Assembly (NCBI RefSeq): GCF_026004075.1
Contig: NZ_BPIK01000001.1
Location: forward strand, 1,714,041-1,778,040
Direction of reading: 5' to 3'
Length of the DNA: 64,000 nucleotides
From: Meiothermus sp.
GTDB lineage: Bacteria > Deinococcota > Deinococci > Deinococcales > Thermaceae
A program made the translations under genes and the position numbers. Position 1 is the first letter of the stretch. Each line of letters starts with the position of its first letter. Shown here one piece after another: positions 1 through 64,000 of this stretch. A model generated the notes under the pieces. The model was not told where the DNA came from. It did no database searches and saw only the letters and a list, made by a program, of their open reading frames with translations.

Positions 1-570
1 AACGCAGCCCTGCAGGCAGCCCTGGCCTATGCCCACATTGTCCTACGCGAGCAGCCTGGCCGGGCTTGGGCGGTCGAGCCCAGCGAGCAGGGCCTGGAAC
101 CTTTCAGAGCCTTGGCGCCATGGCCTGAGGCCCGCTACGAAGTGTTTGCCCAAATGGGGGGGTTGCAGTTTATAGACGATTCCATCGCAACCCGCATAGA
201 CTCGGTACGCACCGCACTGGAAGCCGCGCCTGCTCCAGTGGCCTGGATACTGGGCGGGGTAGACAAGGGCGCACCGGTAGAGGAGCTTTTGGAGGTAGTG
301 GAGCGCAAAGTTGGGCTGATTCTGGCAGTAGGCCAGGATGGCCCCCGCCTGGCCGCGCCCTTCCGGGGCCGGGTAGAGGTAGTGGAGATCGCCGAGCCCG
401 ACGGGCGCAAGGCCCTGCGCGAAGCGGTGCTCGAGGCCCGTCGACAGCTCAATCACGGTAGCGTGCTACTGGCTCCTCTCGCCACCTCTTTCGACCAGTT
501 CAAGGATTATAAGGAACGCTCGAGGGTATTCAGGGAAGTGGTATTCGAGTTGGGGGGTAGACGTGGATAG
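1..570 (+). CDS. murD: UDP-N-acetylmuramoyl-L-alanine:D-glutamate ligase, C-terminal part
   Basis: The frame is open from base 1, so the gene starts outside the window and 189 codons are visible. MurD adds D-glutamate to UDP-MurNAc-L-Ala in the cytoplasm, using ATP. The visible part is the C-terminal ligase domain: VAWILGGVDKGAPVEEL and, near the end, LAPLATSFDQFKDYKERS, which resembles the conserved C-terminal MurD motif containing SFDQF. The stop lies inside the start of ftsW (8-base overlap), as expected in a translationally coupled division/cell-wall cluster. The identification rests on these motifs and on the murD-ftsW-murG-murC-murB order. Confidence 0.93.
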   Translation, partial: NAALQAALAYAHIVLREQPGRAWAVEPSEQGLEPFRALAPWPEARYEVFAQMGGLQFIDDSIATRIDSVRTALEAAPAPVAWILGGVDKGAPVEELLEVVERKVGLILAVGQDGPRLAAPFRGRVEVVEIAEPDGRKALREAVLEARRQLNHGSVLLAPLATSFDQFKDYKERSRVFREVVFELGGRRG

Positions 571-1675
571 TATTTTGTTGCTGGCCCAGCTTTTGCTATT
601 CGCTCTTTCAGCCCTGGGGGTAGCTACCTCCGACTGGATGCGGGGTGCTCAGGAGCCGCACACACTGGAAAACCTGCGCAATATCGTTCTTTCGCTGGCT
701 TTAATGCTACTGGTCTCGCGCCTACGCCCCCAATGGGCTCTGTGGGCCGCCCGGCCCGCTTTCCTTCTCTCACTGGGCCTCTTGCTAGCCAATCTAGTGG
801 TGGGGTTTGGACCCGGCAGCGAAAAGCGCTTTATCGATCTACCCTTTACCTCGTTCAACATCCAGGCCTCGGAGCTGGCCAAGCTGGCCGTAGTGCTCTA
901 CCTGGCGGCCTTTTTCCACAACAAACCCACCGATTATCCCATCATCGGCCCCATTGTGGCTGTGAGTCTGGCCGCAGGCCTGATTGTTGTCTCGCCCGAC
1001 CTCGATACAGGCTTGTTTATACTGATTTTGTCGGGCTTATTGCTAATGGTTATCGGGGTTCCCTGGCGTCGCCTGGCAGCCATTACCCTCACAGCCTGTA
1101 TCCTGGCGCTCTCGGTCTCGGGGCTATACCTGCACCGCTTCGAAAAGGTGCGCGACCGCTTCGAAGGTTGGAGCACCTACGTTAGCGGGCGGGTCAACGA
1201 GCTGAGCCCAGAGGTCATCCGGGGGCCTTTGTACCAGATTACCCAGGCCCACAAAATCATTGTGAATGCAGGTCTGTTTGGGCAGGGCGTAGGTGCCCGT
1301 ATGCCTAACCTGCCCGAGTCCCACAACGACTTCGTACTGGCTGCCATCATCTGGTCGGGGGGGTGGCTGGCGGGCTTTATGGTCTTGCTGGCCTGGTGGC
1401 TCATCCTGGCCCGTGGGCTCCAGATTGCTGCCAACCTAGAAGGCGCTTCCAGTGTGCTGGCCCTGGGCCTGACCCTGTATCTGGTGCTGCAGGCAGCCCT
1501 CAATATCGCCGCAGTAATAGGCACCATTCCCATTGGTGGCTCCCCCCTGCCCATGGTCAGCATGGGCGGCAACTCGATGCTAATGGCCGGAATCGCCATG
1601 GGCCTCTTGCAGGCGCTTTCGAGGGAGGCCTTCACCCAAACCAGCAAAGCTCGAGGTCAGGAGGTTACTTCATGA
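563..1675 (+). CDS. ftsW: FtsW, lipid II-polymerising SEDS protein of the divisome
   Basis: 370 residues, usual for FtsW. It is a polytopic membrane protein with about ten hydrophobic segments. It carries the SEDS-family signatures FNIQASELAKLAVVLYLA (E/Q-x-S-E-x-x-K type, near residue 105) and PESHNDFVLAAI near residue 250, plus a C-terminal GGSPLPMVSMGGNS block. SEDS proteins polymerise glycan strands from lipid II with a partner penicillin-binding protein. The GTG start overlaps murD by 8 bases. No ftsI-like gene is visible in this part of the cluster. RodA is the alternative, but the position between murD and murG favours FtsW. Confidence 0.93.
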   Translation: MDSILLLAQLLLFALSALGVATSDWMRGAQEPHTLENLRNIVLSLALMLLVSRLRPQWALWAARPAFLLSLGLLLANLVVGFGPGSEKRFIDLPFTSFNIQASELAKLAVVLYLAAFFHNKPTDYPIIGPIVAVSLAAGLIVVSPDLDTGLFILILSGLLLMVIGVPWRRLAAITLTACILALSVSGLYLHRFEKVRDRFEGWSTYVSGRVNELSPEVIRGPLYQITQAHKIIVNAGLFGQGVGARMPNLPESHNDFVLAAIIWSGGWLAGFMVLLAWWLILARGLQIAANLEGASSVLALGLTLYLVLQAALNIAAVIGTIPIGGSPLPMVSMGGNSMLMAGIAMGLLQALSREAFTQTSKARGQEVTS

Positions 1676-1706
1676 ACGCCATTCGTATAACGCTGCAAGG
1701 AGGTGC

Positions 1707-2741
1707 ATGGTAGTCGTTACCGGGGGCGGCACCGGCGGCCACCTGTACCCAGGGCTGGCCGCGGCCAGGGCTCTGTTAGATGCGGGCCAGCCAGTCACCT
1801 ACGTGGGGGCTTTGGGGGGCCTCGAGGCCCGTGTGCTGCCCGAAAGCGGCCTGCCTTACCGGCTTATCCCAGCTGGCAAGCTCTCACGTGAGGCCCTGCG
1901 CCCGGCAGAAGGGGTCAAGGTTTTGCAAGGCCTCCAGGCTGCTCGACAGGTAGTGCGCGAGTTAAAACCCAAAGCCGTGCTCAGCATGGGCGGTTACGCA
2001 GGATTTCCGGTAGCTTTCGTGGCCGCGCTGCTGGGCATTCCCATGGTGATCCACGAGCAAAACGCCAAGCTGGGGCTGGCCAACCGCATCCTGGCCCGGC
2101 TGGCCCGCCGGGTTGCCCTCGCCACGCCTATACAACTGGAACCCCGGCTGGCCGCCAAAACCCAGGTGGTAGGTTACCCGGTGCGCGAGGAGAAACACAG
2201 CCAGGCCGAGGCTCGAGCGGCCCTGGGGTTGGATCCCACGCGCCCCACCATTCTGATTCTGGGTGGGAGCCAGGGCAGCAAGGAACTCAACGAACAACTG
2301 CCCCAGCGGCTTTACCCCCTCCTGGGCAAATGGCAGGTTCTTCACCAGTGTGGGGTGCGCTGGGAAGCTGAGCTCAAGGCCCAAGAGCGACCCCACTACT
2401 TGGTGCGGGGCTACCTAGACAGTGCGCTGGCCTGGAGCGCCGCCGACTTTGCCATCACCCGCGGGGGGGCAGGCACCATGGCAGAAGCCGCCTTCCACCA
2501 GGTACCGGTGCTGGGCGTGCCGCTACCCCGCAGCCTGGACGGGGGCGCGCAGTGGGCCAATGTGGGCTTTTATGCCGAGCGGGGCGCGGCCCGGCTGCTT
2601 TACTCCTGGGATCGGTTCGAGGCCGAGCTTAATGCTTTGCTCGACCCCTCCACGCGGGCGAATATCCGCGATAAACTCAAGAGGTTGTCGCCAGCCGGAG
2701 CAGCCGAGCGGCTGGCCCAGATTGTTTTGGAGGCGGCGTGA
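1707..2741 (+). CDS. murG: UDP-N-acetylglucosamine:lipid I transferase
   Basis: 344 residues. MurG adds GlcNAc to lipid I on the inner face of the cytoplasmic membrane, making lipid II. It is a GT-B fold GT28 protein: glycine-rich loop GGGTGGHLYPGLAAA at residues 6-20, VLSMGGYAGFPVAFVAALL near 90-108, and the C-terminal nucleotide-sugar loop TRGGAGTMAEAAF near 250. The ATG at 1707 is preceded by AAGGAGG at the right distance, so this start is firm. A 13-codon ORF (1672-1713) overlaps the ftsW stop and this start, but is probably incidental. Confidence 0.95.
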   Translation: MVVVTGGGTGGHLYPGLAAARALLDAGQPVTYVGALGGLEARVLPESGLPYRLIPAGKLSREALRPAEGVKVLQGLQAARQVVRELKPKAVLSMGGYAGFPVAFVAALLGIPMVIHEQNAKLGLANRILARLARRVALATPIQLEPRLAAKTQVVGYPVREEKHSQAEARAALGLDPTRPTILILGGSQGSKELNEQLPQRLYPLLGKWQVLHQCGVRWEAELKAQERPHYLVRGYLDSALAWSAADFAITRGGAGTMAEAAFHQVPVLGVPLPRSLDGGAQWANVGFYAERGAARLLYSWDRFEAELNALLDPSTRANIRDKLKRLSPAGAAERLAQIVLEAA

Positions 2742-4111
2742 AGCATTATCACCTGATGGGCATTGGCGGGATTAGCATGAGCGGGCTGGCCCGCATCCTG
2801 CGCAAGGACGGGCACATGGTGAGCGGCTGCGACCACCAACCCTCCGACCTGACCCGGCAACTCGAGCGCGAAGGTATCCGGGTCTACCAGGGTCATAGCC
2901 CAGCGCATCTGGAAGGGGTGGACGTGCTGGTAGCCTCTACCGCTATCCCGGACAGCGAGCCCGAACTGGCCACCGCCCAGACCCTGGGCCTGCCGGTCTG
3001 GCGGCGGATTCAGGTGGTGGCCGAGATTCTGCGGGGCGGTTATAGCCTGGGCGTCACCGGCTCGCACGGCAAAACCAGCACCACCTCCATGCTAGCGAGC
3101 ATTTTTGTGGCGGCCCAGACCGACCCCACGGTGCTGCTGGGGGCCGAGCTGGGCCTGATCGGCGGCAGCGCCAAGGTGGGCTCGGGCCGGTATCGGATTG
3201 CCGAAGTGGACGAGTCCGACCCATTGTTCCGCTTTCTGGAGCTGGATGTGGCGGTGATTACCAACCTCGAGCCCGACCACGTCTCACCCGATGGACAGGC
3301 CCGCCCCAACTACCACACCTCCTTCGAGGCCCTGCAGGATGCAGTGCGCTCCTTTGCAGGCCGGGCCCGGTACATCATCTACAACGGCGAGCCCCGCTGG
3401 CAGTTGCTGGACGCGCTCACCCAGGGCCGTCCCCGCAGCAGCTTTGGGCTTTTGGCATGCGACTGCCACGCCAAAGAGATTGCCCTCGAACCCTTCGGCA
3501 GCCGCTTCGAGCTGGTCTGGCAGGGTCAGGTGCTGGGGCCGGTGCGCCTGCAAGTCCCCGGCGAACACAACATCACCAACGCCCTGGCCGCCTCGGCGGC
3601 GGCGCTGGTGGCCGGAATCCCCTTCGAGGCCATCCAGCAGGGCCTCTACCAGTACACCGGGGCCAGCCGTCGCTTTGAAAAAGTGGGCGAGTTGAACGGG
3701 GCTTTGATCGTGGACGACTACGCCCACAACGCCACCAAGCTGTTTGCGCTGCTCAAAGCTGCCCGCAACACCGGCCTGCGCGTGCGGGCCGTCTTCCAAC
3801 CCCACCGCTATGGCCGCAGCGAGCAGGAATGGCCCCTGTACGCCCAGGCCCTCGAGCAAGCCGACGAGACTCTCCTCCTCGATGTCTACGCCGCCGGGGA
3901 GGCCCCCCTCCGGCTTACCAGCGCCCAGATTGCCCAGCGCATGCTCGAGCACCTCAGCGCCAAAGGCTGCCGGGCTTCGTACCAAAGCTGGGACGATACC
4001 CTGGGCTACCTGCGCCAGAGTGCCGCACCGGGCGATCTGATCCTGACCATCGGGGCGGGCAGCGTCTCCAGGCTGGGGCGGCTGCTGGCCGAGCCAAAGG
4101 AGGCGGTATGA
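2738..4111 (+). CDS. murC: UDP-N-acetylmuramate-L-alanine ligase
   Basis: 457 residues. It joins L-alanine to UDP-MurNAc, the first step of stem-peptide assembly. The N-terminal Rossmann motif GIGGISMSGLARIL starts at residue 8. The ATP-binding loop is VTGSHGKTSTTSML near residue 107. The Mur-ligase pattern EVDESDPLF follows, and the C-terminal domain has AVFQPHRYGR and a final DLILTIGAGSV. The GTG start overlaps the murG stop by 4 bases, and the stop overlaps murB by 4 bases, so translational coupling is likely. Confidence 0.95.
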   Translation: MKHYHLMGIGGISMSGLARILRKDGHMVSGCDHQPSDLTRQLEREGIRVYQGHSPAHLEGVDVLVASTAIPDSEPELATAQTLGLPVWRRIQVVAEILRGGYSLGVTGSHGKTSTTSMLASIFVAAQTDPTVLLGAELGLIGGSAKVGSGRYRIAEVDESDPLFRFLELDVAVITNLEPDHVSPDGQARPNYHTSFEALQDAVRSFAGRARYIIYNGEPRWQLLDALTQGRPRSSFGLLACDCHAKEIALEPFGSRFELVWQGQVLGPVRLQVPGEHNITNALAASAAALVAGIPFEAIQQGLYQYTGASRRFEKVGELNGALIVDDYAHNATKLFALLKAARNTGLRVRAVFQPHRYGRSEQEWPLYAQALEQADETLLLDVYAAGEAPLRLTSAQIAQRMLEHLSAKGCRASYQSWDDTLGYLRQSAAPGDLILTIGAGSVSRLGRLLAEPKEAV

Positions 4112-4941
4112 AGGTAGCCCGTCTGCCTCTGGCCAAGCTCACCACCATCGGGGTGGGGGGGGAGGCCGAGGTCTGGACTGTGGAAACCCTGGCCGACCTG
4201 GAAAAGGCCACCCAGGCCCCCTACCGGGTACTGGGCAACGGCTCCAACCTGCTGGTCTCGGATGACGGTGTACCCGAGCGGGTCATCCGGCTCTCGGGCG
4301 AGTTTGCCGAATGGAACCCCGATCTCTCGGGCTGGGTGGGCGCGGGCGTCCTGGTGCCCACGCTCCTGCAGGCCTCGGCCCGGCTGGGCCTGAGCGGCCT
4401 CGAGGGCCTGCATGGGGTTCCGGCCCAGGTGGGGGGCGCGGTCAAGATGAACGCCGGCACCCGCTTCGGCGAGATGGCCGACGCCCTCGAGCTCGTCGAG
4501 CTCTACCACGACGGCAGACTGCATGTGTACCACCCTTCGGAGCTGGGCTTCCGCTACCGGCATTCCGAGCTGCCCGAGGGTAGCATCGTCACCCGGGTCA
4601 AGCTGCGACTGACCCCTTCCACCCAAGAAGCCGTACAGGCCAAAATCGCCCTGGTAGATGCCGCCCGCAAGGGCCAGCCCAAAAAGAAAAGCGCGGGCTG
4701 TGCCTTCAAAAACCCCCCCGGCGACTCGGCGGGCCGTCTGATTGATGCAAACGGCCTCAAAGGAACCACCATCGGCCGGGCTATGATCAGCCTCGAGCAC
4801 GGCAACTTCCTGGTCAATCTGGGTGGGGCCACCGCCGCCGAGATGTACACGCTCATCCGGAAAGTGCAGGCAGTGCTTCCGCTCGAGGTCGAGTGGGAAA
4901 TTTGGGGCCAGATAGCCGTAGGTACCGAGGTGGGCCGATGA
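4108..4941 (+). CDS. murB: UDP-N-acetylenolpyruvoylglucosamine reductase
   Basis: 277 residues, flavoprotein that reduces UDP-GlcNAc-enolpyruvate to UDP-MurNAc with NADPH. The start is the ATG in the ATGA overlap with murC; an AAGGAGG precedes it. FAD-binding LGNGSNLLVSDDG lies near residue 42-54 and GLEGLHGVPAQVGGAVKMNAG near 94-114. The motif around the catalytic proton donor reads KSAGCAFKNP, with Cys where the E. coli enzyme has Ser. The open frame extends 93 codons upstream inside murC, but that part is an overlap shadow. Confidence 0.95.
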   Translation: MKVARLPLAKLTTIGVGGEAEVWTVETLADLEKATQAPYRVLGNGSNLLVSDDGVPERVIRLSGEFAEWNPDLSGWVGAGVLVPTLLQASARLGLSGLEGLHGVPAQVGGAVKMNAGTRFGEMADALELVELYHDGRLHVYHPSELGFRYRHSELPEGSIVTRVKLRLTPSTQEAVQAKIALVDAARKGQPKKKSAGCAFKNPPGDSAGRLIDANGLKGTTIGRAMISLEHGNFLVNLGGATAAEMYTLIRKVQAVLPLEVEWEIWGQIAVGTEVGR

Positions 4942-5040
4942 AAAACCGCATGAACACAAGTGAATGGGAAAGCGCAACAGTTAGGTTTGTGCATCCAGGC
5001 TCCCGTGCACAGCGTGCCGTACGCCCACAGGGGGGTGGAC

Positions 5041-5670
5041 ATGGTTAGAGCCCTGCTCGCGGCTTTGCTGCTGGCTACCCTGGGGGTTGGCTCGCGGGTG
5101 GTGTTGCCTGTCGAGCAGATCGAAGTGGTGGGTAACAAGCAGCTCTCCTCCACCCATATCCAAAAGATCACCGGTCTGAGACCAGGCGAACCCTGGCTTT
5201 GGGCCTGGCCCTTCAAGCTTAGGCCTTTACTGGATAACCCCTGGGTGCTTTCGGCTACCCTCGAGCGCCCTGCGCCAGGGCGGCTTCGCATTGTGCTGCA
5301 AGAGCGCAGTTCAGTTGCCAACATCCTGCTCGACAATAGGCGCCTGGGGCTGAGCCCAGATGGCGTCCTGCTGCCCGATGCCCCACCCCAAACCCCACTG
5401 CTTGTGGGTCGGGGCGAAATTCCCTTGGACGACCTGTTGCAGTTGGTTCAAACTTTCCCTGGTGCAAAGCAAATCCGCTACGATGTGGGGGGTTATCAGG
5501 TCTTGGGTGAAAGACTTAATGTCTGGGGTCGAAGCGTCAAAGAGTTGCAAGATTGGGCCAAAGTCCGCAGAATAGGCAAAAGTGACGCAAGCCCTGTACT
5601 TGCGCACCCCGCTGTTGGGTCGGATGGCCCTGTATACGTGTATTCTTGGGGGGTGAGTGCTCGCCGATGA
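5041..5670 (+). CDS. ftsQ: FtsQ-like division protein with POTRA domain
   Basis: About 209 residues. A single hydrophobic segment (residues about 2-22) is followed by a POTRA-type stretch with VEQIEVVGNKQLSSTHIQ and a beta region. FtsQ/DivIB links early and late divisome proteins outside the membrane. The ATG at 5041 is chosen because GGGGGGTGG lies just upstream; the frame runs back to a GTG at 4960. No long cytoplasmic tail is present with this start. Sequence identity of FtsQ is low in general, so the call rests on topology, the POTRA-like block and its place between murB and ftsA. Confidence 0.85.
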   Translation: MVRALLAALLLATLGVGSRVVLPVEQIEVVGNKQLSSTHIQKITGLRPGEPWLWAWPFKLRPLLDNPWVLSATLERPAPGRLRIVLQERSSVANILLDNRRLGLSPDGVLLPDAPPQTPLLVGRGEIPLDDLLQLVQTFPGAKQIRYDVGGYQVLGERLNVWGRSVKELQDWAKVRRIGKSDASPVLAHPAVGSDGPVYVYSWGVSARR

Positions 5671-6932
5671 TTCTTGTAGGTTTAGACGTTGGAACCACCA
5701 AAGTGACTGCGGTCATCGGTGAACTGTCTTCGGACGGTATCCTGGACATTATTGGGGAGGGTACGGTACCTTCTCAGGGGCTCAAGCGTGGGGTGGTCAC
5801 CAACCTCGAGCGCACCACCGAGTCCATCCGTCAGGCCATTTTCCAGGCCGAACGAGTGGCCGGGGTCAAAGCCGAGCAGGTCTGGGTGGGGGTGGCTGGG
5901 GCCCATGTGCGTAGCGTAACCAGCCACGGGCTGGCTGCTATCCGGCGGGGCCAGCAAATCACCGCCACCGATGTAGAACGGGCCATCGAGCAGGCCAAGG
6001 CTTATCCCTTCGAGGGCGACTATGAGCTCATCCATGCTCTACCGCTGGAGTTTCGGGTAGATGGCCAGGAGGGCATTCGCGACCCCATCGGCATGGCCGG
6101 GGTACGCCTCGAGGTTGACGTCCACCTTGTAGCTGGTAGCAAAGGCCCCCTCACCAACCTGCGCAAGGCCGTGGAGGATGCTGGCCTGGAGCTACAGGGC
6201 CTGGTGCTGCAAGCCTATGCCTCAGGACTGGCGGTACTCTCGCCCGAAGAACTCACCATGACCGTCATGCTGGTGGATATCGGTGGGGGCACCACCGATG
6301 TGGCGGTCTTCCGCCAGGGGCGGCTGGCCCACTCAGCGGTGATTCCCCTGGGCGGCGACCACGTCTCGCAGGACATCGCCAAGCTGCTGCAAATCCCGGT
6401 GGAGGAAGCCGAGCGGGTGGCCAAAAAGTACGGCGCGGCCCTGCCCGAGCTGGCCGACCCCGAGCTGGTGCTAGAGGTCAGCCAAGAAGGCTCTGCCCAG
6501 ATCTCCTACCAGGCCCCCGACCTAGCCCGCATCATCCGTCCACGTCTGCGTGAAATCCTGCATCTGGCCCGCCAGAGCGTGGACGAAGCCCTGGGACCTC
6601 TGGAAATTACTGTGGGTAAGGTAATTGTAACCGGCGGCACCAGCATGGTGCGCGGTTTGGAGGAGCTGGCCCGCAAGCAGTTCAACCTGCCGGTGCGACT
6701 GGGAAAACCCATTGGCGTGCAGGGTCTGACCGACGTGGTGGCCTCCCCTACCCACGCCACCGCTGTGGGCCTGGTGCGCCACGCTGCCAGCCTGGCTGCT
6801 CAATCCCACCCTGTCCGCAGCCACCGGCCCAGTCGTAGCAAGGCCAGCCAGACCAGCAAGCCCCTGCTCAACACCGAGAGTGCCAGTGGGCTCTGGGAGC
6901 GACTCAAAGGGATGTTCAAAAACTTCTTTTAG
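5667..6932 (+). CDS. ftsA: FtsA, actin-like membrane tether of FtsZ
   Basis: 421 residues from the ATG that overlaps the ftsQ stop (ATGA). Actin-fold phosphate loop [16 protein letters not shown] is at the N-terminus, the second phosphate motif [16 protein letters not shown] near residue 205, and the adenosine motif [16 protein letters not shown] near 320. The last residues ([15 protein letters not shown]) form a short amphipathic helix of the kind FtsA uses to bind the membrane. It recruits FtsZ and later divisome proteins. A 47-base gap separates it from ftsZ. Confidence 0.95.
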
Positions 6933-6979
6933 CTTTTGTATTGGTAAAGTAGTCTAGTGCAATAACACCAGGAGAGATT

Positions 6980-8044
6980 ATGGGTGACGTACAGATTAAA
7001 GTTATCGGCCTTGGCGGCGCAGGCAACAACGCAATCAATCGCATGATTGAATCGGGCCTGACCGGCGTTGAGTTTATTGCGGCCAATACCGACGCGCAGG
7101 TACTGGCCACCAGCCTGGCCGAAGTACGCATCCAATTGGGCGACAAGCTTACACGGGGTCTGGGTGCCGGCGCCAACCCCGAAATCGGCGAAAAGGCTGC
7201 CCAGGAGGCCGAGGAGCTGGTGAGCGAGTACCTCGAGGGCGCCGATATGGTCTTCATCACCGCAGGGATGGGCGGTGGAACCGGCACGGGCAGCGCACCT
7301 GTGGTAGCGCAAATCGCCAAGAGCCTGGGCGCTCTCACGGTTGGGGTGGTCACCCGTCCCTTCTCCTGGGAGGGCCCCCGTCGCCTGCGGGCTGCCGAAG
7401 AGGGCATCAAGCGCCTACGGGAACAGGTTGACGCCATGGTGGTCATCTCCAACGACCGACTGCTGGGGGCCCTGGACAAAAAGGTCTCGGCCAAGGATGC
7501 CTTCATGATTGCCGATCGGGTGCTCTATCACGGGGTCAAGGGCATCACCGATGTAATTAACCTGCCCGGCCAGATCAACCTCGACTTCGCCGACGTGCGC
7601 ACTCTGCTCACCGGGGCTGGCCAGGTCTTGATGGGCATTGGCGCAGGCCGTGGCGAAAATAAAGTGCAAGAGGCCGCCCAGTCAGCCATCCAAAGCCCCT
7701 TGCTCGACCGCTCGGTGGACGGGGCCCGCAAGTTGCTTATCAACGTAGTGGGTGATGAGAACATCTCGCTCTTGGAAGCCAGCAGTGTGGTCGAGCAAAT
7801 TCGGGAAGCCACCGGTATGGAAGACGTGGATGTACTCTACGGCCTCACCTATGACAACCGCGCCCAGGACGAAATGCGGGTAATTCTGATCGCTGCGGGT
7901 TTTAATGAGAGCGCCGTGGTCGCCAAACCCGGCGGGCGCCTACCGATGGACTTTCCCACCAGCAACGTTGACGTTGGCAACTTCGATATCCCCGCATTCA
8001 TACGCTATGGTGATGGCGATTACCCACCCAAGCGAGGCAATTAG
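6980..8044 (+). CDS. ftsZ: FtsZ, tubulin-like division ring GTPase
   Basis: 354 residues. GTP-binding [18 protein letters not shown] is at the N-terminus and the tubulin signature [15 protein letters not shown] near residue 98. The T7-loop stretch [17 protein letters not shown] is near 195. The C-terminal tail contains [11 protein letters not shown], the usual conserved peptide that binds FtsA and other partners, after a very short linker. AGGAGAG precedes the ATG at a good distance. FtsZ polymerises into the cytokinetic ring. Confidence 0.97.
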
Positions 8045-8074
8045 CGCCTAGGGCCGGTCAACGCCCCAAGCCCG

Positions 8075-8569
8075 ATGATCGTTTTAGGCATCGACCCCGG
8101 TATCACCAACCTGGGCCTGGGTGTGGTGGAGCAGGTCGGAAAGCAAACCCGGATGCTGCATGCAGAGGTGGTCAAAACCACCCACGGCGAACCAGCTCCA
8201 GCCCGAGTAGGTAAGCTATACCGCGCAGTTTACCAAGCCGCCATCAACTATCGTCCCCAAGCCGTCGCTGTAGAAGAGCAGTTTTTTTACCGGCAAAACG
8301 AGCTGGCCTACAAGGTGGGCTGGGCCATGGGGGCGGTCTTTCTGGTGGCCGACCAGCTCGAGATTCCGGTCTATGGTTATGCCCCCCCCAAAGTCAAGCA
8401 AGCCCTGGTGGGCACGGGCCAGGCCGACAAACAGCAAGTGGCCTACATGGTGCGGGCCCTGCTGGGCCTGAAAAAACCCCCCACCTCCACCCACCTGGCC
8501 GATGCCCTGGCTATTGCCCTAACGCACTGCTTTTATCAAAAGCTCGCACCAGGCAAACCCGTGAGTTAA
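8075..8569 (+). CDS. ruvC: Crossover junction endodeoxyribonuclease RuvC
   Basis: 164 residues. RuvC cuts Holliday junctions during recombination with RuvAB. The first catalytic Asp is in MIVLGIDPGITNLGLGVV. The second acidic site is VAVEEQFFYRQNELAYKVG, and the C-terminal acidic residues are in HLADALAIALTH. Length fits the family. It begins 30 bases after ftsZ with no strong ribosome site (CCCCAAGCCCG precedes the ATG), so it may be read from the division operon. Confidence 0.93.
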   Translation: MIVLGIDPGITNLGLGVVEQVGKQTRMLHAEVVKTTHGEPAPARVGKLYRAVYQAAINYRPQAVAVEEQFFYRQNELAYKVGWAMGAVFLVADQLEIPVYGYAPPKVKQALVGTGQADKQQVAYMVRALLGLKKPPTSTHLADALAIALTHCFYQKLAPGKPVS

Positions 8570-8633
8570 AGACCTCGCTGGATGCAGATATGAACAAAGC
8601 TGGCAGCTGGCCCGCTCTACAATGTTTGTTGCT

Positions 8634-10013
8634 ATGAATCGTCTAATTGGCGTCATGGTCTTTGTCTTGATATGTGGTTCTGCTTTGTCGCAGGGTGTGC
8701 GCAGCCTGGGTATGGCTGGCCTGGTTTTACCCGGCCCCGAGGCCGCATACCTCAACCCAGCTTACGCGGCCTATCCCGCAGGTCAGTATGGAAGAGATCA
8801 AGGCTTCCGGCTGCCGGTGGGGCTGCTGGGCCTGTTGTTGCGCCCCGAAAGTAGCCCGCTACCTGCCTTCTCTGGTCTTTCCAATCTCACCAACGAAAAC
8901 AGCCCCTTCGACCTGCTTACCTTCTACGACCAGTTCACCTACCTGAACGAATTTCTGATCAACCCCGCCTCCTCAAAAGCCTTTATCAACCCCAATACTG
9001 GATATCCCGAAATCCAGATCGAGGTTAACGCTACCGGCATCAAGATCACCGACTACCAGGGCAACCCTATACCGCTCGACCTGGGGCTGGGGAACACAAG
9101 TGGTGTAGCCAGCACCAAAGCCCTCACCCCAGCCCCACTGTTTCGGATACCGGTCTCGCTAGAAAACAATCTTTACCTCGACCTTGGCCTGTATGCTGGG
9201 GGATTTGGTCTGGGTCTTTCGCCCAACGATAACTTGCGCCAGGCCTTGCGGAACAACCAGCTTCAATCCAATACCGAGTACGCCCTAATCCTTGATACAA
9301 GCGCGCAGGCCGGCATAAGTGTAGGGTTTGGCTATGCCACCCGCCTACCCGACCTACCCATTCCCGATCTTGGGTCGGCCAGGCTGTATGTGGGCACCAG
9401 GGGTGAGGCCTTTTATGGCCTGGCTTACCTCGAGGGCAATCTGAGCATCGGGGTTCAGACCGACGCTCAGGGGCGAATCGACCCCAACCAGCCGCCGGTA
9501 TACAGAGGTACAGCCTTCTACACCATCCCCGGCAGTGGCAGCGGCTTTGGCGTCCGGGCCGACCTAGGAGTGGTTATGGAAGTGCAAGGCACCACGGTGG
9601 GGCTGGGTATTCGCAACGCCCTTGGCTATACCCACTGGACCGGCACCGAGCTCCAGTGGAGCGGCTCATCCATGAACCCCACCTCGGCCCCGGGTGAGCG
9701 CAGCAGCATTGGCTTCGTACCTGCCTTCTTCCTCAACGCTGCCACGCAAGTACCCCTCGAGACCGGCTCGCTGATGGTAGGGGGCGACCTGGGTTACGAG
9801 GGTAGCCTGTACGGCCGGGTTGGCGGCGAGTACAGCTTGGGGCCCACCCGCTTGCGTGCTGGACTGGGCTTCGACAATGGCTTCCGCTTCGGACTGGGAG
9901 CAGGCTTCGTAGGCCCCGGGTTCAGTCTGGACACTGCTCTCACCACCCACCGCGCCCCCATCGTAGGCAATACTGTGTTCGGCATCGCTCTGAGCCTTGG
10001 TTTCAACTTTTGA
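8634..10013 (+). CDS. Putative outer-membrane beta-barrel protein
   Basis: 459 residues from the ATG at 8634. A signal peptide (MNRLIGVMVFVLICGSALSQ) is followed by GVRSLGMAGLVLPGPEAAYLNPAYAA, a pattern common at the N-terminus of FadL/TraF-like barrels. The rest alternates short hydrophobic and glycine-rich strands and ends in aromatic-type strands (TVFGIALSLGFNF), as outer-membrane proteins do. TACAAT at 8618-8623 looks like a -10 box just before this start and overlaps the alternative ATG at 8622. The next gene encodes a lipoprotein and starts 8 bases after this stop, so the two probably act together. Substrate unknown. Confidence 0.6.
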   Translation: MNRLIGVMVFVLICGSALSQGVRSLGMAGLVLPGPEAAYLNPAYAAYPAGQYGRDQGFRLPVGLLGLLLRPESSPLPAFSGLSNLTNENSPFDLLTFYDQFTYLNEFLINPASSKAFINPNTGYPEIQIEVNATGIKITDYQGNPIPLDLGLGNTSGVASTKALTPAPLFRIPVSLENNLYLDLGLYAGGFGLGLSPNDNLRQALRNNQLQSNTEYALILDTSAQAGISVGFGYATRLPDLPIPDLGSARLYVGTRGEAFYGLAYLEGNLSIGVQTDAQGRIDPNQPPVYRGTAFYTIPGSGSGFGVRADLGVVMEVQGTTVGLGIRNALGYTHWTGTELQWSGSSMNPTSAPGERSSIGFVPAFFLNAATQVPLETGSLMVGGDLGYEGSLYGRVGGEYSLGPTRLRAGLGFDNGFRFGLGAGFVGPGFSLDTALTTHRAPIVGNTVFGIALSLGFNF

Positions 10014-10021
10014 GGTGCACC

Positions 10022-10573
10022 ATGCCCAGACTCATCATCACCCTATTGCTACTACTCCTGGTCGGGTGCAGCGCCAGCACCCGCTACACCTTCAAGTTTG
10101 ATATCCTCAGCTTTATCCCGCAAAACCAGCGCAGCCTCAACATCCCCTCCGGCTATTACCTGGTGGTGTATCCTGGCCTCGAGGGCCAGTTAGTACCACT
10201 GCCTATAGCACTAGATATCCTTGAGCGAGGCCAGATTTCTATTCAGGGCAGCCTGACCAACACCGGTGCCATCCCCATGACCGGAAGCTATGAGATCCGG
10301 CTGGCTCCCGAAAGCGACACCAACCTCAACGACAACTCTGGCGGAGATGTGGGCCTGGGCAACACCAGCTTCAACGTTGCGGCTGGGCAAAGCCAGAACA
10401 TTTCGACCACAGTAAGCCTGAGTGCATCCGAAAACAGCGTGGCATTCAATATCATCAAGTCCGGATCTTTCCGAATTGCCATTCGGGTCGAGGCCAATAG
10501 CAACGGAGGCCGTTTCGATCTTAGCGCTGCAGAGGCAAAAGTAACCGGGCGGCCCTTTGCTGTGATCAAATAG
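10022..10573 (+). CDS. Putative lipoprotein, partner of the upstream barrel
   Basis: 183 residues. The N-terminus MPRLIITLLLLLLVGCSAS is a lipoprotein signal with the lipobox LVGC. The mature part is Asn/Ser/Thr-rich and likely beta-sandwich (NTGAIPMTGSYEIRLAPES), without recognised enzyme motifs. GAGGTG lies just upstream of the ATG at 10022, inside the end of the preceding gene. A longer TTG start at 10010 is possible but has no ribosome site. Family not recognised. Confidence 0.6.
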   Translation: MPRLIITLLLLLLVGCSASTRYTFKFDILSFIPQNQRSLNIPSGYYLVVYPGLEGQLVPLPIALDILERGQISIQGSLTNTGAIPMTGSYEIRLAPESDTNLNDNSGGDVGLGNTSFNVAAGQSQNISTTVSLSASENSVAFNIIKSGSFRIAIRVEANSNGGRFDLSAAEAKVTGRPFAVIK

Positions 10574-10616
10574 CGTCAGGTTTGGTGGCAAGCCACCGGG
10601 TCTGGCATCAAGCACG

Positions 10617-10642
10617 CTGGGGGGTATCCAAGTACCCCCCAG
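10617..10642. terminator. Hairpin between convergent genes
   Basis: CTGGGGGGTA and TACCCCCCAG form a perfect 10-bp stem around a 6-base loop, 44 bases after the lipoprotein stop and 25 bases before the stop of the converging DUF454 gene. There is no clear T run on either side, so a role as bidirectional terminator is inferred from the position. Confidence 0.55.
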
Positions 10643-10666
10643 TATTCCCGGAGCAGTACGTCGGCG

Positions 10667-11092
10667 CTAGTTGACTGGGCTTTCACCTATCTGGCGGCGA
10701 GCCAACACGATTTCCTTGGTCGGGATACGGCTGTGAATAAACCAAAAACCCACCACCCCAATCAATAAGACCAGCACCTTAGCCCAGAATACCGGGATAA
10801 AGAAAATAGCGCTTGTTAGTGCAAAAAAACTCAGCATGCAGAGTGCGAAAATCTTGGCCCGCCGCGACATTCCAAGTCCGTTGCGGTAATCCCGCACAAT
10901 GGGCCCCACCTTGGGTAGGTTAAGTATCCAGTTGAGGAAGCGCTGGCTACTTCTGGAAAAAAAGTACGCAGCCAAGATAAAAAACACCGTAGAGGGCATC
11001 CCAGGCACCACCGCGCCGACAAAGCCCAGACCTGCAAAGAAAAATCCGAGGGAAAGCCAAAGGGGCTGTAAGGGGTTGATAGGCGGCTTCAT
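10667..11092 (-). CDS. DUF454 (YbaN-like) inner-membrane protein
   Basis: 141 residues. The first segment LWLSLGFFFAGLGFVGAVVPGMPSTVFFILAAYFFSRSS matches the DUF454 pattern (LG.VLPG.P...F.LLAA..F.RSS, as remembered). Two further hydrophobic segments follow (about 90-110 and 112-130). Function of the family is not known. The ATG at 11092 is chosen because TACTAT (11102-11107) lies 9 bases upstream, which suits a leaderless start; the longer TTG start overlaps nothing useful. Confidence 0.8.
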   Translation of the reverse strand: MKPPINPLQPLWLSLGFFFAGLGFVGAVVPGMPSTVFFILAAYFFSRSSQRFLNWILNLPKVGPIVRDYRNGLGMSRRAKIFALCMLSFFALTSAIFFIPVFWAKVLVLLIGVVGFWFIHSRIPTKEIVLARRQIGESPVN

Positions 11093-11101
11093 AGCTTTTA
11101 G

Positions 11102-11107
11102 ATAGTA
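11102..11107 (-). promoter_or_regulatory. -10-like TACTAT before DUF454 gene
   Basis: TACTAT on the minus strand, 9 bases before the ATG at 11092 with no ribosome site between: leaderless pattern. Confidence 0.5.
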
Positions 11108-11113
11108 TGCCAA

Positions 11114-11567
11114 AAAAGCAGTGGGGATAAATGTACTAGGCTTTAGCTATAAAAGCCTGTGACCCCAATACATGTGCCCAGCCCCCTACTGCGCCTAACC
11201 CAGATCCCAAGATACCGGAAGACCGAGCACGAGTGGGAAAACCGGATGTTGATGTGGTTGATAAGCTTGTCAAAGCAGCCTGATGGCCCTGGGCAGCCGG
11301 CGAACGAGCATTCTGGCGACAGCGCAGCGGGTCAAGTACCCGCAGAACACCCGAAAGTACCGAACCGCTTTGGAAAATAGAAACCACCCGTCCAGGCCAC
11401 AGAGTATCGCTTCTTCTGGTTCTTGGGTTCGCAGCTGGCAGCTTTAACCAGGAGAGGCTCGGCCGATCCCCACAGGTCGGTTAGTTAAGGGCTGCGGCTC
11501 CCGCACCTTGTGAAAACAGCTAGGATTCCACGCACACACCGACCGGCTGCCAGCGGTTGACTGTGAA
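11114..11567. other. 454-base intergenic region, no gene recognised
   Basis: No convincing gene. It holds short stems: AGGCTTT...AAAGCCT near 11139-11158 and GCGGGT-CAAGT-ACCCGC near 11327-11343. Broken minus-strand reading frames rich in Arg and Leu (for example around 11270-11400) could be a decayed gene. I checked for hallmark sequences of tRNA, SRP RNA, tmRNA and RNase P RNA and did not see them. A structured RNA or a gene relic are both possible. Confidence 0.4.
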
Positions 11568-12158
11568 CTAACTAGCTGCCGCAACACGGGCGAGCACCTG
11601 GCGGCTTACAGCCTTTAGGGTTTCGAAAACCCCTGTACCGTTGGTAGCAATAGCCTCAAAGATAGGCAGGCGCATCTCAGGGTCTATCACCGCCTGAATC
11701 ATCTCAACCGGCAGGGCGTCCGGGGCGTCGCGCTTGTTGGCCTGGAGCACAATGGGGATATCTTCTACCTTAATGCCGTACTCCGCTAGGTTCTCGCGCA
11801 GGTTACGCATAGACTCGGCATTGGCCCGCAGACGGTTAGGGGCCGAGTCGGCCACAAATACAATGCCGTCTACGCCCCGCAAAATTAGCTTGCGGCTGGC
11901 GTTGTAAAACACCTGACCCGGCACAGTATAGAGGTGAAAGCGGGTTTTAAAGCCCTTTACCTCACCCAAGTCCACCGGTAAAAAGTCGAAAAACAGGGTG
12001 CGTTCGTCTTCGGTAGCCAGTGAAACCATCTCGCCTTTGCGGTTTTGCGGCACCTGCTGGAAAACCCATTTGAGGTTGGTGGTCTTACCGGACATACCGG
12101 GGCCGTAGTAAACAATTTTGAAGTTGATTTCCCGGGCGGCAAAGTTGATCGTGCTCAT
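11568..12158 (-). CDS. mglA: MglA, Ras-like polarity GTPase
   Basis: 196 residues, cytoplasmic small GTPase. G1 loop [17 protein letters not shown] is at residues 17-33, the G3 region reads [13 protein letters not shown] (the MglA form, Pro-Gly-Gln), and G4 is [12 protein letters not shown]. MglA-GTP marks the leading cell pole and controls motility or polar protein location in Myxococcus; the Thermus protein has the same fold. It follows mglB by 2 bases, so the GTPase and its GAP are co-expressed. Confidence 0.93.
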
Positions 12159-12160
12159 AG

Positions 12161-12652
12161 TTAGTTACCAAATAGTTCGTCCAAAAGGGCGCTGGCCCCA
12201 TCGCGGTACTCGTGGTCAATTCCAAGGGTTCCGGGCTGAACCAAAGCGTCTTGGGTGATGACCTCGAGCGACTGTGCGGCCCGCTTACCAAACAGCTTAA
12301 TCCGTCCGACCGGGGCCGAGTTATCGAAGATGATGACCAGTAGGGCCAGCTCGCCCACTTCTTCGGCGTAGAGGCCGTAGGTAGCACCCTGATGCAAAAG
12401 TTCGTTGAAACGAGGCTCACCCAGCATTTTGGCCAAAGCTTGGGTAGCGGCTGCGTTACCGGCAATTAGGGTTGCGAGCGAGTCCAAAGCAGGGGGCCGA
12501 GGTGCCCACAAGGCTTCTTTGTGTGCAAGTACGAAACCCTTCCGGTCAAGCAGCAGCACGTAGCGGGCCCCGCTCTCACGGAGCAGCTCCTCGAGGACGT
12601 GTGCAGCCTTTTCGTAGGCGCCCCCAAAGAGTGCGATGGCAGGCTCAACCAT
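12161..12652 (-). CDS. mglB: MglB, roadblock-domain GTPase-activating partner of MglA
   Basis: 163 residues with a roadblock/LC7 fold: a helix, then [19 protein letters not shown] near residues 27-45, a central helix ([20 protein letters not shown]), and strands [20 protein letters not shown] and [15 protein letters not shown]. MglB dimers stimulate GTP hydrolysis by MglA. A TACACT box lies 9 bases upstream of the ATG. mglA follows directly on the same strand. Confidence 0.92.
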
Positions 12653-12661
12653 AATGGGCCC

Positions 12662-12667
12662 AGTGTA
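12662..12667 (-). promoter_or_regulatory. -10-like TACACT of mglBA
   Basis: TACACT on the minus strand, 9 bases before the mglB ATG, with no ribosome site: leaderless pattern for the mglB-mglA operon. Confidence 0.5.
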
Positions 12668-12993
12668 ACATGCATGAGGCGTCTATCCCTGTGATGAATT
12701 ACGCTGAGTTGGCAAGGTTCTAATGCCAGCCTCGGGTGAGCCGCCACCGAATGGTGGCGAAATAGCCCAGCCGGAGCCACCGCATAGCAGAACACAATAA
12801 CACTCCTTGGTAGAAAAGCGTTTTCTCCGTCGAGCCAAGCGAGGGGCATGCCTTGTTTCGGCAAGCTAATCATCATAGGGTTCAAAAAGGGTTCAAATAG
12901 ATAGCCTCTAAGATTTGATGACGGCTTTTTTAGCCCAGCATACAAAGAACAGATCTATACACCAAGGCACTAAACTGGACTGGGGGCCTAGAC
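12668..12993. other. Intergenic region between mglB and hemW with hairpin
   Basis: No ORF of note. The clearest feature is GCCACC-GAAT-GGTGGC at about 12746-12761, a 6-bp stem closed further out by GGGT/GCCC. GGGTTCAAAAAGGGTTCAAA is a short direct repeat near 12879-12898. TAAACT at 12970-12975 could be the -10 box of hemW. Confidence 0.4.
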
Positions 12994-14100
12994 TTGAAGC
13001 ACCTGTACGTTCACGTCCCATTCTGCCCTACCATCTGCCCCTACTGCGATTTTCACGTAGTTCGTCGGCATGGTGGGGTGGTAGAAGTCTATTTAGAGCG
13101 TTTAGCTCAGGAGGCTCAGGTTCTTTTTGAGCAATACCCGGGCCCGCTGGAAACGCTTTATCTGGGCGGGGGTACCCCCAGCTTCTTACGCGACCACGAG
13201 CTGGAGGCGCTTTTTCGCGCCCTGCCTTGGGGCCTCGAGGGGGCCGAGGTCACCCTCGAGGCCAACCCCGGCACACTCAACGCCGAGCGCCTCCGCCTGC
13301 TGCGCGACTTAGGGGTCAACCGCATTTCCCTGGGGGTGCAGAGTTTTCAGGATACCGTGCTCAAGGCCCTGGGCCGCGCCCATGGGCGTAAAGGCGCGCT
13401 ACGGGCAGTAGAGCTATGCCTCGAGGCCGGTTTCCGCACCTCTTTAGACCTAATTCTGGGCCTCCCCGAACAGAATGTGGAGGCCGATCTCACGCAAGCA
13501 GTGGCCCTGGGCGTGGAGCACATTTCGGCTTACACCCTACAAATCGAGCCCGGAACGCCCTTTTCCTTGACGGATCTCGCGCCCGACCCGGACGCTGAGG
13601 CCCAGGCTTTCGCGCTGGCTCAAACGGTGCTGGGGCAGGCCGGTCTGGTGCGCTACGAGGTTTCTAACTTCGCTCGTCCCGGCCAGGAAAGCCGGCACAA
13701 CCTGGCCTACTGGCGCAACACCTTCTGGGGGGGAGTTGGGCCTGGAGCCACCGGGCAGCTTGCCGGGCGTGATACCTACGCCTTCCGATATACCAACCCC
13801 CCTCTACCGCGCTGGTTACAGGGCGAGGGGCCTTTGATAGAGCAAGTCTCGAAGCTCGAGCACATCAAAGAATCCATCATGTTGGGCTTGCGGCTGGCTC
13901 AGGGAGTGGACATCGGGCAAATCGAGCAGCGGTGTGAAATGAACCTATGGCATGCCCTGGAGCCCGCAGTGCAGGCCTTGTACCGCAATGGGCTTCTGGA
14001 GGTACAGCAAAAGAGAATTCGAGCAACTGACCTAAGCACCCTTCATCCCATTATCTTGCGTCTTTGGGACGCACTGGAGGCAAAAGCGTTGCATGGGTAG
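12994..14100 (+). CDS. hemW: HemW-like radical SAM heme chaperone
   Basis: 368 residues. The iron-sulfur/SAM motif is HVPFCPTICPYCDFHV (CxxxCxxC) at the N-terminus, followed by LYLGGGTPSFL and VTLEANPGTL, then NRISLGVQSFQDTVLKALGRAH, all typical of the HemN/HemW family. The length and short N-terminus favour HemW, which handles heme for respiratory enzymes, over oxygen-independent coproporphyrinogen dehydrogenase HemN. It starts with TTG; GGGGG lies about 8 bases upstream. Confidence 0.88.
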   Translation: MKHLYVHVPFCPTICPYCDFHVVRRHGGVVEVYLERLAQEAQVLFEQYPGPLETLYLGGGTPSFLRDHELEALFRALPWGLEGAEVTLEANPGTLNAERLRLLRDLGVNRISLGVQSFQDTVLKALGRAHGRKGALRAVELCLEAGFRTSLDLILGLPEQNVEADLTQAVALGVEHISAYTLQIEPGTPFSLTDLAPDPDAEAQAFALAQTVLGQAGLVRYEVSNFARPGQESRHNLAYWRNTFWGGVGPGATGQLAGRDTYAFRYTNPPLPRWLQGEGPLIEQVSKLEHIKESIMLGLRLAQGVDIGQIEQRCEMNLWHALEPAVQALYRNGLLEVQQKRIRATDLSTLHPIILRLWDALEAKALHG

Positions 14101-14103
14101 CCC

Positions 14104-14928
14104 TCAGCCCGACTGCATTAAGGAAATATTCAGGGCCTCAAAGTCGCGCAGGGCCTCGAGGGCATTCGGGTAGCGCTGACGTATATCCTTGGAAATAAGG
14201 CGATCCAGGAAGCTCTGTAGTTCTGCGGTAACAATCAGGCCGGTATCCGGTGCGGCCACCAGGGGTGGTGGGGCAAGGTTAAGGTGGGCATTCATCACCT
14301 CGACTGGCTCACCCACAAAAGGCAATTCACCGGCAACGGCCCAGTACAGCAGAATACCAGCCGAGTACATGTCCGATGCCGCAGTGGGTGATTGCCCACG
14401 AATTTGTTCTGGGGCAATGTAGGCTATGGTGCCCAAGCGAACCCTCTGGCTAAAACGCTCGCTCTCTGGGCCAGACAGGTCAAAATCTACCAGGCGGGCC
14501 TCTCCAGTCCCGTCTACCACAAGGTTATCCGGCTTGACATCGCGGTGAACCAAATTCTGAGCGTGCATGTGCGCAAGGGCCTCAAGTAGATGCCTGAAAA
14601 CCACCAGCACCTTTGCAGGGTTGCCCTTTCGCCACTCCGACATACGGCTACCGGGAGCAAAAGCTAGCAGCACTGCCGGATTTTCGCCGCCATCGTGCGG
14701 CACAGCCAGGCGTGCTAGAACAGGGTTGATGCGCGGGTGCTTGAGCCGCTGACCCACCTTCCATTCGCGGTCAGCCCGCCCCTCGAAACCCTTGGGAAAA
14801 ACCTTCAGCGCATAGGGGGTGCCGTGTATATCGAAGGCCAGGTACACCGTCGCCAACGCCCCACGGGCAATCGGTCGGACGACCTTGTAGCGGCCTTCCA
14901 AGGTAATTCCGGCTAACCCCACAACCAT
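14104..14928 (-). CDS. Hanks-type serine/threonine protein kinase, soluble
   Basis: About 274 residues, kinase domain only, with no transmembrane or PASTA segment. The glycine loop is IARGALATVYLAF, the ATP lysine is in YALKVF, and the catalytic loop is NLVHRDVKPDNLVVDG. The metal-binding DFG is DFD in this protein (VDFDLSG). The APE motif is YIAPEQIRG and the SDMYSAGILLYWAVAGELPF block follows. A TATAGT box (14930-14935) sits 7 bases before an in-frame GTG at 14922, so a slightly shorter leaderless protein (272 residues) is possible. Targets unknown. Confidence 0.88.
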   Translation of the reverse strand: MVVGLAGITLEGRYKVVRPIARGALATVYLAFDIHGTPYALKVFPKGFEGRADREWKVGQRLKHPRINPVLARLAVPHDGGENPAVLLAFAPGSRMSEWRKGNPAKVLVVFRHLLEALAHMHAQNLVHRDVKPDNLVVDGTGEARLVDFDLSGPESERFSQRVRLGTIAYIAPEQIRGQSPTAASDMYSAGILLYWAVAGELPFVGEPVEVMNAHLNLAPPPLVAAPDTGLIVTAELQSFLDRLISKDIRQRYPNALEALRDFEALNISLMQSG

Positions 14929-14929
14929 C

Positions 14930-14935
14930 ACTATA
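14930..14935 (-). promoter_or_regulatory. -10-like TATAGT before kinase gene
   Basis: TATAGT on the minus strand lies 1 base before the ATG at 14928 and 7 bases before an in-frame GTG at 14922; the spacing favours the GTG as a leaderless start. Confidence 0.45.
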
Positions 14936-15010
14936 CCGATTTTGTCTGGCGCTTGGGGTTAATTGACCGCCGTAGACGAAATAGAATAAGCAAATAACAA
15001 GCTCGGTATA

Positions 15011-15147
15011 ATACCCTTTCCGCTTGAATCCTTCAGCGCCCTGCGCAGTCAGAGGTGAAGGATTCAAGCCGACCGAAGGGAGTAGAAAAGCATTTCGGTA
15101 GTATCGTTTAGGCTTGTCAAAGTGAACGATACTACCGAAATGCGTAT
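15011..15147. repeat. 137-bp two-hairpin repeat, full copy A
   Basis: Runs from ATACCC to GCGTAT. Hairpin 1: GCTTGAATCCTTC (15022-15034) pairs with GAAGGATTCAAGC (15057-15069). Hairpin 2: 19 perfect pairs between 15090-15108 and 15125-15143 (arm starts GCATTTCGGTAGTATCG). A same-length copy lies at 47151-47287 with about 12 differences, and a truncated copy at 27787-27872. The ends are loosely inverted (ATACC.. and ..GTAT). No protein is encoded. It sits in the gap between the divergent kinase and patatin genes. Confidence 0.9.
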
Positions 15148-15258
15148 AAGAAGTACGCCATCTTTTGAAGCTGGCCAGGCTTTACAAGATCGTGCTTAAA
15201 GAAGGCCCGGCAAAAACGAATCTGCTCAGCTTAGAATTCCTGCTAAGGAGGTTACTAC

Positions 15259-16002
15259 ATGCGTGGTCTAGTGCTATCTGGGGGTGGTGCCAGGGGGCTC
15301 GCCCATATTGGGGTGCTTGAGGTGCTCGAGGCCCAGGGGTTTGAAGCCGAGGTAGTTGCTGGCACCAGCATGGGGGCGGTCGTAGGAGCACTCTACGCCT
15401 CAGGCAAAAAACCCCCGGAGATCCTCGAAATTGCCCGTTCAACACCCTGGTTGCGCCTGCTGGATCTGGTTCCTCGTCCAGGGCTCATATCCCAGCGGGG
15501 CCTGAGGGAATTTCTGGCCAGACACCTGCCCACAAGGTTCGAGCAGCTTTCAAAAAGGCTGGTGGTGACGGCGGTAGACCTCGAGGCTGGCCGGCTGGCC
15601 TACTTCTCGGAAGGCGACCTGACCGGGGCTGTGCTAGCCTCTGCCGCCTACCCTGGCCTGATAGCCCCGGTACCCTTTGAGGGCCGAACCTATGTGGATG
15701 GCGGCGTGCTTGACAATTTGCCTGTAGACGCCGCCCGCTTTATGCGAGCCAGATACGTACTGGCCGTAGACGTAACCCCGGAGATACGCTTACCTGGGGT
15801 TCCACGCTCGTCTATCGGGCAGGTGCGAAGGGCCATCGACATTATGCAAAACCACCTAACCGCAGCGCGCCGCTCGCTATATCCACCCGAGCTTTATATT
15901 CGTCCCGAACTGCCTGGAGTTGGCATCGAGCAATTTGGGCGACTCGAGGAAATTGTCGAGGCTGGCCGCAAAGCAGCTGCTCAAACCCAGCTCAGGTTTT
16001 AG
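15259..16002 (+). CDS. Patatin-like phospholipase (RssA/YlbK type)
   Basis: 247 residues. The oxyanion loop is LSGGGARGLAHIGVLEVL, the nucleophile elbow AGTSMGAVVGALYASG (Ser in GxSxG), and the catalytic Asp lies in YVDGGVLDNLPVDAARF, giving the Ser-Asp dyad of patatins. No signal peptide, so cytoplasmic or peripheral. AAGGAGG sits 8 bases before the ATG. The physiological lipid substrate of these small bacterial patatins is not established. Stands alone, with a 137-bp repeat upstream. Confidence 0.9.
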   Translation: MRGLVLSGGGARGLAHIGVLEVLEAQGFEAEVVAGTSMGAVVGALYASGKKPPEILEIARSTPWLRLLDLVPRPGLISQRGLREFLARHLPTRFEQLSKRLVVTAVDLEAGRLAYFSEGDLTGAVLASAAYPGLIAPVPFEGRTYVDGGVLDNLPVDAARFMRARYVLAVDVTPEIRLPGVPRSSIGQVRRAIDIMQNHLTAARRSLYPPELYIRPELPGVGIEQFGRLEEIVEAGRKAAAQTQLRF

Positions 16003-16175
16003 TTCGCCGCTATAGGGGAAGCGAGCATGGCGCACACGAAAGCCCCTGGCCTCGAGCTGCTTCATCCCGTGTCCAATACCAAATTCGCAAATCAAGCCGA
16101 CTTTTCGGGCCAATCCTGTCGGGTGTGCGTTATGCTATGGGCCGGGCAGTAGCCGCGACGAAAGGAACTTTTGCG

Positions 16176-16958
16176 ATGTACAGGTTTTTGGACTACCTCT
16201 TCAAAGAATGGTTTCGCCAGGTAGGCGAAGCGCTTTTACTGGCTTTTCTGGTTACTACGTTCGTGTTTACAACAGTGGGCGTGGTCGGTAGCTCGATGAA
16301 TCCCACGCTGCTCAACGGTGAGCGGGTGTTCGTGCCCAAGTACGAGACCTGGCTGGTGCGCTTTGGACTAATGCAGTGGCGGCGGGGCGAGATAGCCATC
16401 GTCAAGCCCCCCGAAGGAACGCCCAATGCGGTGGCTCAATTTCCAGTGTTGGGTTTTCAGTTTCGGGCTTTTTTCATCAAGCGCATCATTGGTCTTCCAG
16501 GAGACGAAGTAAGCCTGCGAGAGGGCGTGGTTTACATTAATGGCCAGCCTATTAACGAAGTCCATATCACCGCTTCCCTTAATCCGTACCCCGATAGCTA
16601 TCCCTTAGTGTGCTACGAAAATGAACGTTTGACTGCTTTATATACCCAGCAGCAGGTGCGTTTTACCCCAGATACATTACCCGACTATCTCAAGCCTACC
16701 CTCGAGATGCTGACACCCCCTAGCCCTGAAGACTTAGAAAAAAGCCGAACAGGCGAGCATTGCTTTACCGGGTCGCTCAAGCTCAAGCCCGGCTATTACT
16801 TTGTGATGGGCGACAACCGCACCTTTGGGGGCTCGGAGGATTCGCGCACCTTTGGCCCGGTGCCTACCGCTGCAATTGCTGGTCGGGCCAATGCTGTCTG
16901 GTGGCCCCTAAACCGTATCCGCGGCCTGGATATCCCTGAAGGTTTCAAGGGCTTGTAG
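16176..16958 (+). CDS. lepB: Signal peptidase I
   Basis: 260 residues from the ATG at 16176, preceded by AAAGGAA. One N-terminal membrane segment (EALLLAFLVTTFVFTTVGVV) leads into the catalytic Ser motif GSSMNPTLLNGERVFVPKY. The Lys general base is in FFIKRIIGLPGDEVSLREGVVYINGQ, and the C-terminal YFVMGDNRTFGGSEDSRTFG closes the S26 fold. It cleaves signal peptides of exported proteins on the outer face of the membrane. An insert of about 70 residues before the last motif makes it longer than the smallest family members. A longer start at 16125 lacks a ribosome site. Confidence 0.94.
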   Translation: MYRFLDYLFKEWFRQVGEALLLAFLVTTFVFTTVGVVGSSMNPTLLNGERVFVPKYETWLVRFGLMQWRRGEIAIVKPPEGTPNAVAQFPVLGFQFRAFFIKRIIGLPGDEVSLREGVVYINGQPINEVHITASLNPYPDSYPLVCYENERLTALYTQQQVRFTPDTLPDYLKPTLEMLTPPSPEDLEKSRTGEHCFTGSLKLKPGYYFVMGDNRTFGGSEDSRTFGPVPTAAIAGRANAVWWPLNRIRGLDIPEGFKGL

Positions 16959-17124
16959 CGCTGTATGGCCGCATGATAGCTATAATACCTAAGACAATCG
17001 GCAAACAAACAGCTCTAACGCCGGGCTCAAAAAAGCAGTCTTCGAGCAAAAAATCTTACTGCGGTTGCTGAGCTTTTCGAAGCAGGGCACACACCTCACT
17101 GCAGCGAATGAGCCGAATCCGGTA

Positions 17125-17904
17125 TCATAGCGCTTTCAGCCAGGGAAGCATCTGGAGCAGGTTGGAGACCTCGAGGTCGGCGGGGTACTGGGGGTTTTTG
17201 GCCCTGAAGCCGCGCTCGACCCATACCGACTTCATCCCGGCTGCTACCGCACCAGCTACGTCGCGCTCGGGGTTATCGCCTACCATCACACACGCTGAAG
17301 GCTCGACTTCCAGCATATTGCAGATGTGTTCAAAGATACCCCGCTCGGGTTTGCCAGTATCGAGCTCCCCCGAAATTACTGCGGCCTGGAAGCGATCCAG
17401 CAAGCCAAAGCCCTCGAGCTTCTCTCGCTGCAAATCGGGCACGCCATTGGTAACGATGCCCAGATTGTAGTTCGAAAGAGCCTTGAGCAGCTCGTCAATC
17501 TCGGGATAACGCGGGTAGAGCCGCCGCTCGCTCAAATAGCGGTGGGCTAGGGCTTCGCTAAGAGCGTCGTCGTGGACGTTCTGTTGGGCCAGGGCCTCGT
17601 TCCACACGGCCACACGGAAAGAAGGGGCCCAGTCGTGCAGGATTTTTAGGGCCGGGTGGGTCTGGGTCTCGTAGCGCGCCCACAACCCCTCCCCTGCGCT
17701 GTGACCGATGCGTTGGGTATAGTCAAATACCGGCGAGGCTTTCCACAGCCGCACCGTGGCTTCCTCGGCATCCTGAATAAGGCGGGGGATGTCCAGGCTG
17801 TACCAGGAGGCTGCATAAAAGGCACAGCTTCGCAGGGCATGCAACGAGACCGGGTGATCCAGAATCAGGGTTTCGTCGAGGTCGAAAAGGACAGCACGAA
17901 TCAC
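17125..17904 (-). CDS. HAD-superfamily hydrolase
   Basis: 259 residues. Motif I is VLFDLDETLI (nucleophile Asp), motif II is the Thr in GIVTNGVPDLQREKL, motif III Lys in DTGKPERGIF, and motif IV is VMVGDNPERDVAGAVAAGMKSVWV. A helical cap lies between motifs I and II (subclass IA), as in YjjG-type nucleotide or sugar-phosphate phosphatases. Substrate cannot be told from sequence. The GTG start has TAGGAT 6 bases upstream. Confidence 0.88.
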   Translation of the reverse strand: MIRAVLFDLDETLILDHPVSLHALRSCAFYAASWYSLDIPRLIQDAEEATVRLWKASPVFDYTQRIGHSAGEGLWARYETQTHPALKILHDWAPSFRVAVWNEALAQQNVHDDALSEALAHRYLSERRLYPRYPEIDELLKALSNYNLGIVTNGVPDLQREKLEGFGLLDRFQAAVISGELDTGKPERGIFEHICNMLEVEPSACVMVGDNPERDVAGAVAAGMKSVWVERGFRAKNPQYPADLEVSNLLQMLPWLKAL

Positions 17905-17910
17905 CCCACA

Positions 17911-17916
17911 ATCCTA
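17911..17916 (-). promoter_or_regulatory. -10-like TAGGAT before HAD gene
   Basis: TAGGAT on the minus strand, 6 bases before the GTG at 17904; leaderless pattern. Confidence 0.4.
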
Positions 17917-18153
17917 TACCAACTCTTCAAGCGTGCGACGCAAAAAGGCCACTCGGCAAACCGGCTGCTGCAAATGCAATCCATTGGGGTAGCGCACGAA
18001 TGGAACCTGCTCCTGGGTAGCTGGCTTGAGCTTTTTACCGATGTGCTGTAAGAGAAAACTGTCTCCCAGCTCTGGCTATGGCTGATTCAACCAGAGATCC
18101 CCAGGGCCGCCAGCCTGCTTAATCCCTACAAATACATGCTATCTCAAAAGCAA
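17917..18153. other. Intergenic region, nothing recognised
   Basis: Between the HAD gene start and the terminator of the iron-binding protein gene. No ORF or repeat of note was seen. Confidence 0.4.
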
Positions 18154-18182
18154 ACCAGCCGATGCTGCTCGCATCAGCTGGT
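18154..18182 (-). terminator. Rho-independent terminator of the iron-binding protein gene
   Basis: Read on the minus strand: ACCAGCTGATGC, loop GAGCA, GCATCGGCTGGT (12 pairs with one T-G wobble), followed by TTGCTTTTGAG. It begins 24 bases after the stop of the gene at 18206-19192. Confidence 0.75.
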
Positions 18183-18205
18183 CTTCAAAGTAGCCAAATA
18201 GGGCT

Positions 18206-19192
18206 TTATAGCAAGCCAGCCTCGCGCAACAACTTGAGCGCAGTATCGAGGGGTAGCTTTTCAAAGTCTACTTTGGGGCTCTTAGCCACCGCTTGGTTGA
18301 TAGGGAGCAAGCTCGAGGTGAGCACAACGCCCTTAGTCACCGGGTACTCGATGATCTCGCTGGCAAAGAACTGCTGCCCTTTGGGCGAAAGCAACCACAG
18401 CAAGAAACGGTTGGCCGAGGCCGGGTTCTTGCTGGTTTTGAGAATGCCAGCGCCGGTAATCAAAGCCAAGCCGCCCACGTCGCCATCGGCAAAGTAGTAG
18501 GTAGCTATGGGCTGGCCCGCCCGCACATAGCGTTGGATGTAGTAGTGGTTGGTAGAGCCCAGGTCAATCTCGCCTGCACGAATAGCCTCCATCATGGCCG
18601 GGTTGGAGGCGTAAGATTTAGGCTCGAGGGCCTTCATCTCGGAAATCCACTGCCGTGTGCGGGCCTCGCCATACTGCGCAACCATGGCCGCAATCATGTC
18701 CTGGAAACTGCTGTAGGTTGGTGTCCAACCAATGCGCCCTTTGTACTGGGTGAGCTTAGGGAGATCCATAATGCTCTTGGGCAGGTCTTCTGGCTTGACC
18801 CGGCTGGGGTTGTAGGCCAAGACCCGCAAGCGAATGGTCAGGGGTACCCAAAGGCGGCTGGCCGGTACGAAGTGGCTGGGGATACGCGTGATGGAGTCGC
18901 CCAAGCGCACCAAAAGTCCCCGCTCGGAAGCCACTCCCAGGGCCCCGGCAGTATTGGCCCAGAAAACATCGGCTGGGCTGCGGCGGCCCTCTTCCTGGAG
19001 GGCAGCCAGAATCTCGGCGTCGCGCCCGTAGCGCACGTTGACTTTAATGCCGGTCTCGGCCTCAAACTGCTTCACCAACGGCTCGACCAGCCCTTGCCCG
19101 CGGCCTGTATAAATGGTGAGACTTTGTTGTTGGGCCTGAGCCAGGCTCAGTACAGCCAGCAAAACGGTTGCTAGAACAGGATATCTGCGCAC
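18206..19192 (-). CDS. Periplasmic Fe(III)-binding protein of an ABC importer (FbpA/FutA type)
   Basis: 328 residues from a GTG with a strong AGGAGG 6 bases upstream. A signal peptide (RRYPVLATVLLAVLSLAQAQ) is followed by LTIYTGRGQGLVEPLVKQFE, the usual start of class II iron-binding proteins, then VRYGRDAEILAAL, SPADVFWANTAGALG, and the double-Tyr iron ligand region NHYYIQRY. The C-terminus SANRFLLWLLSPKGQQFF is also typical. No permease or ATPase gene is nearby, so it must use transport parts coded elsewhere. Iron rather than another ion is inferred from the family. Confidence 0.87.
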   Translation of the reverse strand: MRRYPVLATVLLAVLSLAQAQQQSLTIYTGRGQGLVEPLVKQFEAETGIKVNVRYGRDAEILAALQEEGRRSPADVFWANTAGALGVASERGLLVRLGDSITRIPSHFVPASRLWVPLTIRLRVLAYNPSRVKPEDLPKSIMDLPKLTQYKGRIGWTPTYSSFQDMIAAMVAQYGEARTRQWISEMKALEPKSYASNPAMMEAIRAGEIDLGSTNHYYIQRYVRAGQPIATYYFADGDVGGLALITGAGILKTSKNPASANRFLLWLLSPKGQQFFASEIIEYPVTKGVVLTSSLLPINQAVAKSPKVDFEKLPLDTALKLLREAGLL

Positions 19193-19362
19193 TATCTTCC
19201 TCCTGGGACTGCCTTTCAAGCCGTTTCGGCTCGAGGCTGAGTCTATAGAAGGCCACATCTAAAGTCAAGTATTCCGGTCGGATTTATGCAATATTGATAC
19301 GGATATTCATTCGCAAAAACCTGGCGGCAACCTTGGATTCAGTCTGTAACTGGCTTTTAGCG

Positions 19363-19368
19363 TAGACT
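19363..19368 (+). promoter_or_regulatory. -10-like TAGACT before small membrane protein gene
   Basis: TAGACT, 7 bases before the ATG at 19376; no ribosome site; leaderless pattern. Confidence 0.5.
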
Positions 19369-19375
19369 TGATGGC

Positions 19376-19819
19376 ATGGGCAGGTTTTTCACCCCCTCAA
19401 CTGTTCGTGCCATCGGTCAAATTCTGGCCGTCTCGTATCCTTTGCTGGCCCTCTCGGCAGGAGCTCGCTCAATCTATCAGCTCTTTTTCAAACCCGGTGT
19501 AACCGACTACTTCCCTCCTACCCTCTCAGCCATTGCTGCGGCCATTTACCTGGTAGCGACCGTGGCATTTATAATCCGCAAACCCTGGGCCTGGTGGGTT
19601 TCGGTTATAGCTCTCAGCATCGAAATGGTGGGGGTACTCCTGGTGGGCACCCTCAGCCTGCTCATGCCCGAAGTAGTAGGTCGCACTGTCTGGCACGACT
19701 TCGGCATCGACTATGGCTTCCTGCCCCTGGTGCAACCTCTACTGGGCCTGGTCTGGTTGTTCTGGCCCGACAACCGCAGGCTCTTTATCACTTCAGCCCG
19801 CCCATCATCCCCGTTGTAG
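19376..19819 (+). CDS. Small four-helix membrane protein, unknown family
   Basis: 147 residues with four hydrophobic segments (about 12-30, 47-66, 70-93, 115-132). The last loops hold VGRTVWHDFGIDYGF, in the second extramembrane part. No motif that I recognise. The stop lies 3 bases from the stop of the convergent Wzz-like gene. It may be a conserved Deinococcota membrane protein, but no function can be given. Confidence 0.7.
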   Translation: MGRFFTPSTVRAIGQILAVSYPLLALSAGARSIYQLFFKPGVTDYFPPTLSAIAAAIYLVATVAFIIRKPWAWWVSVIALSIEMVGVLLVGTLSLLMPEVVGRTVWHDFGIDYGFLPLVQPLLGLVWLFWPDNRRLFITSARPSSPL

Positions 19820-19822
19820 AGC

Positions 19823-20746
19823 TCAGGTTACGGCAGGTTCGCGGGGCCGGATGGCCTCGGCCACAAATGCCCATAGAACACCCAGCAGAAGACCCAGCAC
19901 CCCGGCCACAATGGTAAATAACACCGGCCTGGGGAAGCTGGGCCGCAGCGGCTCGGCAGGAGGTACCAAGACCTGTACCAGCAGGGCCTGGCTCACCAAT
20001 TGGTTGATGGATTCGGGCTGTTTCGATAAGTCGGTTAAGGTGCCAATGCGGGCCTCGAACTGGGCAATTTGCGAGCGCAGGCGCGACTCGTCAAGGCTCA
20101 GGCTGGTGTAGGCGGGGTTGGTCGCCCGCGCCGCCTGGGGGTCGTTGCCACGAGCCTCGAGGGCAGCGGCCACGGTGGGGTTAGAAACCACCCGATCGGG
20201 TGCCTGGGCAAGCTGGGCCTGGATGCTTTTGAGGGCGTCCTGAGCGGCCTGAAGGTCGAGCCGCGTCTGGGCTAGGGCCGCCCGCAGATTCGCCTGGGCG
20301 CCCTCGAGCAGGTTGCGCTCGAGGTACTTGCGGGCCACCTCGAGAATCCGCTCAGCCCGCTCACTGGCCTCAGCAGCAGTGCGCCCTTCTGCTGTGAGGA
20401 ACAACAAACCCCGTTTCTCATCGAACCGGGCCTTATAGAAGCGGGTGGGGTCATCCACGCCAAGCTGGTTGGCTAGCAGCTTAGTCTGCTGCAAGTCCAC
20501 AAACCCCTGGGCCAGCCCGGGGAGGGAAGGCAGGTTGTTTAGCAGGCCCTGGTTGGACTGGTTGGCCAGACTCAGGCTCACCACCACCTGACTGGTGTAG
20601 GTTTTGGGCGAGAGGAGGCTCCAGAGCAGAGTAACTACAGCCAAGGCTATCCCCAGGCCTAGTATTTGCCACATCCGCCGCTTGAGAGCCAGATAGATGT
20701 CGCGTAGAGATATTTCGTCGGAGGTTTGGGGCACTTGCTGTGTCAC
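19823..20746 (-). CDS. Wzz/chain-length determinant-like protein
   Basis: 307 residues. It has a Wzz N-terminus: EISLRDIYLALKRRMWQIL and a first membrane segment (about 28-46). A coiled-coil periplasmic part follows (about 115-245, with many heptad-like Leu/Ala), then a Pro-rich PPAEPLRPSFPRPVLF before a second membrane segment (residues about 275-297). Such proteins set polysaccharide chain length with a Wzy polymerase. No tyrosine-kinase domain is attached. It is divergent from the polysaccharide block at 20879. Start is GTG with TAATAT 6 bases upstream. Confidence 0.85.
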   Translation of the reverse strand: MTQQVPQTSDEISLRDIYLALKRRMWQILGLGIALAVVTLLWSLLSPKTYTSQVVVSLSLANQSNQGLLNNLPSLPGLAQGFVDLQQTKLLANQLGVDDPTRFYKARFDEKRGLLFLTAEGRTAAEASERAERILEVARKYLERNLLEGAQANLRAALAQTRLDLQAAQDALKSIQAQLAQAPDRVVSNPTVAAALEARGNDPQAARATNPAYTSLSLDESRLRSQIAQFEARIGTLTDLSKQPESINQLVSQALLVQVLVPPAEPLRPSFPRPVLFTIVAGVLGLLLGVLWAFVAEAIRPREPAVT

Positions 20747-20752
20747 TGCATC

Positions 20753-20758
20753 ATATTA
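20753..20758 (-). promoter_or_regulatory. -10-like TAATAT of the wzz-like gene
   Basis: TAATAT on the minus strand, 6 bases before the GTG at 20746; no ribosome site. Confidence 0.45.
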
Positions 20759-20866
20759 TCAGCCCTTTTTGGGCTGAGTACATAAGCGTAACTCCCACCA
20801 TGGTGGCTACTGGAGGTGCAACATATAACTTCACCACAGTAACGTTGCCCAAATCTCGAAATCACC

Positions 20867-20872
20867 TACTAT
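20867..20872 (+). promoter_or_regulatory. -10-like TACTAT of the polysaccharide block
   Basis: TACTAT, 6 bases before the ATG at 20879, the first gene of the six-gene block; no ribosome site between. Confidence 0.45.
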
Positions 20873-20878
20873 AAATAT

Positions 20879-21718
20879 ATGCAGACTCTGGAATCTCTAA
20901 ACTTCCCTGACACCAGCGAGCTGGTTTCTATAATTATGCCAGTACACAATGGGGAAAAATTCATTAGGGAGGCAGTTGAGTCCGTATTTTCACAAAGTTA
21001 TACAAACTGGCATTTAATCATTGTTAATGATATGTCAACCGACAGGACTCAATACATACTTGAGGAATTTACCTCATCTTCCTTTAAAAACAGAATCGAA
21101 ATTATTGAGAATAAAGAGAACCTTGGCGTAGCTCTTTCAAGAAACAGAGCTATTTCTCAAGCCAGTGGTGATTGGATAGCCTTTCTCGATGCCGACGATG
21201 TCTGGCATCCCAACAAACTCAGAGAACAATTACAATTAGCAAGGTTGAACAGTTCCTTGGTGGTTTTCTCTCCGTACTATGTAATGAACGAGGAGGGAGT
21301 CGTAAATGGGATAGTTCAAAACAAGCCCATTGTTGAATTGAAAGACATGCTGCACTTTAATCCGATTGGAAACCTAACAGGGATGTACAAAAGCTCCATA
21401 TTGGGAAAGTTTCTACAAAAAAAAATAAAGCACGAGGACTACATCATGTGGTTAGAAGTTATAAAAAAGGCTGTCCGAGCCCACTCGACCCCAAATCCAT
21501 TGGCTTTTTATCGCAAGACTCATCGGAGTGTGTCTGCATCAAAAACCAAGGCGATTGGATGGCAATGGAATATATACCGAGAAGTGTTTCAATACGATTT
21601 TTTTTCAAGCTTATTCAGTTTGATGATCTATGCAGGTCATAATCTTACCAAGGTGAAATCCTTGAAGCATTCGCTACACTACAAATGTTATTGTACAAAA
21701 GGACTTGTTGAGATATGA
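20879..21718 (+). CDS. Family 2 glycosyltransferase
   Basis: 279 residues. The GT-A fold start is VSIIMPVHNGEKFIREAVES, then NDMSTDRTQYIL and the metal-binding DxD in IAFLDADDVWHPNKL. The HEDYIMWLEV motif near residue 186 is the acceptor-side ED region. It would add a sugar to the lipid-linked repeat unit on the cytoplasmic side. First gene of an AT-richer block whose codon use differs from the GC-rich genes around it. Overlaps the next gene by 4 bases. Donor and acceptor unknown. Confidence 0.9.
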   Translation: MQTLESLNFPDTSELVSIIMPVHNGEKFIREAVESVFSQSYTNWHLIIVNDMSTDRTQYILEEFTSSSFKNRIEIIENKENLGVALSRNRAISQASGDWIAFLDADDVWHPNKLREQLQLARLNSSLVVFSPYYVMNEEGVVNGIVQNKPIVELKDMLHFNPIGNLTGMYKSSILGKFLQKKIKHEDYIMWLEVIKKAVRAHSTPNPLAFYRKTHRSVSASKTKAIGWQWNIYREVFQYDFFSSLFSLMIYAGHNLTKVKSLKHSLHYKCYCTKGLVEI

Positions 21719-23022
21719 CGGTGCTGCTAAGTGTTTTCAGCTTGACACTCTTAATCTGCTTTGCCCTTAGCTTGGCACTTAGTATCAGGCTATTTGGTAT
21801 AGCATCCACACCTTCGCTCTTCTTATATTCGCTAGCCCTCTTTCAAGTCATTCCAGTTTTGTACGGGCTATACACTGGATACTACCAATATGACCTAACC
21901 AGGCAAATAAACATGCTCTCCGTGGGCATCGTTGCCTTTACCATCGGTTATCTGCCTTTTGGGTTAGCCCGGCGTAGATTGCTCAAGAAGACAGTGTCCG
22001 GTTTATCCCCAAAGGAATCTCGCACTGTTTTCAAGGCAGCGCTGTATTTTAGCTTGCTACTTTTCCCAATAACCGCAACGCTAGCTGTACAGTTTTTTTT
22101 GAGTCGTCGAGGAGGGCAATATGGGCTCACCGAGCCCATTAGCAGTTTAGAGCAGCTTTTTTTCTATGCAGCCCTAAGCTTTTTTTGTTTAGCGCTCAGC
22201 GTGAACTTAAAACATATTCCACTCAAGTGGATTTTGCTTTTGGTAGCTATAGTTTTACTTCCACGTCTGCTTGTATCCTTGGTTTACAGCCGGATCTTTA
22301 TCTTTTTAGCCCTGGTACCGCTCTTATATTCTTTGTATTTTAGTCGCCTGAACTATAAATTGTCTCCCTCAAAAGCTACGGTGGCTTTTGGTGTACTGGC
22401 TTTATTCGTAATCTTGCCTGCACTGACAAGGGATACCAGCATTGTGGCTTCACAGCAACGTTTTGAGGCCCTTGTCATGAATGGTTCCTCCATACCCATT
22501 CTGGAAAAATACGAACAGTACGACATACAACGCAACCAGTCGTACGTATTCGCTTCAGTGATACTAAAAGCCATTCCCTTTTCAATACCACTCCCAGAGA
22601 ACTACCGTGTGAATGTATGGGGCATCGAAGGGGCTGTGGCTACACTAGATAGAGTACTGAGCAGTTACGAAAATCAAGCAAGGGAAGATCTGTTTTATGG
22701 CACGGGATCGAACTATTTGCATGAGCTATACATAGACTTTGGCTGGCTCGGGGTGATTGTTGGCAGTATACTTGTGGCACTGGTGGCTTCCTATATGGAA
22801 TATAAAGGGGTTCAGTCACTTTTTTTTAGGTTTATTTGGCTGAGCGTGCTTACCAGCTTTCTTTTCCTACCCCGTAGCAACGTGGGTTACTTTGTGGAAA
22901 AGCTACCTTTATACATCGCCTTTTACTTGCTTGCCTGGTTTGCCATCAAGCTTCTCAAGGAATCTACTGAGGCCACAAAAACGACTTATGCAAAAACCCA
23001 AAGTAATCATAACCTCCAGTAA
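21715..23022 (+). CDS. Oligosaccharide repeat-unit polymerase-like membrane protein (Wzy type)
   Basis: 435 residues, about ten to eleven hydrophobic segments. A large external loop between about residues 240 and 330 ends in GTGSNYLHELYIDFGWLGVIVGSIL, which resembles the conserved region before the last helices in Wzy-type polymerases. It lies between glycosyltransferase genes, as polymerases do. Wzy proteins share little sequence, so the call is from topology and context. The next gene starts inside it (35-base overlap). Confidence 0.7.
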   Translation: MTVLLSVFSLTLLICFALSLALSIRLFGIASTPSLFLYSLALFQVIPVLYGLYTGYYQYDLTRQINMLSVGIVAFTIGYLPFGLARRRLLKKTVSGLSPKESRTVFKAALYFSLLLFPITATLAVQFFLSRRGGQYGLTEPISSLEQLFFYAALSFFCLALSVNLKHIPLKWILLLVAIVLLPRLLVSLVYSRIFIFLALVPLLYSLYFSRLNYKLSPSKATVAFGVLALFVILPALTRDTSIVASQQRFEALVMNGSSIPILEKYEQYDIQRNQSYVFASVILKAIPFSIPLPENYRVNVWGIEGAVATLDRVLSSYENQAREDLFYGTGSNYLHELYIDFGWLGVIVGSILVALVASYMEYKGVQSLFFRFIWLSVLTSFLFLPRSNVGYFVEKLPLYIAFYLLAWFAIKLLKESTEATKTTYAKTQSNHNLQ

Positions 23023-23977
23023 AAAAACAGGGGGAGTTCGAACGTTTTCCCAAGCGTTAGCATCGGCACTGAGCCATCTTGGTTATGAGTGTACGTTAGT
23101 TGATTCAATCCAAGAACTGCTCAAACCCGCTATGCTGCATCAGTTAAGACAACCAGGGGTCGTGCTTATATCGTCATTAGGTTTCGGGGTCTTCAACTTA
23201 TTTGCTCGTAGCTCAATATACGTGCTGCACGGTTTCCCTCGTTTGGATGACGCTGGCTTGTTTGGTTTTATCAAGGTAGCTCTTGCTACAAAGATTTTTT
23301 CACGCTGGGCTACACGGGTTACGGCTATTAGTCAACTTACGTATTTAGCCAATGCTGCCTTTTTTGGAATCCGTAGCCATCGGATTATTGGAAACCCCTT
23401 TATCTCACAGGAAAGCCTCACTCGTAAAGAGGCCAGGAACGAGATCATTAGAGTTCTCTATGTGGGACGGTTGGTGGGCGTAAAGCGGGTCGAGCAAATC
23501 GTCCGTGGGTTTCTCCTGGCCGTTCAGCAAGAACCACGATTGCATCTTGAAATTGTTGGCTCTGGGCCAGAGGAACATTCCCTAAGAAAGTTAGCTGATC
23601 ACCCCAGCATCTCTTTTGCCGGTTCCATGCCCAATTCTGAAGCCTTAGCCAAGATGAGCCAGAGTGATATCTTCATCTCCTTGGCCGAGGGGGAGAACTT
23701 TGGAATCACATTTGTAGAAGCGCTAGCATCCGGCTGCTACCTGGTTTGCCCTACCTCGGGCGGGCATTTGGACTGGGTGGTGGACTATCCACAGGTTGCC
23801 TATGTCAAGAACATTTTTGACCCCAAAGAGGTCGCGGAATCCATACTGGAGGCAGTCAAGAAGCTCGACTGCCCAAGGAAGCCGTTGGATGCAGAGTGGA
23901 ATCTGAATGTTGCACGGAAATATGATGCGCTGATCCTCGAGGCCGTGAATGAAAAGGCTCGAAAAAGTATTTCGTAG
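22988..23977 (+). CDS. Family 4 glycosyltransferase
   Basis: 329 residues from the ATG at 22988. GT-B fold: N-terminal KVIITSSKKTGGVRTFSQAL, a linker RVLYVGRLVGVKRVEQIVRGF, GSGPEEHSLRKLADHPSISFAG, and the donor-site EGENFGITFVEALASGCYLV (E-x7-E motif of GT4). It transfers a sugar with retention of configuration. The frame extends upstream to 22892, but that part lies in the polymerase gene. Overlaps the following flippase gene by 29 bases. Confidence 0.88.
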   Translation: MQKPKVIITSSKKTGGVRTFSQALASALSHLGYECTLVDSIQELLKPAMLHQLRQPGVVLISSLGFGVFNLFARSSIYVLHGFPRLDDAGLFGFIKVALATKIFSRWATRVTAISQLTYLANAAFFGIRSHRIIGNPFISQESLTRKEARNEIIRVLYVGRLVGVKRVEQIVRGFLLAVQQEPRLHLEIVGSGPEEHSLRKLADHPSISFAGSMPNSEALAKMSQSDIFISLAEGENFGITFVEALASGCYLVCPTSGGHLDWVVDYPQVAYVKNIFDPKEVAESILEAVKKLDCPRKPLDAEWNLNVARKYDALILEAVNEKARKSIS

Positions 23978-25019
23978 CAATATAGATATCTTATTTTTTC
24001 AGTTATCCAATTTTGCTTTTAGCCCTCTCCTCTATTTCTTACTTGGAAGCGGGCAATTGGACAATGGGTTGGATTTGCTTAAAACCATCTACCTTATAGA
24101 GGTTTATCTTGCTGTACCTGCGGTTATTTTTTACTTTAACCAGCGTAAAATCTCGGCTTTAGTAGATACTTTTGGAAAGCCGCTATATGATGCCATTGCC
24201 GTCGTAAAAATATTACTCAGTGTGGCTACAGGTCTTGTGACGGTTTTTGTTTCGAAAGCCATTGGGCTCCAATTACTATCTGTGTTCATTTTGTGCCTGA
24301 TAGGAAACGCCATTACGCCTCATTGGCTATTGAGTCAGTTTAGCTACACGCGTTTCACACTAGCCTCATTTATCTTCCGTTTGGGTGTCCTTGCCGCTAC
24401 CTTTTTTGGTTTCGAGCAGCTTCTGCTGCCTCTATACACAGTTAGCTTGTTGGCACCCGGCCTATATGCTTTTGTGCACTTTCGAAACAAGATTTCTAAG
24501 GGATCTGGAGCCCCTGTCTGGCCTGTTGTTGCTAGCATTGGAACCTCTGGATCAATTAGTTTGGTACGAACCTTTGCCACTTCTACATTGCTCTTCTCGA
24601 TAATAAGCCTTGTTCCACCAAACACGCTATCCATATACGCGACCCTGGAACGAGTAATTCGCTCGGGCTTTTCTTTTATGGTGCCTTACATTTTACGTCT
24701 GAATCTGCGAAGAGGTATCCATATGAAAACTCAGCTTTTGCCCATTTTGCTACTCGTAGCAGGGGCTCTGACCATCTATTTCTTTCATGCTCACTCTTAT
24801 TTACCTTTATTATTGCTGGCCGTTATAGTTCTTTCTCTTGACCTTTTGGCCTTTATATTTAGTGAGCAGGTAGGTTCGAATCTAGCCTCGAGGTCATATT
24901 ATATTGTTATTATCGGGCTTTTCGTGATCTCGTTTTTTGGATTTTATTCTTTTTTGATCCTGCTTACCCTTCTGGCTTTGCTACCATTTCTAGTTCGTTC
25001 AAGTGAGCACGTAGCATGA
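23949..25019 (+). CDS. Wzx-like polysaccharide flippase, short form
   Basis: 356 residues with about ten hydrophobic segments and few charged residues within them. Near residue 195 SIGTSGSISLVRTFATSTLLFSIISLV, followed by NTLSIYATLERVIRSGFSFM, resembles the middle of Wzx/MATE-type flippases. It would move the undecaprenyl-linked unit across the membrane. It is shorter than the usual 400-480 residues, so some helices may be missing. Call depends largely on the neighbours; overlaps the next gene by 4 bases. Confidence 0.65.
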   Translation: MKRLEKVFRSNIDILFFQLSNFAFSPLLYFLLGSGQLDNGLDLLKTIYLIEVYLAVPAVIFYFNQRKISALVDTFGKPLYDAIAVVKILLSVATGLVTVFVSKAIGLQLLSVFILCLIGNAITPHWLLSQFSYTRFTLASFIFRLGVLAATFFGFEQLLLPLYTVSLLAPGLYAFVHFRNKISKGSGAPVWPVVASIGTSGSISLVRTFATSTLLFSIISLVPPNTLSIYATLERVIRSGFSFMVPYILRLNLRRGIHMKTQLLPILLLVAGALTIYFFHAHSYLPLLLLAVIVLSLDLLAFIFSEQVGSNLASRSYYIVIIGLFVISFFGFYSFLILLTLLALLPFLVRSSEHVA

Positions 25020-26488
25020 GATGGCTCTTGGTTACAGCAACTACCATAGGTGTGTTTTTACCTCACCTATGGTCGGCGCTGGTTATCCTAAGGGCTGTTC
25101 CACTTATTCGAGCGGCAAATTTGCCGCTCGAGCCTCTACTAGTTCCCACTATTTTTGCTCTTTTTCGCCTTGTGGAGAATTTGGGCAGAGACCCCTGGTT
25201 TGGCTTTGGCGAGATGGTGTACCTTTTAGTGGTTGGTTTTTCTCTCCTAGTGGTTCTCCACAACTACACAGCTAGTGATAAAAATGCCCTTCTGAAGGGT
25301 ATATTTTTGGGTAGCACCATTCTCGCGGTTTTTTCAACACTCAACTTTTTTGACCAAATCTATTTGATAAAGCCCTGGACGGCATATCCTTCCGAAGCGC
25401 GCATTTTGAAAAGAAATACCTTTGAAGCCCTTAGCCCAAACACAATTGCAACCAGAGATTTGGGCTATGTGGGCCCCGGTATCCTCAAAGCTTCCGTGCG
25501 TTTGCGTCACATAGATACCAACAATCGAGAACTAAGGCTTCCGATATCATTTGTACGAGAAAGTAGTCCTATTACTCCTAGTGCATTTTGTACGGCCACT
25601 ACAAAAGAAACAACCTGCACAATTACTGTAAAACTTGAGAGGCGCGAAAGAACAGTGCTGTGGCTTGGAGGGTGGGATAGCTGGCAAAGCAAGAATTCCT
25701 CGATACTCGAAGTATCTTCCCTAAGGCTTTTTTATCTGGAACCTCCACCTATAGAGCAAATTCTATTCAACAGTGGCCGTAGCGCTGGATTCACATTCAA
25801 TCCAAACGCTTTAGGTTTGGTCTCGTTGATCTGTATTTTGCTAGTGGCTTTACTCCACAGAGCATCTTGGCATACGGTTATCTTGAGTTGTATTCCGCTC
25901 TTTGTCTTGCTGCTACAGTCCGGTAGCCGTGCTAGTCTGGCTGGATTGGTTCTGTTTATTTTGATACTGCTGATTAGGCCCCCTGCATTGAAAAGGTCTG
26001 TGGGCTACATGACCCCCATCATCATCTTGCTGGTGATATTTTGGGGATTCCGCTTCACCCCCGAACCAACCATTACACTACCTCGAATTCTCAACCCCTT
26101 TGAGGACGTCTATCGTGAGTCGAGGGTATCGCTATACGCCGCGGTCATTGAACGGATAGGTCTGAGCTTTATTGGCACTAGAGATACTGCGTCTTTACTA
26201 AACGATATTCAAAGTGATCTTGCACTAGGAACGCTCGAGCATACTCACAGCTTGTGGCTCCAAGTATACATAGCCAGCGGTATTCTCGGCTTATTGATCT
26301 TTCTGGCTGTGTTCATTTTGGTAGAGTACCGCCTAAGCCAGAAACGGCTATATGTAGCTCAGGCAGCATTTTTTTCTTTATACTGTGTTTCTTTTTTTGA
26401 CTATTTCGCTTTTTATCCGCCTTATTATATTCTTTTGTTCGGGCTCGGATACCTAGCCCTGTCCCCGAAGGCCCGTTTGGTTTCTTAA
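25016..26488 (+). CDS. O-antigen ligase-like membrane protein with inserted extracytoplasmic domain
   Basis: 490 residues. Four helices (to about 118) precede a roughly 130-residue, mostly polar, beta-rich stretch (about 119-250, with two Cys near 192 and 201) and then about eight more helices. The C-terminal part has SGSRASLAGLVLFILILLIRPP and LEHTHSLWLQVYIASGILGL, the His-containing O-antigen ligase/Wzy_C pattern. Such enzymes join polysaccharide to an acceptor at the outer face of the membrane. The inserted domain is not a normal part of small ligases. It could instead be a second polymerase. Confidence 0.72.
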   Translation: MRWLLVTATTIGVFLPHLWSALVILRAVPLIRAANLPLEPLLVPTIFALFRLVENLGRDPWFGFGEMVYLLVVGFSLLVVLHNYTASDKNALLKGIFLGSTILAVFSTLNFFDQIYLIKPWTAYPSEARILKRNTFEALSPNTIATRDLGYVGPGILKASVRLRHIDTNNRELRLPISFVRESSPITPSAFCTATTKETTCTITVKLERRERTVLWLGGWDSWQSKNSSILEVSSLRLFYLEPPPIEQILFNSGRSAGFTFNPNALGLVSLICILLVALLHRASWHTVILSCIPLFVLLLQSGSRASLAGLVLFILILLIRPPALKRSVGYMTPIIILLVIFWGFRFTPEPTITLPRILNPFEDVYRESRVSLYAAVIERIGLSFIGTRDTASLLNDIQSDLALGTLEHTHSLWLQVYIASGILGLLIFLAVFILVEYRLSQKRLYVAQAAFFSLYCVSFFDYFAFYPPYYILLFGLGYLALSPKARLVS

Positions 26489-26490
26489 TT

Positions 26491-27741
26491 ATGACTAGGT
26501 CATTTACAAAGTCTCTCAGTCATTGGGAGTCCCCACCCATCATAGCTCTGACTCTTTATCTTGCTCTCTGCATAGCAAGCCTAATAACGCTGGGGCACAT
26601 CAGGCTATGGGAGGTATTTACTTATCCTTCGTATGGCGGACTGATCGTACTCCTCGTCATTGCTGGTTTATGTTCTTTCTGGCTTTCAGGCAGGTGGAGT
26701 CGGCATCCGCACACCAGCGGCTTGCTGGCCAGTGTATGGGCCATGGTCATACCTTTTCTTGCACTGGCTGCTGCTTTTTTTATCTTTGGCTGGTGGTACT
26801 CTCGCCCATTCTATTTAGTATTTTTCTTGGTGCTTTTTGTTATCAATTTTGTTAGTTTATTTATTAAATCACGGCGAGTGATCAAAGTGGCCGTGACATC
26901 TCCAGATGTCGCTGAAATCATCAAGTCAGCAGGCGCCAAAAATATTAAGGTTTTATACATCAACGATTCCGATGAAGCCGATGTGATTGTTACAGATCTC
27001 CGACACAGTTTCTCGGATTTTTCAAAACAAACTTATAGCAACTTTGCGGCCCAGGGCAAAGAAATTATAGATATTGCCACGTTCCTGGAGGAACTCACGG
27101 GAAAAGTGGAGATATCCTCTCTGTCTAAAGAAGCTGAGATTTTACTCAGGCCCAAGGACTATATAGGCATCAAACGTATCTGGGAAACAGCCCTAGTTCT
27201 TTTCACCCTCCCTATTTGGGTATTTTTGGCAGGACTCATAGCTCTGCTGGTACGCCTCGACTCCAAAGGCCCCATTTTATTTAAGCAGCGACGTATCGGT
27301 TTGTATGGTCAACCTTTCGAAATGTACAAATTTCGCAGCATGTATGCCGACTCCGAATCAAATGGCCCCAGATTCGCTCAAGTTGGAGATTCTCGAGTTA
27401 CAAGGGTTGGGGCTATATTAAGGAAATTTCGACTTGATGAAATACCACAACTGTGGAATGTGATAAAGGGAGACATGAGTCTTATCGGGCCCCGTCCAGA
27501 GCAGGAGGCGTTTGCAACTCAATTCGCCCAAGAGATTCCCTTTTTTGAGACCAGACACTTCGTTCGTCCAGGTCTAACTGGATGGGCACAAGTTGTGCAC
27601 GGCTATACGTCAGATCAAAGCGGCGCTAAGGAAAAACTGGCATACGACCTTTACTATGTAAAAAATTTTTCGTTTTGGCTTGACTTATTAATCATAATCA
27701 AAACACTTTCAGTAATTTTCCGTGGATTTGGTGCTAGATAG
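26491..27741 (+). CDS. Polyprenyl-phosphate sugar-1-phosphate transferase (WbaP/ExoY family)
   Basis: 416 residues. Four N-terminal membrane segments (to about 125), a soluble linker (about 130-225), then a catalytic domain with one more membrane segment. Catalytic motifs: DSKGPILFKQRRIGLYGQPF, EMYKFRSMYADSE, RKFRLDEIPQLWNVIKGDMS, LIGPRPEQEAF and PGLTGWAQVVHG. It starts repeat-unit synthesis by moving a hexose phosphate to undecaprenyl phosphate. Last gene of the AT-richer block; a truncated 137-bp repeat follows 45 bases after its stop. Confidence 0.92.
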   Translation: MTRSFTKSLSHWESPPIIALTLYLALCIASLITLGHIRLWEVFTYPSYGGLIVLLVIAGLCSFWLSGRWSRHPHTSGLLASVWAMVIPFLALAAAFFIFGWWYSRPFYLVFFLVLFVINFVSLFIKSRRVIKVAVTSPDVAEIIKSAGAKNIKVLYINDSDEADVIVTDLRHSFSDFSKQTYSNFAAQGKEIIDIATFLEELTGKVEISSLSKEAEILLRPKDYIGIKRIWETALVLFTLPIWVFLAGLIALLVRLDSKGPILFKQRRIGLYGQPFEMYKFRSMYADSESNGPRFAQVGDSRVTRVGAILRKFRLDEIPQLWNVIKGDMSLIGPRPEQEAFATQFAQEIPFFETRHFVRPGLTGWAQVVHGYTSDQSGAKEKLAYDLYYVKNFSFWLDLLIIIKTLSVIFRGFGAR

Positions 27742-27786
27742 CTGCGGAAAACAGTAAGTGCGAATCCGGATTGGTACAAGGGTTTG

Positions 27787-27872
27787 ATACCGTTTCCGCT
27801 TGAATCCTTCACCGTTGACTATCTCCAACGGTGAAGGATTCAAGCCGACCGAAGGGAGTAAAAAAGCATTTC
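27787..27872. repeat. 137-bp two-hairpin repeat, truncated copy B
   Basis: Matches the first about 86 bases of the repeat at 15011, from ATACCG to GCATTTC, then diverges, so hairpin 2 is lost. Hairpin 1 is longer here: GCTTGAATCCTTCACCGTTG pairs perfectly with CAACGGTGAAGGATTCAAGC (20 bp). It lies between the end of the AT-rich polysaccharide block and the stop of rfbD. Confidence 0.85.
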
Positions 27873-27943
27873 TAAGAACCCAACATTTGTAGGGCTCGAG
27901 GTCTGGTTCCGGGCCTCTCAGCCTCAATGATAGGCCGCTAATC

Positions 27944-28663
27944 TCATGTAATATTCAAGCCTCTGAGCAGATTTTGCCAGCGGCCCGTGTCCAGCGATAC
28001 GTCCTCGGGCAGCACCACCAAGGCTTCCTGGCGACGGGCTGGCTGAACGTCGGGACGGGTACGCAGGGCCAGCTCGTAGGCAGACTTGCGCTCGGTGGCG
28101 ATGTGGAGGGTGTTATACGGAATGCGCTGGAGGTTTTGCAGGGCCAGGGCAATCTGGGGGGCGATGACCTCGAGGTAGTCCTGGCTGGTATAAAGGTCGG
28201 TATAAGCGGTGGGATACGGCCAGGGCGAAGGGCGGAAAGAGGTGCGGATAATCAGGTGACGCGTCAGCAGCCGCACGATCTCTTCGGCTACCAGTTTGGA
28301 AAGCGCGTAGTAGTTGCGCACCGGCCCCACCGGGTCTTCTTCCCGGTAGCCGCCCACATCCCCCCAGAACACATAATCGGTCGAGATGTGGACAAAGTGC
28401 AGGTCGTACCCCAGGGCAGCCCGAACCAGGTTACGGGTGCCCTCCACGTTCACCCTCCAGCAAAGGGCTTTTTCGACCTCGGCCCCGGCCACGTTGGTGT
28501 AGGCCGCAGCATGCACCACAACCTTTGGCCGGTACTTCGCAAAAGCCCGCTCAACGCTGGACGGGTCGGTGATGTCCAGCTCGGCTCGACTGGGCGCGAT
28601 CAGCTCGGGCAGTAGCTCCCGCAGCGCCGTTCCCAGGCGGCCCGTTCCGCCGGTCAGCAGCAT
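27944..28663 (-). CDS. rfbD: dTDP-4-dehydrorhamnose reductase
   Basis: 239 residues from the ATG at 28663; an in-frame ATG at 28687 overlaps the rfbB end. NADP-binding MLLTGGTGRLGTAL is at the N-terminus, with HISTDYVFWGD and the catalytic Tyr/Lys in VRNYYALSKLVAEEIV. It performs the last step to dTDP-L-rhamnose. It is shorter than the usual roughly 290 residues, mainly in the C-terminal substrate part, so a relative acting on a different dTDP-sugar cannot be excluded. Downstream of rfbC and rfbB on the same strand. Confidence 0.85.
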   Translation of the reverse strand: MLLTGGTGRLGTALRELLPELIAPSRAELDITDPSSVERAFAKYRPKVVVHAAAYTNVAGAEVEKALCWRVNVEGTRNLVRAALGYDLHFVHISTDYVFWGDVGGYREEDPVGPVRNYYALSKLVAEEIVRLLTRHLIIRTSFRPSPWPYPTAYTDLYTSQDYLEVIAPQIALALQNLQRIPYNTLHIATERKSAYELALRTRPDVQPARRQEALVVLPEDVSLDTGRWQNLLRGLNIT

Positions 28664-28673
28664 TCCCCCAGTT

Positions 28674-29684
28674 TCAGCGCTGCCCATACCAGGTCTGCAT
28701 GAGGCTCTGGTGTTCTTTTTTCGCCCGCACGCGCTGCCACCAACCGGGGTTTTGCACGTACCATTCGATGGTCTCCGCCAAGCCCTGGCTAAAGTTATAG
28801 CGGCGCACCCAGCCCAGGGCCTCGGCTTTGGAGGGGTCTACCGAGTAGCGGTAGTCGTGGCCGGGCCGATCGGCCACAAACTTCTTTAGGGTTGCGGGTT
28901 TGCCCAAAGCGGCCAGGATGGCCTCTGCCACCTGAACGCCGCTGACCTGCTCCCGCGCCCCCAGGTTGTAGGCTTCTCCAGCAGCACCCCGGTGCAAAAT
29001 CAGGTCTATACCGGCTGCGTGATCCAAGGCGTGCATATAGTCGCGCACCGCCGAGCCATCACCGTAAATGGGCAGAGGCTTATCTTCCAGAGCGTTGGTG
29101 ATGAACAAAGGGATGATTTTCTCGGGGTACTGGTAGGGGCCGTAGGTGTTGGAGCCGCGTGTAATTACCACGTCCAGCCCGTGGGAGATACCGTAGGCCA
29201 GCACCAGATGCTCGGCCCCGGCCTTGGAGGCTGCGTAGGGCGAACGGGGCCGTAAGGGGTCGGTCTCGAGGGAGTGTCGGTCGGTACCGCTGAGATCACC
29301 ATAGACTTCGTCGGTGGATACCTGCAAAAAACGGCGCACCCCCGCCTTGCGGGCGGCCTCGAGCAGCACCAGGGTGCCCTCGACGTTGGTACGCACAAAC
29401 GCCTGGGCGTCCAGCAAACTACGGTCTACGTGGCTCTCGGCGGCAAAGTTCAGTACGGCATCGGCTCCCTGCAGGGCTTTTCGGGCATCGGCGGGGTTGG
29501 CGATATCGCCCTGGATGAACTCAATCTGGTTCAGTACGCCTTCCAGGTTCTCCAGATTGCCCGCATAGGTGAGCTTATCCAGCACCACAATCTGCCAATC
29601 GGGGTGGGCGGAGAGTGCATAATGCACGTAGTTGGCCCCAATAAAGCCTGCACCCCCCGTTACAACCACGCGTTTAAAATTCAT
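28674..29684 (-). CDS. rfbB: dTDP-glucose 4,6-dehydratase
   Basis: 336 residues. NAD-binding VVVTGGAGFIGANYVHYAL is at the N-terminus, followed by LDKLTYAGNLENL, AESHVDRSL, VSTDEVYGDL, and catalytic SPYAASKAGAEHLV; then RGSNTYGPYQYPEKIIPLFI, all matching RfbB closely. It converts dTDP-glucose to dTDP-4-keto-6-deoxyglucose. GGGAGGG lies 8 bases before the ATG at 29684, so that start is preferred over a longer one. Confidence 0.95.
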   Translation of the reverse strand: MNFKRVVVTGGAGFIGANYVHYALSAHPDWQIVVLDKLTYAGNLENLEGVLNQIEFIQGDIANPADARKALQGADAVLNFAAESHVDRSLLDAQAFVRTNVEGTLVLLEAARKAGVRRFLQVSTDEVYGDLSGTDRHSLETDPLRPRSPYAASKAGAEHLVLAYGISHGLDVVITRGSNTYGPYQYPEKIIPLFITNALEDKPLPIYGDGSAVRDYMHALDHAAGIDLILHRGAAGEAYNLGAREQVSGVQVAEAILAALGKPATLKKFVADRPGHDYRYSVDPSKAEALGWVRRYNFSQGLAETIEWYVQNPGWWQRVRAKKEHQSLMQTWYGQR

Positions 29685-29697
29685 CACGATCCCTCCC

Positions 29698-30231
29698 CTA
29701 ACCTTTGTCGTCGGCCCACAGATCGGCCCCAAAAAAATCCCAGGGCAGGCGGCCCTCGTTGGGGTCGGAGGGGTTGAACTGGTCGTTCATAGCATACAGC
29801 AGCAGCGCACCCTGATAGCCCGCACGGTAGCCGTGAGCTACGCCCGAAGGAATGTACAGAAGTGAGGGCGCCTCGCCGGAAAGCAGGAAAGAACGCTTTG
29901 CACCTTTGGTTGGGGAATCGGCGCGCACATCCACCAACCACACCAGCAAGGCCCCCTGCACCACACACCAAAGCTCGTCCTGGGTGCGCTTGGGGTGCAG
30001 GTGAAAGGCATTGATACGGCCTGGAACTGCCCAAGAGACTGAGAACTGGCGAGCCTCGAAGGGCACCGGAAGCCCCTCCACCCGCCCATCCTTCAGGCGC
30101 AGGTACTCCATGAAGGCGCCCTCGAGGGCCCGGTGCTTTTTGAGGGGATGGTGAATCACGCCAGCGATAGGGGCCGCTTCGGAGTAATTCTGGTAGGTTA
30201 GATGCGCTAGGGCCTTATCGTCAAGTTTCAT
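29698..30231 (-). CDS. rfbC: dTDP-4-dehydrorhamnose 3,5-epimerase
   Basis: 177 residues, cupin fold. FSVSWAVPGRINAFHLHPKRTQDELW includes the conserved His/Lys region, GALLVWLVDVRADSPT follows, and LLYIPSGVAHGYRAG is the second conserved block of RmlC enzymes. It inverts C3 and C5 of the 4-keto sugar. The ATG at 30231 follows a TAAGAT box by 9 bases. Stop lies 13 bases before the rfbB start. Confidence 0.88.
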   Translation of the reverse strand: MKLDDKALAHLTYQNYSEAAPIAGVIHHPLKKHRALEGAFMEYLRLKDGRVEGLPVPFEARQFSVSWAVPGRINAFHLHPKRTQDELWCVVQGALLVWLVDVRADSPTKGAKRSFLLSGEAPSLLYIPSGVAHGYRAGYQGALLLYAMNDQFNPSDPNEGRLPWDFFGADLWADDKG

Positions 30232-30240
30232 CAATGACTT

Positions 30241-30246
30241 ATCTTA
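30241..30246 (-). promoter_or_regulatory. -10-like TAAGAT of rfbCBD
   Basis: TAAGAT on the minus strand, 9 bases before the rfbC ATG; no ribosome site between. Probably drives rfbC-rfbB-rfbD. Confidence 0.5.
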
Positions 30247-30265
30247 TGCCATAGCAGCCAGCACC

Positions 30266-31123
30266 ATGAGCCGAGACTTCTCTATCCTTATCGTATCGCA
30301 CAACACCCAGGGCATTCTTAGCGAGTGTCTGCAAAGGCTAAAGGCCCACTACCCACAAGCCGAGCTGATCGTGGCCGACTCGGGCTCTACAGACGGCAGC
30401 CCCGACTGGGTAGCGGCCGCTTACCCCGAGGTTCGGCTGCTGCGGCTGCCCAACCGCGGCTACGCCTACGCGGTCAACCGGGGCCTCGAGGTAGCCCAGA
30501 GGCCCTGGGTGGTGGAGATGAACAGCGACGTATACCTGGAGCAGGGTGACCTCGAGGCCCTGCAGATGGCTTTGGAGGCCAACCCCAAGGCTGCGATGGC
30601 GGGGCCTACCCTGTACACACCCGAGGGGCGGTTACAGTCTTTTGGGCCGCTCTATGCCCCTTATTACTGGAACTTGCGCAGCCCCAGGGCCGTCCGTTGG
30701 GTATCCGGTGCAATCATTATGGCTCGTAAGTCGGCCTTGCAGGAAATTGGCGGGATGGACGAGCGCTTTTTTTTCTACAACGAGGATCTCGAGTGGTGCA
30801 CCCGAGCCCGGCGCAAGGGCTGGCAGGTTTTGCTGGTACCGCGCCGGGTGCTGCACCTGGGGGGCAGCTCCACCCCCAAAGACCCCCGTTTTATAGCCGA
30901 GGGCTACCGGGGCGGCCTGCTGTTTACGCGGGATTACTACCCATATCTGCATGGGCTGCACCGAAAAGCGGTCTGGCTCGAGGCCCATCTGCGCCTGTGG
31001 CTCGATCCCAACACCTTGCGGCGGCAAGGCTACGGACTAATCTTGCAGATGCTACAGGACAGATTGCTAGACGTCTCCCCGTTTCTACGTGAGCCAGCAC
31101 GCGGGCCTAGGGAAGATAGCTAA
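30266..31123 (+). CDS. Family 2 glycosyltransferase, rhamnosyltransferase-like
   Basis: 285 residues. GT-A start FSILIVSHNTQGILSECL, then VADSGSTDGSPDWV, PNRGYAYAVNRGLEVA, and the metal site VVEMNSDVYL. A later FFFYNEDLEWCTRARRKGW is the acceptor-side ED motif common to rhamnosyltransferases. With dTDP-rhamnose genes on both sides, a rhamnose donor is likely but not proven. Its stop overlaps the convergent rfbA stop by 4 bases. Composition is GC-rich, unlike the block at 20.9-27.7 kb. Confidence 0.88.
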   Translation: MSRDFSILIVSHNTQGILSECLQRLKAHYPQAELIVADSGSTDGSPDWVAAAYPEVRLLRLPNRGYAYAVNRGLEVAQRPWVVEMNSDVYLEQGDLEALQMALEANPKAAMAGPTLYTPEGRLQSFGPLYAPYYWNLRSPRAVRWVSGAIIMARKSALQEIGGMDERFFFYNEDLEWCTRARRKGWQVLLVPRRVLHLGGSSTPKDPRFIAEGYRGGLLFTRDYYPYLHGLHRKAVWLEAHLRLWLDPNTLRRQGYGLILQMLQDRLLDVSPFLREPARGPREDS

Positions 31124-32193
31124 AACCGCACCCGACTACGATCCCCCAGCACCAGTTGCAGGGTATGGCGGCGGGCATTGCCCTGCCCGTCCACCACCAC
31201 CCCCTGCCCCAGCACGCTGCTGTCCAGGCGGTAGGGCAGCTGGTAAACCTGGGCCTCGTCCATCAGAATCGAGTACTCGACCTCGCTGGAGATCACCCTG
31301 GCATTTTTGCCAATGGCCGTGTAGGGGCCAATAAACCCATCCTCCACCAGCGCCCCGGCCCCGATGTAGGCCGGGCCCCGCACCGTGCTGCGGACGATGC
31401 GGGCCCCCGGTTCCACCACCACCTCGCCCACCACCTGGGAATCGGCCAGCTCACCTTCCACCCGGCGCTCGAGGCTCGAGAGCACCAATCGGTTGGCATC
31501 CAGCAGGTCTTCGGGCTTGCCGGTGTCCTTCCACCAGCCGCGCACCTGGTGGGCTACCACCCGCAACCCTGCATCCACCAGGCCCTGAATGGCCTCGGTG
31601 ATCTCGTACTCGCCCCGACCGGAAGGTTTGAGCTGGTTGATGATGTGGTGAACGGCCGGGCTAAACAGATACACCCCTACCAGGGCCAGGTTGGACGGAG
31701 GTTCCTGGGGTTTCTCTATGAGCCGCACCACCTTTCCGGCCCCGTCCAGCACCACCACCCCGAAGGCCCGTGGGTCTTCGACGGGCGTGAGCAGGACAAT
31801 GGCCTCCGGGCGGGTTTGCAGATACTCTTCCACCAGGTGTTTGATACCGCCCGAAAGCAGGTTATCGCCCAGGTAGAGCACAAAAGGGCTATCGGATAGA
31901 AACCCCTGGGCGGTCTTGACCGCGTGGGCGATGCCCAGTGGCGCTTCCTGCACGATATAGGTGAGGCGCACACCCCAGCGCGAGCCATCGCCCAGCGCCG
32001 CTCGCACCTCGTCACCGGTCTCCGGGCTGAGGATGACCCCTATGTCGCGGATGCCGGCCTCGAGCAGATCCTCGATAGCATAGAACAGGTTGGGCTTCCC
32101 TGCGATGGGAATAAGCTGCTTGGCCCGGGTGTGGGTGAGGGGACGCAGGCGCGTTCCTTTGCCTCCGGAGAGAACCAGTCCCTTGAGTTCCAT
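31120..32193 (-). CDS. rfbA: Glucose-1-phosphate thymidylyltransferase, long form
   Basis: 357 residues from the ATG at 32193. Nucleotidyltransferase core: LKGLVLSGGKGTRLRPLTHT, KQLIPIAGKPNLFYAIEDL, VLYLGDNLL, and GRGEYEITEAIQGLVDAG, then WWKDTGKPEDLLDANR. The last about 110 residues are a left-handed beta-helix with hexapeptide repeats (EGELADSQVVGEVVVEPGAR...). This long architecture differs from the roughly 290-residue E. coli RmlA. It supplies dTDP-glucose to rfbB. Confidence 0.92.
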   Translation of the reverse strand: MELKGLVLSGGKGTRLRPLTHTRAKQLIPIAGKPNLFYAIEDLLEAGIRDIGVILSPETGDEVRAALGDGSRWGVRLTYIVQEAPLGIAHAVKTAQGFLSDSPFVLYLGDNLLSGGIKHLVEEYLQTRPEAIVLLTPVEDPRAFGVVVLDGAGKVVRLIEKPQEPPSNLALVGVYLFSPAVHHIINQLKPSGRGEYEITEAIQGLVDAGLRVVAHQVRGWWKDTGKPEDLLDANRLVLSSLERRVEGELADSQVVGEVVVEPGARIVRSTVRGPAYIGAGALVEDGFIGPYTAIGKNARVISSEVEYSILMDEAQVYQLPYRLDSSVLGQGVVVDGQGNARRHTLQLVLGDRSRVRF

Positions 32194-32347
32194 AAGCCTG
32201 CTCAGTTTATCCAATGCAAAAGCCCCGTTCGCAAGTCCTTTCCCGGCATGGTGTAGAATCGAGGCCAGGCTGCGACTGCCCGAGTACCCCTCGACGACCT
32301 GTTCTGCGCTTTTGGCTACCGACAGTCGAACTTTCGGAGGTTGCGAT

Positions 32348-33454
32348 ATGGTTCAGTCCAGTGGCAGCATGCCCTTCGGCCTCGAGGCTACCCCGCCCCG
32401 TTTTGCCCTCCACGGCACACCCACCCCAGGCCTGACCGGGCTAGCCCAATCGCTGAGCAAGGTACTCGAAGCCAAAGGTTACATCCTAGACCCGCAGGCC
32501 GAGGCGCCGCGGGCTGTTCTCAATTTTATCCAGGCCGAAAAACCCACCCCCTACCGGCGCAAAGCCCAGGGCACCATGGTGATCTCCTTCCTCGAGCTAC
32601 CCCAGATGCCCCCCGACCCCATCGCCGGGCTGTACAGCTACCTGGTGCGGGCCCTTTCCAACATGCTGGTGGTGTATGTGCCGGGCCAGGGGGCGTATTT
32701 TCTGACCCTCGAGCTCGGTCGGTACCACGAGCCCGAAGGGCCTGGCTTTGCCGAGCGGGTCTTCGAGCGAATCCACCCCATTGCCTCCTCGGTGCTGGTG
32801 GTGCAGAACATCTTTGAAACCGACCTCGAGCCCGAGCTCTGGCAGGGCGATGCTCTAACCAAAAGCCTGAGCGCCGCCGGCCGCAAACTGGCCGAGTGGG
32901 ACTTGCTTCCAGCCGCTTTTCCCATCGAGGAAATTCTGCCGCCCGAAGACTTCCGCCACGTCAAGCGGCTGTATGGCATTGGCGGGCTGTCCTACGGCAA
33001 CCTCTCGGTGCGCAAGGACGAGCGGCGCTTCTGGATGTCGGCCAGCGGGGTGGACAAGGCCAACCTGCGCGAGGTGGGGCGGGACATCCTGATGGTCACC
33101 GACTACGACCCCATCCAGAACGCCATGCGCCTCTCGGTTCCACCGGGGATTGAGCCGCGCCGGGTGAGCGTGGACGCCATCGAGCACTGGATGATCTACC
33201 GCGAACACCCCCAGGTAGGGGCCATCCTGCACGTGCACGCCTGGATGGAGAACATCGCCTCCACCCAGTTCAACTACCCCTGCGGCACCTACCAGCTCGC
33301 CGAGGCCGTGGCGCAAAAAGTGCGCGAAGCCCCCGACCCCAGCCGGGCGGTGGTGGGCCTCAAAAACCACGGCCTGACCATTACCGGGCACAGCCTCGAG
33401 GAGATTCTGGAACGCATCGAGGGCCGGCTTTTGCGCCAGGTGCCCATGTCCTAA
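32348..33454 (+). CDS. Class II aldolase/adducin-domain protein with N-terminal extension
   Basis: 368 residues from the ATG at 32348, preceded by GGAGG. Residues from about 200 on form the aldolase II domain: GIGGLSYGNLSVRKDERRFW, metal-binding HVHAW, FNYPCGTYQLAEAV, and GLKNHGLTITG. The first about 200 residues are an additional domain that I do not recognise (TMVISFLELPQMPPDP...). Family members act on sugar phosphates or related aldehydes with a metal ion; substrate unknown here. The open frame before 32348 is unused rfbA-upstream DNA. Confidence 0.82.
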   Translation: MVQSSGSMPFGLEATPPRFALHGTPTPGLTGLAQSLSKVLEAKGYILDPQAEAPRAVLNFIQAEKPTPYRRKAQGTMVISFLELPQMPPDPIAGLYSYLVRALSNMLVVYVPGQGAYFLTLELGRYHEPEGPGFAERVFERIHPIASSVLVVQNIFETDLEPELWQGDALTKSLSAAGRKLAEWDLLPAAFPIEEILPPEDFRHVKRLYGIGGLSYGNLSVRKDERRFWMSASGVDKANLREVGRDILMVTDYDPIQNAMRLSVPPGIEPRRVSVDAIEHWMIYREHPQVGAILHVHAWMENIASTQFNYPCGTYQLAEAVAQKVREAPDPSRAVVGLKNHGLTITGHSLEEILERIEGRLLRQVPMS

Positions 33455-34146
33455 AGCGCATCCGCTTTGGTTGCTTGAAGGGCCTCGACCCGAGCGCGTA
33501 AGCGTCGGGCTCGCTCCACAAGCGGCTCGGCCTGGCCGGCAAGCTGGGCCTGAAACTCCAGCGCTACCACCTTGCCGGGGGTAAAGGCCCGCCCGTCGGG
33601 GTTGGGGAACAGGCTATTCAGCAGGTCGAAGTCTTCGTCGGAGCGCCAGTCGGCCTCTTTCTTGAGGCGATCCAGGTAGCCCCACTGGAAGCGCTCCTCG
33701 CTGAGCTGCCCTGTAATAAAGCGCTCGAGCAGATCCAGGTAGGCCTGAAGCCCCACCACCGCGGGGTTGCGCACGTGCTTGCCGATATGAACCGGCAGGT
33801 GCTGCAGCAGCAAAGGCTCTAGCTGCTCGGGGTTGATCTTCCAGTTGTCGAGGTCGAAGAGGGGCCGGGCCTGACGAAAAAGGATGAACTGCGGGCTCTG
33901 GTGCTGGATGCCGGTGCGGGCTTCGACATGGTTCGAGGCCGGGCGGTCTTCGGGAATGCGGATGATACCGATGGCCACGTCGGGGCGGGGCTCGAGGTAC
34001 TTCTGCACGTACTGCATGGCCTCGAGGGTCTTGTCGCTGGTGCTGGCCTTGAAGATGGCCGTCAGCTCGAAGCGTTCTAAAAAAGTATCTACATCCTCGG
34101 GTGTTCGGAGGGGAAAAACCCGTTCACGCAGGCTCATGGGTTTCAT
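33451..34146 (-). CDS. BrxC/YtxJ-like thioredoxin-fold protein lacking the active cysteine, with C-terminal extension
   Basis: About 231 residues. The first about 105 look like the bacilliredoxin BrxC (YtxJ) family: FKASTSDKTLEAMQYVQ, then RPASNHVEARTGIQHQSPQFILFRQ and DNWKINPEQL. In BrxC a TRCPIS-type motif carries the reactive Cys; here the matching residue (about 38) is Asp and no Cys occurs in that domain. A helical C-terminal half (about 106-231) is not recognised. BrxC proteins remove bacillithiol from proteins, so this copy may have lost that chemistry. Stop overlaps the aldolase gene by 4 bases. ATG at 34137 is an alternative. Confidence 0.65.
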   Translation of the reverse strand: MKPMSLRERVFPLRTPEDVDTFLERFELTAIFKASTSDKTLEAMQYVQKYLEPRPDVAIGIIRIPEDRPASNHVEARTGIQHQSPQFILFRQARPLFDLDNWKINPEQLEPLLLQHLPVHIGKHVRNPAVVGLQAYLDLLERFITGQLSEERFQWGYLDRLKKEADWRSDEDFDLLNSLFPNPDGRAFTPGKVVALEFQAQLAGQAEPLVERARRLRARVEALQATKADAL

Positions 34147-34288
34147 ACTAGCTGCTACAGGGCGGGCAATCCGTGGGGTATGCCCCGGTTTTGGCTCGTA
34201 AGGCGCGGCCACAACCCTCAGCCCCACGCTTCGCATTCGTCTTATGACCAATCATAAACTCATGCTTTGCGTTATCCTAAACTCTGGA

Positions 34289-35020
34289 ATGGATCGGCTA
34301 CCTCCACCCCGAACCTTGCCCATACTGCCCGCATTGCTGGCCTTGCTGCTGCTGGCGGGTGTGCTGACTGGAATCTATTTTGTGTTTCCTGGCCTTAAGG
34401 AACGCATTGATGGGGTCTATGGCTTGCTTTCCAGCGGCAATCAGCAGGCTATGCAGGCCTGGGTGGCCGGGCTGGGCTGGCTGGGCCCCCTGAGCATTAT
34501 CGGACTGATGATCGCCCAGACCCTGGTCTCGGTGGTGCCGATGGCCTTGGTCATGCTGGTCTCGGTGCTGGCCTTTGGGCCGGTATTCGGCGGCATTTTG
34601 GGTTGGGTCGGGGCCGTTATCGCGGCCATGGTGGGCTACGGCCTCGCCAGGCTGCTGGGCCCGGTGGTGGTGGATCGCTTCGTTAGCGAGGATATCCGGC
34701 GCAAAGTGGAGACCCAGGTCGAGCGCTACGGCCCCTGGGCCATCATCGCGTTGCGGCTGTCCTTCGTGGTGCCCACCGACAGCGTGAACTTCGTGGCCGG
34801 ACTGGTGCGCATGCACCCGCTTAAGTTCTTGCTGGCCACCGCAGTGGGGGCCCTGCCCGTAACGGTGGTTATTGCCTGGTTGGGCGCCGATTTCTCCCGG
34901 CTGGGGCCCTTTCTCCTGGTGGCCACCCTCGTGGGCCTGGTGGCCCTGGGGGGTTGGATTCTCTACGACCGTACTCGACTACAACGCAAAACCCAGCCCA
35001 GCGAGAGCGAATCAGCCTAG
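34289..35020 (+). CDS. TVP38/TMEM64-family membrane protein
   Basis: 243 residues, about six hydrophobic segments. The SNARE-associated/VTT core is present: VVPMALVMLVSVLAFGPVFG, GWVGAVIAAMVGYGLARLLG, and ALRLSFVVPTDSVNFVAGLVR before HPLKFLLATAVGALPVTVVIAW. The family is linked to lipid scrambling or transport, but its role in bacteria is unsettled. TAAACT lies 5 bases before this ATG. Overlaps the convergent sirtuin gene by 9 bases. Confidence 0.85.
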   Translation: MDRLPPPRTLPILPALLALLLLAGVLTGIYFVFPGLKERIDGVYGLLSSGNQQAMQAWVAGLGWLGPLSIIGLMIAQTLVSVVPMALVMLVSVLAFGPVFGGILGWVGAVIAAMVGYGLARLLGPVVVDRFVSEDIRRKVETQVERYGPWAIIALRLSFVVPTDSVNFVAGLVRMHPLKFLLATAVGALPVTVVIAWLGADFSRLGPFLLVATLVGLVALGGWILYDRTRLQRKTQPSESESA

Positions 35021-35743
35021 GTCTCCCACCAGGGCTTCCATGCCCTCCACCGCGCCCATCCGGAGGGAGCAGTCGGCCTGGCTCGAGAGGGGGGTGGGGT
35101 TGGGGTTGATCTCGATCAGATAGGCACCGCTCGAGTGCGCCAGCCGTCCCAGGCTGGCCGCAGGTTCAACCTCGGCGCTGGTTCCAATCACCAGGGCCAC
35201 CTCGGCTTCGGCAAAAGCCCACAAGGCCTGCTCAAAAGCACCTTCCGGTAGCAACTCCCCAAACCACACCACATCCGGGCGACCCCTGGCCTTGCAGCTC
35301 GGGCAGTAGGGCGGCGGCACGAAATGGGCCGGGTCAGGAAGCGGAAACCGCTCTCCGCAGCGCTCACAGCGGCCCCTGGCAATGTTGCCGTGCAGTTCGA
35401 CCAGGCGCTGGGAACCGGCCCGGCTGTGCAGGCTGTCCACGTTCTGGGTCACCAGTAGAAAGCCCTCCCCTATCCGCTGTTCCAGCAGGGCCAGCAAAGT
35501 GTGGGCCCGGTTGGGCTGGGCTTGCATGACGTTCTGGTAGCGCCAGGCATACCATTCCCAGACCTTCTGGGGGTCGCGGGCGTAGGCTGCAGGCGTAGCG
35601 TACTCTTCGATATCAAAATCCTTCCACAAACCCGCGGCATCGCGAAACGTAGGAATGCCGGAAGGTTGGGAAATGCCAGCTCCGGTGAGCACCGCCACCC
35701 GGCGGGCCTCCCACAGGCGCTTGCGAGCAGCTTCCAGGTTCAT
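35012..35743 (-). CDS. Sirtuin NAD-dependent protein deacylase (class III type)
   Basis: 243 residues. NAD-binding VLTGAGISQPSGIPTFRD, TQNVDSLH, catalytic His in VELHGNIARGRC, zinc site CERCGERF...CPSC, and VVWFGELLPEG. Residues WYAWRYQNV give the Tyr-x-x-Arg pair that selects acidic acyl groups in class III sirtuins (SIRT5, CobB), so desuccinylation or demalonylation is likely besides deacetylation. The ATG at 35743 follows TACACT by 6 bases. Divergent from nnr, 59 bases apart. Confidence 0.93.
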   Translation of the reverse strand: MNLEAARKRLWEARRVAVLTGAGISQPSGIPTFRDAAGLWKDFDIEEYATPAAYARDPQKVWEWYAWRYQNVMQAQPNRAHTLLALLEQRIGEGFLLVTQNVDSLHSRAGSQRLVELHGNIARGRCERCGERFPLPDPAHFVPPPYCPSCKARGRPDVVWFGELLPEGAFEQALWAFAEAEVALVIGTSAEVEPAASLGRLAHSSGAYLIEINPNPTPLSSQADCSLRMGAVEGMEALVGDLG

Positions 35744-35749
35744 GCTCAC

Positions 35750-35755
35750 AGTGTA
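35750..35755 (-). promoter_or_regulatory. -10-like TACACT of the sirtuin gene
   Basis: TACACT on the minus strand, 6 bases before the ATG at 35743; it abuts the alternative GTG at 35749 and so supports the shorter protein. Confidence 0.5.
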
Positions 35756-35802
35756 CGAGAAGGAAGGGACTCCGTAGAATACGGACAGCCTGCACGGGAA
35801 CC

Positions 35803-37275
35803 ATGCGACTCTACACTGCCCAAGCCATGCGCGAGGCCGACCGGAAGGCCACCGAGCTGGGCTATCCCAGCCTGCTCTTAATGGATACGGCCGGAAGGCG
35901 CTCGGCCAAACGTTTATTGCAGTATTTTGGGGGCCGCAAAGCTGTGGTGCTGTGCGGCAAGGGCAACAACGGGGGGGACGGGCTGGTAGCGGCCCGCTGG
36001 CTCAAGGTCTGGGGCGCAGAGGTCGAGGTTTTCGCCGCCGAGGGCCAGGCCGGCGATGCGGCCCTGGCAAGGCAGGCCTTGCAGGCCCACGGCATAGCCA
36101 TCCGGCCCCTGGAGGAGTGGCAGCCCGAGCGCAACACGGTAATCCTGGATGCCCTGTTTGGCACGGGGCTGCGTGGCCCACTGGAAGGGCCGTATGCCCG
36201 GCTGGTCGAGCAGATCAACACTTCTGGGCTGCCGGTGGTGGCCATTGACCTTCCCTCAGGTCTACCCTATTCGCCCCATGTTCAGGCCAGCCTGACCGTG
36301 GCGCTGGCAGGGCTCAAAAACGAGCATCTGTTCTACCCACACCGCGCCGCCTGTGGGCGCATCCTGATAGATAACCTCGGGATGCCGCCAGAAGCCCTGA
36401 GGAATGAAGCGCTGCCGGAGCTCTTGCACAGAGCGCAGATGCAGAAGCTCCTTCCCAAACGAGCGGGCAATGCGCACAAGGGCTCGGTGGGGCGGGTACT
36501 GGTGGTGGGGGGCTACCTTAGCTATACCGGTGCGCCCAGCCTGGCGGCCCTGGGGGCCTACCGAACCGGTGCCGGACTGGTCACCATGGCCTATCCCGCC
36601 GACTGCGCGGTGCAACCACCCCTGGAGGCTGTGCGCCTCCCGTTGTTGGAGTGGAACACCGCCAACCTTCAGAGGGGCCGGGCAGAGGCGGTGGCAGTCG
36701 GGATGGGTGCGGGCGACGGAGGGGTACAGGCGGCCCTGGCCGCGCTGGGTCTAAAGCGCCCCACTGTACTGGACGCCGACGCCCTGTACGAGCGAGCTTT
36801 GCAAGCCTACAGCGAAGCAGCACTCCCCACCGTGATAACCCCCCACCCAGGGGAGGCCAGCCGCTTGCTGGGGCTGCCCAGCGAACAGGTGGCCCGCTTC
36901 CCCCTCGAGGCCGCCCAAACCCTAGCCAAGCGCTATCCGGGGCTGGTGGTGGCGCTGAAGGGTGGCCCCACCGTGCTGGCCTGGCAACCCCAGGGGGGCC
37001 CCACTTCAACGCCACAACTCGCGGTCAATAGCACCGGCAACCCCCATATGGCCACTGGAGGGATGGGCGATGTGCTCTCGGGGGTGATAGCTGCCCTGCT
37101 GGCCGCGGGCCTCTCGCCCTGGGAGGCCGCCCGGCTGGGGGTGTACCTGCATGGGCTGGCCGGCGACCTGGCGGGCAAACCGGGTCTGCTGGCCCACGAG
37201 GTCGCCGAGGCGCTGCCGGTAGCCATCGAGCAGCTACAAGCGGGTGGTATCAGAGATTTCTGGGAGCCCGAATAG
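35803..37275 (+). CDS. nnr: Bifunctional NAD(P)H-hydrate epimerase / ADP-dependent dehydratase
   Basis: 490 residues, two fused enzymes that repair hydrated NAD(P)H. Epimerase part (1-210): LYTAQAMREADRKA, VLCGKGNNGGDGLVAARWL and VAIDLPSGLP. Dehydratase part (about 215-490): HKGSVGRVLVVGGYLSYTGAP, VITPHPGEASRLL, ALKGGPTVLA, and NPHMATGGMGDVLSGVIAALLAAG. Length matches the fused family. A TAGAAT box at 35775-35780 lies 22 bases upstream of the ATG, next to the sirtuin promoter. Stop overlaps the convergent membrane-protein gene by 26 bases. Confidence 0.94.
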   Translation: MRLYTAQAMREADRKATELGYPSLLLMDTAGRRSAKRLLQYFGGRKAVVLCGKGNNGGDGLVAARWLKVWGAEVEVFAAEGQAGDAALARQALQAHGIAIRPLEEWQPERNTVILDALFGTGLRGPLEGPYARLVEQINTSGLPVVAIDLPSGLPYSPHVQASLTVALAGLKNEHLFYPHRAACGRILIDNLGMPPEALRNEALPELLHRAQMQKLLPKRAGNAHKGSVGRVLVVGGYLSYTGAPSLAALGAYRTGAGLVTMAYPADCAVQPPLEAVRLPLLEWNTANLQRGRAEAVAVGMGAGDGGVQAALAALGLKRPTVLDADALYERALQAYSEAALPTVITPHPGEASRLLGLPSEQVARFPLEAAQTLAKRYPGLVVALKGGPTVLAWQPQGGPTSTPQLAVNSTGNPHMATGGMGDVLSGVIAALLAAGLSPWEAARLGVYLHGLAGDLAGKPGLLAHEVAEALPVAIEQLQAGGIRDFWEPE

Positions 37276-37960
37276 TCCCCAACAGCAGCACGCTCATGGA
37301 GGCCATCCATAAAACATCGTAGGCCACGATGGACCACTGGGCCGGCGGTACACCGCCCAATACGTAGACCACTCGAGCCAGACTGCCCAGCACCAGCGCC
37401 CATACCACTTCTTGTAGGTATCGTCCGATACGGCCTCCAGCCAGCACCGGGGTTTGCTGGGCAAAAAGTAGGGTCAGGTAAAAGGCCACCACTGCATAAA
37501 TCAGCTCGACCAGACTCAGGGGGCGGATCAGGGTAGTAAGGGCCGAGAGCAAGACCCCGCCCAGTCCGGCCAGCAGGGCCAGGCGCAGGGCAAATCCGAG
37601 GGGGTACAAGCCCTGGCGCTCCATGCGGAAAGGAAGCAAGCTGCCCATCAGCAGCAAGAGGGTCACACCCACCAGATAAATGCCCTCTCGTATGGCCCGG
37701 GTGTCCAGGCCAGTGGCTTCGTTGTAGGTAAACAGCAGGTCGCCGATGCCCAAAAACACCAAGCCTGTCGCCAGGCCAGACAGGGCTACCCGCAAAATGA
37801 CCGGCGAGAGGGCAGCAACCCGCCACAGCGCATAAGCCCCCACAAAGTTGGATAGGCTTACGGCCAGATTGCGGGCATAGGAGTCGCCCAGCAGGCCCAG
37901 CAACCAGACCAGCCACAAAATTCCCAGCAAACCGTAAGCCCTCATGGACTTAGCCATCAT
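37250..37960 (-). CDS. Seven-helix membrane protein, unknown function
   Basis: About 236 residues with seven or so hydrophobic segments and short loops; only a central loop (YNEATGLDTRAIREG, RMERQG) is polar. The layout recalls the 7TM sensor modules fused to signalling domains, but no such domain follows. Start is taken at the first of two adjacent ATG codons (37960/37957), with AAAGGCG a few bases upstream. The frame continues upstream to 38074 inside the next gene, which is a shadow. Follows the duplicated-domain gene at 38005 on the same strand. Confidence 0.7.
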   Translation of the reverse strand: MMAKSMRAYGLLGILWLVWLLGLLGDSYARNLAVSLSNFVGAYALWRVAALSPVILRVALSGLATGLVFLGIGDLLFTYNEATGLDTRAIREGIYLVGVTLLLLMGSLLPFRMERQGLYPLGFALRLALLAGLGGVLLSALTTLIRPLSLVELIYAVVAFYLTLLFAQQTPVLAGGRIGRYLQEVVWALVLGSLARVVYVLGGVPPAQWSIVAYDVLWMASMSVLLLGTIRAPRNL

Positions 37961-38004
37961 ACGCCTTTTGTGTCGAGGGCGTGTCAAGCGCAGGGGAAGC
38001 GCTG

Positions 38005-38850
38005 CTACAGTGTTGGACGTAGCAAGCGGTCGAAGAGGGTGGCGGCATTGGGCTCGAGGCTTTCGGTCAGCCACTGTCGGAGGGCTTTCTCCAGAGCAGT
38101 TGGGTCGTCGGTGGTGTAAATTTCGCGCAGTCGCTCGAGGGCCGAAGAAGCACCGCGCCCCATGTATTCTTTGAGCACCTCTTGCACCGCGCTCCAGACC
38201 ACGCTAAGGCGGCTACTCCGCTGGGCCTGGTCTTCTTGTTGGGCTTGCTCGAGCAGGTCGGCCGGGGCCTGGCCCGGCGCCTGCACCAGGTGTAGGTAGC
38301 CCTCGTGAAACTCCGGCGGCAACGCTTCGTCAAAGAGGCAGTTTCCACGGAAAAAAAACCAGGCCCGCCCTACCAAACCATCCTCGAGCACCAGCGCGCC
38401 GGTAAACTGCTCTTGCGAAAGTTGATCCATCAGATCTGCAGCCACCACATTGCTGGCAGCCGCCCAGGTTGCCCGCAACGATCCCTGGGTGAGGGCCACC
38501 AGAGGGGGCAGGTCGTCGGGTTGAAGGCGGTAGAGCGAGAGTGTGGCCAGGCCCATCTCGCGCCGTAAGGCCCTGTAGGCCACAGTGCCAGCCAGGTGGC
38601 CGTAGGTCGTCTGTCGCCAGGCCCCTAGGAGCCGCCCCCGGTAAAAGGCCAGCCATCCCCGCTCCTCACCCGAAAAGCGTGCCAAAGCATAGCCGCAGAA
38701 ACCCTCCCCGCGCAATCGCTCGATCAAGTCGGGGGTAAGTAAACTGCCCTGCACGCTTTCAGCCACGGGGTCGCGCCGGGGCAAGGCTGCCAGCAGATAC
38801 CCCATGAGTGAGGGCGAGATATGCTCGAGCAAACCCTGATTCTCATCCAC
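38005..38850 (-). CDS. Unknown protein with two tandem DUF4388-like units
   Basis: 281 residues. Two stretches align with each other: about 41-78 (DLIERLRGEGFCGYALARF then GWLAFYRGRLLGAW) and 139-175 (DLMDQLSQEQFTGALVLED then AWFFFRGNCLFDEA). The pattern L-x3-F-x-G-x-L followed by aromatic-FxRG resembles DUF4388/PATAN units, which are found in signalling and motility proteins. The C-terminal about 80 residues are helical and charged. GTG start with GAGGGGCG upstream. Function not known; no secretion signal. Confidence 0.65.
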   Translation of the reverse strand: MDENQGLLEHISPSLMGYLLAALPRRDPVAESVQGSLLTPDLIERLRGEGFCGYALARFSGEERGWLAFYRGRLLGAWRQTTYGHLAGTVAYRALRREMGLATLSLYRLQPDDLPPLVALTQGSLRATWAAASNVVAADLMDQLSQEQFTGALVLEDGLVGRAWFFFRGNCLFDEALPPEFHEGYLHLVQAPGQAPADLLEQAQQEDQAQRSSRLSVVWSAVQEVLKEYMGRGASSALERLREIYTTDDPTALEKALRQWLTESLEPNAATLFDRLLRPTL

Positions 38851-38998
38851 GGCGCCCCTCGCTCAAAAGGCTGATTTGATATAAACCCCGCGACCCCCAG
38901 ATCGGTGTAGCGTCGAGTAAGCGGGCATAGCGCAACCAGCGATTACAGAAGGTGACGGCATCGCGCCATCCGTTCAAAAAGCCGTGCTGCGTGTTCAC
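38843..38998 (-). CDS. Possible 51-codon small ORF upstream of the duplicated-domain gene
   Basis: Starts GTG at 38998 and stops in the overlap with the next gene's start. The protein is Trp/Arg/Leu-rich (NGWRDAVTFCNRWLRYARLL) and matches nothing I know. It could be a leader peptide, a relic of a longer gene, or chance; the downstream gene has its own ribosome site within it. Kept at low confidence. Confidence 0.25.
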   Translation of the reverse strand: MNTQHGFLNGWRDAVTFCNRWLRYARLLDATPIWGSRGLYQISLLSEGRRG

Positions 38999-39228
38999 CG
39001 TTGACCCAGAGCTTTCCTACCGCGCATATGACCGCGGCATAAGACGCAAACCGCCCAAAGACAGCAGATGTCATCCGTCACAGGCTTGTAGTATAGCCTG
39101 ATTTGTCTGAGGCTGAAGCGGAATAAGCTACGCCGCCCATGCCGGCCGATCTCGGTGCCGGATGGACTCTACCTTAGCTTGGTGTGAGGGTATGATGGCA
39201 AAGACCGCCGCCCTCGAGCGGTAGCGCT
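38999..39228. other. Intergenic region before thrB
   Basis: 230 bases without a convincing ORF. TATGAT at 39190-39195 is a possible -10 box for thrB about 33 bases upstream of its ATG. No repeat was seen. Confidence 0.4.
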
Positions 39229-40131
39229 ATGTCTGACCAAACTGTATACGTTCAAGTTCCGGCCACCCTGGCCAACCTGGGTTCTGGCTTCGATGCACTG
39301 GGGGTTGCGCTTGATCTGTACCTCGAGGTTCAGGCCACCCCGGCCCACACCGACGAGCTGCACTACACCGGCCAGGGGCAGGTGCCCAACACTCCCGACA
39401 ATCTCATTCATCAAGGCTACCGCGCTGCCTGGCAGTCCCTGGGCGAACCTGACCCGCCGCCCCTGGCGGTCTGGGCCCATAATCCGATTCCCCTGGCCCG
39501 GGGCATGGGCAGCAGCTCAGCAGCCCTGGTAGCGGGTGCAGCCCTGGCCGATGCCTTTTCGGGGGGGCGGCTTGGGCTGGACGGCATCTTTCGGGTAACT
39601 GCTGGTCTGGAAGGCCACCCCGACAACGTGGCCCCAGCGGTATATGGCGGTTTTGTGGCCGCGCTGGCCGACCCCCCCCTGGCCCTGCCCATGCCCTCGC
39701 CCAAGGGGCTGCGCTTTGTGCTGGGTGTTCCGCCCTACGAGGTGCCGACGCCGCTAGCCAGGGCCGCTCTGCCTAAAACCATTCCCTACGCTGATGCCAT
39801 CTATAACCTGGCCCGCAGTGCGCTCTGGCCTGCGGCCCTCCACACGGGGCGCTTGGATGCCTTGCGGGAAGCCGCCAAAGACCGCCTGCACCAGCCCTAC
39901 CGCGCCCATCTGATGCCGGGCCTCGAGGCCGCCCTCGAGCGGGTCTATGCCGCGGGGGCTCTGGCCGCTTTCGTAGGCGGCGCAGGGCCTACCCTGGCCG
40001 CCCTGAGCGACGCTCAGCATATCGAGGCCGTTCGGCAGGCCATGCAAGACTATGTGGGGCAGGGCTTCACGCTGGTACTCGGCCTGGGAGAGGGGCTGCG
40101 ATGGAAGGTAGCTTCGATACCATCCCACTAA
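39229..40131 (+). CDS. thrB: Homoserine kinase
   Basis: 300 residues, GHMP kinase. N-terminal VQVPATLANLGSGFDALGVAL, ATP motif PLARGMGSSSAALVAGAAL near residue 90, then GHPDNVAPAVYGGFV and the C-terminal GGAGPTLAAL. It phosphorylates homoserine on the threonine pathway. No other threonine gene is near. The next gene begins 31 bases before its stop, so the two are coupled. Confidence 0.93.
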   Translation: MSDQTVYVQVPATLANLGSGFDALGVALDLYLEVQATPAHTDELHYTGQGQVPNTPDNLIHQGYRAAWQSLGEPDPPPLAVWAHNPIPLARGMGSSSAALVAGAALADAFSGGRLGLDGIFRVTAGLEGHPDNVAPAVYGGFVAALADPPLALPMPSPKGLRFVLGVPPYEVPTPLARAALPKTIPYADAIYNLARSALWPAALHTGRLDALREAAKDRLHQPYRAHLMPGLEAALERVYAAGALAAFVGGAGPTLAALSDAQHIEAVRQAMQDYVGQGFTLVLGLGEGLRWKVASIPSH

Positions 40132-40850
40132 GCGACGTGCTGCAGATGATCCACGCCAGCCGTGGAACGGGTATTTTGCAGCTTAAAACCCATCAACTTC
40201 CCTTAAAGCTACAGTTCATGCTGGGTGAGGTGGTCGGTGGGAGTATCCTGGACTGGGAGGGCCTCGAGGCCATCGTCACTTTTCCACTCCATCCCGAACA
40301 GGGTCATTTCAGGTTCGACGCAGGTCGGGTTCAAGGAACCCCGCTTATGCCGTTTAAGGTTTTTGTGGGGGAGTGGGCCCGCATGAACGACCAGTGGGCC
40401 CGCTTCCGCAGCGTGCTGGACTCCCCCAGCCGGGTGCTGGAAACACCCAGGGCGGTAGAGCCCTACGCCGTTTTTGTGGGGGGCAAGAGCATCCGGGCCG
40501 CCGCCAAAAGCTGGGGGGTTCCGCTGATCATTGCCGCCGAACGGGCCTGGCGGGGGTTACGAGAGGGCGACCTCACCAAGCTGCGCAAGTATGCCTGGTT
40601 CGCGCTGCGCATCCGCCACCCTTCGGCCCGGCGCACCCAGGCCGGCATACGCGACCCCAGCGACATAACGGTACTGCTCGACGGAAACCGCAATCTGGGC
40701 GAGCTCATTCAGGCCGGCCTACCCATTGCCAAGGTTCGGGCCTACCTGCTCGAGCGTATCGTCAGCGGGGAACTCGAGGTTCCAGGTAGAGGCTGGATAC
40801 TGCGCGACCTGCTCTGGGAGATCGAGGCTGAACAAACCGCCCCCAAGTAG
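40101..40850 (+). CDS. DUF4388-domain protein
   Basis: 249 residues. The first about 90 are a DUF4388 (PATAN) unit: MEGSFDTIPLSDVLQMIHASRGTGIL... then LKLQFMLGEVVGGSILDWEGLEAI. This domain is found with two-component and motility regulators. The C-terminal about 140 residues (RRTQAGIRDPSDITVLLDGNRNLGELIQ...) look like a helical or winged-helix unit, not identified. Overlaps thrB by 31 bases, so expression is coupled to it, though no functional link is evident. Confidence 0.8.
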   Translation: MEGSFDTIPLSDVLQMIHASRGTGILQLKTHQLPLKLQFMLGEVVGGSILDWEGLEAIVTFPLHPEQGHFRFDAGRVQGTPLMPFKVFVGEWARMNDQWARFRSVLDSPSRVLETPRAVEPYAVFVGGKSIRAAAKSWGVPLIIAAERAWRGLREGDLTKLRKYAWFALRIRHPSARRTQAGIRDPSDITVLLDGNRNLGELIQAGLPIAKVRAYLLERIVSGELEVPGRGWILRDLLWEIEAEQTAPK

Positions 40851-40856
40851 CGCGCG

Positions 40857-42500
40857 TTAAACCCCAGCCCTGCGAAAAGCCTCGCTAACCAGGGCCTTGG
40901 CCTCCTCCACGACGCGCTCGAGGTGGGCCTCGCCCCGGAAGCTTTCGGCATAAATTTTGTACACGTCCTCGGTTCCGGAGGGCCGGGCCGCGAACCAGGC
41001 GTTCTCGGTCACCACCTTGAGGCCCCCGATGGGCTCGTTGTTGCCGGGGGCGCGGGTGAGCTTGGCCCGGATGGGCTCGCCGGCCAGCTCGGTAGCGGTC
41101 ACCAGCTCGGGCGAAAGGTTGGCCAGCACCTTTTTCTGGGCGCTGTTGGCCTCGGCATCGATGCGGGTATACACCGAAGCGCCAAAGCGGGCCTCGAGGT
41201 CGCGGTAGTGCTGGCTGGGCGACTGTCCGGTCTTGGCCAGAATCTCGGCGGCCAGCAGGCCCAGGATGATGCCGTCCTTGTCGGTGCTCCAGGCCGAGCC
41301 GTCCATGCGCACGAAGGAGGCCCCCGCGCTCTCCTCACCCCCAAAGCCCAGGCTTCCGCTCAAAAGCCCCTCCACGAAGTATTTGAAGCCCACCGGCACC
41401 TCCACCAGCCGGCGGCCCAGGCTCTGCACCACCCGGTCAATCATGCTGCTGCTGACCAGGGTCTTCCCCACCCCCATACCGGCGGGCCAGCCGGAGCGGT
41501 TTTGATAGAGGTAATGGATGCAAACCGCCAGGTAGTGGTTGGGGTTCATCAGGCCGTCCGGGGTCACGATGCCGTGCCGGTCGGCGTCGGGGTCGTTGCC
41601 AACGGCCACGTCGAACCTGTCCTTGAGGCCAATCAGAGAGGCCATGGCGTAGGGCGACGAGCAGTCCATGCGAATTTTGCCGTCTTTGTCCAGGGTCATG
41701 AAGGCAAAGCTGGGGTCAATGCGTTCGTTGACCACGGTCAGGTGGAGGCCGTAGTGCTCGGCGATGCGCTGCCAGACCCGTAGCGAGGAACCGCCCAGCG
41801 GGTCTACCCCAATCCGGACACCCGTGGCCTTGATGGCGGCCATGTCCACAACGCTTTCCAACTGGCGCACATAGGGCGTGACAAAATCGAAGTCCCGAAC
41901 CGCCTCCAGGGCCCGGCGGAGCGGCCAGCGTTTTACTTCGGTGAGGCCGTCGCGCAAAATCTGGTTGGCCCGTTCCTGTATCGCCCGGGTCACGCCGGTA
42001 TCGGCGGGGCCGCCGTTGGGGGGGTTGTATTTGAAGCCGCCGTCCTGGGGAGGGTTGTGGCTGGGGGTGATCACGATGCCGTCGGCCAGGCCGCTGCTCC
42101 GATTGCGGTTGTGCTCGAGGATGGCGTGCGAGACCAGGGGGGTTGGGGTATAGCCCCGCCCTTCCTCGACCCTCACCTCCACCCCGTTGGCCGCCAGCAC
42201 CTCCACCGCGGTGATCCAGGCCGCCTCGGAAAGCGCGTGGGTATCCATGCCCATAAAGAGCGGCCCGGTAATGCCGTGCTCGGCCCGGTACTCCGCTACT
42301 GCCTGGGCGATGGCCAGGATGTGGGCCTCGTTGAAGGTGCCGGCCAGGGAGGTGCCCCGGTGGCCGCTGGTGCCAAAGGCCACCTGCTGGGCCGGGTTGT
42401 GGGGGTCGGGCTTTATGGCATAGTAGCTGCTCACCAGCCGGGGAATGTTGACCAGAAAACTGTGGGGCGCGGGCTGGCCGGCCAGGGGGTGTAGGCTCAT
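40857..42500 (-). CDS. pgm: Phosphoglucomutase, alpha-D-glucose phosphate-specific
   Basis: 547 residues, four-domain phosphohexomutase. Early substrate motif [12 protein letters not shown] near residue 42, phosphoserine loop [15 protein letters not shown] near 140, metal site [14 protein letters not shown] near 290, sugar-specificity loop [11 protein letters not shown] near 380 and the C-terminal phosphate loop [16 protein letters not shown] near 515. It interconverts glucose-1-phosphate and glucose-6-phosphate and could feed glucose-1-phosphate to rfbA. AAGGAGG precedes the ATG. Confidence 0.95.
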
Positions 42501-42560
42501 AACGCCTCCTTCTGCCAGGAGTCTACGCGTTGGTGGGGTTGGTTTGTCAATGCGAAACGC

Positions 42561-43781
42561 TCAGGCCTGGGCTATCTCCTGGCCCTTGTGCAGGGCTTCT
42601 ATCCTATCCACCACATACTCGGCAAAGGGCATGGAAGCCGTCCAGGCCGGCGAGATGGCGTTGAGCACGTGCAGGCCCTCCCCATTGCCCTCGAGCAAAA
42701 AGTCCATCACCAGCTTTTTTTCCTGGTGGTCGTAGAGCTGGGCGCGGATGCCCGGGCGGCCCCAGGTGCGGTAGTTTTCCGGCTTCACCCCTTCCAAGAG
42801 GGCCGCGGCCTGCTGTACGAGGTAGGTTCTGGAGTACTTTTTGATCTCTTCCAGGGCCAGGCTGCGGAAGTTGAAGTCGTTGCGGAAGAACAGAATGGCC
42901 TCGTCGCGCAGAATCGAGAGGGCCTCGAGCGCATCGAAACCCTTCAGCCCCTCGTAGTTCTCGCGCCAGAAAGCCGGAATGGCGGTGGGGCCAATTTTGG
43001 CCTGGCCGTCCACCGTCACCGTGAAGTGGACGCCCAAAAAGGTGTTGCGCAGGTCGGGCACCGGGTAGATGTTGGTTTTGAGCGCGCCCACCGGCTCCGA
43101 GCCGTACACGTACAGCCCCTTGAAGGGCAGGATGCGGTAGCGCAGCCCCACGCCAAAGTCGTGGGCCACCCGGTCGGCGTGCAGCCCCGCGGCGTTGACC
43201 ACAAAGCCCGCGCTGTAGACCTCCTGGGGCGTGATGATATCCCGGCCCCGCCGGCCCTGGTAGGGGCTGTCCAGGCGAATCTCGATACCCTGGGCTTTAC
43301 ACTCGGCGGCGATGGCGGCCATGCACTCTTTGGGATCCACGGTGGCGGTGTTGGGCGACCACAGGGCCAGTTCGGTCGATTTCACCCGCGGTTCGATTTT
43401 TCTGGCCTCCTCGAGGGAGATCAGGTAGGTCTCTACCCCGTTCAGGTCGCCCCGGCGCTTGAGTTCCTTTAGCCCCTCCACCTCCTGCTCGTTTTTAGCC
43501 ACCACCAGCTTGCCGCAGCGGTTGATTTTGAGGCCCCGCGCCTCCACAAACTGCTTCCAGCGGGCGTTGCCCTCACGGGTAAAGCGGGCCTTGAGCGAGT
43601 CGGCGGTGTAGTAAAAACCGGCGTGCAGCACCCCGGAGTTGCGCCCGGAGCCGTGCTGGGCCAGTTCTTTCTCTTTCTCCAGCACCACCACGCTGGCCGC
43701 GGCATCGCGCTTCTTTATCTCCAGGGCAACGGTCAGGCCCACAATACCCCCGCCAATAATCAGGTAGTCGCAGGTTTTCAT
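42561..43781 (-). CDS. lhgO: L-2-hydroxyglutarate oxidase-like FAD enzyme
   Basis: 406 residues. FAD motif YLIIGGGIVGLTVALEI at the N-terminus, then GRNSGVLHAGFYYTADSLKA, LNGVETYLISLEEARKIEP, and FVVNAAGLHADRVA; the C-terminus has KIGPTAIPAFWRENY. This is the LhgO pattern of the DAO family. It oxidises L-2-hydroxyglutarate to 2-oxoglutarate, passing electrons to the membrane pool. ATG at 43790 is an alternative start. Stop is 60 bases from the pgm start. Confidence 0.9.
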   Translation of the reverse strand: MKTCDYLIIGGGIVGLTVALEIKKRDAAASVVVLEKEKELAQHGSGRNSGVLHAGFYYTADSLKARFTREGNARWKQFVEARGLKINRCGKLVVAKNEQEVEGLKELKRRGDLNGVETYLISLEEARKIEPRVKSTELALWSPNTATVDPKECMAAIAAECKAQGIEIRLDSPYQGRRGRDIITPQEVYSAGFVVNAAGLHADRVAHDFGVGLRYRILPFKGLYVYGSEPVGALKTNIYPVPDLRNTFLGVHFTVTVDGQAKIGPTAIPAFWRENYEGLKGFDALEALSILRDEAILFFRNDFNFRSLALEEIKKYSRTYLVQQAAALLEGVKPENYRTWGRPGIRAQLYDHQEKKLVMDFLLEGNGEGLHVLNAISPAWTASMPFAEYVVDRIEALHKGQEIAQA

Positions 43782-43818
43782 CCCTTGCATTCTATGCCGG
43801 CCCGGAAGCAGCTTTTGT

Positions 43819-44886
43819 TCAAGCCCGGTCGCCCGCGTCTTTGACGATGCGCCGCGTGGGGTAGGGAATGACAATCCCTTCGGCGTCGAGCCGCAACTTG
43901 ATGCGGCGGCGGAACTCGCGCCCAATAGCCCACTGCTCCTTGGGCTTGGTGTTGAACAGAACCCGGATCAGGATGCCCGAGTCGGCCAGTTGCTGGATGC
44001 CCAGGGTCTCAGGCGGCTGGTCGGTGAATTTGTCGCGCCACTCGGGGTCGGCGTAAAAGGCCTCGGCTTCCGAGCGCACCACCTCGAGGGCCCGGTCAAT
44101 GGGCGTCTCGTAGGCCACCGAGACGTCCACCACCGCGCGGGCCCAGTCGCGGCTCATCACCGTAACTTGCTGGATGGTGGAGTTGGGGATGAAGTGCACC
44201 CGGCCTTCCAGGTCGCGCAGCACCGTAATGCGCAGGTTGAAACGCTCCACCCCCCCGGAAAGCTGGCCCACGGTGATCACATCGCCCACCCCGTACTGGT
44301 CTTCCAGTAGGATAAAAAAGCCGTTGATCACGTCGCGGATCAGGTTCTGGGCGGCCAGCGAGATGCCCAGCCCCACCACCCCGGCCCCGGCCAGCAAGGC
44401 GGTGACGTTCAGGCCCAGGTTGGACAGGGCAAACAGCACCCCCAGGGCAATAATCAGCACCTTCAAGACCGACTCGAGCACGCTTTTGAGGGTTTGTAGC
44501 CGCACCTGCTCCCGGCTAAACTCCCCCGGCCCCACCGGCATGCGCTGCAGCAGCCGGGGCACCAGGCGCAAAGCCAGCGAGGTCGCCCCCAGAATCAGCA
44601 GCACGGCCAGCCCGCGCTCGCCCAGCCAGCCAAAGAGCACCTGGCCCCAGGCGTAGAAGGGCTCGAGGCGCACCTGCCAGACCTGGGCTCCCAGTGCCGC
44701 TATCATCGCCGCGGTTAGAAGCCACCAGGCCCACCCCGCCCAGCGCCAGTAGCGGTCGTCGCGGGGGTCGGGGGTGAGTGAGGCCAGCCAGCCAGCCAGG
44801 CCGGCCCCGGCCCGCCCCACCCAGAAGCCCAGTATTAGCAAGCCGACAGTGATCAAAACACGTAGCCAGAGGCTCGAGGTCTCCAC
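43819..44886 (-). CDS. MscS-family small-conductance mechanosensitive channel
   Basis: 355 residues from the GTG at 44886, which has a strong AGGAGGGGG upstream. Four to five membrane segments; the pore helix is VTALLAGAGVVGLGISLAAQNLIRDVING, rich in Gly/Ala as in MscS. The beta domain follows: YGVGDVITVGQLSGGVERFNLRITVLRD, and VHFIPNSTIQQVTVMSRDWAR. It would release solutes on osmotic downshock. The long frame before the GTG lies in plsX and is not used. Follows plsX by 11 bases. Confidence 0.93.
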   Translation of the reverse strand: METSSLWLRVLITVGLLILGFWVGRAGAGLAGWLASLTPDPRDDRYWRWAGWAWWLLTAAMIAALGAQVWQVRLEPFYAWGQVLFGWLGERGLAVLLILGATSLALRLVPRLLQRMPVGPGEFSREQVRLQTLKSVLESVLKVLIIALGVLFALSNLGLNVTALLAGAGVVGLGISLAAQNLIRDVINGFFILLEDQYGVGDVITVGQLSGGVERFNLRITVLRDLEGRVHFIPNSTIQQVTVMSRDWARAVVDVSVAYETPIDRALEVVRSEAEAFYADPEWRDKFTDQPPETLGIQQLADSGILIRVLFNTKPKEQWAIGREFRRRIKLRLDAEGIVIPYPTRRIVKDAGDRA

Positions 44887-44897
44887 GCTTCCCCCTC

Positions 44898-45884
44898 CTA
44901 TCCGGCCAGGCGGGCGATGCCGGCCCGCACCCGCTCCACCAGGCCGGCCTCCACCACGCCCTTGGCCTTGCGAATCGCGCTCAGCACCGCCCGCCCATCG
45001 GCGGAGCCATGCCCGATAAACACCGGGCCTTCCACCCCCAGCAAGGGCATGGCCCCGTACTCGGCAGGATCCATCCGGGCGCGCAAACCCTGCAGGGCCG
45101 GGCGCACCAGCAAGGCCCCCAGCCTGGTCAGGAGCGAACCCCCGCTCAGAGCTTCGCGAACCCATTTAAAGATTGTCCGGGCCTCGCCTTCGGAGAGCTT
45201 GAGCACCACGTTGCCGGTGTAGCCGTCGGTCACCACAATATCGGTCGTGCCCTTGAAGATGTCACGCCCTTCCACGTTGCCGTAGAAGCGCAGGCCGGGC
45301 GCGGCCTTGAGCAGGGGAAAGGTTTGCAGGGTGAGTTCGTTGCCTTTGTGCTCCTCCTCCCCGATGGAGAGCAGACCCACGCTGGGCTCCGCTATCCCCT
45401 GGGCCTGGGCATAGGCCGTGGCCATCACCGCAAACTGCACCAGCCATTCGGGCTTGCAGTCTACGTTGGCCCCGCCGTCGGTCAGAAAGGTACGCCCTTT
45501 TTCGCTGGGCAGCTCAATCAGCAGGGTGGGCCGATCCACCCCCCGGATGCGCCCCAGGTTGAACAGGGCCGAGGCCAGCGTGGCCCCGGTGTGCCCCATA
45601 GCCACCACCGCCGAGGCCTCGCCCTGCTTGACCAGCTCCATGCAGACGTTGATGGAAGCCCGGCGCTTTTTGCGTACGTCGGTGGCCTGGTCGTGCATGG
45701 TGATGTACTCGGGGGCTTCAGCGATGGGCAGATCGCCCCCCTGTTGCTGTAGCTCCTGTTTCAAGACCGCCGTGGGGCCTACCAGCACCACCGGGATTCC
45801 CTGCTTGTGGGCTTGTAGGGCGCCTTCTACCGTAACTTTGGGGGCATGGTCGCCTCCCATGGCATCGAGGGCAATCGGTTTCAC
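44898..45884 (-). CDS. plsX: Phosphate acyltransferase
   Basis: 328 residues. PlsX makes acyl-phosphate from acyl-ACP for phospholipid synthesis. Motifs: IALDAMGGDHAP at the N-terminus, ASINVCMELVKQGEASAVVAMGHTG, PSEKGRTFLTDGGANVDCKPE, and TDIVVTDGYTGNVVLKLSEG, then GVEGPVFIGHGSADGRAVLSAI. GTG start, with TAGGCT 7 bases upstream. No fabD/fabH follows on this strand; mscS comes next. Confidence 0.95.
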   Translation of the reverse strand: MKPIALDAMGGDHAPKVTVEGALQAHKQGIPVVLVGPTAVLKQELQQQGGDLPIAEAPEYITMHDQATDVRKKRRASINVCMELVKQGEASAVVAMGHTGATLASALFNLGRIRGVDRPTLLIELPSEKGRTFLTDGGANVDCKPEWLVQFAVMATAYAQAQGIAEPSVGLLSIGEEEHKGNELTLQTFPLLKAAPGLRFYGNVEGRDIFKGTTDIVVTDGYTGNVVLKLSEGEARTIFKWVREALSGGSLLTRLGALLVRPALQGLRARMDPAEYGAMPLLGVEGPVFIGHGSADGRAVLSAIRKAKGVVEAGLVERVRAGIARLAG

Positions 45885-45891
45885 GGGTTAT

Positions 45892-45897
45892 AGCCTA
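45892..45897 (-). promoter_or_regulatory. -10-like TAGGCT of plsX
   Basis: TAGGCT on the minus strand, 7 bases before the GTG at 45884; leaderless pattern. Confidence 0.5.
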
Positions 45898-45909
45898 CGG
45901 CCAACGGCG

Positions 45910-47136
45910 CTACCACGCCACCGGCATGGCCTTGTGCCCCCGGATCACGAACCCACCGGCGTACTCGACCCGGTCGGTAGCCAGGTGGATGTTGGGCAGC
46001 CGCTTGAGCAGGGTCTGGAAGGAGGTCTGGAGCTCGAGCCGCGCCAGGGGTGCGCCGATGCAATAGTGGATGCCCAGACCAAAGGTCAGGTGCTGGTTCT
46101 CGGCACGGGTTAGGTTCAGCCGGTCGGGGTCGGCAAATTTGCGCGGGTCGCGGTTACCCGAGGCATACATCAGGGCTACCTCCTGGCCGCGCCGCAGCGG
46201 GATGCCTTTGTACTCGAAGTCCTCGAGCACCCAGCGCTCGAACATCGGCAAAGGGGTGTCGTAGCGCAGCAGCTCCTCCACGGCCAGCTTGAAGAACTCC
46301 GGGTGGTTCTTGGCCGCCGCCTCCTTGGCCCGCTCCATCTGTTCGGGGTTGCGCGAAAGGGCCAGAAAACCGGCAGTGGTGCCGTTGACCGTGGCCTCGT
46401 GGCCGGCGTTCAGGAGCAGGATGCAGTTGGCCACCAACTCGTCGGGGGTGAGTTTGTCGCCCTGCTCCTCGACCTCCACCAGGGCCGAGATCAGGTCGTC
46501 GCCAGGCTTGCGCCGGCGCTCGTCGGCCAGTTGCCGGATGTAGGCCGAAAACTCCACCACCGCCTGGTTGGCCTCCCTGGCCTGAAGGTCGGTGAAGCCC
46601 AGCTCGTACAGCTTCACAATTTTGGCCGACCACGGGCGCAAAAGGTGTCGATCCTCCTTGGGCACGCCCAGAAGCTCAGCGATCACCGTAACCGGCAGGG
46701 GTTCGGCGTAGTCCCGCAGGAGATCCATCTGGCCCATGTCTTCGGCCCGGTCGATCAGTTCGTTTACGATGCCCTGAATCTTTCCGCGCAGCCCCTCCAC
46801 CCGGGCCGGGGTAAAGGCCTTCATCATCAGGCCCTTGAGCCGGGTGTGCTTGGGCGGCTCGTTGTCGAGCATGTGGTTTTCCTGGAAGTGGTCGAAGTCG
46901 CGGGTCAGCGGGTTGGGCGGCGGCCAGCCCAGCTCGTCGCGGGAAAGGATATGGGTAATCGAGCGGCCCAGGCGCTTGTCGCGCAACAGGTTGGCGATGT
47001 CCTCGTAGCGCAGGAAAAAAATCTTGTTCCAGACCTCGTCGTAGAAGACCGGCAGGTTCTCCCGCAGGTGGGCCAGGGTGGGGTAAGGGTCGTAGATGAA
47101 AGCCGGGTCGTTGATATCGAGGTGATAGGTGTGCAT
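45910..47136 (-). CDS. Cytochrome P450
   Basis: 408 residues, soluble bacterial type. The I-helix oxygen site is LLLNAGHEATVNGTTAGFL (about residue 237-255), the K-helix ExxR is AVEELLRYD, and the heme-thiolate loop is HLTFGLGIHYCIGAPLARLE with Cys near 352. The ATG at 47136 is preceded not by a ribosome site but by TATTAT at the edge of a 137-bp repeat. No redox partner gene adjoins it. Substrate unknown; fatty acid or carotenoid are possibilities only. Confidence 0.92.
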   Translation of the reverse strand: MHTYHLDINDPAFIYDPYPTLAHLRENLPVFYDEVWNKIFFLRYEDIANLLRDKRLGRSITHILSRDELGWPPPNPLTRDFDHFQENHMLDNEPPKHTRLKGLMMKAFTPARVEGLRGKIQGIVNELIDRAEDMGQMDLLRDYAEPLPVTVIAELLGVPKEDRHLLRPWSAKIVKLYELGFTDLQAREANQAVVEFSAYIRQLADERRRKPGDDLISALVEVEEQGDKLTPDELVANCILLLNAGHEATVNGTTAGFLALSRNPEQMERAKEAAAKNHPEFFKLAVEELLRYDTPLPMFERWVLEDFEYKGIPLRRGQEVALMYASGNRDPRKFADPDRLNLTRAENQHLTFGLGIHYCIGAPLARLELQTSFQTLLKRLPNIHLATDRVEYAGGFVIRGHKAMPVAW

Positions 47137-47147
47137 CAACAAAAAGG

Positions 47148-47153
47148 ATAATA
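47148..47153 (-). promoter_or_regulatory. -10-like TATTAT of the P450 gene at the repeat edge
   Basis: TATTAT on the minus strand straddles the end of the repeat, 11 bases before the P450 ATG; TTGAGG inside the repeat lies 16 bases further upstream and could serve as -35. Confidence 0.45.
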
Positions 47154-47287
47154 CCGTTTCCGCTTGAACCCTCAACCGCCATGCGCAGTCAGAGATGAAG
47201 GGTTCAAGCCGACCAAAGGGAGTAGAAAAGCATTTCGGTAGTATCGCTTAGGCTTGTCAAAGTAAACGATACTGCCGAAATGCGTAT
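47151..47287. repeat. 137-bp two-hairpin repeat, full copy C
   Basis: Same length and ends as the copy at 15011, with about 12 differences. In hairpin 1 GAATCC/GGATTC becomes GAACCC/GGGTTC, so a change on one arm is matched on the other. Hairpin 2 keeps 19 pairs except one T-G and one change near the loop. It lies between the P450 start and the trxA terminator. Confidence 0.9.
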
Positions 47288-47290
47288 AAA

Positions 47291-47316
47291 CCCCCCTACC
47301 CATCTGGGTAAGGGGG
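47291..47316 (-). terminator. Terminator of trxA
   Basis: On the minus strand CCCCCTTACCC, loop AGAT, GGGTAGGGGG and a short TTTAT follow, 24 bases after the trxA stop. One unpaired T in the stem; the T run is weak. Confidence 0.65.
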
Positions 47317-47340
47317 CTGAACAATTACCACTAGAGGTGC

Positions 47341-47673
47341 TCAGGCGCTAACCGGGACGTGCTTATTAAGGCGGGCCACAAAGTTGCTCTTGGGGGCTGC
47401 GCCTACCATTACCTCCACCGGCTGGCCGTTTTTGAACAGGATGATGGTGGGGATGCTCATCACCCGGAACTTCATGGCAGTCTGGGGGTTGGCGTCCACA
47501 TCCAGCTTGGCCACCGTCACCTTGCCTTCGTACTCCCTGGCCAGCTCTTCCATCACCGGCGCTACCATGCGGCAGGGGCCGCACCACTCGGCCCAAAAAT
47601 CTACGAGCACATAGGGATGTTCTTTCAAGATGGTATCAAAGTTGGCATCGTTGACTTCGATCGGTTTAGCCAT
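47341..47673 (-). CDS. trxA: Thioredoxin
   Basis: 110 residues. The active site is [21 protein letters not shown], with the cis-Pro loop [15 protein letters not shown] and C-terminal VGAAPKSNF. It reduces protein disulfides in the cytoplasm. GAGGT lies about 9 bases before the ATG. Single gene, ended by a hairpin. Confidence 0.96.
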
Positions 47674-47772
47674 AGTTATTTACCTCACACAATGGGGCCA
47701 GGCACAGGCCCTCTAGGCTCCACACTCTAGCACGGCTGGCCGGCTGTAGGGAAAGCCGATACACTTTTTATA

Positions 47773-48114
47773 GTGCAAGAGGTCGGTCTGTTGAATAGGC
47801 CCGAATACATCGAGGCGCTTGAGCTTTGGCGTCAGGGGCGGTTCTGGGAGGTGCACGAGGCTTTGGAACCCCTCTGGCTTCGGCTTTCGGGGCCTGAGCG
47901 CGAGCTGACCCAGGGCATTATCTTGCTGGCCGCTGCCCTGCACAAAGCCAAAGACAACCCCAAGGGTGGCTGGCGCAACTTCCAAAAAGCCTTGCGGCAT
48001 CTGGCCAACCTGCCCCAGAACTACCAGGGGGTTCGGGTGGCCGCCTTGATCGAGGAAACCCGGCGGGCCCTGGAAAAAGGCCCCGGCCAGATACCGCCTT
48101 TTCCCTTGTTATGA
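47773..48114 (+). CDS. DUF309-family protein
   Basis: 113 residues or fewer. The family core is EALELWRQGRFWEVHEALEPLW with GIILLAAALHKAKDN following, the DUF309 helix pair. Function unknown; family members are small cytoplasmic helical proteins. The GTG at 47773 overlaps a good -10 box (TATAGT, 47769-47774), so the TTG at 47791, with AGAGG upstream, may be the true start. Confidence 0.85.
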   Translation: MQEVGLLNRPEYIEALELWRQGRFWEVHEALEPLWLRLSGPERELTQGIILLAAALHKAKDNPKGGWRNFQKALRHLANLPQNYQGVRVAALIEETRRALEKGPGQIPPFPLL

Positions 48115-48447
48115 GGTGGTGTGGTCCTCGAGGGTAGCCTCGGGGGCGTTTTTCTTCACCGAGGCGATGCCGTTTTCCATCGCGGTCTGTGAGCTGTACA
48201 TCTCGCTGCGCCCAATCTCCTGGTGGTTGGCGGCTTTGAGGACAAAATAGGGCTCACCGTTGCTGGCGGTGCGGCGCTCGTAGCGCTCATCCAGACCGGC
48301 GTTCTTACGTACCGACTCAATGCCGCCCAGGGCCCCGTCTTTGCTCTGGTAGCGCTCGCTGGTGAGAATGGTCTGGCCGTTGGCGGCCTTGAGGTTGAAC
48401 ATGTACTGACCATCAGACGAGCGGGTGAGAACGAATTTACCTGCCAT
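48109..48447 (-). CDS. YegP-like protein with two DUF1508 repeats
   Basis: 112 residues, two tandem copies of about 50: FVLTRSSDGQYMFNLKAANGQ...AGLDERYERR and YERRTASNGEPYFVLKAANHQ...ENGIASVKKNA. Each copy has the YxFxLKAxN pattern and the GIxSVxKNA helix. Cytoplasmic, function not established. A strong AGGAGGAG precedes the ATG. Overlaps the end of the convergent DUF309 gene by 6 bases. Confidence 0.9.
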   Translation of the reverse strand: MAGKFVLTRSSDGQYMFNLKAANGQTILTSERYQSKDGALGGIESVRKNAGLDERYERRTASNGEPYFVLKAANHQEIGRSEMYSSQTAMENGIASVKKNAPEATLEDHTTS

Positions 48448-48528
48448 GTAACTCCTCCTGAACTGGGTCTATCCACTTCCAGAATAGCAATCAGATATGC
48501 AGGAAATGTGGAAAACGCTTTGCCTAAA

Positions 48529-49356
48529 CTACACTCCACAGCCCCACTCGAGCACCTTCACAAACTGCTGTCCGTTCCAGCGCCAGACCGTACTGCCCCA
48601 CCCTTCGTGCACCCAGTCCTCGGTAATGATCTCCATTTTTCCATCGCCATCGAGGTCGAGGATGGCCCCCAGGCGGCGGGTCACCACGGTGGGCATGCCC
48701 TCGCTGCCGTCGAAGGGCTTTTCGAGGTGGGTCACGTCCAGCACAAACGTACGCAGTTCGGTATCGTTCAGTAGCTTGCGCACCAGGATGAGGCCGTAAT
48801 CCCCCACCTCGCTGGCATAGCTGCCCTCAATCCGTCCGTTGCTCAGGAAAAAGCCGGGCTGGTTGGCGCTCAGGAGAACCTCGTCTCGCCCGTCGGCGTC
48901 GAGGTCTGCCCGCAGAGCCTGGGTGATGTTGGGAGCTTTCTTGATCTTGCGGCGGTCAAGCTCGGCGGCCACTGCCTGCCGGTGGGCGGGGGTGGGGGCG
49001 AAAGAGACCACCGGGCGCGGCTGGGGGTTCCAGGGGGCCGAGATGGCATAGGCCGGGTACTGGATGGCGCGGCGCTCGAGCAACACCAAAGGGGTTTCCC
49101 GGTTCCAATCGCAGATATCGGGGGTTGTGAGCCCCTCCGCCCCCTGGGCTTGGTTGATGCGGCCAGCCGGGCCAAACACCTGGTAGCGCCGGGCCTCGAG
49201 GCGGCTCAACTTCTCGGCCTCGATCCACCGCCCACCCTGAAAAGCGCCTACCACCACGGCCTGCTTGGCCTCGTTCAAACGCAACAGAACCGCACCTTGT
49301 GGGGCCTGCGCCACCGACAAACCCAGCACCATCAGCACACTCCATACCTTCTGCAT
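48529..49356 (-). CDS. Exported protein with FG-GAP/calcium-loop-like repeats
   Basis: 275 residues. A signal peptide (MQKVWSVLMVLGLSVAQA) is followed by a beta-rich body. Two loops, DLDADGRDEVLLS and DLDGDGKMEIITED, have the Asp-x-Asp-x-Asp/Gly pattern seen in VCBS/FG-GAP or integrin-like calcium sites. A final GWGSTVWRWNGQQFVKV recalls beta-propeller blades. Likely periplasmic. Start at 49356 has TACCCT 6 bases upstream. Confidence 0.72.
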   Translation of the reverse strand: MQKVWSVLMVLGLSVAQAPQGAVLLRLNEAKQAVVVGAFQGGRWIEAEKLSRLEARRYQVFGPAGRINQAQGAEGLTTPDICDWNRETPLVLLERRAIQYPAYAISAPWNPQPRPVVSFAPTPAHRQAVAAELDRRKIKKAPNITQALRADLDADGRDEVLLSANQPGFFLSNGRIEGSYASEVGDYGLILVRKLLNDTELRTFVLDVTHLEKPFDGSEGMPTVVTRRLGAILDLDGDGKMEIITEDWVHEGWGSTVWRWNGQQFVKVLEWGCGV

Positions 49357-49362
49357 GTTCCA

Positions 49363-49368
49363 AGGGTA
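49363..49368 (-). promoter_or_regulatory. -10-like TACCCT before the exported protein gene
   Basis: TACCCT on the minus strand, 6 bases before the ATG at 49356. Confidence 0.4.
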
Positions 49369-49440
49369 GCAGAACGGTGTTCGGGCGTGCGTGCTTTTTG
49401 CGTGTCCATGCCCAGGCTTACCAACCATCCCCTAAACGAT

Positions 49441-49446
49441 TAGGCT
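49441..49446 (+). promoter_or_regulatory. -10-like TAGGCT of the asparaginase gene
   Basis: TAGGCT, 7 bases before the ATG at 49454; leaderless pattern. Confidence 0.5.
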
Positions 49447-49453
49447 ATGGGCG

Positions 49454-50449
49454 ATGAATGCGTACACTTACCTCTACCGGGGCGGCCTGCTGGAAAACCG
49501 CCACAAGGTTTCGCTGGCTATTGTGGATCCCTCTGGCCGGGTGCTGGCCTACTGCGGCAACCCCTACCTTCAGGCCCCCCTGCGCTCCTCGGCCAAGCCA
49601 TTCCAGACCCTGGCCCTTTACCTGAGCGGCGCCATCCAGCGCTTTGGCATCAGCCCCGCCGAGGTGGCCCTGACCTGTGCTTCCCACGATGGAGCCGAGC
49701 AGCACGTAGCCATGGCCGCGAATTATCTGCGCAAAATTGGCCTGGACGAAAGCTATCTGGCCTGCGGCACTCATCCCCCTTTCGACGCCGATGCGCGCAA
49801 GGCCCTGCAACAGGCCGGCCAGGCCCCCACCCCCCTGCACAACAACTGCTCCGGCAAACACACCGGCATGCTGGCGGCCGCCCTGGCGCTGGGGGTGAGC
49901 CCCCACGGTTACGAGCAGCCCGAGCACCCGGTGCAGCAGCTCAACCTGCAAACCCTGCGCGAACTATCGGGCCAGCCCCGTATCCCCTACGGCGTGGACG
50001 GGTGCAGCGTACCCACCTTTGCCCTGCCCCTGGCCCCTGCCGCCCGGATGTTTGCCCTGCTGGCCCAGCCCGAGGCCGCCCCTGCAAAGTACCAGGCCGG
50101 CCTGGAGGCGGTTTTCCGGGCTATGCGGCAGCACCCCGACCTGGTGGCCGGCCCCAAAAGCATTGACACCGTGCTGATGCAAAAGCTACCGGGGCTCATC
50201 GCCAAGCGCGGAGCCGACGGCTACTATGGCCTGGCCCTGCGGGATACCCGCTGGGGCCCTGTTGGCATCGCTCTCAAGGTGGAGAGTGGCTCCAACGAGG
50301 CCAGGGAGCCCATGGTGGTCAGGCTGCTGGAAGAACTGGGCCTGCTCTCACCGGAAGTGGAGCTGGAGTGGCGCAGACCGCTCATTCGGAATGTACGCAA
50401 ACTCGAGGTGGGGCATCTGGAGGCGCGGCTCGAGCTCTGCTGGGTCTAG
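49454..50449 (+). CDS. Asparaginase of the serine-hydrolase-like family (ReAV/AnsA-II type)
   Basis: 331 residues. Conserved blocks: PLRSSAKPFQTLAL (SxxK), LTCASHDGAEQHV, and LHNNCSGKHTGMLA, the signature of the asparaginase II Pfam family typified by Rhizobium ReAV. It hydrolyses asparagine to aspartate and ammonia. No signal peptide, so cytoplasmic. A different family from the classic EcA enzymes. The ATG at 49447 in another frame is not used. Confidence 0.9.
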   Translation: MNAYTYLYRGGLLENRHKVSLAIVDPSGRVLAYCGNPYLQAPLRSSAKPFQTLALYLSGAIQRFGISPAEVALTCASHDGAEQHVAMAANYLRKIGLDESYLACGTHPPFDADARKALQQAGQAPTPLHNNCSGKHTGMLAAALALGVSPHGYEQPEHPVQQLNLQTLRELSGQPRIPYGVDGCSVPTFALPLAPAARMFALLAQPEAAPAKYQAGLEAVFRAMRQHPDLVAGPKSIDTVLMQKLPGLIAKRGADGYYGLALRDTRWGPVGIALKVESGSNEAREPMVVRLLEELGLLSPEVELEWRRPLIRNVRKLEVGHLEARLELCWV

Positions 50450-50561
50450 GTCGGTTCTCAGAAAAAACCCGGCCCTGCTCAATAGTCAAAAAGCCGTACT
50501 GAACTTGTTTTTTGCCGCTAGGACAAATTGGAAGGGGCCGCAATTGGCACATCCCGTGCGG

Positions 50562-50567
50562 TAATCT
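50562..50567 (+). promoter_or_regulatory. -10-like TAATCT of pyrF
   Basis: TAATCT, 7 bases before the ATG at 50575; leaderless pattern that also fixes the start. Confidence 0.5.
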
Positions 50568-50574
50568 AACTCCG

Positions 50575-51357
50575 ATGCAAGCTGAGTTTGTTCACGAAGT
50601 AGCCTCCCGCCCACCCCTGGTACTGGGGGTGGATCCCCGGCCCGAGCTGCACGGCCCCAACCCGCTGGCCCACATCCGCCGCTACACCCTCGAGCTTCTG
50701 GAAGCCTTAGCCAGCAGAATCTGCGCCGTCAAGTTCCAGGCCGCTTTCTTCGAGGCCCTGGGCCCCCAGGGGTTCACCCTAATGCACGAGCTGATCGTGG
50801 GGGCCCGGGTGCTCTCGCTGCCGGTGATTGTGGATGCCAAGCGGGGCGATATCGGCTCCACCGCCGAGGCCTATGCTAAAGCCTACCTGCAGGCCTATCC
50901 GGGCGCGGCCCTGACGGTCAACCCCTACCTGGGCCGCGATGCCCTGGAGCCCTTTTTCAACGCGGCCCAGGCCTCGGGGGGTGCGGTTTTCGTGCTGGTC
51001 AAAACCTCCAACCCCGGCTCGGGGCTTTTTCAGGATCTGCCCCTGGAACAGGGAGGGCGGCTGTACCAGGCCGTGGCGGACTACCTGGCCCAGCAGGCCG
51101 AGCAGCAGCGGGTGGGGGACTGGTCGCGGGTGGCGGCGGTGGTGGGGGTGACCTACCCCGAGCAGGTTACCGAGATACGCCAGCGCCTCCCCCACTCCTT
51201 GCTGCTCCTGCCCGGCCTGGGGGCCCAGGGGGGCCAGGCCATCAAGGGGCCGGGGCTGCTCAACTCGGCCAGCCGGGCGCTGTATTACCCTGGCGGCGAA
51301 CCCGGTCTGGAAGCAGCCGTGCACCAGGCCGAGGAATACCTGGCCGCGCTGCGGTAA
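50575..51357 (+). CDS. pyrF: Orotidine 5'-phosphate decarboxylase, long (type 2) form
   Basis: 260 residues. TIM-barrel: [26 protein letters not shown], the catalytic [21 protein letters not shown] near residue 85, and [12 protein letters not shown]. It makes UMP from OMP. Starting at 50575 matches the family; the frame runs back to 50512. Its stop is 8 bases from that of the convergent methyltransferase-TPR gene. Confidence 0.95.
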
Positions 51358-51364
51358 CCCCGGT

Positions 51365-54154
51365 TCAGCCCCCTTTGAGCGCCCGCCTGAAAATCTGCGG
51401 GGCGAACTCGGCCACCGCCCGCAAAAAGCCGGTCACGCCGCGGGCCCGGCCCGGGGTGATGTAGACCGGCACCCCCAGGCTTTCGGCCTCCAGCCGCACC
51501 GGCTCGGAAAGGTCGTGGCCCACGTAGCTGCTGATGATCATCAGGCCGTGGGCCCGCTCGAGGCGGCTTTGTATGCGCCGGATAACCTCCCGCCCGGCGG
51601 TGTGGGTGTCGGAGTCGAACCAGTCGAGCTCGAGGCCCTGGTGTTGCAGGATGGGGGTCAGGCGGCTGCGGAGCTGGGTGTGCCCTCCCACCACGATCAG
51701 GTACTCCCCATGGAAGCGGGGCAGCCCCTCGCGCATCAGGGCCTCGGGGGTGACCCCGGCCAGGGTATCGGGGCCGCCCTCGAGGGTTGCCAGGGCCCTC
51801 GAGGTGGCCTTGAGCTCCTCCAGGTAAAGCTGTAGCTCGGGGTCGGTGGGGTTCAGAAAAAGCAGGTTGCGCAGAATCTCGCGCGAGAGCTCGAGGTCTT
51901 TCTCCCGGTAATAGGCGATGTCCAGGGCCTTACGCCAGGTCTCGGTGGCCTTCTGGTAGGCCCCGGTGCGCTCGTAGTGCTCGGCCAGGTCGTAGAGCAC
52001 CTCCAGGGCCTCGGGGTTGCGGGCCAGCTCAGAAAGCAAGAGCCCCTCGGCCCCCAGGGCCTGCCCGGCGTTGTACAGCGCGGCCAGGTAGCGGCCCCGC
52101 ACCGCCCCGGCCTCCTGGCTCTGGGAGAAGCTGCGCGAGAGGCGGTAGGCCAGCTCGAGGTGCTCCAAAGGCGGCTCGGCGGACTGTTCGAGGCTCTGGG
52201 TGAGCATCCGGAAGGCCTCCCAGGGCCCTTCCAGCTCCTCCACCAGCTTGAGTACGGGCTCAATCTGCGCAAAGGGCTGCAACCCTGCCTCGCGCACCCG
52301 ACCCAAGAACTCCCGGGCCAGCACCGGCTCCCCGGCTTCCTGGGCCTCCTGGGCCAGCTCAAACAACTGGGTTACCGGGTAGGCCCGGTGGGCGTGGGCC
52401 CGCTTGTGATCGCCCAGCACCTCGAGCACCGGGGCGCCCAGGGCCCGTTTGGACAGGGCCAGCAGGTGGTAGGCCAGCCCCGCCGCCTCCCCCCTGGACT
52501 CCCGCGCGGCCCGCTCGAGGTAGCGCAGCGCCTCGGTGTGCCGCCCCTCGCGGTGCCGCAGCAGGCCCAGGGCCAGCAGTGCGGTGGCGTCCTCGGCCCG
52601 GGCCACCGCGTCGGTCAGGTAGGGCTCCGCCTCCTTCAGGTCGGCCAGCGGCACCCTGTCCAGGGCCTCGGGGCCCCGCACCTTCAGGCCCGCCAGGGCC
52701 AGCCCCAAAGCCCCGTGCGACTCCCCCAGCACGTACAAGCGCTGGGCATACCGGGCCGCCCGGCCCCACAGGCCCTGCTGCAAGGCGGCCTGCAAACCCA
52801 CCCGCAGCAGCCCCCGGGTCAGCAGGTCGGGCGAGAGGTCTTCCACGAACTCCACCCGGCGGCTGGCCTCGCTCCAGTCGCCCTCGCGGCACAGGCGCAC
52901 CACGCGCTCCTCGATGCGCTCGAGGGTGGTTTTGAGGTAGACCTCGGCCTCGGGCAGGCCGCACTCGTGTAACTGGCGCAGGGCCTCCGAGAGCCGTCCT
53001 AAGCCCAGGTAAACCTTCCCCAAGGCCAGCTTGAACCGGCCTCCGCGGCTGGACAGCGCTTCCAGGCGGGGCAGGGCCCGCGGGTAATCCTCCTGCTCGG
53101 CCCAGCACAGCACCCGCAGGTTTTCGGCCTCGGGCTGATGGGCCAGGGCCAGGGCCGCCTCGGCTTCGGCGTAGCGCGCCAGGGCAAACAGGGCCCGGCC
53201 CCGCAGGTGGGCCAGCTCGCCGGTTGCATCTTCCGGTATCAGGCGCAGCACCTCGGCGTATGCGCCGCCCTCGAGCAAAGCCCAGACCTCCTCGCTCGAG
53301 GGCAGGGGGCTTGGTGCGCTTGGGCGGGGGTTCCGGGCTTCGCCCGGCAGCGGCGAGGGGTCGGGCCGCACCAACGCCACCGGCATCCGGGCGGTAATCA
53401 GGGTGTAGTCCCCCTCGCCCACCAACTGCACCGCCTCAAACCCCATCTGCACCAGGGCCTGCTCGGCGGCCTGGGGGTTCTTGCCCAGAAACGGCCCGTG
53501 GGCGTAGGCCAGCAGACCACCCGGTTTGAGCAGCCCCTCGAGGCCCTGCAGGCGCTGCACAAAGTTGAAGTGCTCGAGGTAGCGGGGGGCCTCGAGGGTG
53601 TTGGGTAAGTCCCCCAGATACCCCTCGGGCAGGCAGGAGAGCAGCAGCACCGCGTCCATCTCCGGCAGGCCCGGCTGGTTCGGAAACCAGCCCTCATGCC
53701 ACTGCACCCCCTCGCCGGTGCGGGCCCGACCGATCTCCACCGCCTGGGCCACCCCCTCCAGGGCGTGCCACTCCAGTTCGGGCCGGGCCTCACGCAGCAG
53801 CGTCACCAGCGCACCAGTAAAGGCCCCCACCTCCAGCACCCGCCCCTGGGCCGGCAAAAGCGGGGGCAGCACCCGCACGTAAAACTCCACGAATGGCAGA
53901 TGCATAGCGTACACCAGGGCTTCCAGCCGCTCCCGCGGGTGGCTGAGCACCGCAGTGTAAAAACTTCGCACCGCCTCCAGGTCGCCTCCTTTGGCTTCCA
54001 GATAGCCTTTCCAGGCGTCCAGGATGGGTTTTCGTCGGCCAGGGCTGCCGATGCGTTTGGCCAGCACCGCCTCGAAACGGCCCGGCGAAAGGGGGGCCTC
54101 GAGGTGAAACTGGCTACGAAAGTAGCGCTTAACTTGGGTGTTCACGGTGTCCAC
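51365..54154 (-). CDS. Methyltransferase-TPR-DUF2325 fusion protein
   Basis: 929 residues. Residues about 90-260 carry a SAM-dependent methyltransferase core: GRVLEVGAFTGALVTLL (SAM loop at 105-120) then LEWHALEGVAQAVE, DAVLLLSCLPEGYL, and LEGLLKPGGLLAYAHG. A Pro-rich linker (about 268-290) leads to a long helical repeat region of TPR type (about 290-800). The last about 110 residues (GEYLIVVGGHTQLRSRLTPIL ... VYITPGRARGVTGFLRAVAEF) resemble DUF2325. I do not know this domain order from characterised proteins. GTG start with GAGGTGG upstream. Substrate unknown. Confidence 0.8.
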   Translation of the reverse strand: MDTVNTQVKRYFRSQFHLEAPLSPGRFEAVLAKRIGSPGRRKPILDAWKGYLEAKGGDLEAVRSFYTAVLSHPRERLEALVYAMHLPFVEFYVRVLPPLLPAQGRVLEVGAFTGALVTLLREARPELEWHALEGVAQAVEIGRARTGEGVQWHEGWFPNQPGLPEMDAVLLLSCLPEGYLGDLPNTLEAPRYLEHFNFVQRLQGLEGLLKPGGLLAYAHGPFLGKNPQAAEQALVQMGFEAVQLVGEGDYTLITARMPVALVRPDPSPLPGEARNPRPSAPSPLPSSEEVWALLEGGAYAEVLRLIPEDATGELAHLRGRALFALARYAEAEAALALAHQPEAENLRVLCWAEQEDYPRALPRLEALSSRGGRFKLALGKVYLGLGRLSEALRQLHECGLPEAEVYLKTTLERIEERVVRLCREGDWSEASRRVEFVEDLSPDLLTRGLLRVGLQAALQQGLWGRAARYAQRLYVLGESHGALGLALAGLKVRGPEALDRVPLADLKEAEPYLTDAVARAEDATALLALGLLRHREGRHTEALRYLERAARESRGEAAGLAYHLLALSKRALGAPVLEVLGDHKRAHAHRAYPVTQLFELAQEAQEAGEPVLAREFLGRVREAGLQPFAQIEPVLKLVEELEGPWEAFRMLTQSLEQSAEPPLEHLELAYRLSRSFSQSQEAGAVRGRYLAALYNAGQALGAEGLLLSELARNPEALEVLYDLAEHYERTGAYQKATETWRKALDIAYYREKDLELSREILRNLLFLNPTDPELQLYLEELKATSRALATLEGGPDTLAGVTPEALMREGLPRFHGEYLIVVGGHTQLRSRLTPILQHQGLELDWFDSDTHTAGREVIRRIQSRLERAHGLMIISSYVGHDLSEPVRLEAESLGVPVYITPGRARGVTGFLRAVAEFAPQIFRRALKGG

Positions 54155-54303
54155 AAACCACCTCGCTCATCCGAAGGCGTTGAGGGGTATTGTGGCAAGT
54201 TCGGCCCAGGCTGTAAACCACCCAGCTCACTACCCCCCGTGGGTATGTGCCCCACGGTTCAGGCTATGGGCAAAATGAGCTGGCAGGCTATCAAAATGTG
54301 GGG

Positions 54304-55803
54304 CTACTCGAGGGCAGCCGGTACAAAGCGAACCGTCTGCCCAGGGCGAAGCTGGGCCAGCCAGGGCAGGTCGGCGGGATGTACCAGCGCCGGCTTGGCA
54401 TAGCCGCCGATGCGGCCCCGGTCGTTGAGCAGCACAATGGGCTGGCCCTCGGTGGTAATCTGCACCGCCCCCAGCGGGGTGGCCTCGCTGATCAGCTCGC
54501 CCCCTGGCACCTCCGGCCCCACAAGCCGGAGCCCCATCCGATCCCCCGAGGCCAGCTCGTAGGTTCCAGCGCACAAAGCCCGCATCGCTTCCAGGCTGTA
54601 CTGCGGCCCCGGCAGCAGGCGCACCCGCTGCACTCCCAGAGGGGGTAGGGCAAAGCCGAAGCCCGCTCGAGCCCCCCGCACCTCCGCCACCCCCAGCACA
54701 TCACCGGCCTGCAAGGGCCGCCCGATCAGCCCCCTGAAGTCGGTGCTGGCGCTCCCATAGAAGCGATCGCTCTCAATACCCCCCGCCAGGGCCAGGTAGC
54801 CCCGCACGCCGTCGGGGGCCGAGGCAAAGTGCAGCTTATCGCCGGTGCGCAAAGCAAAGGTCTGGGCCACAGGCATGGGCACGCTGTTGACCAGGGGCAC
54901 CATCCCGTAGCCCACAAAGACGGCCACCAGCGGCCGCAACGCACTCAGCACAGGGCCCTTGAGGGTCAGTTCCAGGAGCGGTGCATCCGGGGGGTTGCCC
55001 ACCAGCCGGTTGGCCAGGCCCGCCAGCCGCCCATCCAGCGCCCCCGAGGCCGCCAGCCCCAGGCGCCCGGCCATGCGTCGCCCGCTGTCCATCACCAGAT
55101 CCAGCAGGCCCGGCTCCTCCACCCGCAGCGCCGGATACCGCGGGGCCGCTGGCAGCAAGGGCTTGAGGGCGGGCACCGCCGGGGTGGGGCCTTCAGACGG
55201 CACAAACCGCACCCGATCGCCGGCTTCCAGCAAAAACACCGGCGCGCGGTGGGGGTTGTAGACCTGGGTGAGCGCAGTGCCAATCAGGTGCCACCCGCCG
55301 GGCGAGGGCAGTGGGTAAATACCGCTCTGGTTGCCGGCAATCGCCACCGCGTGGGCCGGCACCAGGGCTCTGGGCGTCCCCCTTCGGGGCAGCCGCAGGC
55401 GCTCGGGCAGGGGCCCCAGAAAGGGAAAGCCCGGTGTGAAACCGGTGGCGAACACCCGGTAAGGGGCCTGGCTGTGCAGCCGTACCACTTCCTCGACCGA
55501 AAGGCCGGTTTGTTCGGCCACCCAGGCCAGGTCGGGCCCGTCGTAGCGGATGGGGATCTCGGCCTCTTTGCCTGCTAGCGCATCGGACAGCGCCTCCAGA
55601 TGCCGGCGCACCCAGCGCAGAACCCGCGCCCGCGCGACCCGCTCGGCGTCGTACTCGAGGTAGAGCTTCACATAGCCAGGCACCACGTCGGTCACACCCG
55701 GCAGCAGGTGGGCCAGCAGGGCCCGCGTCAGGGCCAGCATTTTAGCGCTGGCCTCGAGGTCGAGTTGTTCGGAGAAAGGCAGGTAGAAGCCGGTCAGGGT
55801 CAT
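54304..55803 (-). CDS. pxpBC: 5-oxoprolinase subunits B and C fused
   Basis: 499 residues. The first about 215 are PxpB/KipI-like: GFTPGFPFLGPLPERLRLPRRGTPRALV and SPGGWHLIG. The rest is PxpC/KipA-like (biotin-carboxylase-related cyclophilin fold): LDLVMDSGRRMAGRLGLAASGALD, VFVGYGMVPLVNSVPM, and LINDRGRIGGYAKPALVHPADLPWL (read VLLNDRGRIGGYA). With PxpA it hydrolyses 5-oxoproline with ATP. In E. coli the two are separate. TATCCT lies 8 bases before the ATG. Order is pxpA then pxpBC on the minus strand. Confidence 0.9.
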   Translation of the reverse strand: MTLTGFYLPFSEQLDLEASAKMLALTRALLAHLLPGVTDVVPGYVKLYLEYDAERVARARVLRWVRRHLEALSDALAGKEAEIPIRYDGPDLAWVAEQTGLSVEEVVRLHSQAPYRVFATGFTPGFPFLGPLPERLRLPRRGTPRALVPAHAVAIAGNQSGIYPLPSPGGWHLIGTALTQVYNPHRAPVFLLEAGDRVRFVPSEGPTPAVPALKPLLPAAPRYPALRVEEPGLLDLVMDSGRRMAGRLGLAASGALDGRLAGLANRLVGNPPDAPLLELTLKGPVLSALRPLVAVFVGYGMVPLVNSVPMPVAQTFALRTGDKLHFASAPDGVRGYLALAGGIESDRFYGSASTDFRGLIGRPLQAGDVLGVAEVRGARAGFGFALPPLGVQRVRLLPGPQYSLEAMRALCAGTYELASGDRMGLRLVGPEVPGGELISEATPLGAVQITTEGQPIVLLNDRGRIGGYAKPALVHPADLPWLAQLRPGQTVRFVPAALE

Positions 55804-55811
55804 GCAAGGCC

Positions 55812-55817
55812 AGGATA
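55812..55817 (-). promoter_or_regulatory. -10-like TATCCT of pxpBC
   Basis: TATCCT on the minus strand, 8 bases before the ATG at 55803, just after the pxpA stop side. Confidence 0.45.
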
Positions 55818-55846
55818 CCGCTCCTGAACAGGCAGCAGGCCGTTAC

Positions 55847-56599
55847 TCAGTAAGTCTCAATGGTCACCCCTTCGGCCTGCAGCGCCTCCCGCACGGCCCG
55901 GGCAATCTCGACCGCGTTGGGGTTATCGCCGTGGATGCACAGGGTCTGGGCCCGCACCTCCACCCAGCCCCCATCCACCGCTGCCACCCGGCCCTCCACC
56001 ACCATCTGCACCGCCCGACGGGCCGCCTCGGCGGGGTCGTGAATCCAGGCCCCAGGGGTTCCCCGTGGGGCCAGCCGACCGTCGCGGCTGTAACCCCGTT
56101 CGGGGAAAGCCTCGGCGACGGTGCGGAGCCCCAGGCGCTTGGCCTCCTGCTCCAGTGGGGTGTTGGGCAGCACCACCAGCGGCACCTGGGGGTCGAAGTC
56201 CAGGGCCGCCTGGGCGATGGCGCGGGCGGTCGGGGGGTCTTTGGTGGCCCGGTTGTACAGGGCCCCGTGGGCCTTGATGTGGTGCAGGGGCAGGCCCCGC
56301 ACCTTCAGAAAAGCGCTCAGGGCCCCCACCTGGTAGAGCACGTCGGCGTAGATCTCCTCGGGCGTGGCCGCCATCTCCCGCCGCCCAAAACCCACCCGGT
56401 CGGGGAAGCCGGGGTGGGCCCCCACCGCCAGGCCGGTCTTTTGGGCGAGCTCGAGGGTGCGCCCCATGGTGAGCGGGTCGCCAGCGTGAAACCCGCAGGC
56501 CACGTTCACCGAACTCAGCAGGGGGAACAGCTCCTCGTCCCGCCCCAGCTTCCAGTTGCCAAAGGATTCGCCTGCATCGGCATTCAGGTCAATCTGCAT
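55847..56599 (-). CDS. pxpA: 5-oxoprolinase subunit A (LamB/YcsF family)
   Basis: 250 residues. IDLNADAGESFGNWKLG at the N-terminus, VNVACGFHAGDPLTM, then GAHPGFPDRVGFGRREM and VRGLPLHHIKAHGALYNRATKDP: the full PxpA pattern. Subunit of the ATP-dependent 5-oxoprolinase with PxpBC, which follows after 43 bases. Start at 56599 has TATTGT 8 bases upstream; the TTG at 56611 is less likely. Confidence 0.95.
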   Translation of the reverse strand: MQIDLNADAGESFGNWKLGRDEELFPLLSSVNVACGFHAGDPLTMGRTLELAQKTGLAVGAHPGFPDRVGFGRREMAATPEEIYADVLYQVGALSAFLKVRGLPLHHIKAHGALYNRATKDPPTARAIAQAALDFDPQVPLVVLPNTPLEQEAKRLGLRTVAEAFPERGYSRDGRLAPRGTPGAWIHDPAEAARRAVQMVVEGRVAAVDGGWVEVRAQTLCIHGDNPNAVEIARAVREALQAEGVTIETY

Positions 56600-56607
56600 T
56601 AATTCAC

Positions 56608-56613
56608 ACAATA
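56608..56613 (-). promoter_or_regulatory. -10-like TATTGT of pxpA
   Basis: TATTGT on the minus strand, 8 bases before the ATG at 56599. Confidence 0.45.
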
Positions 56614-56712
56614 ATCAGCTACGCCGGGTTGTCAACAATCCAACCTTCTTCCAAAAGTGCACGCTGCCTCGGGTTCGGTAAGGTGAAAACCCAACTCCAG
56701 GCGGGTTTGTGC

Positions 56713-57690
56713 CTACCAGCCCAGCACCAAGGCAAACATCAGCGGGGCCACAATCGAGGCGTCCGACTCGACGATGAACTTGGGCGTGTCCACGGCCAGC
56801 TTGCCCCAGGTAATTTTCTCGTTGGGCACGGCCCCCGAGTAGGAGCCATAGCTGGTGGTGGAGTCGGAGATCTGGCAAAAGTAGCCCCAGACCGGAATAT
56901 CGGGGCGCTGCATATCCTGGTGCAACATGGGCACCACGCAGATGGGGAAGTCGCCCGCGATGCCCCCGCCAATCTGGAAGAAGCCGATGGAGTGCTGTTT
57001 GGAGGTCTCTACGTACCACTCGGCCAGCATCATCATGTACTCGATGCCGGTACGCACGGTGTGGACGTTTTTAATGTGCCCATTGAGGCAGTGGCCGGCG
57101 TACATATTGCCGGTGGTGGAGTCCTCCCAGCCCGGTACCACGATGGGCAGGTTTTTCTCGGCCGCCGCTACCATCCAGCTATCCTTGGGGTCAATCTGGT
57201 AGTAGGGCTCGAGCTTCCCCGAGCGGATAATGCGGTACAAAAACTCGTGCGGGAAGTAGCGCTCCCCGGCCCTATCGGCGGCCTCCCACTCGTCTAGCAG
57301 GGCCTGCTCGAGCCGCCGCATGGCCTCCATCTCGGGAATGCAGGTATCGGTCACCCGGTTGAGGTGGCGCTCCAGGAGCTTCTGCTCATCCAAGGCGGTC
57401 AGTTCGCGCCAGTTGGGAATGCGTTCGTAGTGATGGTGGGCTACCAGGTTAAAGAGGTCTTCCTCCAGGTTGGCCCCGGTGCAGCTAATGGCGTGCACTT
57501 TGTCCTGCCGGATCATCTCGGCCAGCGAGAGACCCAGCTCGGCAGTGCTCATGGCCCCGGCCAGGGTGACCATCATCACCCCCCCTTGCTCGAGGTGGGC
57601 GCGGTAGGCTTCGGCGGCCTCCACCAGGGTGGCGGCGTTGAAGTGACGAAAATGGTGCTTCAGAAACTTTGAAATTTCTCCACCTGGCAT
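56713..57690 (-). CDS. Deoxyhypusine-synthase-like protein
   Basis: 325 residues from the ATG at 57690 with TGGAGC upstream. DHS-fold motifs: GGVMMVTLAGAMSTAELG, AISCTGANLEEDLFN, NLPIVVPGWEDSTTGNM, and SIGFFQIGGGIAGDFPICV. Near the end EKITWGKLAVDTPKFIVESD keeps the Lys that carries the aminobutyl intermediate in eukaryotic DHS, followed by DASIVAPLMF. Bacteria lack eIF5A, so the partner is not hypusinated eIF5A; bacterial members have been tied to homospermidine or modified polyamines. Function here is open. Confidence 0.85.
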   Translation of the reverse strand: MPGGEISKFLKHHFRHFNAATLVEAAEAYRAHLEQGGVMMVTLAGAMSTAELGLSLAEMIRQDKVHAISCTGANLEEDLFNLVAHHHYERIPNWRELTALDEQKLLERHLNRVTDTCIPEMEAMRRLEQALLDEWEAADRAGERYFPHEFLYRIIRSGKLEPYYQIDPKDSWMVAAAEKNLPIVVPGWEDSTTGNMYAGHCLNGHIKNVHTVRTGIEYMMMLAEWYVETSKQHSIGFFQIGGGIAGDFPICVVPMLHQDMQRPDIPVWGYFCQISDSTTSYGSYSGAVPNEKITWGKLAVDTPKFIVESDASIVAPLMFALVLGW

Positions 57691-57870
57691 ACAAGCTCCA
57701 TTCTCGCGGGGTGGGCGATGGTGGCTCCCCCCTTTGGTCTTCAGACCAAGCGCCACGGTGCTCCAGGGACAAAGGCGTCCCGCCGAGCTCCAACTGAAAA
57801 GTGTACCTGGGGTTGTGTGGGCAGTCAAAAATAGGGGCTTTGCTCACTACCCACAGGTGCCTGCCCGGCG

Positions 57871-57876
57871 TATGGT
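57871..57876 (+). promoter_or_regulatory. -10-like TATGGT of the globin gene
   Basis: TATGGT, 7 bases before the GTG at 57884; it overlaps the alternative ATG at 57872 and so favours the GTG. Confidence 0.5.
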
Positions 57877-57883
57877 GGGGCCT

Positions 57884-58303
57884 GTGAAAGACCTCGAGTC
57901 CCGAGCCGACATCGCTGTTGTGGTAGACAGGTTTTATGCCAGAGCCATCCAGGACGAGCAGATCGGTTACCTATTCGAAGGCCTCGACCTGATGAACCAC
58001 CTGCCGGTCATCTACGACTTCTGGGAGAACATCCTGTGGCGCACCGGGGCTTACAAGGGCGGCATGATGTACAAGCACCTGCTGCTCAACGCCCGCAAGC
58101 CCCTCCGGCTCGAGCACTTTCAACGCTGGCTCGAGCTCTTTACGCAAACCATCGACGAGCACTTTGCCGGGGAGAACGCCCGCACCATGAAGCAGTTCGC
58201 TCACTCGGTGGCCCGCACCATCTACGCTCGAGTCTCCCAGCAAAATAGCCTCCCGCTCGGGGTTCGGGATGCCCCTAGCGAAACCAGCGCCAAAGCAGAT
58301 TGA
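57884..58303 (+). CDS. Group III truncated hemoglobin
   Basis: 139 residues from the GTG at 57884. VKDLESRADIAVVVDRFYARA matches the usual start of group III globins (Lys-Asp-x-Glu...DIxxLVxxFY). DFWENILWRTGAYKGGMM and HFQRWLELFTQTIDEHFAG carry the heme-side residues, His in PLRLEHFQRWL being the likely proximal ligand. It may bind oxygen or handle NO or redox stress. Divergent from the DHS-like gene; the stop overlaps the next convergent gene by 29 bases. Confidence 0.9.
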   Translation: MKDLESRADIAVVVDRFYARAIQDEQIGYLFEGLDLMNHLPVIYDFWENILWRTGAYKGGMMYKHLLLNARKPLRLEHFQRWLELFTQTIDEHFAGENARTMKQFAHSVARTIYARVSQQNSLPLGVRDAPSETSAKAD

Positions 58304-58496
58304 ATAGCAGGCTCAGCACCAGACTCACCAGCAGCATGGAGGTGAGGGGAAAGTAAAAGCGAAAACCCTCGCGCTCGAGGCGAATATCGCCGGGCAGGCG
58401 GCCAAACCAGGCCAGCAGCCCCGGGGCATACAGCCACACCAGACCCAACAGCACCAGCATCAGGCCCAGGGCCACCAACGCGCGCCCGATCTCCAT
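58275..58496 (-). CDS. DUF2905 small membrane protein
   Basis: 73 residues: IGRALVALGLMLVLLGLVWL (helix 1), APGLLAWFGRLPGDIRLEREG, FYFPLTSMLLVSLVLSLLFN (helix 2). This LGRLPGDI-type motif between two helices is the DUF2905 pattern. Function unknown. It lies 3 bases after the era stop on the same strand, so it is probably translated with era. Confidence 0.88.
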   Translation of the reverse strand: MEIGRALVALGLMLVLLGLVWLYAPGLLAWFGRLPGDIRLEREGFRFYFPLTSMLLVSLVLSLLFNLLWRWFR

Positions 58497-58499
58497 GCT

Positions 58500-59414
58500 T
58501 CAATGGTAGCCCAGTTCGCGTAGAGCTTCAGGGTCTTTGCGCCAGTTAGGGTAGACCTTGACCTGCAAGTCCAGGTAAACCTTGCGGGCCAGAAAGACCT
58601 CGAGCTGCTTGCGGGCGGCTGCCCCAATTTCCTTGAGCTTGCGCCCCCCCGCCCCAATCAGGATGGGCTTGTGGTTCTCGCGCTCGACGTAGATGTTCAC
58701 CTGAATGTAGAAGGTTCCTCCGCCCCCGCCGGCGGGGGCAGGGCGCAGCTCAAACGCTTCGGTTTTGGTGGCAATCGAGTAGGGAATCTCTTCCTTGAGG
58801 CGCTTCATGGCCTCCTCGCGCACGATCTCGGCCGCCCATTCCTCGGGGGTCTGGTCGCCTTTGGCGTAGTCTTCAGGGAAAAAGAAGGGGCCTTCGGGCA
58901 ACAGGGAAAGGATCTCGTCCCGCAGGGCTTTGGCATCGCGCTCATTCTGCGCCGAGATCATACGGGTTTCCAGGCCCGGCAAAAGCTCGGCGTAGGCCTG
59001 CAGCGCAGCCTCGGGATACTTGGCGGCATCGGCCTTGTTCCCGACCAAAATAATGGGCACCTGATCTTTCAGGGGCCGCAAAGCCCGCGCCACCAGCTCA
59101 TCCTCGTGGGTAGGGGGGTGGCGCAAATCCACCAGCCAGAGCACCAGGTTGACCTCGGCCAGGGCCTCAGTAATCTGCCGGATCATGTACTCGCTCAGGG
59201 CATCGGAGGCTTCGTGCCAGCCCGGCGTGTCCACAAATACAATCTGGCGGTTGCCCTCGGTGTGAATACCGCGCACCCGCTTGCGGGTGGTCTGCGGCTT
59301 AGGGCTGATGGGGGCGATTTTCACGCCCAGCATGGTGTTGACCAGGGTAGACTTGCCCACGTTGGGCTTGCCCACCACAGCTACAAATCCGGAATAGGTC
59401 GTGCCTTCAGTCAC
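58500..59414 (-). CDS. era: Era, essential GTPase for 16S rRNA maturation
   Basis: 304 residues. G1 VVGKPNVGKSTLVNTMLG, G2 QTTRKRVRGI, G3 VFVDTPGWH, G4 ILVGNKADA, and the KH domain with IGAGGRKLKEIGAAARKQLE before VKVYPNWRKDPEALRELGY. It binds the 3' end of 16S rRNA during 30S assembly. GTG at 59414 has AGGAGG only 1 base away but TATACT 7 bases away, so a leaderless start is likely. Its promoter lies close to that of divergent dprA. Confidence 0.96.
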   Translation of the reverse strand: MTEGTTYSGFVAVVGKPNVGKSTLVNTMLGVKIAPISPKPQTTRKRVRGIHTEGNRQIVFVDTPGWHEASDALSEYMIRQITEALAEVNLVLWLVDLRHPPTHEDELVARALRPLKDQVPIILVGNKADAAKYPEAALQAYAELLPGLETRMISAQNERDAKALRDEILSLLPEGPFFFPEDYAKGDQTPEEWAAEIVREEAMKRLKEEIPYSIATKTEAFELRPAPAGGGGGTFYIQVNIYVERENHKPILIGAGGRKLKEIGAAARKQLEVFLARKVYLDLQVKVYPNWRKDPEALRELGYH

Positions 59415-59421
59415 GCCTCCT

Positions 59422-59427
59422 AGTATA
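59422..59427 (-). promoter_or_regulatory. -10-like TATACT of era
   Basis: TATACT on the minus strand, 7 bases before the GTG at 59414; better placed than the AGGAGG that touches the start. Confidence 0.5.
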
Positions 59428-59447
59428 GAGGCCTTCCCCACATCCGT

Positions 59448-59453
59448 TATCCT
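59448..59453 (+). promoter_or_regulatory. -10-like TATCCT of dprA
   Basis: TATCCT, 10 bases before the ATG at 59464; only 20 bases separate it from the era -10 box on the other strand. Confidence 0.4.
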
Positions 59454-59463
59454 GTAGCGAGTT

Positions 59464-62536
<3,073 letters not shown>

Positions 62537-62542
62537 ACCAAG

Positions 62543-62548
62543 AGCCTA
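62543..62548 (-). promoter_or_regulatory. -10-like TAGGCT of ispH
   Basis: TAGGCT on the minus strand, 6 bases before the ATG at 62536; leaderless pattern. Confidence 0.5.
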
Positions 62549-62598
62549 CCTTAGCACAGGCGCTTTCCCTGCTCTGTAAGCCAGGGCTGCACCCTGCT

Positions 62599-63999
62599 CT
62601 AGACCCCATAAAGCGCGGTGTATTTGCGGGTTAGATACTCTACCAGGTACTGCGGGTTAAGGTCTTCGCCGGTTACATGCCGGAGCAGGTCACGGGGCCA
62701 GTAGCGGCTGCCCTGATGGTGGATTTTCTCGCGTGTCCAGTTAAGCAGCGGTGCGAACTCACCGCGCTCGAACCTAGCCTCGAGGCCGCCCAGCTCCTGC
62801 TCGGCCTTGGCGAAAAACTGCGCCGCGTAGAGGTTACCCAGGGTGTAGGTGGGGAAGTAGCCAATGAGCCCCGCCGACCAGTGCACATCCTGCATCAGAC
62901 CGTCTTTTATTTCCGGGGCCTTTATTCCCAGATAGGCCTGGTATTTGGCATCCCAGGCCTCGGGGGCCTCCTCCAGGCTCAGATCTCCCCGCAACAACGC
63001 CAGCTCGATCTCGAAGCGGATCAGGATGTGCAGGTTATAGGTCACCTCGTCGGCCTCCACCCGGATCAGGCTCGGCTCCACCGCGTTGACGGCGAAGTGG
63101 AAGTCTTCTAAGCGCACATCCCGCAGCGACTCGAAATACTGCTGGGCTCTGGGCCAGAAAAAGCGCCAGAATCCCAGGCTACGCCCCACCAGGTTCTCCC
63201 AGGTGCGGCTCTGGGACTCGTGCACCCCCAGCGAGATCTCGGTGCCCATGGGGGTGCCGAAGTGCTCCGGCAAAAGCCCCTGCCCATACAGGCCGTGCCC
63301 CATCTCGTGTACGATGCTAAAAAAGCCGGTGTTGAAGTAGTTCTCGTCGTAGCGGGTGGTCAGGCGCACATCGCCGGGGCCGATGCCCTGCATGAAGGGG
63401 TGGGCCACCACATCGAGCCGGCCCGCCTCGAGGTCGAAGCCCAGGGTCGCCAAAACCTCGAGCCCAAAGGCCTCTTGCGCGGCCAGGGGAAAAGATCGGT
63501 GCAGAATTGCGGTGTTAGGTTTGCGCGCACTACCCTCGAGCCGCTCCAGGAGCCTCACGGTAGCCTGGCGTAGCTGGGCGAAGACCGGCTCGAGCTGCCT
63601 GGCGGTAGCCCCCGGCTCGTACTGATCCAGCAAGGCGTCGTAAGGCTCCTCCCGATAGCCCAGCGCCTCAGCCAGCTCGCGGGTGAGGCCGAAGATTTTT
63701 TTAAGCGCCGGCTTGAAACCGGCCCAGTCGTTCCTGGGCCGGGCCTCCTGCCAGATGGTCTCTCCTTCGCTGGTAGCCTGGGCCAGCTCCACCGCCAGGC
63801 GCTCGGGTACCTTGGTCTGCAGGTCGTAGGCCCGGCGCCACTCCCGCACATTCACCGCTTCCACCGATTCGGGCTCCCCCAGCCAGTCCGAACCCTCCAC
63901 CACCGCCAGCATCTCGCCGATGCGGGGGTCGGTGGCCCGCTGGTGCAGCACCTTGGCCAGCGCAGCCTGCATCTGGGCCCGGTGGGCATGTCCCTTTTT
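62599..63999 (-). CDS. Carboxypeptidase Taq-type metallopeptidase (M32), N-terminus cut by window edge
   Basis: 466 codons are visible; the frame stays open to the window edge, where [20 protein letters not shown] continues a typical M32 N-terminus, so the internal ATG at 63972 is not the true start. The metal site is [14 protein letters not shown] (HExxH), with [23 protein letters not shown] downstream (third ligand Glu) and [16 protein letters not shown]. It is a cytoplasmic carboxypeptidase named after the Thermus aquaticus enzyme (about 510 residues). Confidence 0.92.
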
Positions 64000-64000
64000 A

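Follow-up and report, generated by a model that had tools for sequence, protein, structure and literature searches.

A mobile, strongly structured two-hairpin element of Meiothermus with TNA target duplications and a MITE-like plan

PATEs are non-autonomous derivatives of IS200/IS605 with two subterminal hairpins and no coding capacity, REPINs consist of a single palindrome in two inverted copies and duplicate no target, and HUH elements insert without duplicating their target. The repeat described here resembles PATEs in its two subterminal hairpins and its lack of coding sequence, and REP/REPIN sequences with RAYT in its many dispersed intergenic hairpins, but it duplicates its TNA target, which IS200/IS605 elements do not, and its hairpins 1 and 2 differ in sequence. 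The Correia/NEMIS, ERIC, RUP and QMITE2 MITEs are likewise short, non-coding, high-copy, intergenic and structured when transcribed, and QMITE2 lies mainly in 3' untranslated regions (PMC10969869). The fold of those MITEs is closed by long terminal inverted repeats, whereas the present element has two separate hairpins, a fixed core and a TNA duplication, and no parent IS was found for it. The IS1031 group of the IS5 family prefers TNA targets and makes exclusively 3-bp repeats (PMC12016507), as this element does. In contrast to the IS1031-type ends in these genomes (GAGACTGTC.../GAGGCTGTC...), however, it begins with TACC and carries no transposase inside. A literature search, with most subscription journals outside its scope, found no published description of the family.

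The window, a stretch of 64,000 nucleotides of a Meiothermus genome, holds two complete copies and one truncated copy. The original prediction described a 137-bp repeat at 15011-15147 and 47151-47287, and both copies lie there, differing at 12 of 137 positions. Its ends need a small correction, as the outer base on each side belongs to the target duplication: forty copies with their flanks gave the pattern TNA, TACC...GTA, TNA, which fixes the unit at 135 bp between two 3-bp TNA duplications and turns the loosely inverted ATACC/GTAT into TACC/(G)GTA. Copy 1 thus occupies 15012..15146 on the plus strand between TAA duplications at 15009..15011 and 15147..15149. The left and right arms of its hairpin 1 (GCTTGAATCCTTCAGC, 15022..15037, and GGTGAAGGATTCAAGC, 15054..15069, both plus strand) form 15 of 16 Watson-Crick pairs, and those of hairpin 2 (15090..15108 and 15125..15143, plus strand) form 19 of 19, as had been claimed. 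Between the hairpins lies a conserved core, CGACCGAAGGGAGT (15070..15083, plus strand), which recurs in families with hairpins of unrelated sequence. Copy 2 (L039) occupies 47152..47286 on the plus strand between TAA duplications at 47149..47151 and 47287..47289, where relatives have a single TAA and no element. A third copy, absent from the original prediction, lies at 27788..27872 on the plus strand between convergent genes, next to a left target triplet TGA (27785-27787); it comprises the left end, hairpin 1 with its loop inverted and the core, and ends within the left arm of hairpin 2.

Both complete copies are intergenic and non-coding, in line with the earlier reading of the sequence. 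Copy 1 sits between divergent genes for a Ser/Thr protein kinase (14104..14931, minus strand, PF00069), whose start side faces the element, and a patatin-like phospholipase (15259..16002, plus strand, PF01734). Copy 2 sits between tandem genes for thioredoxin (47341..47673, minus strand, PF00085) and cytochrome P450 (45910..47136, minus strand, PF00067). Judged by the protein N-terminus, the P450 gene starts some 13 bp away from copy 2; a longer ORF, reaching 47175, would overlap the element.

Searching the host genome (3.25 Mb) with a covariance model trained on 36 copies gave about 70 full-length elements and 20-25 that are truncated or decayed, on both strands; many further matches in the genome list proved to be the elements' own complementary arms. 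The whole-genome search proposed with the original prediction thus yields about 90 dispersed copies, and the target-site duplications that it suggested looking for are present as TNA. Identical TNA triplets flank both ends of 67 of 77 distinct full-length copies of the F1 family (34 of 37 in the first F1 set) and 44 of 54 copies of the F2 family; where F1 copies have TNA on both sides, the middle base is the same in 67 of 70, against 17.9 expected. Joining the flanks of eight insertion sites and comparing them with 18 Meiothermus genomes revealed empty orthologous sites with a single TNA at five loci (L039, L031, L173, L012 and L018; 82-95% identity). The site of window copy 2 is empty in G005 and G017, and in one of the 11 empty-site alignments (G017 at L031) TCC replaces TCA; the site of window copy 1 did not align across the junction. 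L021 and L022 carry an identical 1-bp deletion at different sites, which implies that copies seed copies. Dispersed copies, TNA duplications and empty sites together establish a mobile, non-autonomous element, as the original prediction had proposed, with the attributes of a MITE: it is short, non-coding, multicopy and found on both strands, with a target duplication and precise insertion. Six copies (L200, L205, L206, L207, L210 and L211) have lost hairpin 2 with differing end points and an intact TNA duplication, as if the palindromes had been deleted in place. At the left flank of L044 and the right flank of L028 the element is adjoined by another dispersed repeat, ATGGCTCCATTTTAGTGGAAAGAGTCTTGAAGATTTCTTATGAC, which has many copies in the host and G013 genomes.

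The F1 model matches other Meiothermus genomes weakly, and those matches represent other families built on a common plan: TACC, hairpin 1, the core CGACCGA(A/C)GGGAGT, hairpin 2 and GGTA, between TNA duplications. Their hairpin sequences are unrelated to those of F1, so that the core persists while the hairpins turn over. The 14-base core is matched in 17 of 50 Thermaceae genomes, 1 to 65 times each, against 0-2 matches per strand for the reversed core, and the Thermus-like genus g4 gave one match among 27 genomes. Judged by these sequence matches, the superfamily appears to extend across Meiothermus and its sister genera and to be essentially absent from Thermus. The F2 end TNATACCRGATTC occurs at 274 sites in G014 and 203 in G020, with none for the control; with two ends per element, this corresponds to roughly 100-140 F2 elements in each genome. 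Longer F2 size classes in G020 carry extra modules adjoining or inside the core, so the core is not absolute there, and these classes represent modular growth of the element. Extra GC-rich hairpin modules in or beside the core, such as CCGCCCCGCC..GGCGGGGCGG and GTTATCCGCGTGGCGGAGGGCGGTAGCGCC, were observed at L239-L250 of this genome. F2 is present on two Meiothermus/Allomeiothermus plasmids, F1 was found on no plasmid, and neither family was found in viral contigs. Among 84,980 species, the F1 linker turned up outside Meiothermus on a single contig, from a MAG labelled Thermaerobacter. This contig, labelled Thermaerobacter marianensis, holds a divergent F1 copy with a TCA duplication (L091:1444-1578) and is possibly misbinned Meiothermus DNA.

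Folding of the element is strong. The predicted RNA folds of copies 1 and 2 reach -68.2 kcal/mol (z -10.4) and -53.9 kcal/mol (z -6.8), respectively, and no shuffle folded equally well. The compensated change from GAATCC/GGATTC to GAACCC/GGGTTC between the two copies is real, and both hairpins are kept, but copy 2 also bears uncompensated arm changes, namely three mismatches among the 16 pairs of hairpin 1 and, in hairpin 2, a mismatch and a G-T pair. Such unmatched arm mutations, named in the original prediction as evidence against a kept fold, thus occur in individual copies. Among 64 copies, 96.8% of cells are paired, double changes occur at six pairs, and double compensation is seen in 40 cells where shuffles give 11.7; most of these cells trace to two or three subfamily-defining changes, with independent singletons in L047 and L048. 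Hairpin 1 of F2 shows 12 double-compensated states over 15 pairs. Variation is lowest in the core and the arms and highest in the loops. The pairing across copies, and the unrelated hairpins that other families hold on the same plan, bear out the view that the fold is kept. The further step, from compensation to a fold functional "as RNA or cruciform", is left insecure by the loop inversions and the even orientation of copies relative to tandem genes.

In six copies the loop is inverted while the arms stay in place, at hairpin 1 in L047, L188, L209 and window copy 3, and at hairpin 2 in L134 and L195. Homogenised arms with an inverted spacer are a published hallmark of template switching at inverted repeats (PMC8604942), and template switching is able to produce multibase compensatory changes (PMC8794818). 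The loop inversions therefore indicate that the arms also template each other during DNA replication, and since such switching yields compensation at the DNA level, compensation alone is no proof of a functional RNA. One-sided pair states present in at least three of the host's own F1 copies comprise eight G-U and one A-C (p 0.04, with the three-copy threshold picked after seeing the data), whereas all such states together are balanced at 22 G-U and 21 A-C. The former count hints, suggestively at most, that the plus strand folds in spreading lineages.

The copies crowd at gene ends. A simple caller based on codon usage placed genes on either side of 74 copies: 34 lay between convergent, 32 between tandem and 8 between divergent genes; 13 of 60 of the window's own gene pairs are convergent (Fisher p 0.004 against 34 of 74). 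Between tandem genes the two orientations are even, 14 and 18. For 25 of 76 copies the TNA doubles as a flanking gene's stop codon; leaving out L039, for which the call is an antisense ORF, the count is 24 of 75, against 32 of 364 for TNA positions lying outside genes (p 8e-7). Whatever its middle base, a TNA triplet reads as TAA or TGA, both stop codons, on one or the other strand. Insertion into a stop codon therefore restores the stop and spares the gene, which helps to explain the crowding. This pattern is the one predicted by insertion followed by loss of harmful copies and needs no function of the element; no consistent signal of a terminator or promoter role was found.

The mobilising enzyme was sought among the transposases of the same genomes. 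In the host, G005, G014 and G020, no examined IS5-type transposase locus is bounded by TACC-type ends, and the PF01609 and PF13340 loci examined in those four genomes include no autonomous parent. The IS1031-type ISs that are present have other inverted repeats (GAGACTGTCTTAATA and GAGGCTGTCGTAAAA, versus TACC). F2 carries the terminal inverted repeat TACCRGATTC at both ends, whereas F1 has only TAC/GTA and scattered matches, weak beyond TAC. Across 23 Thermaceae genomes, F2 ends with C or T as the next base gave three chance matches only, and left-end matches in the host genome outside known copies were chance hits or deletion derivatives. The partner may be extinct or belong to a different family, or it may read more of the end than its first bases; this third option draws a hint from the F2 ends, which outside the usual hairpins gave only those three chance matches. 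Three loci that resembled an element with its own transposase turned out to be insertions. L052 (C2:122945-124342), in which an ORF stops just before the right end, is a copy whose hairpin 1 took up a Mutator/IS256-family IS (PF00872; L052:1930-3345) flanked by an 8-bp duplication, GAGGTGAA. L216 (G014) is an IS1031-type IS with a TGA duplication in a copy beside a second partial copy, and L222 (G014) is an IS inserted in a copy.

Taken together, the element is probably a miniature non-autonomous DNA transposon of MITE-like type, moved in trans by a DDE transposase; we place the probability of this reading at about 0.7. It draws on the TNA duplications, the empty sites, the copy number, the plan of the other families, the stop-codon targets and the loop inversions, and is opposed by the failure to find an autonomous partner, the different ends of IS1031-type elements and the weak terminal inverted repeats of F1. 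It is best classed as a new superfamily of MITE-like, strongly structured elements whose mobilising enzyme is an orphan. While mobility is directly documented, the transposase type can be deduced only indirectly: from the TNA duplications, the enzyme would most likely belong to the IS5 superfamily (IS1031 group). It would recognise the ends, that is TACC with the adjoining hairpin and core, and paste the element into TNA sites, duplicating the TNA; arm complementarity would be upheld by constraint on the ends together with template switching between the arms at replication. That a DDE-type enzyme identifies the ends by the structure of hairpin and core, perhaps on a single strand, yet makes TNA duplications, is quite improbable; if true, it would explain hairpin turnover around a constant core. 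It is possible, if doubtful, that the fold is a by-product, with the inverted repeats of an ordinary MITE homogenised by template switching and no selection on structure. The six loop inversions and the published cases of homogenisation with spacer inversion (PMC8604942, PMC8794818) agree with this, but families with unrelated hairpins keep two hairpins in the same places around the same core, for which homogenisation alone is insufficient.

We regard it as unlikely that the hairpins constitute a functional structured RNA or mRNA element, acting in mRNA stability, processing or termination under selection at each site. The strong folding, the excess of double-compensated changes over shuffles, the 12 such states in F2 hairpin 1, the G-U excess suggesting plus-strand folding and the enrichment at 3' gene ends would all suit such a role. 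On the other side, copies are oriented evenly to tandem genes, the one-sided states balance once the post hoc threshold is dropped, several copies have lost hairpin 2 with the TNA duplication kept, no match to Rfam 15 exceeded the gathering score, no terminator signal is consistent, and the compensation can arise by template switching. Single-strand transposition of the IS200/IS605 or REP/RAYT type, with a Y1 HUH transposase reading the folded top strand, would account for a hairpin near each end, the conserved core between them and the strand-specific wobble hint. It has very little chance of being correct, as the middle base of the TNA varies by site but agrees across nearly every copy, and the empty sites hold one TNA, so that it is contradicted by the duplications.

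With copy numbers per genome that range from tens to an estimated 100-140, the element accounts for a large share of the intergenic repeats in Meiothermus and its sister genera, and its insertions are ready polymorphic markers with known empty sites. Its copies also form a natural experiment on the origin of compensated changes in long hairpins, pitting selection on the fold against template switching, and the enzyme, if found, would tell whether transposases are able to read hairpin structure at an end.

The element is itself a target of other insertion sequences. A 930-bp IS1031-type IS, with GAGACTGTCTTAATA ends, a TNA duplication and split ORFs of 131 and 180 aa, adjoins the left (TACC) end of the element, always that end, in at least five of eight IS copies (L115-L121 with L023, L032, L035, L042 and L049), and the left end of the element is thus an insertion hotspot for this IS. 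The host genome further contains about 22 closely related copies (L092-L114) of an IS5-type IS of about 870 bp encoding 269 aa, which are mostly near-identical and so recently expanded, with ends unrelated to those of the hairpin element.
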